The notes below the pieces were generated by a model, which saw only the letters and a program-made list of their open reading frames with translations, ran no database searches and had not been told where the DNA came from. From Bdellovibrionales bacterium (GTDB lineage Bacteria; Bdellovibrionota; Bdellovibrionia; Bdellovibrionales; UBA1609): a stretch of 33,611 nt of DNA. Positions 1-33,611 of the stretch are shown here, piece by piece. A program made the translations under genes and the position numbers. The number at the start of each line of letters is the position of its first letter. Within the stretch, counting starts at the first letter, position 1. The DNA is taken from the NCBI GenBank assembly GCA_020850475.1, contig JADZEO010000085.1, positions 1 to 33,611 on the forward strand. The letters run 5' to 3'.

Positions 1-481
1 TGCGATTTTGAATACCAGTGAGTTCACGCGGACTGAGCCCCTCAAACAAGTGAGCCAAGGCGGTGGCGGGCACCGGTTGCGAAGTGATGAGGAGCACATG
101 GAGCTGCGGATCGCGCAAGGTCCTTAAGACATTCCACAGCCCACGGTGTTCATAAAGTTCAATGCCCTTGATGCCGGCAATTTCGGCTGGCGGCAAATTC
201 AGTGACGGGACGGCAATCAGCATGACAGGGCGACCCGCGTCTTTGCGAGACTGCCAGGCGGTGAGTTGGGCCCGTTGCTCACGGAGTTCACGACCGCGCA
301 ACGAGAGTCGCTGGCGCAATTGATGTAAACTGGTCGCGGGGCGATCCTCGCGGACGTCGACGCGACAGCGGCTAGAGGCACCCGTCGCCGTCGGGGGTGC
401 GGCTAGGGTAAAGAGGAGCAACGACGTGGCAATGAGGAGAGCCCATAAGGAATCCCGCCATAAGCGCGTATGCAATCTCAC
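1..481 (-). CDS. PGM1-like (pre-ATP-grasp) ligase-family protein with N-terminal signal/anchor, C-terminus cut by window edge
   Basis: The frame stays open from about 481 to the left edge, so only about 160 N-terminal residues are visible. Residues 8-35 form a hydrophobic signal or anchor ending near ATGAS. From about residue 85 there is a pattern (VPSLNLPP, GIELYEHRGLW, LRDP, LLITSQPVP) that resembles the pre-ATP-grasp N-domain of PGM1-type peptide ligases, where VPSL, YEeR and ITSQP blocks recur. That assignment is from memory of the family. The ATP-grasp core itself would lie outside the window. Start choice: AGGAGG precedes in-frame GTG (481) by 4 nt and TTG (475) by 10 nt; I use GTG. Odd point: a secretion signal on an ATP-using enzyme family. 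Other possibility: an unrelated secreted protein. Confidence 0.6.
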   Translation of the reverse strand, partial: MRLHTRLWRDSLWALLIATSLLLFTLAAPPTATGASSRCRVDVREDRPATSLHQLRQRLSLRGRELREQRAQLTAWQSRKDAGRPVMLIAVPSLNLPPAEIAGIKGIELYEHRGLWNVLRTLRDPQLHVLLITSQPVPATALAHLFEGLSPRELTGIQNR

Positions 482-750
482 CAAGCCTCCTCGATATTTT
501 AAACGCACGATCTGACAGGTTTATTCAAGTTCTGTACCAGCCACGGCGTGAGTCAATACGAACCGAGTTTGCGCTATTGAGTTTCAGGGACAAAAACGGT
601 CTTAAACTAAGACTTGAGAGCCTCAAATCGGCACCCTACAAACGTCGAGATTTTTTCACCAAACTGTCTCAGAAAATTCGAGGGGTCGTTGAGATCAGCT
701 CTGGTGGGGGATTGCGCGGATATAAAATCTGATTTTAGAAGACATAAAAA

Positions 751-947
751 AGCCCCGCTAGTGCCAACTCAGCCAGTGGGCTATAGTGAGAGAAATAGGT
801 CCGTTTTTGGACCGCGAGAGGGGGTGATGCCTATGGATAAATGTGTGATAAATTCCAAGGCGGAGGTGGTCGCCTCATAATCCGTTTATGAGTGCTGACT
901 AATAGCCTTTATCCTAGGCCGAGAGACTCCTCTTGGCCTTTTTTTTT
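751..947 (+). ncRNA. Candidate structured small RNA ending in an intrinsic terminator
   Basis: There is no coding signal here, but pairing is dense. A hairpin GGTCC-gttttt-GGACC lies at 798-813. A long-range 12-bp helix with one bulge pairs 829-841 (GCCTA, then GGATAAA) with 908-919 (TTTATCC, TAGGC). It encloses AGGCG/CGCCT (858-875) and CTCATAA/TTATGAG (874-892), which overlap by two bases. The 3' strand of the enclosing helix runs into the 5' arm of the terminator at 916. The 5' end is uncertain; AGCCC/GGGCT (751-755 with 778-782) is the outermost helix I could place. I see none of the consensus elements of tmRNA, RNase P, SRP RNA or c-di-GMP-I riboswitches. An 88-codon frame over 614-880 looks non-coding. 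No plus-strand gene follows, so a free-standing RNA is more likely than a leader. Confidence 0.45.
916..947 (+). terminator. Strong intrinsic terminator of the candidate RNA
   Basis: The 10-bp stem AGGCCGAGAG / CTCTTGGCCT has one G-U pair and a loop of ACTC, and is followed by nine T. It cannot serve the flanking genes, which are on the minus strand, so it implies a plus-strand transcript upstream. Confidence 0.85.
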
Positions 948-1236
948 GAGTAACATAACGCATAGCAAACTAACAATTTAAGTTTTGCTCTTCTCTGCGC
1001 GTCGCTCAAACCCACAACTGGCAAAGGTTCCACGGGGCGTTCCACAAAGTGCGTTTTTAGAGGCGAAGATTTGAGAGTGAGTCACCAAAGCTTAATAAAA
1101 AAATAAAAAAAATCTTGCTCCGGTTGCTAAAAAAGTTACGATTACGTCTGTGGGGGGGCGATGTTAGGCAGGAAGACATGCTGAAGCACGGATGCTTCCA
1201 TCGTCCTTTTTATTTATCTCCACGCTCAAAAAATCC
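948..1236. other. Gene-free spacer
   Basis: No credible reading frame. It is AT-rich around 1090-1115. A 6-bp hairpin GAAGCA-cgga-TGCTTC lies near 1183-1198 without a close T-tract, so it is at best a weak end point for the minus-strand gene that stops at 1237. Confidence 0.5.
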
Positions 1237-2628
1237 CTAAACTGATAATGATTCGAGTGCCACCGTCGGTTTAATGCTGACGCGATCGGCACTGACCTCG
1301 AGGACTTTGGGGATGGCCGTAAGATCATAGAGAAGCTGGTTTAAGCGATGCACCGTCATCCGCAAGCGGTGATAATTCTCGGGAGAGTAACTATCTTGCC
1401 AGAGCAACTGAATGACCTCGTCAATGGAGTATTCGTTTCGTTGAGTCATTGCATCGAGCAGAATGAGCATGCCCTTTTTGCGAGAGAGATCCAGCTCCTT
1501 ATTTTGGAAGGCGACCGTGCGCTTTTCGCGCGAAAAATTGATTCGCAGGTCATCGCTGGCGAGATAGGGCCGCATCCGATTGAGCCAAAAGGCCTTTGAC
1601 TGAGGAGTGAGGGAGCTGAGAATCAAGTTGATTTTGTTACGGAGCTCTTGCGCTAGTCGCTCATCGGCCGTACAGCTGAAATACAAGATTAAAACACGCA
1701 GGTAGCAACTCCAGGAAAGGACCGACGCTAAATCCGATAACTCACTCAGGTCGCGTCGTTGATCGGGGGAGTAGGCCAACAACGCAATTTCTTGCTCAAA
1801 GGAGTCGCTGGCCCGAGCGAAGGCGCCATAAGATTTCATCTCCTCATTTAAAGGCAGCCCCCGGATGAGCATTTCCTCGAGGAAGTCAAAATAGATCAAG
1901 CGCCGATCGGTTTCGATCAGACTCTGATCGTCCACAATGACTTTGGCTCGCGCCCAGGCGTGATGGGGGCCGATGAGATTGATCTCGGCCAACATCAGGC
2001 TGTGTTGAATTTCAACATCCAAGTACTTGGGTGATTCGGCTCGTTGAAGACTGATGAGTTCGGTGTAGTAAGAACCGAGCTCGTCGGCGCCGTTAAAAAA
2101 CGACTTGAGTCTTACAATTTGCGGCAGCACCCGAAGATACAGCATTTGTCTTTGATCAAAATCTTGCAGATCTTGGCTGGCGGTAAAGGCGGCCTCGTAC
2201 ATCTCGAGGGCACCAACTAAGTCTCCGTCTTCTTCTTGATTTTTGCCAATCGCCAGACGGACCACCACTTTCGATTCGGTCGTCAGCAAGTGGTCCACTT
2301 CATTGACCGCGCGGAGCAGCCGTTGGTGGTAAAAGCGCCACTTGGCGGTTAAGTCGAGTTGATAGCAAATCCCCGCGAGGTCGGCGAGGAGCTTCACATT
2401 TTCGCCGTACTTTTCAATGGCGCGCAGATAGGTGTGATAGGCCTGTTCCAGGTCCCCAGAAAATTCGGCAATCACTCCGCGCAAGTGTTCTAAGATGCGA
2501 TGTTCAGTCCGATCAGAAGCTGGAAAGGCCTCGATGGCCGCCCCAGCCGCACTCAACTCGCCCCGCTGGATCAACTCCAGGGTCTTTAAGCGAAAAGTTT
2601 GAATGTCAGCGCCCGCTTCCAAAGTCAT
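1237..2628 (-). CDS. TPR-repeat protein with C-terminal winged-helix-like DNA-binding domain
   Basis: 463 residues, no signal peptide or membrane segment, so cytoplasmic. Residues about 10-370 are helical and TPR-like (for example LEHLRGVIAEFSGDLEQAY and GDLVGALEMYEAA). The last 80 residues, from about 383, have the layout of an OmpR/SARP-type winged helix: LLDAM, then EYSIDEVIQLLW, then YHRLRMTVHRLNQLL, then a strand pair LEVSADRVSIK. In SARP/BTAD regulators the order is reversed, with the DNA-binding domain first. A transcriptional regulator sensing a protein or peptide partner is inferred. ATG 2628 has AAGGA 8 nt upstream. It starts 3 nt after the stop of the upstream secreted protein gene, so the two are probably co-transcribed. 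Confidence 0.7.
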   Translation of the reverse strand: MTLEAGADIQTFRLKTLELIQRGELSAAGAAIEAFPASDRTEHRILEHLRGVIAEFSGDLEQAYHTYLRAIEKYGENVKLLADLAGICYQLDLTAKWRFYHQRLLRAVNEVDHLLTTESKVVVRLAIGKNQEEDGDLVGALEMYEAAFTASQDLQDFDQRQMLYLRVLPQIVRLKSFFNGADELGSYYTELISLQRAESPKYLDVEIQHSLMLAEINLIGPHHAWARAKVIVDDQSLIETDRRLIYFDFLEEMLIRGLPLNEEMKSYGAFARASDSFEQEIALLAYSPDQRRDLSELSDLASVLSWSCYLRVLILYFSCTADERLAQELRNKINLILSSLTPQSKAFWLNRMRPYLASDDLRINFSREKRTVAFQNKELDLSRKKGMLILLDAMTQRNEYSIDEVIQLLWQDSYSPENYHRLRMTVHRLNQLLYDLTAIPKVLEVSADRVSIKPTVALESLSV

Positions 2629-2631
2629 TAT

Positions 2632-4110
2632 CTAATTCCTTGATGGGGCCGGGGGTTGACGAAAGGGTGGGCCAAAGAAGACTTCTTCCCAAGCCCGGAC
2701 TTCTGGAAGATGGCCGTTTCCACCGCGAATACGCGGTCTGGGTCCTCCGGAAATGCGCACGTTAAATCCGCTCAATAGGGGACGACTCAGGAAGTGGTAA
2801 ACATCAAACCGGCCGGCTTCGGTGGTGCGGGGTGAAGGTTGGTTGGCGAAGCGATTGAGGTTCTTTAGGTCAGTTTGCAGCAAGAAGGTCTTAAAAACCT
2901 CTTTGGCCTCCGCCCGCTGTTTGGCAATCACAGGATCGGTGGGGATCTTAATCAAGTGTGAAAGGAAATCTCCCTTAATCGAATCATGAATGTACTGAGG
3001 GGCATATTGGGCCAAGACGCGGATGGCGTTGAGTTTTGCATCGGTGGGTGGGCCTTCCGCCGCACTGATAAGACCGGCTAAGCGTTGGGTCCGATAGTGG
3101 GGAGCAAAGGCCACGAGAGGAAGAGCCAGCGGCAATAAGTTTGCCGACTCAGACTCCAGATATTTGGCGAGGCAAACGCGCCGACAGTTGTCCTGAAGAA
3201 AAGGGAACTGGCGCGAGGAATAGTCGTAGTTGGCGGGCAAAAGAATTTCGCCTCTCGAGCGCAAGTCGTCGATCATGGTCTTTTCCACTTGAAATGCCCG
3301 CATAAAAGCAAAGACATTGGCGATCAGTGGGTTGGCTAAGATGGTTTCTAAAGCCGGCATATTCCCGGCAAACTGTTGGTCGAGAGCCAGATTCGGCGCA
3401 ATTTGTTTCCACTCCGCAGTGCCCGGCCAAAACCGGCTATCAAAATAGATGGCCATCTCGTGGGCCACCAGTTGAGCCAGAAAGGCGTAATTAAGGTCAG
3501 AGCCCTCCGCGGCCGACCGGCGCACCAACAAAACGGTGTTATTGGTGTAGGGGTCTGTCCAGGAATCAAAGGCAAAGTGAGGAGCGTCGGTGACGACGAT
3601 CATGTAGAGCCGAGTTTGCCCTGCCGCCGGGCGCACGCTCAGCTTACTTAAGACGTGGTCGGGGCTTGGGTAGACCATAGAAGTTACGGCTGATGGCCGC
3701 CACAAGCACGAAGCCGCAATCACATTGGCGGCGCGGCTGCTCACCGAAAGGTGCATCTCGATGAGCTGCGGATTTTGATTCAAAATTCCGGCACAAATTT
3801 GCTGACCGAGTTCGGTCTTCATTAAATCAATCGTGATCGTATCAATGAGAGTTTGAATTTCGGGGCGACTGGAAGGGAAAAAAACCTCGTAAGAATAACC
3901 GTGACTGTCTTCGAAGCGGAAGTCTCCACTACGAGTTAAGTCGCGCAAAAGATCGTCTTTAGAGGAAAGAATCCGATCCACTGGGATGAAACGGTTCGGC
4001 CGCCGTGCAGGGTCGGCCATCAAGGCTTGAGACCCCATCGTGGCCACCGCAATTAAACTCACCATCCAATAAGTCAGCTTCGCCCTGAGTATTCTTAACC
4101 CGGTCGTCAT
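2632..4110 (-). CDS. Secreted protein of unknown function with a metallopeptidase-like HE motif
   Basis: About 492 residues. The N-terminus has a signal peptide (hydrophobic WMVSLIAVATMGSQALMA, cleavage near ALMA-DP), so it is periplasmic or exported. A VAHEMAIYFDSR segment lies near residue 215. It resembles a zincin helix but lacks the second His of HExxH, so peptidase activity is doubtful. Two close cysteines (CRRVC) occur near residue 310. The tail is Pro/Gly-rich with GGPRPRIRGG. I do not recognise the family. GAGGTGG sits just before ATG 4110; an in-frame GTG at 4116 is the alternative. A perfect 8-bp inverted repeat lies 35-54 nt upstream. It is the first gene of a likely two-gene operon with the TPR/winged-helix regulator. 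Confidence 0.6.
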   Translation of the reverse strand: MTTGLRILRAKLTYWMVSLIAVATMGSQALMADPARRPNRFIPVDRILSSKDDLLRDLTRSGDFRFEDSHGYSYEVFFPSSRPEIQTLIDTITIDLMKTELGQQICAGILNQNPQLIEMHLSVSSRAANVIAASCLWRPSAVTSMVYPSPDHVLSKLSVRPAAGQTRLYMIVVTDAPHFAFDSWTDPYTNNTVLLVRRSAAEGSDLNYAFLAQLVAHEMAIYFDSRFWPGTAEWKQIAPNLALDQQFAGNMPALETILANPLIANVFAFMRAFQVEKTMIDDLRSRGEILLPANYDYSSRQFPFLQDNCRRVCLAKYLESESANLLPLALPLVAFAPHYRTQRLAGLISAAEGPPTDAKLNAIRVLAQYAPQYIHDSIKGDFLSHLIKIPTDPVIAKQRAEAKEVFKTFLLQTDLKNLNRFANQPSPRTTEAGRFDVYHFLSRPLLSGFNVRISGGPRPRIRGGNGHLPEVRAWEEVFFGPPFRQPPAPSRN

Positions 4111-4144
4111 TTCCACCTCGCCGAAGGTATAACTTTATGCGTCA

Positions 4145-4164
4145 ATTTGCATAAGAATGCAAAT
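4145..4164. promoter_or_regulatory. Perfect 8-bp inverted repeat, operator candidate
   Basis: ATTTGCAT-AAGA-ATGCAAAT reads identically on both strands outside the spacer. It sits 35-54 nt upstream of the secreted-protein start at 4110 (minus strand), which is where a repressor or activator would bind. A partly overlapping repeat TTATGC/GCATAA adds alternative pairing. There is no T-tract, so it is not a terminator. Confidence 0.45.
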
Positions 4165-4300
4165 GATTACGAGTGAATAGAGTTAAAGTTATGAAATCAC
4201 TGGAAAATTTTTCACAGCTCGCAATCCCCCCTCGGAGCTGCCCCACCCGGCGGTCGGGTAGGGAAAGTGCAATTTTTTCTAATTGTGAGGTTCAACAGGT

Positions 4301-4362
4301 GTGAACATTTGTGCACATTTGTTTGTTTCGAGCCTAGGGGCGTCCTGGTAACTTGTGTTCAC
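4301..4362. promoter_or_regulatory. Tandem 10-mer repeat plus inverted half-site, operator array candidate
   Basis: GTGAACATTT (4301-4310) is followed at once by GTGCACATTT (4311-4320), a one-turn helical spacing. An inverted GTTCAC occurs at 4357-4362. GTGCAC is itself palindromic. The array lies in a 490-bp gene-free gap, upstream of the orphan terminator at 4457. Two hairpins precede it: CAGCTC/GAGCTG (4215-4240) and ACCCG/CGGGT (about 4245-4259). Confidence 0.35.
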
Positions 4363-4456
4363 CTTTTGGTCTTCCTTTTATGATTGCAAGAGATGGGATG
4401 TTGCCTTTTTTGTTGCCTTCGAGGGGGAGTAGAGAAGCAGCACTCTTGTGATACCA

Positions 4457-4488
4457 CCCTCTCCGAATATGGAGAGGGTTTTTTTTTT
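4457..4488 (+). terminator. Intrinsic terminator with no plus-strand gene in front
   Basis: Perfect 8-bp stem CCCTCTCC / GGAGAGGG, loop GAATAT, then ten T. The nearest upstream gene is on the other strand and starts at 4110. The terminator therefore implies a short plus-strand transcript within about 4200-4488. The only reading frame there is 23 codons (4380-4451) without a ribosome-binding site. Confidence 0.85.
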
Positions 4489-4607
4489 GCCCCGACCGGG
4501 CTGCCCAATTTTGGCATTCAAATGTTAAAGGGTTATGCGAATTAGCGGTTTTTGAGCAATATAAGGAGTGGTGCCGCAGGCCCCGGATTTGCTCAAGTTG
4601 ATTGCTG

Positions 4608-6359
4608 ATGGACCGGCGTCCCCAACGACCTATTTATTCTCAAGCCCTTGTGACCAGCCTGATTTATTTGGTGCTGGCGTCGATGCTGCTGTGGGTTGGG
4701 GCTTGCGCTCCCCGTCGCTCGGGAGGCCCACGGCCGCCCCAGCCGGCGGCGGGTGGTCCTGTCGATTATAAGCTCGGTGATCAACCCAATAATCCCAGTG
4801 CTGGGGCAGGGGTTATCCAACTCAGCCCTTCGCTGCCGATGGTGAGTGGGGCGGTTGCCAGGCCGGCGAGTTTGGTGCGGTTTGAATCGCCGGTGATTGA
4901 ACCACCACAAGGAAATAATCGCGAAGTGACCTTTCGAGTTGAGGTGATCAGTGAGTCCGGAAGAATTCCCGTGGTACTGTCTGGATCAATAAATTCAGCT
5001 GGTCGGTTTAATCTTGATGAACAACGTCCCAGTGCCAACGGCGCCCCCATCCGCGCAATTGGCCAGTGCCTTGAGCTGAGTCATTGCCGCCAATTGTACG
5101 TGGATATTTTCTACATCGAAAACGGACAACATCGGCGCCAGCAATTTCAGCACATGGGAGGCCTCACCACCGCCGCGCAGCCGCCGGCCGCGAGTGGCGG
5201 CCAGCCACCACCCGCGCCGCGTGGATCCAATCAGCCGTCCGGCGCACCCGCTGTGGGGGCCGGGCAAAAGTGTGATGAATTCCAAGGATGTGAAGGGGAG
5301 TATGTCGGTCACCAAGTTGATGAGCCCTTTTATGAACCCTTGCGCGATTGGCGAGGGACCACTCCGCCCATCCCACCTGCCGCGCCGACGCCCCCGGCAG
5401 ATGGTCGCAGTCTCCCAAGTCCTGAGCCGAGAGCTGGGCAACCAGCCAAAGAGCCACCAGGAGCTGAATTGCGGGGAAGACCAGCCCCCGGAGTCGAACC
5501 CGCACCCGGTGAAATTTCCCCACCTGCGGCGCCGCCAAGCTCCGGAGAAATTGAGCGTCGCCAACCCCATCCCGAAGTCCCCCCGCCGCGAAGTCGAGAC
5601 CCGATTGCTGGCGATAGCCCGCGTGGCCGGGCGAGTCCCCTCAGTATTGATGAGGTCGATTTGCAGGAAGGGGCGCAGAGCGTGGGGCTTCCGTATACGA
5701 TTTGCTTTGTACCTTGTGCCCAGGGGCTTTGTCAGAAGCAAGAGTGTGGCCGCCGCGATACGAACCGAAGGTACGGTTCCCTGACTGAGGGAACGCAAGG
5801 GCCTAATTTTATTGAGTTGGGCGGTGGACCCGGCTTTGAAAAAATAAATCCGGGGCGTCAACACCACTACGGATCAGGCTTACTCGTGCGCCTGCTCGAA
5901 AAGAGTTCCCAATTGTACCGGGAACAGTTTGATCCACGTTCTGTTTTGCAGATTAATGACATGAGTAAGCGCAATGGTGGCCCGCTGGGACGCCACGCAT
6001 CTCATCAAAGTGGCCTGGATGCTGATATTGCGTACTTGTCGACCCAACCCGGCTGGCGTTCCTTCTTAGATCAAGAGGGGAAACTCATTGAAGGTTTTGA
6101 GGTCGAGAAAAACCTGCAGTTCTTTAAGCTGTTGGTAGATTCAGGCCATGTTAACCGCATCTTTGTGGATCGCCAGATCAAGGATGCCGCTTGCGCCTGG
6201 GCCAAGGACACCAACCAACTGCCACAATACCGCGATACTTTGCTCCGGCTGCGCCATTACCCCGGACACCACGATCACTTTCATCTCCGCCTGCATTGCT
6301 CGCGCTTTTATCCGTTGTGCCGCGATCAGCAGCCGCCGTCCGATTTAGACTGTCCTTAA
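4608..6359 (+). CDS. MepA-like (peptidase M74) murein DD-endopeptidase lipoprotein with long Pro-rich linker
   Basis: 583 residues. The N-terminus is a lipoprotein signal with lipobox VGAC (Cys33). Residues about 40-360 are Pro/Gly/Ala-rich and low in complexity, with an ordered patch near 90-180. The last 150 residues match the LAS-type M74 family: SHQSGLDADI gives His466 and Asp473 seven apart, and GHHDHFH gives His557 and His559, the zinc-binding pattern of MepA. MepA cleaves D-Ala-mDAP cross-links in peptidoglycan. E. coli MepA is about 270 residues, so this protein has an added membrane tether and spacer. Start: ATG 4608 or TTG 4602, since TGA sits at 4599-4601. No good Shine-Dalgarno lies in range; AAGGAG at 4563 is about 40 nt away. 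The long frames on other strands over 5000-5870 are low-complexity shadows. Confidence 0.85.
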   Translation: MDRRPQRPIYSQALVTSLIYLVLASMLLWVGACAPRRSGGPRPPQPAAGGPVDYKLGDQPNNPSAGAGVIQLSPSLPMVSGAVARPASLVRFESPVIEPPQGNNREVTFRVEVISESGRIPVVLSGSINSAGRFNLDEQRPSANGAPIRAIGQCLELSHCRQLYVDIFYIENGQHRRQQFQHMGGLTTAAQPPAASGGQPPPAPRGSNQPSGAPAVGAGQKCDEFQGCEGEYVGHQVDEPFYEPLRDWRGTTPPIPPAAPTPPADGRSLPSPEPRAGQPAKEPPGAELRGRPAPGVEPAPGEISPPAAPPSSGEIERRQPHPEVPPPRSRDPIAGDSPRGRASPLSIDEVDLQEGAQSVGLPYTICFVPCAQGLCQKQECGRRDTNRRYGSLTEGTQGPNFIELGGGPGFEKINPGRQHHYGSGLLVRLLEKSSQLYREQFDPRSVLQINDMSKRNGGPLGRHASHQSGLDADIAYLSTQPGWRSFLDQEGKLIEGFEVEKNLQFFKLLVDSGHVNRIFVDRQIKDAACAWAKDTNQLPQYRDTLLRLRHYPGHHDHFHLRLHCSRFYPLCRDQQPPSDLDCP

Positions 6360-6371
6360 TTTTTTAGAATC

Positions 6372-6401
6372 TTGCCAGAGTCGGCTTCTTTCCATTAGAT
6401 T
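6372..6401 (+). promoter_or_regulatory. Putative promoter giving a leaderless mRNA
   Basis: TTGCCA (6372-6377), an 18-nt spacer, then TAGATT (6396-6401). Only 8 nt separate the -10 box from ATG 6410, and no Shine-Dalgarno is present, so transcription may begin at or beside the start codon. The -10 match is modest (4 of 6). Confidence 0.35.
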
Positions 6402-6409
6402 GCCTGCCC

Positions 6410-8011
6410 ATGAAACATATCAAGTGGGTTTTCTTTATTCATGTGGTGAGTTTAACGATGGCGGGTTTTTCCTTTACGAGTTGCACGCGTCTCAAGAATT
6501 GGTGGGCCTCACGCCAAGAAATTCCGTGGCACAAGAGCGGTATGGAGTCAGCGCTACTCGAAGCCCAAAAGACGAAGCGACCGCTGTTTGTGTACTGGGG
6601 AGCGGTGTGGTGCCCCCCGTGCAATGTGCTCAAAGCCAAAGTTTTTCCTGAGCCGGAGTTTCGAGCCGCCATGGTGCCCTTTATCCCGGTGTATCTCGAT
6701 GGCGACACGGAGAGTGCCCAAGTCTGGGGCGAAAAACTCAATGCCAGTGGCTATCCAACGCTGATGATTCTCGATCCCGCCGGCAAAGAGGTGGTGCGAT
6801 TGTCGACTTCAGTTTCAGTGGCGGAAATTGCCGAAGTCATGCGCGACGCCTATCAGGTGATCCATCCAGTGCCCGAATTGCTGAGTCAGATTCAGGCTGG
6901 TTCGCTTAAGCCCGGCGCTGAGCACTGGCGTTTGTTGGGCCGCTATTCTTGGCCACAGGATGCTGCATTTGAAGACAAGCGCGGCGAATGGGGTGAAGCA
7001 CTGTGGAAACTCAAGGACCAAGTTCCGGCCGAGCTCGCCGTGGAGCGGGCCCGCTTGGGCTTGGTGGCCTTGTACTTAAAGCTTGACGACAGTTCGGGAA
7101 TACTTCCTCTCAATGTCATCGAGCGATCGGAAATTCTCAATTGGATTAATCAATTGCTGGCAAAACCAGAACTTCTTCCTGAAGTGGTCGGTGACTTAAG
7201 CACACTCGGGGGAGCTCTGGTCAAAGGTCTGTTTGATGAAGTGGACCGCGAAGCCAAGCTCAAGTTTGCGGAAAAATTTAAATCCGTCCATCAGCAAATT
7301 CGGCAAGCGCCAGGATTGGGTTGGGACTTTCGGCTCAACACGCTCAATCCGGCGGTGGATTTGGCCAGCACCGATGCGGCGTTGTTTGCCTTAACGGAGG
7401 CAGACAAAAAATCGATTCTTGAGGAATGTGAAGCGGCCTTGTCCGGTGTGGGCAGTAAAGAGCAACGAGTCGCGGTGGTCAGTGACGTTAGTTATTACTT
7501 GGGTGAGGCCGGTTATAAGGATCGGGCCAAGGAAGTCTTACAGAAGGAGTTAGCGACGGGTTACAACACCTATTACACGATGTCAGGGCTGGCCTACCTG
7601 GCCAATAAAGTCGGTGCCAAGGATGAAGCCCTCGACTGGTATGAAAAAGCTTTTCGCGCGGCGGACGGTCGAGCCACCCGCATTCAGTGGGGTGGGAAGT
7701 ACCTCGTTTACTTGATTGAGCAAAAGCCGAAGGAGCAACAGCGGATCTGGCAGGAACTCAAGGGCTTCTTTACGGAAAACCTCAAGATGAGCGACGCTTT
7801 TCTTGGACGCAATCGCAAGGTCCTCGATAAGCTCAAAAAGGCGGTCGTGAAGTGGCAAAAGGACACGGCAATTGCTCCGGCAGATCTGCAAAAGTTTGCT
7901 ACCGAACTACAGCAGCACAACTGTTCGGCGGAGCAAGGGCAAAAACCGGAGGCCTATGTAAAGGCTTGCCAGGAATTCTTTCAAGGGTGGCAGGCCACGG
8001 CGAAGAATTGA
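6410..8011 (+). CDS. Thioredoxin-fold lipoprotein with long helical C-terminal domain
   Basis: 533 residues. Residues 1-25 form a signal ending FTSC, a probable but atypical lipobox (Cys25). Residues about 40-150 are a thioredoxin-like domain with active site WCPPC (67-71), followed by VYLDGDT, SGYPTLMIL (the cis-Pro loop) and DPAGKEV. The remaining 380 residues are alpha-helical, with TPR-like units near 390-440 (AKEVLQKELATGYNTYYTMS). A periplasmic disulfide reductase or isomerase with a protein-binding scaffold is likely; DsbD C-terminal-like and DUF255-like proteins share the fold. The partner is unknown. It follows the MepA-like gene by 50 nt and may have its own promoter. Confidence 0.8.
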   Translation: MKHIKWVFFIHVVSLTMAGFSFTSCTRLKNWWASRQEIPWHKSGMESALLEAQKTKRPLFVYWGAVWCPPCNVLKAKVFPEPEFRAAMVPFIPVYLDGDTESAQVWGEKLNASGYPTLMILDPAGKEVVRLSTSVSVAEIAEVMRDAYQVIHPVPELLSQIQAGSLKPGAEHWRLLGRYSWPQDAAFEDKRGEWGEALWKLKDQVPAELAVERARLGLVALYLKLDDSSGILPLNVIERSEILNWINQLLAKPELLPEVVGDLSTLGGALVKGLFDEVDREAKLKFAEKFKSVHQQIRQAPGLGWDFRLNTLNPAVDLASTDAALFALTEADKKSILEECEAALSGVGSKEQRVAVVSDVSYYLGEAGYKDRAKEVLQKELATGYNTYYTMSGLAYLANKVGAKDEALDWYEKAFRAADGRATRIQWGGKYLVYLIEQKPKEQQRIWQELKGFFTENLKMSDAFLGRNRKVLDKLKKAVVKWQKDTAIAPADLQKFATELQQHNCSAEQGQKPEAYVKACQEFFQGWQATAKN

Positions 8012-8046
8012 TCAATGTTTAGAGGGTTGGTCATTGCCTCGGCACC

Positions 8047-8063
8047 CGTCCCAAAATGAGACA
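8047..8063. promoter_or_regulatory. Imperfect palindrome upstream of the sigma-54 promoter (activator site candidate)
   Basis: GTCCCA-AAA-TGAGAC with flanking C and A. Its centre is about 74 nt upstream of the expected start of transcription, a normal position for a bacterial enhancer-binding protein. A perfect version, TGTCTCA-AAG-TGAGACA, lies at 23144-23160; the 17-mers agree at 14 positions. Confidence 0.4.
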
Positions 8064-8101
8064 TTTGGTCGCGGCCTAAATTGACGGGCAGCAGGCAGCC
8101 C

Positions 8102-8118
8102 CTGGCACCCCCCTTGCT
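8102..8118 (+). promoter_or_regulatory. Sigma-54 (RpoN) -24/-12 promoter
   Basis: CTGGCAC-CCCCC-TTGCT matches the consensus TGGCAC-N5-TTGCW exactly, with GG and GC separated by 10 nt. Transcription would start near 8129, 22 nt before the PilZ start codon. Confidence 0.75.
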
Positions 8119-8150
8119 CTATTTTGAGTCAGGGACAGGGTGAGGGAAAG

Positions 8151-8699
8151 ATGGAACAAAATAGCCAAAAGACTTTGGTGAGTGATGTGACTGAGCTGTC
8201 GGAGATTTTGACGGGCACACTGGAACTCGATTTAAGCTCGTATGACGAGTTGAAATCCCGGCAAGTTGCGAGTGAATTTATCAATTCGCTCAACAATAAA
8301 TCATTAAAGAACGAGGATGAGGAAGCCACCAAGAATGAAGAACCGGTGGGTGAGCGTCGCCGTCACGATCGCATTGCTTCTGCTTTGCCAGCACAAGTCT
8401 ATACGATTTTGTCGAATACCCCTTTTTCTCATGAGCCCACTCCAGGATATGTGGTGAATCTCAGCTTGACCGGATTGGCCATCGTTTCCGAAAGTGACAG
8501 TATTCAACGTGGTGATGTGGTTGAAATCGAAGTCATGGTTGCCAATGGGTCTTTTAGTTTAACTACGCTGGTGGTTAAGAAGACTCCCGTATTAACCACC
8601 GCCGTCGCCCAAGTTTACTACGGCCTTCGCATCATCAAAATGAGTCCGAACGCCCTGGGCTCGATTGAAGCTTTGCTCGGTTTCGAGAGAGCTTCCTAA
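8151..8699 (+). CDS. PilZ-domain c-di-GMP receptor protein
   Basis: 182 residues, no signal peptide. The PilZ domain spans about 67-180. Both c-di-GMP-binding motifs are present: RRRHDR (69-74, RxxxR) and NLSLTG (103-108, [D/N]xSxxG). Residues 1-66 are acidic and probably unstructured, with no recognised domain. ATG 8151 follows GAGG at about 5-6 nt; an in-frame TTG at 8124 is less likely, since it would lie upstream of the expected transcription start. The gene has its own sigma-54 promoter, so it is probably expressed on a specific signal. It is an adaptor-type PilZ, with its partner not evident from the sequence. The SleB-like gene follows 72 nt later on the same strand. Confidence 0.9.
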   Translation: MEQNSQKTLVSDVTELSEILTGTLELDLSSYDELKSRQVASEFINSLNNKSLKNEDEEATKNEEPVGERRRHDRIASALPAQVYTILSNTPFSHEPTPGYVVNLSLTGLAIVSESDSIQRGDVVEIEVMVANGSFSLTTLVVKKTPVLTTAVAQVYYGLRIIKMSPNALGSIEALLGFERAS

Positions 8700-8736
8700 A
8701 ACCACGACTAAGGACTATTCCAATCTCAAGATGATC

Positions 8737-8762
8737 CGCCGATAAGTTACCTATCGGCGAGG
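8737..8762 (+). promoter_or_regulatory. Hairpin touching the ribosome-binding site of the SleB-like gene
   Basis: Perfect 8-bp stem CGCCGATA / TATCGGCG (8737-8744, 8752-8759) with a 7-nt loop. The GAGG ribosome-binding site begins at 8759, so the hairpin abuts and partly covers it. No T-tract follows, so it is not a terminator. The 5' arm contains GCCGATAA, the sigma-28 -10 consensus, but I see no matching -35. Confidence 0.4.
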
Positions 8763-8771
8763 TCTAGCAGT

Positions 8772-10349
8772 TTGGCTATCAAGGGTCGTCATCCATTAAC
8801 CAATTCAGTCAGTCAGATTTGGGCTGTCGTGCTGTTGTTTGCCGCGGCGGTTGGAGCCGGGGGAGCAGAAACCTCACCCGATCCCCTGGGCGCTCTCATC
8901 AGTCGTTTGGAGCGACAGGAGCGGGACTTACCCACCTTTTTTTACCGCGCCTCTCAACCCATTGAGGTGTTTGATCAAGCGGTCGGGGGGCGGCGAGTGA
9001 TGAGCTTGGAAAAGGGAGATCTCTTGCCCTTTTTTGGAGAGTCTTCTGGCCGTGCCCGAGTGCGGACCGTAGGTTATGACACTCTCTATGCCGAGACCTC
9101 AGGGCGCTCACAGCGCCACAGTTCTTCGGAAGCAAATTTGATTGACGTGTATCTCGACGTGCCCTCGGGACAACCGGTGACCATCACCTCGATTCCCGGA
9201 AAGACTTGGCGGGACTGCGGTCCACAGGTTCCTGAGAATGAACGACCATGTGTCGCGTGGCCTCGGGGTGGACCCGAAACCAAATTGAAGATTCGTGACG
9301 GTAAAGTGATCGAGGAAGTCGACCCCGTGACAGGTCAAAGGCGTCCTCAGCTCTATTACTTGGTTGACGTCGAATATCCCACTGTCGAACATGGAACCAA
9401 ACAAGAGAGAGGATGGGTCAGTGCCCAGTTGGTGCGATCGGACCCCTTGCCCCGCAGTGATCTTTCACTCGGTGAGGTTCAATATACCGCTCCTCCCGAC
9501 AAAAAACCGGACTGCAAATGTGGTCCGAAGACGCCCACGGACCAAATTAAAGAACAGCTCGAAATTGCCCGTCTCCAACCAAGCGAGTTGGCGCGGCAGG
9601 CTTTGCGACATGTGGGGGCGTGTGTGTCAGGGCAAACCAATCCGGCGAGTGCGGCCAACCCGTTTCGATCGTTCTTGGGAAACCACTGGGCGGCTCGGCG
9701 CGATCAAGTGTATTTTCGTCAGGGCGAACACAATATTACGGGTCAACAGATGTTTGCAATCGATGCCATCGCCAGAACCATCTTTGGTGAAATGCGCGGC
9801 TGCTTTCGCAACGGAATTCGTTACCCGATGGCGGTGGCTCGAGTGATTTTAAATCGGGCTTATTACGTCAAAGCCAAGGGTAAGACCTTGCCCTTTGTTA
9901 AAGACACGCAAAATTATCAAAGCATGTCCGTGGAAGAAATCGTTCCCTTTGTAGCCTCGGCGTCAGCGCAGTTTTCTCCTTGGAACCGTGACGATCCCAA
10001 CTTGAGACACATTCTTTGTCCGGAGCGAATGGATGCCGAGTCGCGGAGAATTTGGGAGAAGAGTGTCGAGATCGCCACCTCAGCCATTTTGGATCGAGCT
10101 CAGTTTGGTCGCGACACCCAACAGGTCAGTCACCTCCACTTTAGTTCGGGTATGACGCCCGGGTGGGCGGCAAACTACAGTCTCGACACGCCTCGCGTGG
10201 GATCAGCGCCAATTGATTCGCGTCGGTGCCTGCGCTTGTGGGGGAGCCCCGAGTCCAGGACTTTTCGCTGGAGTACCAGTTTAGTACAGCCTTTGCCCGA
10301 AGTGGTTTCGGACCTTGATTTAGGTCTGATAGAAGGCTCGTTTCATTAA
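8772..10349 (+). CDS. SleB-like cell-wall hydrolase, secreted
   Basis: 525 residues from a TTG start, with GAGG about 9 nt upstream. Signal peptide at 15-32 (hydrophobic, ending VGAGGAE). Residues about 55-225 are beta-rich and SH3-like (PIEVFDQ, KGDLLPFF, GWVSAQLV). A Cys pair CKC is at 247-249. From about 325 the segment IDAIARTIFGEMRGC, then MAVARVILNRA, matches the SleB/Hydrolase_2 catalytic core; Glu339 is the expected catalytic acid. In that family it cuts the peptidoglycan glycan strand as a lytic transglycosylase or hydrolase. Here it is far longer than SleB (about 300 residues), and germination is not implied. It is flanked by PilZ and kinase genes on the same strand. Confidence 0.82.
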   Translation: MAIKGRHPLTNSVSQIWAVVLLFAAAVGAGGAETSPDPLGALISRLERQERDLPTFFYRASQPIEVFDQAVGGRRVMSLEKGDLLPFFGESSGRARVRTVGYDTLYAETSGRSQRHSSSEANLIDVYLDVPSGQPVTITSIPGKTWRDCGPQVPENERPCVAWPRGGPETKLKIRDGKVIEEVDPVTGQRRPQLYYLVDVEYPTVEHGTKQERGWVSAQLVRSDPLPRSDLSLGEVQYTAPPDKKPDCKCGPKTPTDQIKEQLEIARLQPSELARQALRHVGACVSGQTNPASAANPFRSFLGNHWAARRDQVYFRQGEHNITGQQMFAIDAIARTIFGEMRGCFRNGIRYPMAVARVILNRAYYVKAKGKTLPFVKDTQNYQSMSVEEIVPFVASASAQFSPWNRDDPNLRHILCPERMDAESRRIWEKSVEIATSAILDRAQFGRDTQQVSHLHFSSGMTPGWAANYSLDTPRVGSAPIDSRRCLRLWGSPESRTFRWSTSLVQPLPEVVSDLDLGLIEGSFH

Positions 10350-10394
10350 GTCAACTGCCCTGAATTCCGATAGTTACTGAGTGCTGGAGGGCGA

Positions 10395-11984
10395 TTGGCC
10401 AAAAACTACCGTCATGTAGGTAAATATATCTTACTCGAGCGACTCGGCGCTGGTGGCAGTGGTGAAGTCTATTTGAGTTACGCGCAGATGGGGCCCAAGC
10501 TTTATCAGTTTTTTGCCATCAAACTTTTGATTGCCGAACAGACGAGCAACCCCAAAGCCCTTAAGATGCTGCAGCGAGAAGCTTCCTTGGCGAACGTGCT
10601 CAAACACAACTCAATTGTTTCGCTTTATGAGTGTGGACAAGAGGACGGTTCCTTTTTTGTGGCGATGGATTATGTGAACGGTCTACCGCTGAGCCGTCTC
10701 ATGCACCATCACATGACCCGCAAACCGATTCTGAGGATCGAATATGCTCTGTATATCGCGCGGGCGGTGGCGGCGGGACTGGAGTATGCTCGCACCTGCA
10801 AAGATCCAGAGACGGGCAAAGAGCTGAGTATTGCGCATCGAGATATTTCTCCCCAAAACATCATGGTTAACTTTGAGGGGGAGGTCAAAATTATCGACTT
10901 TGGCCTCGCTCGATCATCAGGTTTAGGGGACAAGACTCAGTCAGATCAGGTCATGGGAAAACTCAAGTACATCAGCCCCGAGCACGCCGGCGGAGTGAGT
11001 GTCGATCACCGCACGGACATCTTTTCGTTGGGCGTGGTCTTATGGGAAATGCTGGCGGGTCGCCGATTTTACAGTGACATGGATGACGCCCAAGTGATTG
11101 CTTGGCTGAATGATCCGCAGTACAAGTCTTTGCGAAAAATTGTTCCCGCGGTAACTCCGGAGCTCGACGAAATCGTCAAAAAGGCCGTGGCGGGGGACAT
11201 CGAGCAGCGTTACCAGACAGCAGGGGCCCTCCATGATGCCCTCAATCGATACTTGAACAAGAACTATCCGGATTTTTCTCCGAGTGAGTTCCGCCAGGTT
11301 TTTCGCGATACTTTCATTCAAGACATGAAAGACCGCGAAAAAATGCTATCGGAGTTTCTGATTGATCTCGAAGGAAATCAAAAGAAGCACGAAAAAACCT
11401 TCGACGAATATGCCGACATGGTCGATCGGATCGGGGTCGTGGCCGAAACCGTGCAAAACCCCAAAGCCAACGATGAAAAAGCGGTCGAGAGATTCCGGGC
11501 CGCGCGAACCGCAATTACCGAGCGCAAAAAACGCGTGCGAGGAATGTGGCGGCATTACGAGCTCAAGCAGACGATTTCCTACGCCTGGAAGTTCATGGTG
11601 GCCTTCCTCGTGCTTACCTTGATCTGGTCTAAAGTGACCAATCAAACGTACAAGCAGTTTTGGCATTCCTCCTGGTCAGCTGTTCGCCGGGTCGCTGGGC
11701 TCAACCCCGAAACGAGGGATCTGGCGAGTCTAAAAGCGGAAGTCGATGGAGCCAAATACAAGTATCCAGAAAAGCCCTTTACTGTGCAAATTCGCACGCG
11801 ACCGACGGGCGCTCGTATTTATCAAAACGGCAAACTCCTCAATCTCAAAACTCCGGCCTTAGTTCGAGTTTCTGATGCTGAGAGTGCCAAAATCACCCTC
11901 GAATCCAAAGGATTTGCCGCGAAGAGCGTGCTCATTAAGCCCTTTGAAGAAGACCTTTTCTTTGATTTTCACTCGAGCAAATAG
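10395..11984 (+). CDS. Membrane Ser/Thr protein kinase with PEGA-like periplasmic domain
   Basis: 529 residues. TTG start with GGAGG 5 nt upstream. Kinase domain about 10-290: glycine loop GAGGSG (18-23), Lys43 in AIKLL, HRD (148-150) with Asn155, DFG (168-170), and SPEH in the activation segment, so all catalytic residues are present. Residues 300-390 form a charged, probably coiled linker. One membrane helix lies at 396-412 (MVAFLVLTLIW). The C-terminal 70 residues (RTRPTGARIYQNGK, then P-ALVRV) resemble a PEGA domain outside the membrane. This is the Hanks-type PknB architecture with a wall- or envelope-facing sensor. It follows the SleB-like hydrolase by 45 nt and may respond to the envelope state; its substrates are unknown. 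Confidence 0.9.
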   Translation: MAKNYRHVGKYILLERLGAGGSGEVYLSYAQMGPKLYQFFAIKLLIAEQTSNPKALKMLQREASLANVLKHNSIVSLYECGQEDGSFFVAMDYVNGLPLSRLMHHHMTRKPILRIEYALYIARAVAAGLEYARTCKDPETGKELSIAHRDISPQNIMVNFEGEVKIIDFGLARSSGLGDKTQSDQVMGKLKYISPEHAGGVSVDHRTDIFSLGVVLWEMLAGRRFYSDMDDAQVIAWLNDPQYKSLRKIVPAVTPELDEIVKKAVAGDIEQRYQTAGALHDALNRYLNKNYPDFSPSEFRQVFRDTFIQDMKDREKMLSEFLIDLEGNQKKHEKTFDEYADMVDRIGVVAETVQNPKANDEKAVERFRAARTAITERKKRVRGMWRHYELKQTISYAWKFMVAFLVLTLIWSKVTNQTYKQFWHSSWSAVRRVAGLNPETRDLASLKAEVDGAKYKYPEKPFTVQIRTRPTGARIYQNGKLLNLKTPALVRVSDAESAKITLESKGFAAKSVLIKPFEEDLFFDFHSSK

Positions 11985-12146
11985 AGAGGGGTTTTAATCT
12001 CAGCCCCAAGGCCCGCCATCTCTTTTGTGTAACATAATATATCTTATCAGAAAATTACCATGATGAGCGAAACCACTCCAAAATCCAACGCCCGGAGAAT
12101 AAAAGTTCTTAGCGTCCCTGGTCTTTGATCTTGATACCCCTCTCTT

Positions 12147-12166
12147 CTAGCGAAAACCTGCGCTAG
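12147..12166 (+). promoter_or_regulatory. 6-bp inverted repeat just before a start codon
   Basis: CTAGCG-aaaacctg-CGCTAG lies 10 nt before ATG 12176 and ends inside CTAGG, the only Shine-Dalgarno-like bases of the downstream gene. It could be a translational hairpin or an operator. Confidence 0.3.
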
Positions 12167-12175
12167 GCTTAACTT

Positions 12176-12685
12176 ATGACCAAAAAAATGCGCACCCCAA
12201 CGACCCTAAGTTTGTTTTTCCTGGGCCTGGTTCTATTTGCTCCTCAAATGACTCAGGCACGCGTCGACTTTAACTGTTTCGCGCTTCACGGTATGCCGAT
12301 GCAGGCCTTTGAGCTCGGCAATATCAATTGTCCCACTGGGAAACGCCAACGAGTGGCAACTAATGCCAACGCCGACGTCATCTGTATGTATCAGGCAATT
12401 TGCCAACCCTTGGCGCCCGGAGAACGGCCCACTTCGCTCACCAGTGATCAAATCGCGCAACTTCAAACCAACTATCCGGCCATGGCGAGTTCAAACTTTA
12501 AACTCTCGGTCATTTCTTGCGCCGGCAAGGGTCAGGTGGCAAATGGCAATCTCACCTTTGTCAATTGCCCACCGCCAAATGTCTGCCAGCGAGACGTGAT
12601 GTACAACATCAGCTTTGCTCCAAATCTCTATCCCGGACAAAATACCGTAAGTCCTCAACCCCATATCGACAAGGCAACCCAATGA
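12176..12685 (+). CDS. Small secreted Cys-containing protein of unknown function
   Basis: 169 residues. Signal peptide at 1-28 (LSLFFLGLVLFAPQMTQA). The mature part has about seven cysteines, in spacings such as CMYQAIC and CPPPNVC, which suggest disulfides in the periplasm or outside the cell. I do not recognise the family. The upstream 190-bp spacer holds no gene I can support. The stop overlaps the next start as ATGA, which indicates translational coupling with the 85-residue protein. Confidence 0.65.
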   Translation: MTKKMRTPTTLSLFFLGLVLFAPQMTQARVDFNCFALHGMPMQAFELGNINCPTGKRQRVATNANADVICMYQAICQPLAPGERPTSLTSDQIAQLQTNYPAMASSNFKLSVISCAGKGQVANGNLTFVNCPPPNVCQRDVMYNISFAPNLYPGQNTVSPQPHIDKATQ

Positions 12686-12939
12686 ATCGAATTCTACTTA
12701 TTTGTTTGATCCTGCTGACACCGGTCTTTGGCTGGGCGGGCGGCTATTTCACTCTTGAAGGTCTAATTAAAACGACGGGTTCGGAGACCCTCACTCTCAG
12801 TGACGATTCCAAAATCTACGTTCTTGATTTGGCTAAGTTAGGACCCGAGCAGGCGAAAAAAGCCACCTCGGCCAAAGTGGGAACGAGCGTTCAGCTGCAA
12901 GTCCCCTTCGACGCAATTCAATCAGTCACAAAAAAATAG
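12682..12939 (+). CDS. Small secreted protein of unknown function
   Basis: 85 residues. Signal peptide at 1-20 (RILLICLILLTPVFGWAGG). The rest is beta-rich (GYFTLEGLIKTTGSETLTL, SKIYVLDLA, VQLQVPFDAIQSV), a possible small OB- or SH3-like fold. ATG 12682 overlaps the preceding stop (ATGA). A longer reading frame starting at 12517 exists, but it would overlap the upstream gene by 168 nt and lose the signal peptide, so I reject that start. Probably a two-gene operon with the Cys-containing protein. Confidence 0.6.
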   Translation: MNRILLICLILLTPVFGWAGGYFTLEGLIKTTGSETLTLSDDSKIYVLDLAKLGPEQAKKATSAKVGTSVQLQVPFDAIQSVTKK

Positions 12940-12951
12940 CTGTTTCTTATA

Positions 12952-12980
12952 GCCAGCGACGATGAACACTCGTGACTGGC
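12952..12980. terminator. Hairpin between convergent genes
   Basis: GCCAG and ACGA pair with TCGT and CTGGC around a small internal loop. No T-tract follows directly on either strand, so termination efficiency is unclear. It may serve both the plus gene ending at 12939 and the minus gene ending at 12989. Confidence 0.35.
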
Positions 12981-12988
12981 CTCACCAC

Positions 12989-14527
12989 TTAGACTTGAGT
13001 TGCTTCAAAGACACTCGGCGCCCGAGCTGACTTCTTCTTTTTGATGAACAAGGCCACGGCCGCTAGGAGTCCCAAAGCCACATAGATCATCATCGAACTA
13101 TCACCACCGGCATGTTTATCCGCGGCCAAGCCAGGCACTGTTGGGGTGCCTTCCACTGAAGGCGGCACAGCCCCGGCTACATCTCCGCCCGGTAAGGGAG
13201 GAGGAGGCGGAGGAGGTGCTTGGTTGGCCGAAGCCATGTCCTGCAGTCCTGACTCAAAATCAGAGCCACCGGGGACTGGAGGTGGCGGAGGCAGAGTTCC
13301 CGCCCCACCCGCTGCGCCAAAATCCTTGGCTGCCGCTGCGGCCGTCGCATCCAACTCAGGAGTCGGCGCGGAATTGTCGGCCATCTTGGTGTTCAATGAG
13401 CCCAGATCATCTTTCCAATAACGAAGAGACAAACCTTCGCTGACTTCATCCTTAGACTCGACAGAAGCGTTGGTCGCCCACACTTCCTTCCAGGCATCAG
13501 GAAAACCGAGCAAAGACTCAGAGAACGAGCGAATGTTGTCACCCACTTTGGTCACGTACTCTTGAGCGACTTGCCCCACATCTTCATAAGCCACTTTCAT
13601 AGTCGAGGAGTCTGTTGGGCGACTGGGAGAATTGTAATAGAGCTTGTCACCCGTCTTGGCCCCACGAGCGAGGTGTGGGTTGTCCTCTAAGAGTTGAGCC
13701 GAACGATCCTCACCGAAGATCTTTTGGCTCACGCTTGCCAGATCCGTGTCTGTCCTAAATATATAGACTGTGTTCAGCAGGCGACCATTTTTTTCAAAAG
13801 GCACGTCTTTAATCTTTTTAACTGGAACCCAACCTTGTGCCGGGGCCTCGCCGCCGCCGTCAGCCGCGGCGACTTCACCTGATGCACCTGGTTCTTCCAC
13901 CTGCGCATCGGGGTAATCACCACCTTCAGCACCCGCCTCAGCGGTTTCACCGCCAGCTTTTGCCGGGGGCTCATTCATCGCCTCTTCCGAGGACCCATCG
14001 AGAGCCTCCAAAGTTGGCTCGCCACCTTCTTGAGCAACTTCGCGATCGGCACCTTCTTCACCCGCCGCTTCGTCGCCGCCCTCTTCGTCGAAATCTTCGA
14101 AGCCTTCTTCATCACCTTCGGCGACTTCCTCGCCGCCTTCGCCGCCTTCTTCTTGGAAGTCTTCGTCTTGGAAGTCTTCATCGGCAAATTCTTCTTCACC
14201 TTCGGCTTTTTCACCGCCTTCTTCTTCACCTTCGGCAACTTCGTCGCCACCCTCTTCTTCTCCCTCAGCGGCCGCTGCTTCATCACCTTTTTCCTCATCT
14301 TCGTATTCAGAGGCAAATTCCTCGTCGGCGCCCTCTTCGCCACCTTCGCTCAGACTCTCTTCGTCGCCACCTTCTTCCTCAGACATGTCTGAAGTGGCTT
14401 CATCGATTTCCGAAACAATGTTGGAATCTTCGTCGGTTCCTTCACCGCTCGTCGAGCCGCAAGACCACAGCCCCACGCTAAGGAGAACAACCAGCAAAGT
14501 GCGAATGACAGATAAATATGTTCCCAT
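12989..14527 (-). CDS. Acidic double-LysM lipoprotein with C-terminal membrane helix (FimV-like layout)
   Basis: 512 residues. Signal with GLWSC (Cys23), a probable lipobox. Residues about 30-230 are almost all Glu, Asp, Gly and Ala with repeating EEGGDE units. Two LysM-like domains follow: about 253-297 (VYIFRTDTDLASVSQKIFG, N-PHL, GDKLYY) and about 324-370 (YVTKVGDNIRSFSESLLG, N-ASV, GLSLRYW). Proline runs occur near 414-447. A membrane helix lies at 479-495, with KKKK after it. LysM binds peptidoglycan; the acidic arm may act as an extended spacer. P. aeruginosa FimV also combines LysM, membrane and acidic parts, in another order. ATG 14527 is preferred: AGGAAGG lies 6-7 nt upstream, against none for ATG 14533. 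A lipid anchor and a terminal helix in one protein are unusual. Confidence 0.75.
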   Translation of the reverse strand: MGTYLSVIRTLLVVLLSVGLWSCGSTSGEGTDEDSNIVSEIDEATSDMSEEEGGDEESLSEGGEEGADEEFASEYEDEEKGDEAAAAEGEEEGGDEVAEGEEEGGEKAEGEEEFADEDFQDEDFQEEGGEGGEEVAEGDEEGFEDFDEEGGDEAAGEEGADREVAQEGGEPTLEALDGSSEEAMNEPPAKAGGETAEAGAEGGDYPDAQVEEPGASGEVAAADGGGEAPAQGWVPVKKIKDVPFEKNGRLLNTVYIFRTDTDLASVSQKIFGEDRSAQLLEDNPHLARGAKTGDKLYYNSPSRPTDSSTMKVAYEDVGQVAQEYVTKVGDNIRSFSESLLGFPDAWKEVWATNASVESKDEVSEGLSLRYWKDDLGSLNTKMADNSAPTPELDATAAAAAKDFGAAGGAGTLPPPPPVPGGSDFESGLQDMASANQAPPPPPPPLPGGDVAGAVPPSVEGTPTVPGLAADKHAGGDSSMMIYVALGLLAAVALFIKKKKSARAPSVFEATQV

Positions 14528-14548
14528 AAGCATCCCTTCCTACTGGAT

Positions 14549-14577
14549 ATTATCGTATGTGTGGAGCAAATTCTTAA
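14549..14577 (-). promoter_or_regulatory. Sigma-70-type promoter of the LysM lipoprotein gene
   Basis: On the minus strand: TTAAGA (14577-14572), 17-nt spacer, GATAAT (14554-14549). Transcription would start near 14542, about 15 nt before ATG 14527. Confidence 0.5.
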
Positions 14578-14656
14578 CAGGACCGAGCCCCGTCAACAGT
14601 CGAGAATTGCAGCGGAACTAGGCCTTAGAAGGGATCCCCGCAGAACTTTTCGCCGC

Positions 14657-14684
14657 AAAAAAAAATGGCCCCCGTTAGGAGGCC
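14657..14684 (-). terminator. Intrinsic terminator, minus strand
   Basis: Read on the minus strand: GGCCTCC-TAAC-GGGGGCC (7 bp, one G-U pair), then A and nine T. On the plus strand the same stem has a C-A mismatch and no T-run. It lies upstream of the LysM lipoprotein promoter, so it ends a separate transcript. Confidence 0.8.
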
Positions 14685-14990
14685 ACAAAGCGAATGGGGT
14701 GAACCAAGATCTCTTTTTCTAGAGAGAATCTTGGTTTTATGATTGAGCAAATTTAATACCATCCAACCCATCGGCAGAGGCCGAGGGGTTCCAAGTTATT
14801 TCAATGGGTTGCTCGCTAAGGCGCGAGTAAAACATTGAGTCACTTTAAGGCCCAAGACGCGATTTGCGTCCCTTCCCGGCGCCCTCGACTTTCGTGCTGA
14901 AGTGAGACCAAGCATTTTCGACTTTTGTCTTAGGACGAACCGCGAGACTTCTCAATCCGATACAAACATTTGAAATTTCTTATGATTTTT
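14657..14990 (-). ncRNA. Candidate structured RNA, or small-protein transcript, on the minus strand
   Basis: This gap lies between divergent genes but carries a strong minus-strand terminator (14657-14684), so something is transcribed leftward. Hairpins in the segment: CCAAGAT/ATCTTGG (14704-14734), AACCCAT/ATGGGTT (14765-14810) enclosing TCGGC/GCCGA, CTCGC/GCGAG near 14811-14826, and GACGC/GCGTC (14856-14870). A 32-codon frame (ATG 14835 to TAA 14737) has plausible codons but no ribosome-binding site. No known RNA family was recognised. The 5' end is a guess; no clear promoter was seen. Confidence 0.35.
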
Positions 14991-15001
14991 CTACCACTTA
15001 G

Positions 15002-15029
15002 TGAACTTTCGACGCCCCTTGGCCGATAA
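15002..15029 (+). promoter_or_regulatory. Sigma-28 (FliA)-like promoter
   Basis: TGAACTTT (15002-15009), 12-nt spacer, GCCGATAA (15022-15029). The -10 element is identical to the FliA consensus; the -35 matches TAAAGTTT at 6 of 8; the usual spacer is 11. Transcription would start near 15036, about 33 nt before ATG 15069. Confidence 0.55.
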
Positions 15030-15068
15030 GTATCTCGGACTTGGATTGTGTCTTGTGGGGAGAATTTT

Positions 15069-16424
15069 ATGATCAATTTAAACCAGGGCAATTCTTTAAG
15101 ATCGTGGGTCTTGGCATTGCTGGCACTGGCTCTGCTAGTGAGTTCTAGCACCACGATGATGGGTTGTTCTTCTGAGGGTACAAGCGATTCCGCCAGTACG
15201 GATGATGAAGACGGTGACGGTGAAAACCCGCCCGTAGGCGACATCGACGAAGCCAACTTCTGGGTTCGCCTCTATGACTCGGGCGCGCATCCCTTTCACG
15301 TTCATGCCAGCACCGGGTTCAATGACGATTGTGAGATCGCTGCCGCAGCCACCGATCAAACCGTCGATTGCGTAGCCGAAATCAACGAAGGTGACCTCTT
15401 TTTTCACCAAGCCAAAATACATTACAATGTGCCCACCAACATGTGCACCTATCTCCAACGCACTCCTTACTACTTTTACAATCAAGAAGTGGGTTATGGA
15501 CCTGCCGCATTCGTTATGAACGTCACCTTTGACGTTGACGGAAATCTCACTGCTGCCACTTGCTCGGTCGACGGGTCAGCCACTACCGACTGCTCCATCG
15601 ACAACACTGACTCTGACTTCCGAGAGCTCAATTTTAATCCCAATAGCGTTTCGGCCTCTTGTATTTACGACAAGGAACAGGCTGGAGGGTCCAACTGTTG
15701 TTTTGGCGATTACCAAGCCACGCTTAACGTCACCCGCAATGGTGTGTTAGTTACCTCATTTATTGACGGCAAATGGGGTGGGTCGTGGAAGTCTTGCATT
15801 GGAGGCCCGCCTGCCACTTCCGCATGGACCATTAAATCCAAAAATGGTTGGCCGGCAAGTTTGATTAACTACGTCTTCGGCGAAGGACTCAATTCCACTC
15901 TGAACTTATCACGGCTCATTGATGAGCCCAACGGTTGGGATTCGATCACCGTAGCAAACCATTACAACTCTCCATCTGCCACCCACCATTACCACACCTC
16001 GGTGACTGGAGTTGGTGGAGGGACTTCGGTTAAACCCTTTGCCGTCGACCCGATTGACGACCGCAGCGGCACGCCTCTTACGGCAACCTCAGATTCCTAT
16101 GATTTTAAGTGTCTCGATAAAGCCTTTGAGGTGCGTAACCGCATTCGGTTTTACATTCGAGAATGGGATGCCTACGCTGATTACCTGGCCTACATTTCGT
16201 CGGCCGGAGTCACGTCTGACCCCGACCGCTTTGGTGAAGACGAGGGGTCCGATTGCGATGGTATTTTCGGTGAGTGTAATGATATTTGGGACCTCGATGA
16301 TCTTCCCAGCTATCTGGGGACTCTAGGAATTGGGGCAGTTAACGACCGCTACGATCAGTCGGGCGGTGTTAATAACTCCGACATCAATAACCGGGGCTAC
16401 TTTTTCCCCGAAATCGATTATTGA
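15069..16424 (+). CDS. Secreted lipoprotein of unknown function
   Basis: 451 residues. The signal peptide ends MMGC (Cys33), followed by a Ser/Asp/Glu-rich linker to about 60 and then a mature domain rich in Asn, Asp, Tyr and aromatics. About 14 cysteines (including SNCCFGD and DCDGIFGEC) point to disulfides and extracytoplasmic folding. The acidic stretch DPDRFGEDEGSDCDG could bind calcium, but no canonical EF-hand is seen. I do not recognise the family. GGGGAG lies 6 nt before ATG 15069; a GTG at 15048 is the rejected upstream alternative. A sigma-28-like promoter suggests co-regulation with motility genes. A terminator closes the unit at 16483. Confidence 0.65.
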   Translation: MINLNQGNSLRSWVLALLALALLVSSSTTMMGCSSEGTSDSASTDDEDGDGENPPVGDIDEANFWVRLYDSGAHPFHVHASTGFNDDCEIAAAATDQTVDCVAEINEGDLFFHQAKIHYNVPTNMCTYLQRTPYYFYNQEVGYGPAAFVMNVTFDVDGNLTAATCSVDGSATTDCSIDNTDSDFRELNFNPNSVSASCIYDKEQAGGSNCCFGDYQATLNVTRNGVLVTSFIDGKWGGSWKSCIGGPPATSAWTIKSKNGWPASLINYVFGEGLNSTLNLSRLIDEPNGWDSITVANHYNSPSATHHYHTSVTGVGGGTSVKPFAVDPIDDRSGTPLTATSDSYDFKCLDKAFEVRNRIRFYIREWDAYADYLAYISSAGVTSDPDRFGEDEGSDCDGIFGECNDIWDLDDLPSYLGTLGIGAVNDRYDQSGGVNNSDINNRGYFFPEIDY

Positions 16425-16482
16425 TCAAGCGAGGCCAACCAGCCTCGGACCTTCATCTAGAAATCGTTTGGTGTTTTGAGCT

Positions 16483-16517
16483 GTGGGCAGAGGAATCTGC
16501 CCACGCGTTTTCTTTTT
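16483..16517 (+). terminator. Intrinsic terminator after the lipoprotein gene
   Basis: Perfect 9-bp stem GTGGGCAGA / TCTGCCCAC, loop GGAA, then GCG and a T-rich tract. The T-tract runs straight into the -10 box of the next gene, so the two units are insulated in minimal space. Confidence 0.85.
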
Positions 16518-16525
16518 GCTATAGT
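16517..16525 (+). promoter_or_regulatory. Extended -10 promoter of the acetyltransferase gene
   Basis: TG-C-TATAGT, with 6 nt to ATG 16532, so the transcript would start at or next to the start codon. No Shine-Dalgarno lies upstream, and no -35 is evident, as expected for an extended -10 promoter. Confidence 0.5.
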
Positions 16526-16531
16526 GAGCCC

Positions 16532-17005
16532 ATGAAGGTAGCGCCTGCCAAATTCAACATTGAATCCATCCCAGCGCACGCCACCTGGGAATTTCGTCAA
16601 AGGATTCTGCTTCCTCATCTCACGGTCGACGAGTGTCGGTTTACCAATGATGCAAGCCCTGGGGCCTTTCATCTCGGAGCCACCCGTGATGGCCAGCTGG
16701 TGGGCATCGCCTCCTTTCTCCCGGAACTAAATGAGCAGCTCAGTTACTTGGCCAAAAATCCCTTCCGCTTAAGGCAAATGGCCACTCTGCCCGAGGTCCG
16801 CCGACAAGGTGTGGGACGAAAGATCATCGAGACCGCCTATTCGTATCTTCAACTCAAAGGCTGTGAGTTGCTGTGGTGCCACGCTCGTGAAAAGGCGTTT
16901 CCATTTTACGAAAATCTCGGATTCACCTACCAAAGCGGCGTATTCGAAGTCCCTCATATCGGGCCCCACCGCCTGATGGCTCTCGAAATCGCCCCGATCG
17001 ACTAA
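16532..17005 (+). CDS. GNAT-family N-acetyltransferase
   Basis: 157 residues, cytoplasmic. The GNAT fold is visible: strand pair AFHLGATRDGQLVGIASFL, then LRQMATLPEVRRQGVGRKII, where RRQGVG is the acetyl-CoA pyrophosphate loop (motif A), and FYENLGFTYQSGVF (motif B). It transfers an acetyl group from acetyl-CoA to an amine; the substrate cannot be told from sequence. ATG 16532 lacks a Shine-Dalgarno and sits 6 nt after an extended -10 box, which suggests a leaderless mRNA. Its stop overlaps that of the convergent asparaginase-type gene by 4 nt. Confidence 0.85.
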   Translation: MKVAPAKFNIESIPAHATWEFRQRILLPHLTVDECRFTNDASPGAFHLGATRDGQLVGIASFLPELNEQLSYLAKNPFRLRQMATLPEVRRQGVGRKIIETAYSYLQLKGCELLWCHAREKAFPFYENLGFTYQSGVFEVPHIGPHRLMALEIAPID

Positions 17006-17988
17006 CAACTTTCCCATCGATCCGCCTCGATTCGCCCCCACACCAAAGTATTGGCCGTTGTTCCCCAGCCCCAATGGGGATTCCCCTCGCGGTCGGTGGC
17101 AACGACGATCGCCGCCAAACTGAATTGACGTTGAAGTGCTTCGTTAAACAAGGTCCGTAAAGCCTCTTCAAGTGGGCACCCTCCATCGACGAGAGTTGCC
17201 AATTGCACCGCCAGACCCAAATCAATAATCTGTTCTCCTCGTCCGGTGCAACTGACCGCCACTCTCTCACTCACGAAATTGCCAGCAATGGTGGGTGTAT
17301 CACCCACTCTTCCGCGCGGCTCAAATCCCACTCCGCCCGTGCTCGTAACCGCGGCAAGCTGCCCATCAAAGGAAAGTCCCACACAGCCAATGGTCCCGTG
17401 CGTGCCGCTCGGGCGCGGCCGCCCCGTGGCCTCGTGCATTTGTTGAATCCACTTGAGATAACGCTCTGGAGTTTCTAAGGTTTGAGACTCAATTCCCAGC
17501 TCCCGGGTCAGCTCCAGGGCGCCCTCGCCGTCTCTGATGCGATGTTTTTCAGGCTGAAGAAAGTAGGCAAGTTGAGAAGCAAAGGGATACTGGGTTTCGT
17601 TAATGACTGCGGAAAATCGTCGCCACCGACTCTCCATGAAACTCGCACTCAAGCGCGCTCGCCCGTCTTCTTGCAAAACCGCGCCCACGCCGGCGTTAAA
17701 TCCCGGGTGTCGTTCCAACTCCCAGGCCCCTCTGAGCACCGCTTGTTCAATTGGCGACTGAGGCTCACGGTGGACCCGTCTCAACCAACTGGGTGAGGAA
17801 AAAGAAAATCGATCCTGGATCAAAGACTGGAGAATGAGTTGTAGATCCCGTCGGACTTCCTTCATTCTCTCGCCTTGCGGATCTCCCGGCCCCGCTCCGC
17901 CATGAAGCATAAGCAAAGGACCATTTTGCAGTTGCGCTCGAGAAATTCGCCCCGTTTGCACGACCACTCGAGGTGGTGTCACTTCCAT
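17002..17988 (-). CDS. Isoaspartyl peptidase / plant-type L-asparaginase (Ntn hydrolase)
   Basis: 328 residues. LLMLHGGAGPGD at the N-terminus, FNAGVGAVLQEDG (98-109) and HGTIGCVGLSFDG (197-209) match the family. Thr199 is the expected autoprocessing and catalytic nucleophile, and GRVGDTP (226-232) is the substrate loop. The proenzyme cleaves itself before Thr199 into two subunits, then hydrolyses beta-aspartyl peptides or asparagine. No signal peptide from this start, so cytoplasmic. ATG 17988 has GGGAG 7 nt upstream; the longer frame from ATG 18027 adds 13 residues without a better site. Convergent and overlapping by 4 nt with the GNAT gene, with no terminator between them. Confidence 0.87.
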   Translation of the reverse strand: MEVTPPRVVVQTGRISRAQLQNGPLLMLHGGAGPGDPQGERMKEVRRDLQLILQSLIQDRFSFSSPSWLRRVHREPQSPIEQAVLRGAWELERHPGFNAGVGAVLQEDGRARLSASFMESRWRRFSAVINETQYPFASQLAYFLQPEKHRIRDGEGALELTRELGIESQTLETPERYLKWIQQMHEATGRPRPSGTHGTIGCVGLSFDGQLAAVTSTGGVGFEPRGRVGDTPTIAGNFVSERVAVSCTGRGEQIIDLGLAVQLATLVDGGCPLEEALRTLFNEALQRQFSLAAIVVATDREGNPHWGWGTTANTLVWGRIEADRWESC

Positions 17989-18108
17989 TCTTGATCTCCC
18001 TTTGCAAAAGCCCAGCAAGCTGGCCATTAAACCGACCTGCTTGAACCTAACGACCTCTTTGACCCTTGTCCCTCTCTAACGCAAAGCCTCATCCTGGTCC
18101 TCTAAAGA

Positions 18109-18137
18109 TTGGATTTAATTTCGCAAGTTCCTATAAT
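18109..18137 (+). promoter_or_regulatory. Strong sigma-70-type promoter of the PilZ-protease operon
   Basis: TTGGAT (18109-18114), 17-nt spacer, TATAAT (18132-18137, perfect -10). Transcription would start near 18144, 38 nt before ATG 18182. It appears to serve all four genes to 22565, since no gap over 9 nt follows. Confidence 0.7.
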
Positions 18138-18181
18138 TAATAGAGTCCCACAAAAACGACTTATGCGAGGTTGGCCTCATC

Positions 18182-18808
18182 ATGACTTCAGCGCGGCAGA
18201 TTTTTTGGAGTCTCTATGATCAATTGGAGGACCATCAAATCGATGGACTCCAACTCTCCGAAGTTCAGTTGATTATCAAATCGATTTCTCCCAAGAACCG
18301 CTCCCACTGGCTCGCGTGGCGCACCGGCGAGAAAACTTGGAAGGGGCTGATGGATTATCCTGAAGTCGAACAAGCCGCCCAAGATGCCACGCCACCCGCC
18401 CCTGGAGTGGCGCCGGATGAAGAGGTCACTAAAACTTCGACTTTTATTCGCATGGGCCAAGTGACCTTGCCGGAAGACCCGGCGGCCCTTGAGGGAACCC
18501 TGAACATCGAAGAGATCAACACCCTGGATCGTCGCTCCTCCACCCGCTTTCAGCGAAATCTCTCAGTGCTGGTCGTGGGGCCTCGGGGCGAGCGATTTAC
18601 CTCAACGACGGTCGATCTTTCTCTTGAAGGGGTGCAGACTGCGGATCCGATTCCCCTCTGGTCGGGAAGTGTCTTTAGCATGGAATTACGCCGAGGTGAC
18701 GAGCGCCTCGAGGTTAAATGCGAGCGCACGCCGAAAGGGGGAAATACCAAGTTCAAGATCAAGGAGAACCCCCGCGAAGATCTGCTTCGCAAGTGGCTAT
18801 TGGGATAA
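18182..18808 (+). CDS. PilZ-domain protein with GYF-like N-terminal domain
   Basis: 208 residues, no signal peptide. Residues about 8-62 (FWSLYDQLED, LSEVQLIIKSI, WLAWRTGEKTWKGL) resemble GYF_2-type domains that bind proline-rich or membrane partners. A linker rich in Pro, Ala and acidic residues follows. The PilZ domain is at about 115-200, with RRSSTR (117-122, RxxxR) and DLSLEG (145-150, DxSxxG) both intact, so c-di-GMP binding is expected. GAGG lies 10 nt before ATG and can pair with CCTC four bases on (GAGG-TTGG-CCTC), a possible translational brake. First gene of a four-gene unit with a second PilZ protein, a cNMP-binding membrane protein and a CPBP protease. Confidence 0.88.
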   Translation: MTSARQIFWSLYDQLEDHQIDGLQLSEVQLIIKSISPKNRSHWLAWRTGEKTWKGLMDYPEVEQAAQDATPPAPGVAPDEEVTKTSTFIRMGQVTLPEDPAALEGTLNIEEINTLDRRSSTRFQRNLSVLVVGPRGERFTSTTVDLSLEGVQTADPIPLWSGSVFSMELRRGDERLEVKCERTPKGGNTKFKIKENPREDLLRKWLLG

Positions 18809-18817
18809 CAGCGCCTT

Positions 18818-19600
18818 ATGGAAAGTGTTCGGTTCCATCATTGGCTCTCGCGCTTGTTCGGCTTTCATCGAACCAACAAAGATCTGCAACCGCGACTCAC
18901 CACTCAACGGCTCGCCGTCGATAACGGAATCGATCGTCGCAAAGCCGCCCGCATTCACTATCCGGAACAAGGGGCCATTGGCGATCTGCCTGAGATTCAT
19001 TACCTCGGCCACCCGATGAGAATTCAAGACATCAGTTTAGGTGGCACCTGTCTCATTGACGATTTGGATTTTCTCCAAGGCAATGCCGGCAACAATATCA
19101 CCCTGGATCTGGTCTGGAGAGACCTCACGGTCCCCCAGGCTTGCATGATCGTGGCGGTTGGTTTTAATAAGCGCCATATTCGATTTTTGGACCTCGACAC
19201 TCAATCCTACGTCCGACTCACCTTGCTGCTCAAACCCGGTTACTTGGGCATGCGGATGCGACGATTAAACCTGGAAGGTGCTCACCACATCCAAGTGGGA
19301 GCTGAGGAAATGTGGGTCGGAACTTCCGGAGAGGCCATTACGGCTTTCCCGCGCATCGACGCCAACTTTCCTTTGGGTGAAATGACTCTCTACGGCCGAA
19401 CGGTTTTGGTCTATGAAAAAGCCCCTCCTGTTTACAAACAGCAATATTCGGATGGACTTCCTGGTCAACGCATCCGCGAGGCTTTGCTTCATGATTTGTT
19501 GATCTTCGCCGTCAACATTCGCAACCCCACCGACACCCTCAAAGAGTTGATCAACTGTCTCACCGACGCCTATCTCGATTACCAAAGGAATCGCCAATGA
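18818..19600 (+). CDS. Second PilZ-domain protein of the operon
   Basis: 260 residues, no signal peptide or membrane helix. The PilZ-like domain starts early: RRKAAR (40-45, RxxxR) and DISLGG (71-76, DxSxxG), followed by the expected beta-strands to about 135. Residues about 145-260 form a second part (PGYLGMRMRRLNLEG, ITAFPRIDANFPLGEMTLYGRTVLVYE, then helices) that I do not recognise; it may hold a second, motif-less PilZ fold. It starts 9 nt after the first PilZ gene with only a weak Shine-Dalgarno, and overlaps the next gene as ATGA, so the three are translationally coupled. Two PilZ proteins in tandem may give graded or dual c-di-GMP control. Confidence 0.82.
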   Translation: MESVRFHHWLSRLFGFHRTNKDLQPRLTTQRLAVDNGIDRRKAARIHYPEQGAIGDLPEIHYLGHPMRIQDISLGGTCLIDDLDFLQGNAGNNITLDLVWRDLTVPQACMIVAVGFNKRHIRFLDLDTQSYVRLTLLLKPGYLGMRMRRLNLEGAHHIQVGAEEMWVGTSGEAITAFPRIDANFPLGEMTLYGRTVLVYEKAPPVYKQQYSDGLPGQRIREALLHDLLIFAVNIRNPTDTLKELINCLTDAYLDYQRNRQ

Positions 19601-21687
19601 AGCCGCAAGGGCAGGTTTCCTTTGATCACTTTCAACCCAAGATTAAACCCGGCCGCATTCTTCCACAGGGTTCAAAAATCATCTACGAAACCAGCGAACC
19701 CTTTAATCAGATCATTCTCCCGATTGAGTTGGCCGATCTCTTGGTCCTGTGTACGGGTCAGTTTTCGATGCGCGACATCGTCGAGAAAATCTATAAACGT
19801 CAGGGCGTAGTTCATTTCAAGTCCGTCTTTAACACCATTTACCGCTTGAAAGATCGTGGTTTCTTAGAAAATGGCTTTGAGCTCATCGATTCGCCGACTC
19901 GTACCCACATGATTGAACCTCACCAATCAATTCTGCTTCGCCCGGTTGTTGAGGTTTTCTTTGGTCAACGGATTACCAACGACAAGACTCATCCCCTGAT
20001 TTTTTATTTTCTTTCGATGTCTTTGATCGTCTTGGCGCTATTGGGTCTGCAAAGTATTCCACGCGATTTATTGACCACTAAATTTCTCCGTATCAACGGG
20101 AGCTATGCCCTCGGCATTCTTTATTTTGTTGGTCTCTCAAGCATTTTGCTTTCGCTTAAGAGCTTTATTAAAGCCATCATGCTTCTTTTTATTACCGGAC
20201 GCGTTTACAACTTCCGACTGGCCGTAAACCTCTTTGGAATTCATTTTAAAGTCGGCAATGAATCACTTTTCTTGTTGTTGAATAAACTCTACCTCACCAT
20301 CTTTCATTTGAGCCTCACCCTCTCGCATTTTGTTGGGGTCTCCGTATTGTACTGGTTGTCGCCCAATCTCCCTCTCTACGATCAGTCTTTGTATATTGCG
20401 ATGATCTTGACTCTCATCGACCTCAATCCCTTTAGCGAAAGCGAGTTTTCGTTATTTTTTAAGGCCCTGTGTGAAGACGATGGACTCAATCGTCTGACGG
20501 CCTACATCCCCAACAAGAACCTCCTGAGCGTACTGAGTCCCAGCACCAACTCCCGTTACCAAGGAATTGTCCTCGCTTATTGGCATTTGGCGGCGCTTTG
20601 GTTGCTGTCGACCGGCTGGGTGCTCACCCAACTCGCTTACCACAATCTGGCCTTGGCCCGCTATTCGCTCGAGACCGACCCTTGGCTTGAAAAAGGGGCG
20701 GTCCTGATTTTGGGTAGCCTGTTTGTCCTCTCCGTCGGCACCACCCTTAGAGGACTCGCCGACGTGGTTCTCCCCTATCTCGCTCGCCCGATCAAGAACC
20801 GCTACCACCGCCTGGTCCGGCGACTCAAGAGCTCTGGGTCCCCTGAGTTTACGACCGAATCCTTGGTTCTTACCCTAAGAGATCTCCCGCTGTTTTCCTA
20901 TTTTTCAAACCCACTGCTTGAGAAAATCATCAAGAGTTCCCAGGTTCGCTCTTTTCCCCCTGGCACTCGCGTTATCAATAAAGGTGATGTCGGCCGCCAC
21001 ATGTTTGTCCTTTTGCGAGGAGCTCTCGCGGTTCAACGACCAGGACCCAAAGGCAAAGAAACCGTCGGGGAGATCCTACCGATTTCAATTTTTGGTGAAG
21101 TCGCCGTCATCGAAGATATTCGACGAACGGCAGACGTGGTGACTCAAGAAGCCTGCGTGGTGCTGGAAATTCCAGCCCAAGTGATTCGCGAAACGTCGGC
21201 CGAATCTCAATACATTCGCGAGATCAACGACTTTAAGAACGCCATCATGGTCGCTCAGTATTTTGCCAGCGCTCCGATGTTTCGTAATCTTCCCGAGGAC
21301 ATTGTTCAGCTCTTTCTGAACTTCGGAAAAATCGAAGCCATTAAGGAGAATGAGGTCATTTTTTACCAAGGTAGCCGTGGCGATGGCTTTTATTTGCTGA
21401 TTCGCGGGGCCGTGGGCGTGAGTATTAATGGCATTCAGGTCAAAAAAATCCAACAGGGTGGTTTTTTTGGCGAGACTTCAGTCATAGCCGATATTCCGCG
21501 AACCGCAACCGTGACGGCCCTTGAGAACACTCTGTTGCTGAGAATTTCCAATGATGCTTTTTGGGAAATCATCACCCAAAACATCGAAATGGCCATGTTT
21601 ATTGAGTCCGTCAGCGAGATGCGCATCATGGAAGACATTGAACTCCTCAATCGCGGAATTCCCCAGCAAGGGCAAATGGTCGGATGA
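19597..21687 (+). CDS. Membrane protein with PqqD-like N-domain, M50-like core lacking HExxH, and two cyclic-nucleotide-binding domains
   Basis: 696 residues. Residues 35-95 (FNQIILPIELADLLVLCTG, MRDIVEKIYKRQG, VFNTIYRLKDRGFL) resemble the PqqD/winged-helix domain in front of SpoIVFB/YydH-type M50 peptidases. Membrane segments: about 134-152, 168-200, 222-255, 262-277, 325-347, 366-382. The spot where M50 relatives have HExGH reads LKSFIKAIM (187-195), but DLNPFSESE (275-283) matches their LNPxxxxDG block, so this looks like a catalytically dead M50. Two CNB domains follow (about 430-545 and 560-670). Each has a phosphate-binding cassette: FGEVAVIEDIRRTA (Glu501, Arg510) and FGETSVIADIPRTA (Glu626, Arg635), so both may bind cAMP or cGMP. 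AAGGA lies 7 nt before the overlapping ATG. The M50 relation is my inference; the CNB domains are secure. Confidence 0.85.
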   Translation: MKPQGQVSFDHFQPKIKPGRILPQGSKIIYETSEPFNQIILPIELADLLVLCTGQFSMRDIVEKIYKRQGVVHFKSVFNTIYRLKDRGFLENGFELIDSPTRTHMIEPHQSILLRPVVEVFFGQRITNDKTHPLIFYFLSMSLIVLALLGLQSIPRDLLTTKFLRINGSYALGILYFVGLSSILLSLKSFIKAIMLLFITGRVYNFRLAVNLFGIHFKVGNESLFLLLNKLYLTIFHLSLTLSHFVGVSVLYWLSPNLPLYDQSLYIAMILTLIDLNPFSESEFSLFFKALCEDDGLNRLTAYIPNKNLLSVLSPSTNSRYQGIVLAYWHLAALWLLSTGWVLTQLAYHNLALARYSLETDPWLEKGAVLILGSLFVLSVGTTLRGLADVVLPYLARPIKNRYHRLVRRLKSSGSPEFTTESLVLTLRDLPLFSYFSNPLLEKIIKSSQVRSFPPGTRVINKGDVGRHMFVLLRGALAVQRPGPKGKETVGEILPISIFGEVAVIEDIRRTADVVTQEACVVLEIPAQVIRETSAESQYIREINDFKNAIMVAQYFASAPMFRNLPEDIVQLFLNFGKIEAIKENEVIFYQGSRGDGFYLLIRGAVGVSINGIQVKKIQQGGFFGETSVIADIPRTATVTALENTLLLRISNDAFWEIITQNIEMAMFIESVSEMRIMEDIELLNRGIPQQGQMVG

Positions 21688-22565
21688 GTCTCACCTTTAA
21701 TCAACTCCTCTTACAGGATTCAACCTCATTAAAGGCACTCTTGTTTTTGTCTTTGGGGTGGATTTTTTGTTTTCTCAGTCGCAAAAATCTGTATTGGTTT
21801 TGCTGCCTGAGCATTTACTTGGCGCTGGCGGTAATGGCAAATCGCCTTTCGTGGGTGGGTCTGGTCTTTGTCACAATCACGGCCGGAGTGACTGCCGCTT
21901 ATTTTTTAAAAACAGAATGGTCGCGGCCGGCCCGAGCTGCGGTCACGCTCGGCCTCTTTGCCTGTGGCTTGGGCTTGTTCGCTCACTGGTTTCCAGGTTT
22001 TAACAACTGGCAGGTGGCCGCCGAACTCACCAAAGGAGAAGGCATCCCTTTCTCACTCTGGCTCAACTTCGATAAACCCTTTTTTGGTGTCCTGTTTTTT
22101 GCCTTGTCGCAAGAGGCAGCGCGCTCGCGAGCAAGTTGGCTCGAAATCTTCAAGGCTGTAGGCCTTGCACTGCCGGCCGCTGCGGTGGTGGTCTTTGCTC
22201 AAGCTCTGGCCTTGGGGTGGGTGCAACTTGCGATCACGCCGCTGCCGGAGTGGACGTGGATTTGGCTCTGGAAGAATCTTTTTTTGACGGTAATCGCGGA
22301 AGAGGCACTGTTTCGAGGCCTCTTACTGCGTGAACTTAAAAAGCTCTTACCGGAAAAGTGGGCCGGCATTGCGGTGGTGATTGCGGCCCTTGCTTTTGGT
22401 CTGGCCCACGGTGCCGGGGGCCTTCGTTACGTCCTCGCCGCGAGCCTGGCCGGACTATTTTACGGTTGGGCTTACCTTCGCTCCGGTGGACGCCTTGAGG
22501 CCGCAATTCTCACTCACCTCGGCCTCAACTGCGTTCACTTCTGGTTTTTTACTTATCCCCAGTAG
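21684..22565 (+). CDS. CPBP-family intramembrane glutamic protease (Abi/Rce1-like)
   Basis: 293 residues with about eight hydrophobic segments, so an inner-membrane protein. The family motifs are all present: EEALFR (Glu206, Glu207, Arg211), FGLAH (Phe238, His242) and HLGLN (His278, Asn282). In Rce1 and CPBP proteins these form the glutamate/histidine active site within the membrane. The N-terminal 150 residues are less typical and may be regulatory. It starts inside the stop of the cNMP-binding protein (ATGA), so equal production is likely. The context, a dead-M50-like cNMP sensor and two c-di-GMP receptors, suggests a regulated protease; its substrate is unknown. Confidence 0.88.
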   Translation: MSLTFNQLLLQDSTSLKALLFLSLGWIFCFLSRKNLYWFCCLSIYLALAVMANRLSWVGLVFVTITAGVTAAYFLKTEWSRPARAAVTLGLFACGLGLFAHWFPGFNNWQVAAELTKGEGIPFSLWLNFDKPFFGVLFFALSQEAARSRASWLEIFKAVGLALPAAAVVVFAQALALGWVQLAITPLPEWTWIWLWKNLFLTVIAEEALFRGLLLRELKKLLPEKWAGIAVVIAALAFGLAHGAGGLRYVLAASLAGLFYGWAYLRSGGRLEAAILTHLGLNCVHFWFFTYPQ

Positions 22566-22587
22566 ACGTCTCGCCCGGCTCTCGGCC

Positions 22588-22989
22588 TTACATACAACGT
22601 CTTAACACTGGCTCCTCATTCAGCTTTAAGCTGTAGCGCTCGGCACGTTCCTTGCCGATTTTGGAAGTAAAAGTCATCACACCTTTTTTGCGGTCAATAC
22701 TGGCCTTGTAGGTGGCGGCATACCTTGGCGGACGATATCCCGGAGGCGGGCGAACTCCCGTGTGGCGCACCAAAGTGCCTTTGACGTTAATCTTACTCTT
22801 GGTTTGCGGCCAATCTTTGGGCTCAACCCAGCCAGCGGCACAATCAAACTGAATCCGAGCACTTCCATCATCTAAGAGAAGCACTTCGATTCCTTCTCCT
22901 CCCCACTGTTCAACCACCGTGGGAGCAGGCTCGGCTGAACCGGCAGCTGTCACCATGACCAACGCAACTAACGCCAAGAATTTTTTCAT
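22588..22989 (-). CDS. Small secreted protein of a widespread uncharacterised family
   Basis: 133 residues. Signal peptide at 1-19 (KKFLALVALVMVTAAGSA). The mature part has EQWGGEGIEVLLLDDGSARIQFDC, then GTLVRHTGVRPPPGYRPPRYAATYKASID. I recall similar WGG...(I/L)...D.GA.I.(F/Y)DCA...G...R..G patterns in many bacterial hypothetical proteins, all beta-rich. The two mature cysteines may form a disulfide. Function unknown. It converges on the CPBP gene with 22 nt between stops and no terminator. Confidence 0.7.
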   Translation of the reverse strand: MKKFLALVALVMVTAAGSAEPAPTVVEQWGGEGIEVLLLDDGSARIQFDCAAGWVEPKDWPQTKSKINVKGTLVRHTGVRPPPGYRPPRYAATYKASIDRKKGVMTFTSKIGKERAERYSLKLNEEPVLRRCM

Positions 22990-23354
22990 TAGATACCCCT
23001 TTTTCTATTCGCGACCACAACCTCTTCTTAGAACGCGAGCGGGATTTTCGATAATGAAATGACTTTTTCCTAATTTTTGCAGACTTCGAAATTTTCACGG
23101 AGAGCAGATTTTTCTTCACCTCAAGGGGGCTGGGCCAGTTCTTTGTCTCAAAGTGAGACAGCGGCCCCTTTGCGGGGGCCGAGATTTCATTGGCAAATTC
23201 ACTTTGTTAGCAAGCCCGCACTTTTGCCTATCAGGCCACTCCAGGTAGCCCGCCATTTAGCCGAAAGTAATGGTAAAATAATGAGGTTCTCTGGCGGTAA
23301 TTTGTTAGTCATCCCCGTGGCTTAATTAACCTCTGGGGTTTTACGGGCGAGGGT
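22990..23354. other. 365-bp intergenic gap with two adjacent perfect hairpins
   Basis: No credible gene. TGTCTCA-AAG-TGAGACA (23144-23160) is followed by CGGCCCC-tttgcg-GGGGCCG (23162-23181). The second lacks a T-tract on either strand. Further on, an imperfect CCCC...GGGG pairing (about 23313-23338) precedes TTTT just before the subtilase start. Confidence 0.5.
23144..23160. promoter_or_regulatory. Perfect 7-bp palindrome, operator candidate shared with 8047-8063
   Basis: TGTCTCA-AAG-TGAGACA. It agrees at 14 of 17 bases with the site in front of the sigma-54 promoter of the first PilZ gene, which suggests a common regulator. No -24/-12 pair with 10-nt GG-GC spacing was found between it and the subtilase start at 23355. 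Confidence 0.4.
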
Positions 23355-24977
23355 ATGTCGGGCAAAAGAAGACTCCCAGTTTTTGTAGTTTCAATACCCA
23401 TTTTGTTGTTGGGTGTTCTGGGTGCATTTAACTCTTGCGAAGGTAAGTTTAAACCTCACGCCCAAGCCTGTTTACCGGGTGGCGGCGGATTGGTACGAAA
23501 GCTCGATTCTCCTCTGCTTGACCCCGCTTACAATTCCCCCTTTGCTCTCGGCAAAGTTCAACTCGGTGAGTACCGAATTCAAAGTGGCGGGACCCAGGTT
23601 CTAACCAAGACCAGTGGCAATCCCACTACCCTACCTGCCGGAACTCAGCTCGTCGCTTCCGTCAAAACGGCCTGTTTGGCCGACCTCCGTGACCAAAATC
23701 AGTTTCCACCCCCATTGAGCGTGGAAGTGGCGGACGGACGTGAACTCCTGCCCGAATTAGACAAACAGGCCTTTTCGTTTATTACCACGACGGATCTTAA
23801 TGTGGCTGAACTCGAAGCTGAGGCCGCCGAGGATCCCTGTTTAGTGGGCTTAAGTTACAACCGGACTTATCGGTTTCAAGCCAACCTCAACGACCCGGGT
23901 GCCTTTTATCAGCAACACTTGGCCTCACTTAATTTACCCTCGGCCTTTGATTCCTTTTACCACCCTGAGTTTGGGATGCCCCGAGTGTACAACGGCAAAG
24001 AAGCCATTATTGCGGTTGTCGATACCGGTGTTGACTACAATCACCCAGACATTTCGTCGCGAATGTGGCGCCACAAAGATGGGATCGGTATTGATGCGAC
24101 CACCATCGGCACCGGCCTCGTCGACTATAACCCGATGGACAACTCACCGATTTCGCACGGCACGCACGTCACTGGCTTGGCCGCGGCCGCCGGCGACAAT
24201 GGTGTGGGAGTCACGGGCGCAATGCCGTTTTTTGCTAAGATCATGGCCATCCGCGTGTTCCGCAAGAATGGCAGTAACTTTGAAACCACGAGTGAGATCG
24301 TCGCCAACGGTATTGCCTTTGCGCGGCTCAATGGTGCTGATGTTATTAATCTCAGCTTAGGCCGACTGACCAATGGCCCCGACAGCGACCCCTTCTACTT
24401 GGATGCGATCACCGAAGCCGTCAACGCTGAGATCGTGGTGGTGTCAGCCATTGGCAACGCCACCGGCAGCTCGCCGGCACAAGAGGTCAATGGCTCCACT
24501 TTCACTTCACTGCCCGGCATGTACGGCGAAGCCTTGGCCGGGATGATTACCATTGGCTCAGTCAACAGCAAGACCAACCAGTGGAGTACCTTTAGCCATT
24601 TCAGCACCAAGTATGTCGAGCTCGGTGCCCCGGGTGCGGAAGATGGCACGACGGGACTTTACTCCACGACCACTCCGGTCGCCTTCCATCAAAATCAACT
24701 CTATGCCCGGCTTTCCGGCACCTCCATGTCGGCACCGCTGGTGTCAGGTGCTGCGGCCCTCGTCATTGGCCTCATTCGCAACACCTACGGCAATAAGCCC
24801 AAAGCCGCCGAGGTGGAGAGGCTTCTCACCGAAGGTGCGGCCCAGGAACCTGGCCTTAACCCGTACTTTAAAGGTGGGCGGCGGTTGGATATGAATCTTT
24901 TGGTTAAGAAGGTTCACCGCGACTACCCCGAAACCATTGGGCAGTCTCAGGGCTTTTCATCACTGGGTTGCAACTAA
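23355..24977 (+). CDS. Subtilisin-family (S8) serine protease, probable lipoprotein
   Basis: 540 residues. The signal peptide ends AFNSC (Cys28), an atypical lipobox. A propeptide-like region lies at about 60-205. The peptidase domain spans about 210-520 with the triad in order: VVDTGVD (Asp223), SHGTHVTG (His268) and SGTSMSAPLVSG (Ser457); Asn368 in SAIGNAT fits the oxyanion hole. An extracytoplasmic protease, perhaps for prey-protein or envelope turnover if the host is predatory (inference). GAGG lies very close to ATG 23355. Its last 18 nt overlap the end of the convergent PTPS-like gene. Confidence 0.92.
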   Translation: MSGKRRLPVFVVSIPILLLGVLGAFNSCEGKFKPHAQACLPGGGGLVRKLDSPLLDPAYNSPFALGKVQLGEYRIQSGGTQVLTKTSGNPTTLPAGTQLVASVKTACLADLRDQNQFPPPLSVEVADGRELLPELDKQAFSFITTTDLNVAELEAEAAEDPCLVGLSYNRTYRFQANLNDPGAFYQQHLASLNLPSAFDSFYHPEFGMPRVYNGKEAIIAVVDTGVDYNHPDISSRMWRHKDGIGIDATTIGTGLVDYNPMDNSPISHGTHVTGLAAAAGDNGVGVTGAMPFFAKIMAIRVFRKNGSNFETTSEIVANGIAFARLNGADVINLSLGRLTNGPDSDPFYLDAITEAVNAEIVVVSAIGNATGSSPAQEVNGSTFTSLPGMYGEALAGMITIGSVNSKTNQWSTFSHFSTKYVELGAPGAEDGTTGLYSTTTPVAFHQNQLYARLSGTSMSAPLVSGAAALVIGLIRNTYGNKPKAAEVERLLTEGAAQEPGLNPYFKGGRRLDMNLLVKKVHRDYPETIGQSQGFSSLGCN

Positions 24978-25388
24978 GTCCACCCAATCATCCTCGCCCT
25001 GCCGCAAACGAATTCCCGCCAACCGATGACCCAAGTGGTTTTGAAGCTCAGCAAAGCAAAATTGCGCGATATTCTCAAGGGTCGGAACTCGATTTGCGAA
25101 GGCCGGTACATTGTACGCCAAATGCTGGCGATCAAGCTGCTTCACCACTATACTCAGCACCCGTTCCACATCGGTGAGATTCACCACCAAACCCGAAACG
25201 GGATCGCGCTCTCCCTCCACTCGGACTTCGAGTACAAAACTGTACCCATGACCATAGGGTTGACTATGAGCTCCAAAAACCTCACGGTTTCGTTCCTCCG
25301 TCCACGATTGCCGCGCATAGCGAATGCCACTGCTAAAAAAGGCTTTGCGCGCTAAAATAAGATGAGGAAATTTCGTCGCTTGGCTCAA
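24960..25388 (-). CDS. 6-pyruvoyl-tetrahydropterin synthase/QueD-like protein with degenerate active site
   Basis: About 142 residues. The fold is recognisable: ARKAFFSSGIRYA, FGAHSQPYGHGYSFVLEVRVEG, DPVSGLVVNLTDVERVL, LDRQHL and VPTLENIAQF align with family blocks FSAAHRL, CxxxHGHxY, TGMVxDL, LDHKxL and PTxEN. Against those blocks the catalytic Cys is His41, the first zinc His is Ile22 or nearby, and the last His of HGH is Tyr49. Zinc binding and the known pterin reactions are therefore doubtful. Start: TTG 25388 with GGGAG 6 nt upstream; the frame stays open to 25661, but that would overlap the divergent gene and its promoter. It ends inside the convergent subtilase gene. Confidence 0.75.
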   Translation of the reverse strand: MSQATKFPHLILARKAFFSSGIRYARQSWTEERNREVFGAHSQPYGHGYSFVLEVRVEGERDPVSGLVVNLTDVERVLSIVVKQLDRQHLAYNVPAFANRVPTLENIAQFCFAELQNHLGHRLAGIRLRQGEDDWVDLVATQ

Positions 25389-25432
25389 CAACTTCTCCCA
25401 TTTTCCGAGGGGTTTGCCGTCTGTCCCGGCGC

Positions 25433-25461
25433 TTGACTCTAGTCTAGGTCTATCAAACAAT
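25433..25461 (+). promoter_or_regulatory. Sigma-70-type promoter of the carboxypeptidase gene
   Basis: TTGACT (25433-25438), 17-nt spacer, AACAAT (25456-25461). Expected start of transcription near 25468. Confidence 0.45.
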
Positions 25462-25482
25462 GAATAGGAATTTTTTGCATCA

Positions 25483-26535
25483 ATGACGATGCGTGAGGAA
25501 ACCTTTGCGAGCATGCCGTTAAAGTTGCTTTTACTATTGGTTCTCAATTTGTCGCTGATTGCTTGTTCAGCTCCATCGGTGGTAACGAGCGAGGGCGGAT
25601 CTTCATCAGACTCCTTGGTGAAGGTCGCACCCAGCCCCGAGCCCCAGCCCGATTCCAACACAGCGGCTCAGAGTGCGCCTTTGGCTCCAGTGGCACCGAC
25701 GCCTCCACCAACCAACGCCCCCTCCTCGAGCGAAAGTTCCTTCACCCCGTCAGAGGCCAGTTCACTGTGTGTCGAATCCCTTAAAGCCATGGCAGGAAAG
25801 TTTGCGGAAACCGACCTCGTTGAAGCCTGTCAAGCGGCCGCGATATTTTCAGGCTGCGCCAGTGAACAGCAGAGACCCATCTTTCATTTTGATAAATCAG
25901 GCAGTGACCCCAAGGGCAAACGCATACTTGCTTTAAGCCTCATTCATGGTGACGAACTTCCGAGTGGAACAGTTGCCCGAGCCTGGATGACCCGTCTCAA
26001 TCGGCTCTCCCCTCGTAACACCTGGCGGGTCATCCCCGTCGTCAATCCGGACGGGCTCAAAAAAGGGACGCGGACAAACTCCCGAGGCGTGGACGTCAAT
26101 CGCAACTTTCCGACCAAGGCCTGGGATGATGAAGCTTTGCAAAAGTGGAAGTCGGTAACCAACGAAGACCCTCGCCGCTATCCAGGACCGCACGCCGCCA
26201 GTGAGTCTGAAACCCGTTGCATGATGAAGCACATTGACGACTTTAAGCCGGATTTTATTGTGTCCATCCATACCCCGTTAGGTGTTTTGGATTTTGACGG
26301 CCCGAAGGTGGACTTCCCTCAGTTTAAACCACTCCCCTGGATCTCGTTGGGTAATTTCCCCGGGAGTTTGGGGCGGTATATGTGGAAGGACCATAATGTG
26401 CCGGTCTTGACCATTGAGCTCAAAGGTCCTTTGGGAGTGCGACACCTGGAACAATTTGACCAGCTTCAAGATATTTCAGGAACAGTGGCCATTCAGGCCA
26501 ACGAAGCCAAATCCAAATCAACCAATAAAGATTAG
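25483..26535 (+). CDS. M14 zinc carboxypeptidase lipoprotein, MpaA-like
   Basis: 350 residues from ATG 25483, or 340 from ATG 25513, which gives a more normal signal (MPLKLLLLLV). Neither has a well-placed Shine-Dalgarno. Lipobox LIAC (Cys28), then a Ser/Pro-rich linker to about 90. Catalytic domain about 130-340: HGDE (His155, Glu158 as zinc ligands), NPDGL, RGVDVNRNFP (Arg201, Asn206, Arg207), SIHTP (His263, third ligand) and TIELKG (Glu312, general base). This small M14 type is typical of murein-peptide amidase MpaA, which releases mDAP from the tripeptide; a periplasmic version would act on wall peptides. A third wall-active enzyme in the window. Confidence 0.85.
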   Translation: MTMREETFASMPLKLLLLLVLNLSLIACSAPSVVTSEGGSSSDSLVKVAPSPEPQPDSNTAAQSAPLAPVAPTPPPTNAPSSSESSFTPSEASSLCVESLKAMAGKFAETDLVEACQAAAIFSGCASEQQRPIFHFDKSGSDPKGKRILALSLIHGDELPSGTVARAWMTRLNRLSPRNTWRVIPVVNPDGLKKGTRTNSRGVDVNRNFPTKAWDDEALQKWKSVTNEDPRRYPGPHAASESETRCMMKHIDDFKPDFIVSIHTPLGVLDFDGPKVDFPQFKPLPWISLGNFPGSLGRYMWKDHNVPVLTIELKGPLGVRHLEQFDQLQDISGTVAIQANEAKSKSTNKD

Positions 26536-26622
26536 AGGCTATTGGCGTTTCATCTAGCTACTGCGGATAACGACCTGCGGACTCGGTGATCCAAAGACGA
26601 GCGAGGACGACAAAAAATCTGA

Positions 26623-27036
26623 TTATTTGAGATTAAGGGGGCCAAAAAAATGGGGGCAGAGCTCGCCCACGGTTTGCGCAATCTCTTTCCCCTTGAGGTT
26701 GGCTAAAATAACCGGAACCGCGGGCTCGGCAAACTCACTCACCACTTGACGGCACATTCCACATGGCGGCCAAGGCTGATCGCTATCAGTAACTACGACG
26801 AGGGCGGCAATCTTCTTTGCCCCCTCACTCACCGCTTTCCAAATCGCCACGCGCTCAGCGCAAACCGTCCCGCCGTAAGAGGCGTTTTCGACATTGCAGC
26901 CCCCATAGACTTTACCGTTATCCATGAGCACACTAGCGCCCACCTTGAAGCCACTATAGGGGCTATGAGAATGACGGCGGGCCTCAGTGGCTGAATTTAT
27001 CATTTGTGCTTTTATTTTTGGATCAAGGTTCGCCAC
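26623..27036 (-). CDS. cdd: Cytidine deaminase
   Basis: 137 residues. Zinc site TVCAERVA (Cys59, catalytic Glu61) and PPCGMC (Cys92, Cys95); HSPYSGFKVGA and NVENASYGG bind the nucleoside. Deaminates cytidine and deoxycytidine to uridine forms in pyrimidine salvage; the small size fits the tetrameric class. Start: GTG 27036 has AGGAG about 6 nt upstream; TTG 27039 directly before it is too close. Last gene of the run that includes apt, 46-49 nt after it. Confidence 0.95.
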   Translation of the reverse strand: MANLDPKIKAQMINSATEARRHSHSPYSGFKVGASVLMDNGKVYGGCNVENASYGGTVCAERVAIWKAVSEGAKKIAALVVVTDSDQPWPPCGMCRQVVSEFAEPAVPVILANLKGKEIAQTVGELCPHFFGPLNLK

Positions 27037-27085
27037 CAAATACTCCTCGAATCACGCGCCCTCACCGCCGAGAGGACTCTCGTCT

Positions 27086-27610
27086 TCAATAACGAATTAA
27101 GGCCTGATAGGGGGCGGAAAGCTTGGTTCCACCTGCTAAAAAACTGACTTCCATAAGAAATCGATGCCCCAAAACCGTGGCTCCGCACTTTCGCACGAGG
27201 GTTTCAGCCGCATGGGCGGTCCCGCCCGTGGCTAAAACATCATCAACTATGACGACTCGCGACTCTGCCTTTAAGGCGTCAGCATGAATTTGCAGAGTGT
27301 CGGTGCCGTACTCCAACGCGTACGAATGGCTGACCGTTGCCCTTGGCAGTTTTCCCGGTTTGCGAGCGAGAACCAAACCAACTTCACGATGTTGGGCGAC
27401 CGCAGCGGCCAAAATAAAACCACGGCTTTCAATCCCCACGAGGTGAGTCGTCGCGGGTGGTAGACTTTCCGCCAAATGCCGAGCCAGCGAAACGAAGGCT
27501 TGGTTATTTTGCATAATGGGCGTGATGTCTTTGAACATGACACCCTTCTTCGGAAAGTCCGGGACATCTTGAATGAGACTCGCGATTTGTTCGATCGACC
27601 AAGTATTCAT
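27086..27610 (-). CDS. apt: Adenine phosphoribosyltransferase
   Basis: 174 residues, the normal length. ESRGF (61-65), RKPGKLP (83-89) and the PRPP-binding motif VVIVDDVLATGGTA (119-132) are diagnostic. Converts adenine and PRPP to AMP in the cytoplasm. ATG 27610 with GAGGGGAG upstream is preferred to the frame's first codon at 27640, which would overlap the preceding gene. It is 17 nt after the lipoprotein gene and upstream of cdd. A salvage pair fits an organism that reuses host nucleobases and nucleosides (inference). Confidence 0.96.
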   Translation of the reverse strand: MNTWSIEQIASLIQDVPDFPKKGVMFKDITPIMQNNQAFVSLARHLAESLPPATTHLVGIESRGFILAAAVAQHREVGLVLARKPGKLPRATVSHSYALEYGTDTLQIHADALKAESRVVIVDDVLATGGTAHAAETLVRKCGATVLGHRFLMEVSFLAGGTKLSAPYQALIRY

Positions 27611-27627
27611 CACTACTCCCCTCTCAA

Positions 27628-28131
27628 TCAAAACTTCCACTCTTGAAATCCCTTGGCTTGGGCCTTGGCCAAATCTTCAGACTTGATCTCAAAAACATTG
27701 GCCCGACCCGTGGCGGCTCCACAGACCTGAATGTGCATCAACCCATCCATTTTGTTTTCTTTTGAAAAGATCTTAATGCCCTGAAGCTCCTTCGCCATTG
27801 TTTCAGGCGGAACTCCGGCTGCGGCTCCACACTGTTTGCTGCCGTCGTATTTATAAACGAACACCCGCTTCTCCACCGGAGGAAAGCTCCCTTGGCCCAC
27901 CTTCTCCTCAGGCTTGGCCGCCGCGGCCTCGGGCGGAGTACTCGCCGTTACTGGCCCTTGTGGGGTCACCATCGTCCCATCGCGCCGACAATTGCCCGCC
28001 ACACAGCCCACCAATCCTGCGAAGACAAGCCCCGCGCCAAGCACTCGTAATAATGTAAAGAAAAGCGAGAACCCAAACACCGCGGAGTGCCTCTTGCTCT
28101 GAACCTTAAAGATTAATCTTCCCATGGCCAT
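27628..28131 (-). CDS. Lipoprotein of unknown function
   Basis: About 167 residues from ATG 28131; ATG 28125 is possible. Hydrophobic segment 19-42 ending LVGC (Cys43), a perfect lipobox, though the n-region is long. A Pro/Ala-rich linker, then a small C-terminal domain (VFVYKYDGSKQCG, MDGLMHIQVCGAATGRANVFEI) with two cysteines. I do not recognise the family. It overlaps the end of bamB by about 19 nt and precedes apt by 17 nt, so it lies inside the operon. The link to BamB suggests an outer-membrane role, but this is only context. Confidence 0.6.
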   Translation of the reverse strand: MAMGRLIFKVQSKRHSAVFGFSLFFTLLRVLGAGLVFAGLVGCVAGNCRRDGTMVTPQGPVTASTPPEAAAAKPEEKVGQGSFPPVEKRVFVYKYDGSKQCGAAAGVPPETMAKELQGIKIFSKENKMDGLMHIQVCGAATGRANVFEIKSEDLAKAQAKGFQEWKF

Positions 28132-29258
28132 ACCCGATGCGGCAAATCCCATCCAATCTGCAAGGCATACAAAACGGCATTAGCGGACATAAAATAAATG
28201 TCGCCGGATTCCCCGTCGAGATTAGGAGCCGAGGTGACTCCCCGTCCGGTTTTAAATTCAGAAACATCCTGACCCGTGCGGGCGTCCACCATCTTGAGGC
28301 TCCCGTGGGATTCGCCGTAAACCAGAAGTCCGCGGTACAAGACTGGCGAAGTGGCCACACCTCGGACCCCTTCTTTTGACCACACCACTTTCCCTGAAGC
28401 TTTATCTAAGGCCAACATCTTCCCGGTGGAAGTGCCATAGTAAACAATTTCCTTTTCGATCAGCACGGGCGCGTAGCCGCCCTCTTCGACTCGCCAAAAC
28501 ACGGTGCCATCGCGCGAGTCCAAACAATAAAGGGCCCCATCAAAGCTCGACACAAAAATGCGGTCACCGTCGGCCACGGGGGTCGCATCCACGTCACGAA
28601 ACCGCTTATTTTGATTGAGACTCTGCTCCCAGGTTACGGCCCCTTTGGTCTTATCAAGAGCGACAAAACTGCCGTCGCTGAATCCGACATATAAATTATT
28701 GCCGATGATCAAAGGGCGACTCGCCCCACGGATCGACAACTGACTCGAGTCCATGCGGTTGTAGGTCCAACGCTGTTCACCGGTTTTGGCGTCAAGGGCA
28801 TACAGAACATTATTTCCGGCCAAAAAATAGACGACATCGTTTTCAACCAAGGGCTCGCCCAGAGTCTCAATCCTTACCGGAAAGGACCAAATCGTGACAC
28901 CTGTTTCGGCGTTGACACAGTAAAATTGCCCGTCGCTGGAGCCAAAGTACAGACGACCATCGACCAACTGAGCTCCGCCCTCCACTCCGTCGCGGAGATC
29001 GCGCGCCCACAGAGTCTTTCCCGATTTACGATCATAGCCCACCAGGCGGTCAATCGCGTTGCCCCCGACCACCAGTTTATCGGTCACCACGGGACGCATG
29101 CGATTCATGCGACGAAACTGCAAAAATTCCCCTTGGGGCGTGGAGCGCAGCCAGTGGCGCTTAACGATAAATCGCTTCTTCTCCATATGGGGAGTCGAGG
29201 CACAACCACTGATTACCAGCAAAATTCCTAGGGTCCAGCAAAGTGACCACCCTCGCAT
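28113..29258 (-). CDS. bamB: BamB-like beta-propeller outer-membrane assembly lipoprotein
   Basis: 381 residues. Lipobox ISGC (Cys19). The rest is a PQQ-type propeller: repeats such as GYDRKSGKTLWARDL, CVNAETGVTIWSFPV, ALDAKTGEQRWTYN, CLDSRDGTVFWRVEEG and ALDKASGKVVWSKEG. In the Bam complex this lipoprotein faces the periplasm and helps BamA insert outer-membrane proteins. AAGGAG lies 5 nt before ATG 29258. The neighbouring YfgM-like gene 25 nt upstream gives the same order as in E. coli (yfgM-bamB), which supports the call. Signs of family: size close to E. coli BamB (392). Confidence 0.9.
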   Translation of the reverse strand: MRGWSLCWTLGILLVISGCASTPHMEKKRFIVKRHWLRSTPQGEFLQFRRMNRMRPVVTDKLVVGGNAIDRLVGYDRKSGKTLWARDLRDGVEGGAQLVDGRLYFGSSDGQFYCVNAETGVTIWSFPVRIETLGEPLVENDVVYFLAGNNVLYALDAKTGEQRWTYNRMDSSQLSIRGASRPLIIGNNLYVGFSDGSFVALDKTKGAVTWEQSLNQNKRFRDVDATPVADGDRIFVSSFDGALYCLDSRDGTVFWRVEEGGYAPVLIEKEIVYYGTSTGKMLALDKASGKVVWSKEGVRGVATSPVLYRGLLVYGESHGSLKMVDARTGQDVSEFKTGRGVTSAPNLDGESGDIYFMSANAVLYALQIGWDLPHRVWPWED

Positions 29259-29283
29259 GTTCTCTCCTTGAACGAGAAATCCG

Positions 29284-30051
29284 TCAGCGACTGGCGGATG
29301 ATTTTTCCATACTCAACAAACGTAAATAAGCCTTGGCGGTTTTCCCCGCATCGGTGGTCGAAAATTCCTGACTGGCGCGATTGTAATGCTCACGAGCTTG
29401 ATCCACATTGCCCAGCATCTCCTCCGTCAATCCCAATTTGAGCACCGCTTCGGCGTGCAAAAACTGCGCGGTCGAGTCACCAACGACCAAGTTGAACTCG
29501 CGTTTGGCATCCTCATGCTTGTTGAGTGCCGCCAATGCGGTCCCCAATTGCATGTGTAACAATCCATAAAAGGTGCTGCCTTGGCGCGTGTTCCCAAGTT
29601 GTTGAGTCAAAAGCGCATGCGCCTTTTCAAACTCTTGGTAGTCCATATAAAGAGCCGCGAGATGGATCGCACTGATCGCGGCGGCCTTGCTGCCGGCCAA
29701 TTCGCCGATCTTTGCTTGGTATTCATCGACCAGAGGACCATAATCAGTCGCCAAAACACGGTCCGCACGAGCCTCTTTTTTAGCGACCTTTTCTTGCTCT
29801 GCCTTCGCAATTTCATCCTGCTTCTTTTTTACTTTGGCTTCGATCGCATAAAGCGCGTTTTGGGCCGACCGCTCCCGATACAAAGTCCACTGCTCCCAAC
29901 CCACCAAACCTGCACCAATCAAGAGTGCCGCACTCAAGGTACCAAAGACCGTCACCTTGTGCTTCTCAATCCAACGTCCCAGTTTATCGGATGTCGCAAT
30001 AAAGGCATCCGGACCCTTAATGTCTTCTTTTGTCAGCTTTTTGCTCACCAC
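29284..30051 (-). CDS. YfgM-like membrane-anchored TPR protein
   Basis: 255 residues. A short cytoplasmic N-terminus, one membrane helix at about 34-52 (VFGTLSAALLIGAGLVGWEQW), a Lys/Glu coiled coil (about 60-95), then TPR-type helices (HLAALYMDYQEFEKAHALLTQ, LGTALAALNKHEDAKREF, LKLGLTEEMLGNVDQAREHY). E. coli YfgM has the same layout, binds the SecYEG translocon and links it to periplasmic chaperones. Start: GTG 30051 or the adjacent GTG 30048, both after GAGG. First gene of the operon with bamB, lipoprotein, apt and cdd. Confidence 0.82.
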   Translation of the reverse strand: MVSKKLTKEDIKGPDAFIATSDKLGRWIEKHKVTVFGTLSAALLIGAGLVGWEQWTLYRERSAQNALYAIEAKVKKKQDEIAKAEQEKVAKKEARADRVLATDYGPLVDEYQAKIGELAGSKAAAISAIHLAALYMDYQEFEKAHALLTQQLGNTRQGSTFYGLLHMQLGTALAALNKHEDAKREFNLVVGDSTAQFLHAEAVLKLGLTEEMLGNVDQAREHYNRASQEFSTTDAGKTAKAYLRLLSMEKSSASR

Positions 30052-30083
30052 GCTACCTCGTATGATTCTTAAGTCTGGGGCAT

Positions 30084-30113
30084 AGAATAGAACCCAACCA
30101 TCAGAGATGTAAA
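30084..30113 (-). promoter_or_regulatory. Sigma-70-type promoter of the yfgM-like/bamB operon
   Basis: On the minus strand: TTTACA (30113-30108), 18-nt spacer, TATTCT (30089-30084). Expected start near 30077, about 26 nt before the GTG start. Moderate match. Confidence 0.4.
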
Positions 30114-30153
30114 GCCCTGAGTTGGATCCCGGTTCGTGTCGCCAAGCCCGTTT

Positions 30154-31275
30154 TTACTTCTGACGGTTGGTCATCTCTTTTAGGGTCGAAAACGGACGGG
30201 CCGTGCGACCGTGATGGTGTTGGCGAAGCCCACCGATCTTGCGAATTCTCTCCTCGGCCAAGCGATCGGCCGCGCGATGCGTAGCAATATTGTCCCGCTT
30301 GGAGATTTGGAAAACATTCATCAGGTTATCATAGACCTGATTGGTCTTTTCAAATGCGCGGTCTGAAGAGTAGCCCTCGAGCTCAACAAAGACGTTCATA
30401 AGGCCACCGGCATTAATGACGTAGTCTGGGGCGTACAAAATTCCCATTTCCATGAGGTTGTCGCCATGACGGTATTCCGCCAACTGGTTATTGGCTCCGC
30501 CAGCCACAACCTTACACTTTAGTTTCGGAAGAGTTTCGTCGTTGATAATCGCTCCCAAGGCACAAGGTGCAAGCACGTCACAATCACTGGTGACAATCTC
30601 CTCAGGGCCAATCACTTTTGCGCCATAGCGACTCGCCATGGCCTTGGTTTTCTCCGTATCGATGTCGGCCACGGTTACAATGGCCCCTTCCTTCACCAGG
30701 TACTCCACCAAGTGCGAACCCACATTGCCTAAGCCTTGAACCGCCACGCGAACCCCTTGCAAGCTGTCAGTTCCCAATTTGGTCTTCACCGCGGCTTTAA
30801 TGCCCATCAGCGTACCGTGCGCGGTGTAGGGGCTTGGATCACCTGAGCCACCCAACGCCACCGGGATGCCCGTCACATAGGGAGTTTCCATAAAAACATA
30901 CTCCATATCGTGAACGGTCGTTCCCACGTCTTCTGCCGTGATGTACTTACCCTTGAGCGAGTTAACATAAGCTCCAAAAGCCCGAAACAAAGCTTCGCTT
31001 TTGTCTTTCTTAGGGTTTCCCATAATGACGGCTTTGCCGCCGCCCAAATTCAACCCAGCGGCGGACGCTTTGTAAGTCATCCCCTTGGACAAGCGGAGGA
31101 CGTCGATGAGGGCGTCCTGCTCGGTGGCATAGGTCCACATCCGGGTGCCACCCAAGGCAGGGCCCAGAGAGGTGTTATGAATGGCGATAATGGCCTTTAA
31201 ACCGACCTCACGATTATGACAAAAAATCACTTCTTCGTGGTCGCCGTGTTTCTCAATGAGCTCAAAAGTAAACAT
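30154..31275 (-). CDS. ldh: Leucine (Leu/Phe/Val-type) dehydrogenase
   Basis: 373 residues. GPALGGTRMW (38-47) and GLNLGGGKAVI (74-84, with Lys81 as catalytic lysine) are typical; the NAD site is GLGNVG (181-186). Glu/Leu/Phe/Val dehydrogenases oxidatively deaminate the amino acid to the 2-oxo acid with NAD. The length and GGGKAVI block favour the branched-chain or phenylalanine type over glutamate. Residues after about 350 (QHHHGRTARPFS) are a short extension. ATG 31275 has GGGAG 6 nt upstream; the frame opens at 31311. Useful for an organism that feeds on amino acids (inference). Separated from the yfgM-like gene by 100 nt and its own promoter. Confidence 0.9.
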   Translation of the reverse strand: MFTFELIEKHGDHEEVIFCHNREVGLKAIIAIHNTSLGPALGGTRMWTYATEQDALIDVLRLSKGMTYKASAAGLNLGGGKAVIMGNPKKDKSEALFRAFGAYVNSLKGKYITAEDVGTTVHDMEYVFMETPYVTGIPVALGGSGDPSPYTAHGTLMGIKAAVKTKLGTDSLQGVRVAVQGLGNVGSHLVEYLVKEGAIVTVADIDTEKTKAMASRYGAKVIGPEEIVTSDCDVLAPCALGAIINDETLPKLKCKVVAGGANNQLAEYRHGDNLMEMGILYAPDYVINAGGLMNVFVELEGYSSDRAFEKTNQVYDNLMNVFQISKRDNIATHRAADRLAEERIRKIGGLRQHHHGRTARPFSTLKEMTNRQK

Positions 31276-31409
31276 TGACCTCTCCCGGTTAAGGACGTCC
31301 TGGGTGCACAAAAAATGTCAAAAGATGCGCCCGACAACTTAGAAACTTGGCCCCAATGGTTCAAGGAAAAAGTGAGGAAGAGGTTAAGCTCACTTAAGAA
31401 AATCTCTGC

Positions 31410-31535
31410 TCACTGAGTCAGAGTTGAAATCGCCAACCCCACGAGCACCACCTGTGTAAACAAAAACCAGACCAAAACCTGGCGAATTATTCGCTGGCGT
31501 CGGTCATTAAAAGTGGGGCCTTTAGGATGCTTCAT
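31410..31535 (-). CDS. 41-residue single-helix membrane protein
   Basis: A short frame from ATG 31535 to TGA 31410, preceded by GAGG 4-5 nt away. The N-terminus is basic (KHPKGPTFNDRRQRIIRQ), then one hydrophobic helix (VLVWFLFTQVVLVGLAI) and a short tail. This positive-inside layout, with a good ribosome-binding site and the gap between two minus-strand genes, supports a real small protein. Function unknown. The rest of the 31276-31679 gap shows no other gene. An alternative is chance, but hydrophobic content after Arg-rich starts is rarely random. Confidence 0.55.
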   Translation of the reverse strand: MKHPKGPTFNDRRQRIIRQVLVWFLFTQVVLVGLAISTLTQ

Positions 31536-31679
31536 ACCACCTCTTCGGCAAGTATTTCAGCGAGTTAAATAGAGTATTTCTGCCACCACTTGATGCCGCA
31601 AAAGTCGTTTGGAATTTCCGGCACTTGGCTACCTACGGGGGTGAGATTTGCCCCCCATCGCCCCGGGGTTGCTGGAAAT

Positions 31680-33461
31680 CTAGCTGGCCTGAATTTGAAA
31701 CAAGGCATCACGAGTGGGCCAATATCCTCGCCGGGTGTTTTCGTTAACTGAAGCGACGATGGATTCGATTGCGGCATAGTCGCCTGTCACAATGGATTGA
31801 ATACTCCGACGGCGAAACTCATCCATACTGAGACCGCTGAGTTTTCCCATCAACATCCAGTCATCGGTGATGTTGAGTGGCACCCCACGGGCCTCGAGTT
31901 GTTGGATCAACTGATCGCACTGAGCGAGGGATTCACGGTAAGGCTGGTTCCCCGTGGTTTGATCCAAGGGAGCGAGTAAAGCGCGTGGCCGGTGCAAACT
32001 AAAATCAATCTCGGCATATTGTCGTAAGTAAGTATCGCGCTCGCCCAGCTGAAAACCAAAACGCCCGGGGTCGCGATACCAGGCCGTGTTCGGCAAAACC
32101 AAACTCGGCACAACCATGACACTGCCGTGATCCGTCGTGAGCCCCGCATAAGCATCCGCGATGTACCCCACCATTTCTTGCTCCAAATCGGCTCGCTGCT
32201 GAGGTGCGGGATACATCCAACTGGTGGTGGTGTAGAGTCCCTGCCGCAGGCATTCCTTGACGAGATTTTTAGCTCGCGCCACATCTTGTCGTTTGTTAAA
32301 CATTTGCTCCAACACAAAGGTGTCGAGCGTTTCCATACCAATGAAGATCCCCACCATCCCGGTGGCAATCAGCCGATCTAAGACTTGGGGGTTGGTCATG
32401 TTCACGGAGCCATAGCAGGAATAGTGTATATTCAATTGAGCTCGCTCAATTTCATCCGCGAGCTTTAATAAGAATTTTTGGGGCGTATTAGACCCAGTTA
32501 AGCGAAAGGCCGAAGCCCCGAACCACTTCTGCAACTTTCCCATCAAGGCCACGACCCGGGACGGATCAAAACAGCGCACCTGATTACCATTGATTGTGGG
32601 GTGGATACAAAAGTGACAGGAATTGGGGCATCCTCGAGATTCATCCAGCTGAAAGACCAAGGTCTTTTGATCTCTTTCATATAGGGCTGGATAGACCTCC
32701 TCCGAATAGTCCGGGTCCGGAAGCTCGTTCAGCACGCTTGGCCACTGAGGCGGCTGGTTTCTTAGCCTCCCGCTGGAATCCCTAAAGCTCAGTCCCGCCA
32801 CAGCTTCAAGCGGCCCCTGACGGCTGAGCGCCTGAGCCAATGCCACGATGGACAACTCCGCTTCGCCATCAAGAAGGTAGTCAAACTCGGGATAAAGACG
32901 GTGGTACGCGGAGCCCAAAATGCGAACTAGTGGCCCACCCCCCACAAACGGAGTATCGACTCCAAGTTGTCTGAGGCGGCGAACCACTTCGAGGGTGAGT
33001 CGCTGTCCTCCCCCCGAATAGAGCTTGAATCCCAAAAATAATGGACGCTCTCGCGCTATCTTGGCCGCGAGCTCACGCGCTACTTCATGCATCAATTTTT
33101 CTTGGTGCGTCTGGACCACCTGATCCAGGCGGATCCACTCACGGACGGCAGTATCATTTTCCTTCGGACGGCCCCCAGCAGCAATCTCGCCAATCAGTTG
33201 ATACATCCGATTGCCGACTTCCGGAGCAATGAGCTGCGAACAAAAGCGGACGGTTTGAAAATCAAGTATTTGCGCGCGAAACCCATGGGCGACCAGACTT
33301 CCCGCGAGAGAGGCCAGGGAATTGTCGGGATTAAATGAACTCGGTGAACAGGGTGTCCCGAACAAATTGACCAGCCAAATAAAGTCTTTTCCAGTTTTGC
33401 TCTGCACCACTGATTTGGCTCCAATGATTTCTGTTGGTCTCCTATCGGGTTCAACCTTCAA
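31680..33461 (-). CDS. B12-binding-domain radical SAM protein
   Basis: 593 residues. Residues about 27-215 are Rossmann-like and match the cobalamin-binding domain (SLASLAGSLVAHGF, FLGFKLYSGGG, PFVGGGPL, DYLLDGEAE); the DxHxxG ligand motif is not obvious. The radical SAM core begins at about 270 with CPNSCHFC (Cys278, Cys282, Cys285) for the 4Fe-4S cluster, followed by TGSNTPQKFL and GIFIGMETLD. Similar proteins do methylations, ring rearrangements or hopanoid, porphyrin and lipid modifications; the substrate cannot be told. Start uncertain: TTG 33461 has no clear ribosome-binding site, and GTG near 33410 with GGAG upstream would still keep the domain. Confidence 0.88.
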   Translation of the reverse strand: MKVEPDRRPTEIIGAKSVVQSKTGKDFIWLVNLFGTPCSPSSFNPDNSLASLAGSLVAHGFRAQILDFQTVRFCSQLIAPEVGNRMYQLIGEIAAGGRPKENDTAVREWIRLDQVVQTHQEKLMHEVARELAAKIARERPLFLGFKLYSGGGQRLTLEVVRRLRQLGVDTPFVGGGPLVRILGSAYHRLYPEFDYLLDGEAELSIVALAQALSRQGPLEAVAGLSFRDSSGRLRNQPPQWPSVLNELPDPDYSEEVYPALYERDQKTLVFQLDESRGCPNSCHFCIHPTINGNQVRCFDPSRVVALMGKLQKWFGASAFRLTGSNTPQKFLLKLADEIERAQLNIHYSCYGSVNMTNPQVLDRLIATGMVGIFIGMETLDTFVLEQMFNKRQDVARAKNLVKECLRQGLYTTTSWMYPAPQQRADLEQEMVGYIADAYAGLTTDHGSVMVVPSLVLPNTAWYRDPGRFGFQLGERDTYLRQYAEIDFSLHRPRALLAPLDQTTGNQPYRESLAQCDQLIQQLEARGVPLNITDDWMLMGKLSGLSMDEFRRRSIQSIVTGDYAAIESIVASVNENTRRGYWPTRDALFQIQAS

Positions 33462-33568
33462 ATCTTGAGTAACAAAAATTATTTTTGGTGGACGACATCA
33501 AGAAATCTAATTTGCTACCGATGAACTCCCACAATCGGCGAGTAATCCGCGATTCACAGGAGGCGTTG

Positions 33569-33611
33569 ATGGAGTATCAATATGTTATTCTCCCGACTCA
33601 CCTAGATAAAA
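33569..33611 (+). CDS. Start of a gene running off the right edge
   Basis: ATG 33569 follows AGGAGG by 5 nt, the best ribosome-binding site in this part of the window. Only 14 residues are visible (MEYQYVILPTHLDK) and there is no stop, so the product cannot be named. The 107-bp spacer to the divergent radical SAM gene holds a short palindrome AAAAATTATTTTT but no clear promoter. Confidence 0.6.
   Translation, partial: MEYQYVILPTHLDK

Follow-up and report, generated by a model that had tools for sequence, protein, structure and literature searches.

A PilZ protein gene paired with a gene for a dead M50 homologue carrying cyclic-nucleotide-binding domains in Bdellovibrionota

What does a compact run of four genes do that sets two PilZ proteins beside a protein with two cyclic-nucleotide-binding (CNB) domains and a CPBP intramembrane protease, and which of the four belong together? 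The locus lies in a Bdellovibrionales contig (JADZEO010000085.1, assembly GCA_020850475.1), whose 33,611 nucleotides are the window analyzed here. The first-pass annotation read it as one operon under one strong promoter, with all four products forming a membrane complex.

The locus and its variable ends

The four genes are present as claimed, all on the + strand, with a 9-nt junction between A and B and 4-nt ATGA overlaps between B and C and between C and D.

18109–18137, + strand: candidate sigma-70-like promoter, TTGGAT-17 nt-TATAAT
18182–18808, + strand: gene A, an optional member encoding a PilZ protein of 208 aa with RSSTR and DLSLEG; Pfam PilZ, motifs
18818–19600, + strand: gene B, 260-aa PilZ protein (RKAAR at 18938–18952, DISLGG at 19028–19045) with a C-terminal domain of unknown function; conserved partner of C, motifs, fold
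19597–21687, + strand: gene C, 696-aa pseudo-M50 protein with a PqqD-like N-terminus and tandem CNB domains; Pfam, hhalign, homologue motif survey
21684–22565, + strand: gene D, 293-aa CPBP (Rce1-like) intramembrane protease; Pfam PF02517 (1.5e-19), motifs

The promoter candidate has a perfect −10 and is the sole TTG-N20-TATAAT in the window (0.05 expected), but to call it strong was an overstatement, because its −35 matches at just three of six positions and a stricter promoter scan listed nothing there. The same pattern was not found 5′ of the operon in relatives.

The four-gene block as a unit did not survive the co-occurrence check that the first-pass annotation had itself proposed. Gene D has intact catalytic motifs (EEALFR, FGLAH, and HLGLN, corresponding to EExxxR, FxxxH, and HxxxN), and its 4-nt overlap with C makes it likely that both are read from a single transcript in the window genome. 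Both features would suit a single membrane complex whose protease, D, carries out proteolysis or prenyl-type processing under cyclic-nucleotide control. Against this, D adjoins C in the window genome only and in none of the relatives with a readable downstream flank, and its homologues in five other genomes of the family all lie at unlinked loci. Since relatives have S8 or M14 genes after C, D, together with a small reverse gene at 22588–22989, sits within an older gene order. We consider the four-product complex very improbable; as a conserved system it is largely refuted by these comparisons, and proteolysis or prenyl-type processing as the gated output is without support. D is probably a lineage-specific neighbor outside the conserved module, and may be a recent operon passenger or at most a lineage-specific add-on.

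At the other end, the relatives examined have gene A next to B in just four cases (L041, L042, L204, and L060); these, like the other relatives named here, are uncultured Bdellovibrionales assemblies. It belongs to a multi-copy family with four matches in the window's genome, and its Pfam PilZ match (1.3e-4) is barely above the cut-off; A may be a second, optional PilZ receptor. A GYF_2-like N-terminus considered for A had no Pfam support. What stands of the proposed set is its center, a conserved adjacent pair of B and C, while A and D are not fixed members. Judged by gene order, the conserved unit is B–C and not the four-gene block.

Gene C, a dead M50 homologue with CNB domains

The description of C as "dead-M50-like" had been a guess, and profile comparisons with controls support it.

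19618–19881, + strand: PqqD/RRE-like winged N-terminal domain (about residues 8–95); hhalign to active M50 N-termini
20158–20172, + strand: KSFIK at the HExxH position (dead zinc site); hhalign alignment to HECAH/HEFGH
20425–20445, + strand: NPFSESE at the NPxxKxDG position; hhalign alignment, homologue survey
20947–21195, + strand: CNB domain 1 (CNB1), phosphate-binding cassette FGEVAVIEDIRRTA from 21091; Pfam PF00027
21259–21606, + strand: CNB domain 2 (CNB2), phosphate-binding cassette FGETSVIADIPRTA from 21466; Pfam PF00027, PKG/PKA-R matches, near-universal in homologues

The first ~400 residues of C aligned with active PqqD-M50 proteases of RiPP maturation at hhalign E-values of 1e-13 to 1e-12 and scores of 105–112, against scores of 12–27 for ten column shuffles and 21 for the reversed control. 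The PqqD-M50 relatives that C matched in turn hit the NCBIfam model daptide_HExxH at 1.6e-47, under that model's cut-off. Between C and small S2P-type M50 proteins hhalign found no match (prob 0.2), and Pfam searches with 22 N-terminal regions returned neither an M50 nor a PqqD match. We kept the M50 ancestry despite the negative S2P-type comparison because the PqqD-M50 subfamily matched strongly. The name "PqqD" for the N-terminus, for which a Pfam PqqD match is absent, is one that we infer; the same domain also occurs in soluble paralogues of ~440 residues. A structure model of C was weak (pLDDT 62), and Foldseek returned M50 entries (SpoIVFB, MjS2P) for it without significance, as a hint only. 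HExxH is kept in none of 47 C homologues, the first histidine being mostly replaced by lysine or arginine. On the evidence of these profiles and motifs, C is a true pseudoprotease of M50 descent and of the PqqD-M50 type.

Finding its relatives depended on the query. When genome contigs were scanned with the single C sequence no relative was recovered, and an alignment of all N-terminal regions was too diverse for such a scan; a five-member alignment returned seven Bdellovibrionales loci, the remaining matches being CNB-only. As judged from the homologues collected, the dead M50 protein is found across Bdellovibrionota.

The C-terminal half of C would supply the sensors. Pfam reports two cNMP_binding domains (4.7e-38), and the FGE...R[ST]A cassette, with its FGE and arginine, is intact in both CNB domains of the window protein; FGE and the cassette arginine are also retained in nearly all CNB2 domains. 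Most CNB2 cassettes carry a threonine (PRTA), so that cGMP, beside cAMP, is a candidate ligand. This retention argues against a structural or nucleotide-free role for the CNB domains, with C a scaffold responding to B alone. Such a role would accommodate the absence of CNB1 in two homologues (L039 and L040) and its degeneration in some others, and we regard it as unlikely.

Gene B, gene G, and the neighborhood of C

For gene B the Pfam PilZ match is sub-threshold (0.0033), and its identity is backed by fold and motifs. Foldseek recovered a PilZ beta-barrel at probability 1.00 and E-values of about 1e-4 against many PilZ domains, including c-di-GMP-bound ones. Across 18 homologues, R41 and R45 of RxxxR and S73 and G76 of [D/N]xSxxG, the c-di-GMP motif of PilZ proteins, are invariant, and the sole other invariant residues are F123 and W166. 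Motifs and modeled fold thus support B as a predicted c-di-GMP receptor of the PilZ type.

Could B and C merely be neighbors by conserved synteny, with separate functions? Part of the B–C order in family f1 sits in a longer syntenic stretch, S8-M14-Cdd (cytidine deaminase), whose genes downstream of C are likewise conserved in position, so the f1 adjacency is not fully independent evidence. Yet B occurs solely beside C, in 15 of the 15 genomes of the window's family that have B, while the upstream neighbors vary (DTW, RlmE, and others), and the two genes overlap or abut in many. The adjacency also persists in family f9, in divergent orientation and with flanks that differ from those of the window's family; what connects the B proteins of these two families, f1 and f9, is a low-scoring profile match (E 0.0011) together with motifs. 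One further B–C adjacency, in L060, was detected by profile. We judge coincidental synteny to be improbable. Because B and C form a conserved adjacent pair, c-di-GMP and cyclic mononucleotides are likely linked at this one locus, and because about half of the window's family is without C, the module is dispensable.

A second neighbor of C is gene G, a GspG-like gene with a single N-terminal hydrophobic segment that lies directly downstream of C in 24 loci from six families (f1, f5, f9, f12, f16, and f17), commonly with an ATGA overlap; in five f9 loci the order is B–C–G. Its match to T2SSG/GspG is weak, 4.7e-4 at best and just under the cut-off. Intramembrane proteases and pseudoproteases, among them iRhoms, target single-pass membrane proteins. 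This general precedent and the C–G order would fit a C that controls a pilin-like or T2SS-like client, holding G in the membrane until cyclic nucleotides release it, with another, unlinked pilin-like client and a c-di-GMP input through B in the window's lineage. However, the window has no G in the vicinity of C, and the usual prepilin motif FTLIE was not seen in the G sequences. A link to T2SS or pilus genes was not seen, and in one relative (L060) C is without its whole membrane domain, the A–B–C order nevertheless being kept. We hold this client model to be possible but doubtful.

A proposed mechanism and known systems

The reading that we prefer, and to which we give an even chance, is that B and C form a membrane-anchored receptor or scaffold for two messengers, cyclic mononucleotides through C and c-di-GMP through B, derived from an ancestral C–G pair and binding a client without cutting it. 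The ancestor of C would have been an intramembrane metalloprotease of the RiPP-maturation PqqD-M50 type. Loss of its zinc site and acquisition of two cytoplasmic CNB domains would predate the divergence of the C-carrying families of Bdellovibrionota; ancestry and loss rest on sequence, and the timing we infer. Conserved gene order suggests G as the ancestral partner. The PilZ protein B may later have become the conserved neighbor of C in the window's family and f9, with G being lost in the window's family. Binding of cAMP or cGMP to the CNB tandem and of c-di-GMP to B would set the conformation of B–C at the membrane, and the complex would hold or free a client or signaling partner without cleavage, ancestrally G and here another partner. 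The window genome has four class-III cyclase and eight GGDEF matches.

A literature search found no published description of CNB-M50 pseudoproteases with PilZ proteins, nor, in the publications searched, of a dead M50 branch with built-in nucleotide sensors. The homologues of C give the M50 intramembrane protease family a long-conserved, catalytically dead branch of this kind. With the PqqD-M50 metalloproteases of RiPP maturation (daptide_HExxH NF041824; YydH/LiaK NF058609) C shares a PqqD/RRE-like N-terminus ahead of an M50 membrane domain, and profile homology over ~330 columns. It differs in the loss of HExxH in 47 of 47 homologues and in CNB domains in place of HlyD; no RiPP genes were seen beside C. 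SpoIVFB, an M50 protease, resembles C in joining an M50 membrane core to a cytoplasmic regulatory domain and was the highest-probability match of the weak C model, but it is active and the regulatory domain at its C-terminus is CBS, not CNB.

iRhoms are polytopic proteins derived from an intramembrane protease that have lost catalytic residues and have long been conserved (PMC3149277). C is alike in its polytopic, protease-derived dead state, whereas its ancestry is M50 rather than rhomboid and it adds cyclic-nucleotide sensors. More speculatively, C may be a phylum-wide bacterial pseudo-site-2-protease acting as a messenger-gated holdase. Its dead RiPP-type M50 domain would retain a single-pass client, pilin-like or of another kind, until cyclic nucleotides on the CNB tandem and c-di-GMP via B decide on release, and a buried Lys-Asp/Glu pair would have taken the place of the zinc site. 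If this tentative idea is true, C would amount to a bacterial equivalent of iRhoms, controlled by two messengers.

Like PilZ effector proteins, A and B have RxxxR and DxSxxG, and B has the PilZ fold; B differs from them in its conserved C-terminal domain with an invariant tryptophan and in its tie to a pseudoprotease gene. Fifteen PilZ proteins have been reported in Bdellovibrio bacteriovorus HD100 (PMC3271064), many relative to its few c-di-GMP enzymes, and most of their outputs are obscure. The B–C locus would connect a PilZ family with a particular membrane pseudoprotease, itself widely conserved and equipped with cyclic-mononucleotide sensors, so that an output becomes testable. In the same phylum, Bd1971 of B. 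bacteriovorus, an EAL phosphodiesterase that senses cAMP and breaks down c-di-GMP (PMC6717892), also couples cAMP sensing to c-di-GMP signaling, but in B and C the two signals would be read by separate putative receptors, of which one is part of a membrane pseudoprotease.

Gene layout and conservation of the four-gene block

Four co-directional genes lie in the window, which belongs to a Bdellovibrionales lineage of the family UBA1609, with a candidate promoter upstream:

18109-18137, +, promoter candidate TTGGAT-17-TATAAT, the sole TTG-N20-TATAAT in the window (0.05 expected)
18182-18808, +, gene A, ORF of 208 aa, Pfam PilZ (1.3e-4)
18818-19600, +, gene B, ORF of 260 aa, Pfam PilZ (sub-threshold)
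19597-21687, +, gene C, ORF of 696 aa, two Pfam cNMP_binding (CNB) domains
21684-22565, +, gene D, ORF of 293 aa, Pfam Rce1-like

The first-pass annotation described an operon with tight junctions and one strong promoter. The ORF coordinates confirm the junctions (a 9-nt gap between A and B, 4-nt ATGA overlaps at B-C and C-D). The promoter claim stands in part: the TATAAT element is unique in the window, but it is paired with a weak -35 and was not listed by a stricter scan of the window. Hydrophobic segments are absent from A and B, and several are present in both C and D. A further PilZ protein is encoded outside the operon (8124-8699, +, 191 aa, Pfam 1.7e-9) and carries RRRHDR and NLSLTG.

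The same annotation inferred that all four products form one membrane complex in which cyclic nucleotides gate proteolysis or prenyl-type processing by D. We surveyed C homologues in genomes drawn from the phylum (29 of 291; 52 of 369 with a profile), fetched the neighbourhoods of C from relatives and clustered their genes. Among the neighbourhoods compared, D adjoins C in the window only. Searching 47 genomes of the family yielded clear D homologues in five others (E 1e-38 to 1e-32), with A, B and C all absent nearby. Relatives instead encode, after C, an S8 subtilase and/or an M14 carboxypeptidase plus cytidine deaminase. Their window counterparts lie downstream (23355-24977, 25483-26535 and 26623-27039), so that D and a small reverse gene (22588-22989) sit inside the C-S8-M14-cytidine deaminase order. 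The window's genus has no second member in the genome set. As a co-occurring set, the four-gene block is unconserved among the relatives compared.

The B-C and C-G pairs

The conserved core of the locus is B-C: wherever a family genome has a clear B match (15 of 15), B lies directly upstream of C, and G043 joins the B-C genomes by profile match. Family loci without a visible B are either interrupted by a contig end or paralogous (L201). A adjoins B in the window and at L041, L042, L204 and L060; A also has paralogues at other loci, and the window genome contains four matches to it. An alignment of 18 B proteins, two of them from f9, is invariant at six columns only: R41, R45, S73, G76, F123 and W166. 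The first four make up the PilZ c-di-GMP motif. When B was modelled with AlphaFold2 (pLDDT 71), the model matched many PilZ domains at a probability of 1.00.

At 24 loci from the window's family f1 (a paralogue), f5, f9, f12, f16 and f17, the gene after C encodes a small protein, G, and commonly overlaps C by 4 nt. G carries a hydrophobic segment at its N-terminus as well as a GspG-like region (T2SSG 4.7e-4 at best, slightly below cut-off); the usual FTLIE prepilin motif is not present in the G sequences. Five f9 loci are ordered B (divergent)-C-G. In the C tree, in which several deep nodes are weak, all B-linked C proteins of the window's family and the truncated locus L202 form one clade (support 1.0), outside which lies the G-linked paralogue L201. 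In the simplest history, C-G would have come first, B would have joined before the f9/f1 split, f1 would have lost G, and the window lineage would have gained D. The L201 C-G pair (6532-8960) comes from a genome of the window's family, G299, that also has the window-type C (L202); its upstream gene encodes an LCIB-type carbonic anhydrase.

C as a pseudoprotease

Neither a relevant Pfam domain nor small S2P-type M50 proteins matched the first ~400 residues of C. A DNA pattern for NPxxKxDGYY picked out ten loci across the phylum that encode PqqD-M50-type proteins, all with HExxH intact; the three tested match the NCBIfam models for daptide and YydH/LiaK RiPP metalloproteases, at scores under the cut-offs. 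The C profile aligns with PqqD-M50-type proteins over ~330 columns (97.8-98.1% probability, E 1e-13 to 1e-12, score 105-112), against scores of 12-27 for ten column-shuffled profiles and 21 for the reversed one. The alignment places KSFIK (188-192) of C on HECAH, and NPFSESE on NPFFKLD. HExxH is kept in 0 of 47 C proteins, the first His being almost always Lys/Arg and the last often Lys/Gln; the second-motif Asp is usually Asp or Glu. These sequences agree with the earlier description of C as a dead M50-like protein and mark it as a pseudoprotease, in which a Lys-Asp/Glu pair may stand in for zinc. Of the active-type relatives found, the one nearest to C is a 755-aa PqqD-M50-type protein (L285:499-2766) with HECAH and without an HlyD domain; its genome (G262) also carries C-G.

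Ligands, mechanism and known systems

FGE and Arg are retained in the CNB cassettes of C homologues, for CNB2 in nearly all of them; CNB1 is absent in L039 and L040. Among solved structures, subunits of cGMP-dependent and cAMP-dependent kinases match best. At L060:2505-5016 the A-B-C order is kept and C (396 aa) lacks the entire membrane domain, which leaves it with its N-terminal domain and the two CNB domains. Soluble paralogues of ~440-470 aa likewise combine a C-like N-terminal domain with two CNB domains, with neither B nor G adjoining:

L196:6702-8027, soluble CNB paralogue
L197:6097-7422, soluble CNB paralogue
L198:2732-4090, soluble CNB paralogue
L199:3240-4652, soluble CNB paralogue

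Because of these forms, the N-terminal domain and CNB tandem may be the core of C. C proteins of a divergent kind (M50-like, with two CNB domains), again with neither B nor G adjoining, occur at L061, L062, L063, L064, L217, L218, L224 and L227; next to both L061 and L064 lies a gene of one ~680-aa family (cluster c69). At L052:8368-10444 an in-frame stop splits C near residue 70 (pseudogene, recoding or assembly error). At a contig end, L120:1-2091 (contig shared with L082), a short-chain-dehydrogenase-like N-terminus replaces the first ~40 residues of C, probably an assembly chimera.

The window genome has four class-III cyclase and eight GGDEF matches, and therefore both cNMP and c-di-GMP are plausible messengers, judging from gene content. 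The B-C and C-G neighbourhoods are conserved, the zinc site is dead and the ligand motifs are intact. We propose that B and C would form a complex at the membrane that integrates c-di-GMP and cNMP and binds a client rather than cutting it.

The possible link to attack and growth phases suggested by the first-pass annotation concerns a lineage whose named relatives are uncultured Bdellovibrionales assemblies. In a search of open-licence papers, which is not proof of absence, we found no description of a CNB-fused M50 pseudoprotease, nor of one paired with PilZ or GspG-like proteins. Bd1971 provides a precedent in the phylum for cAMP/c-di-GMP cross-talk (PMC6717892). The individual domains are all known, and their combination is related to PilZ/CNB signalling and to pseudoproteases.
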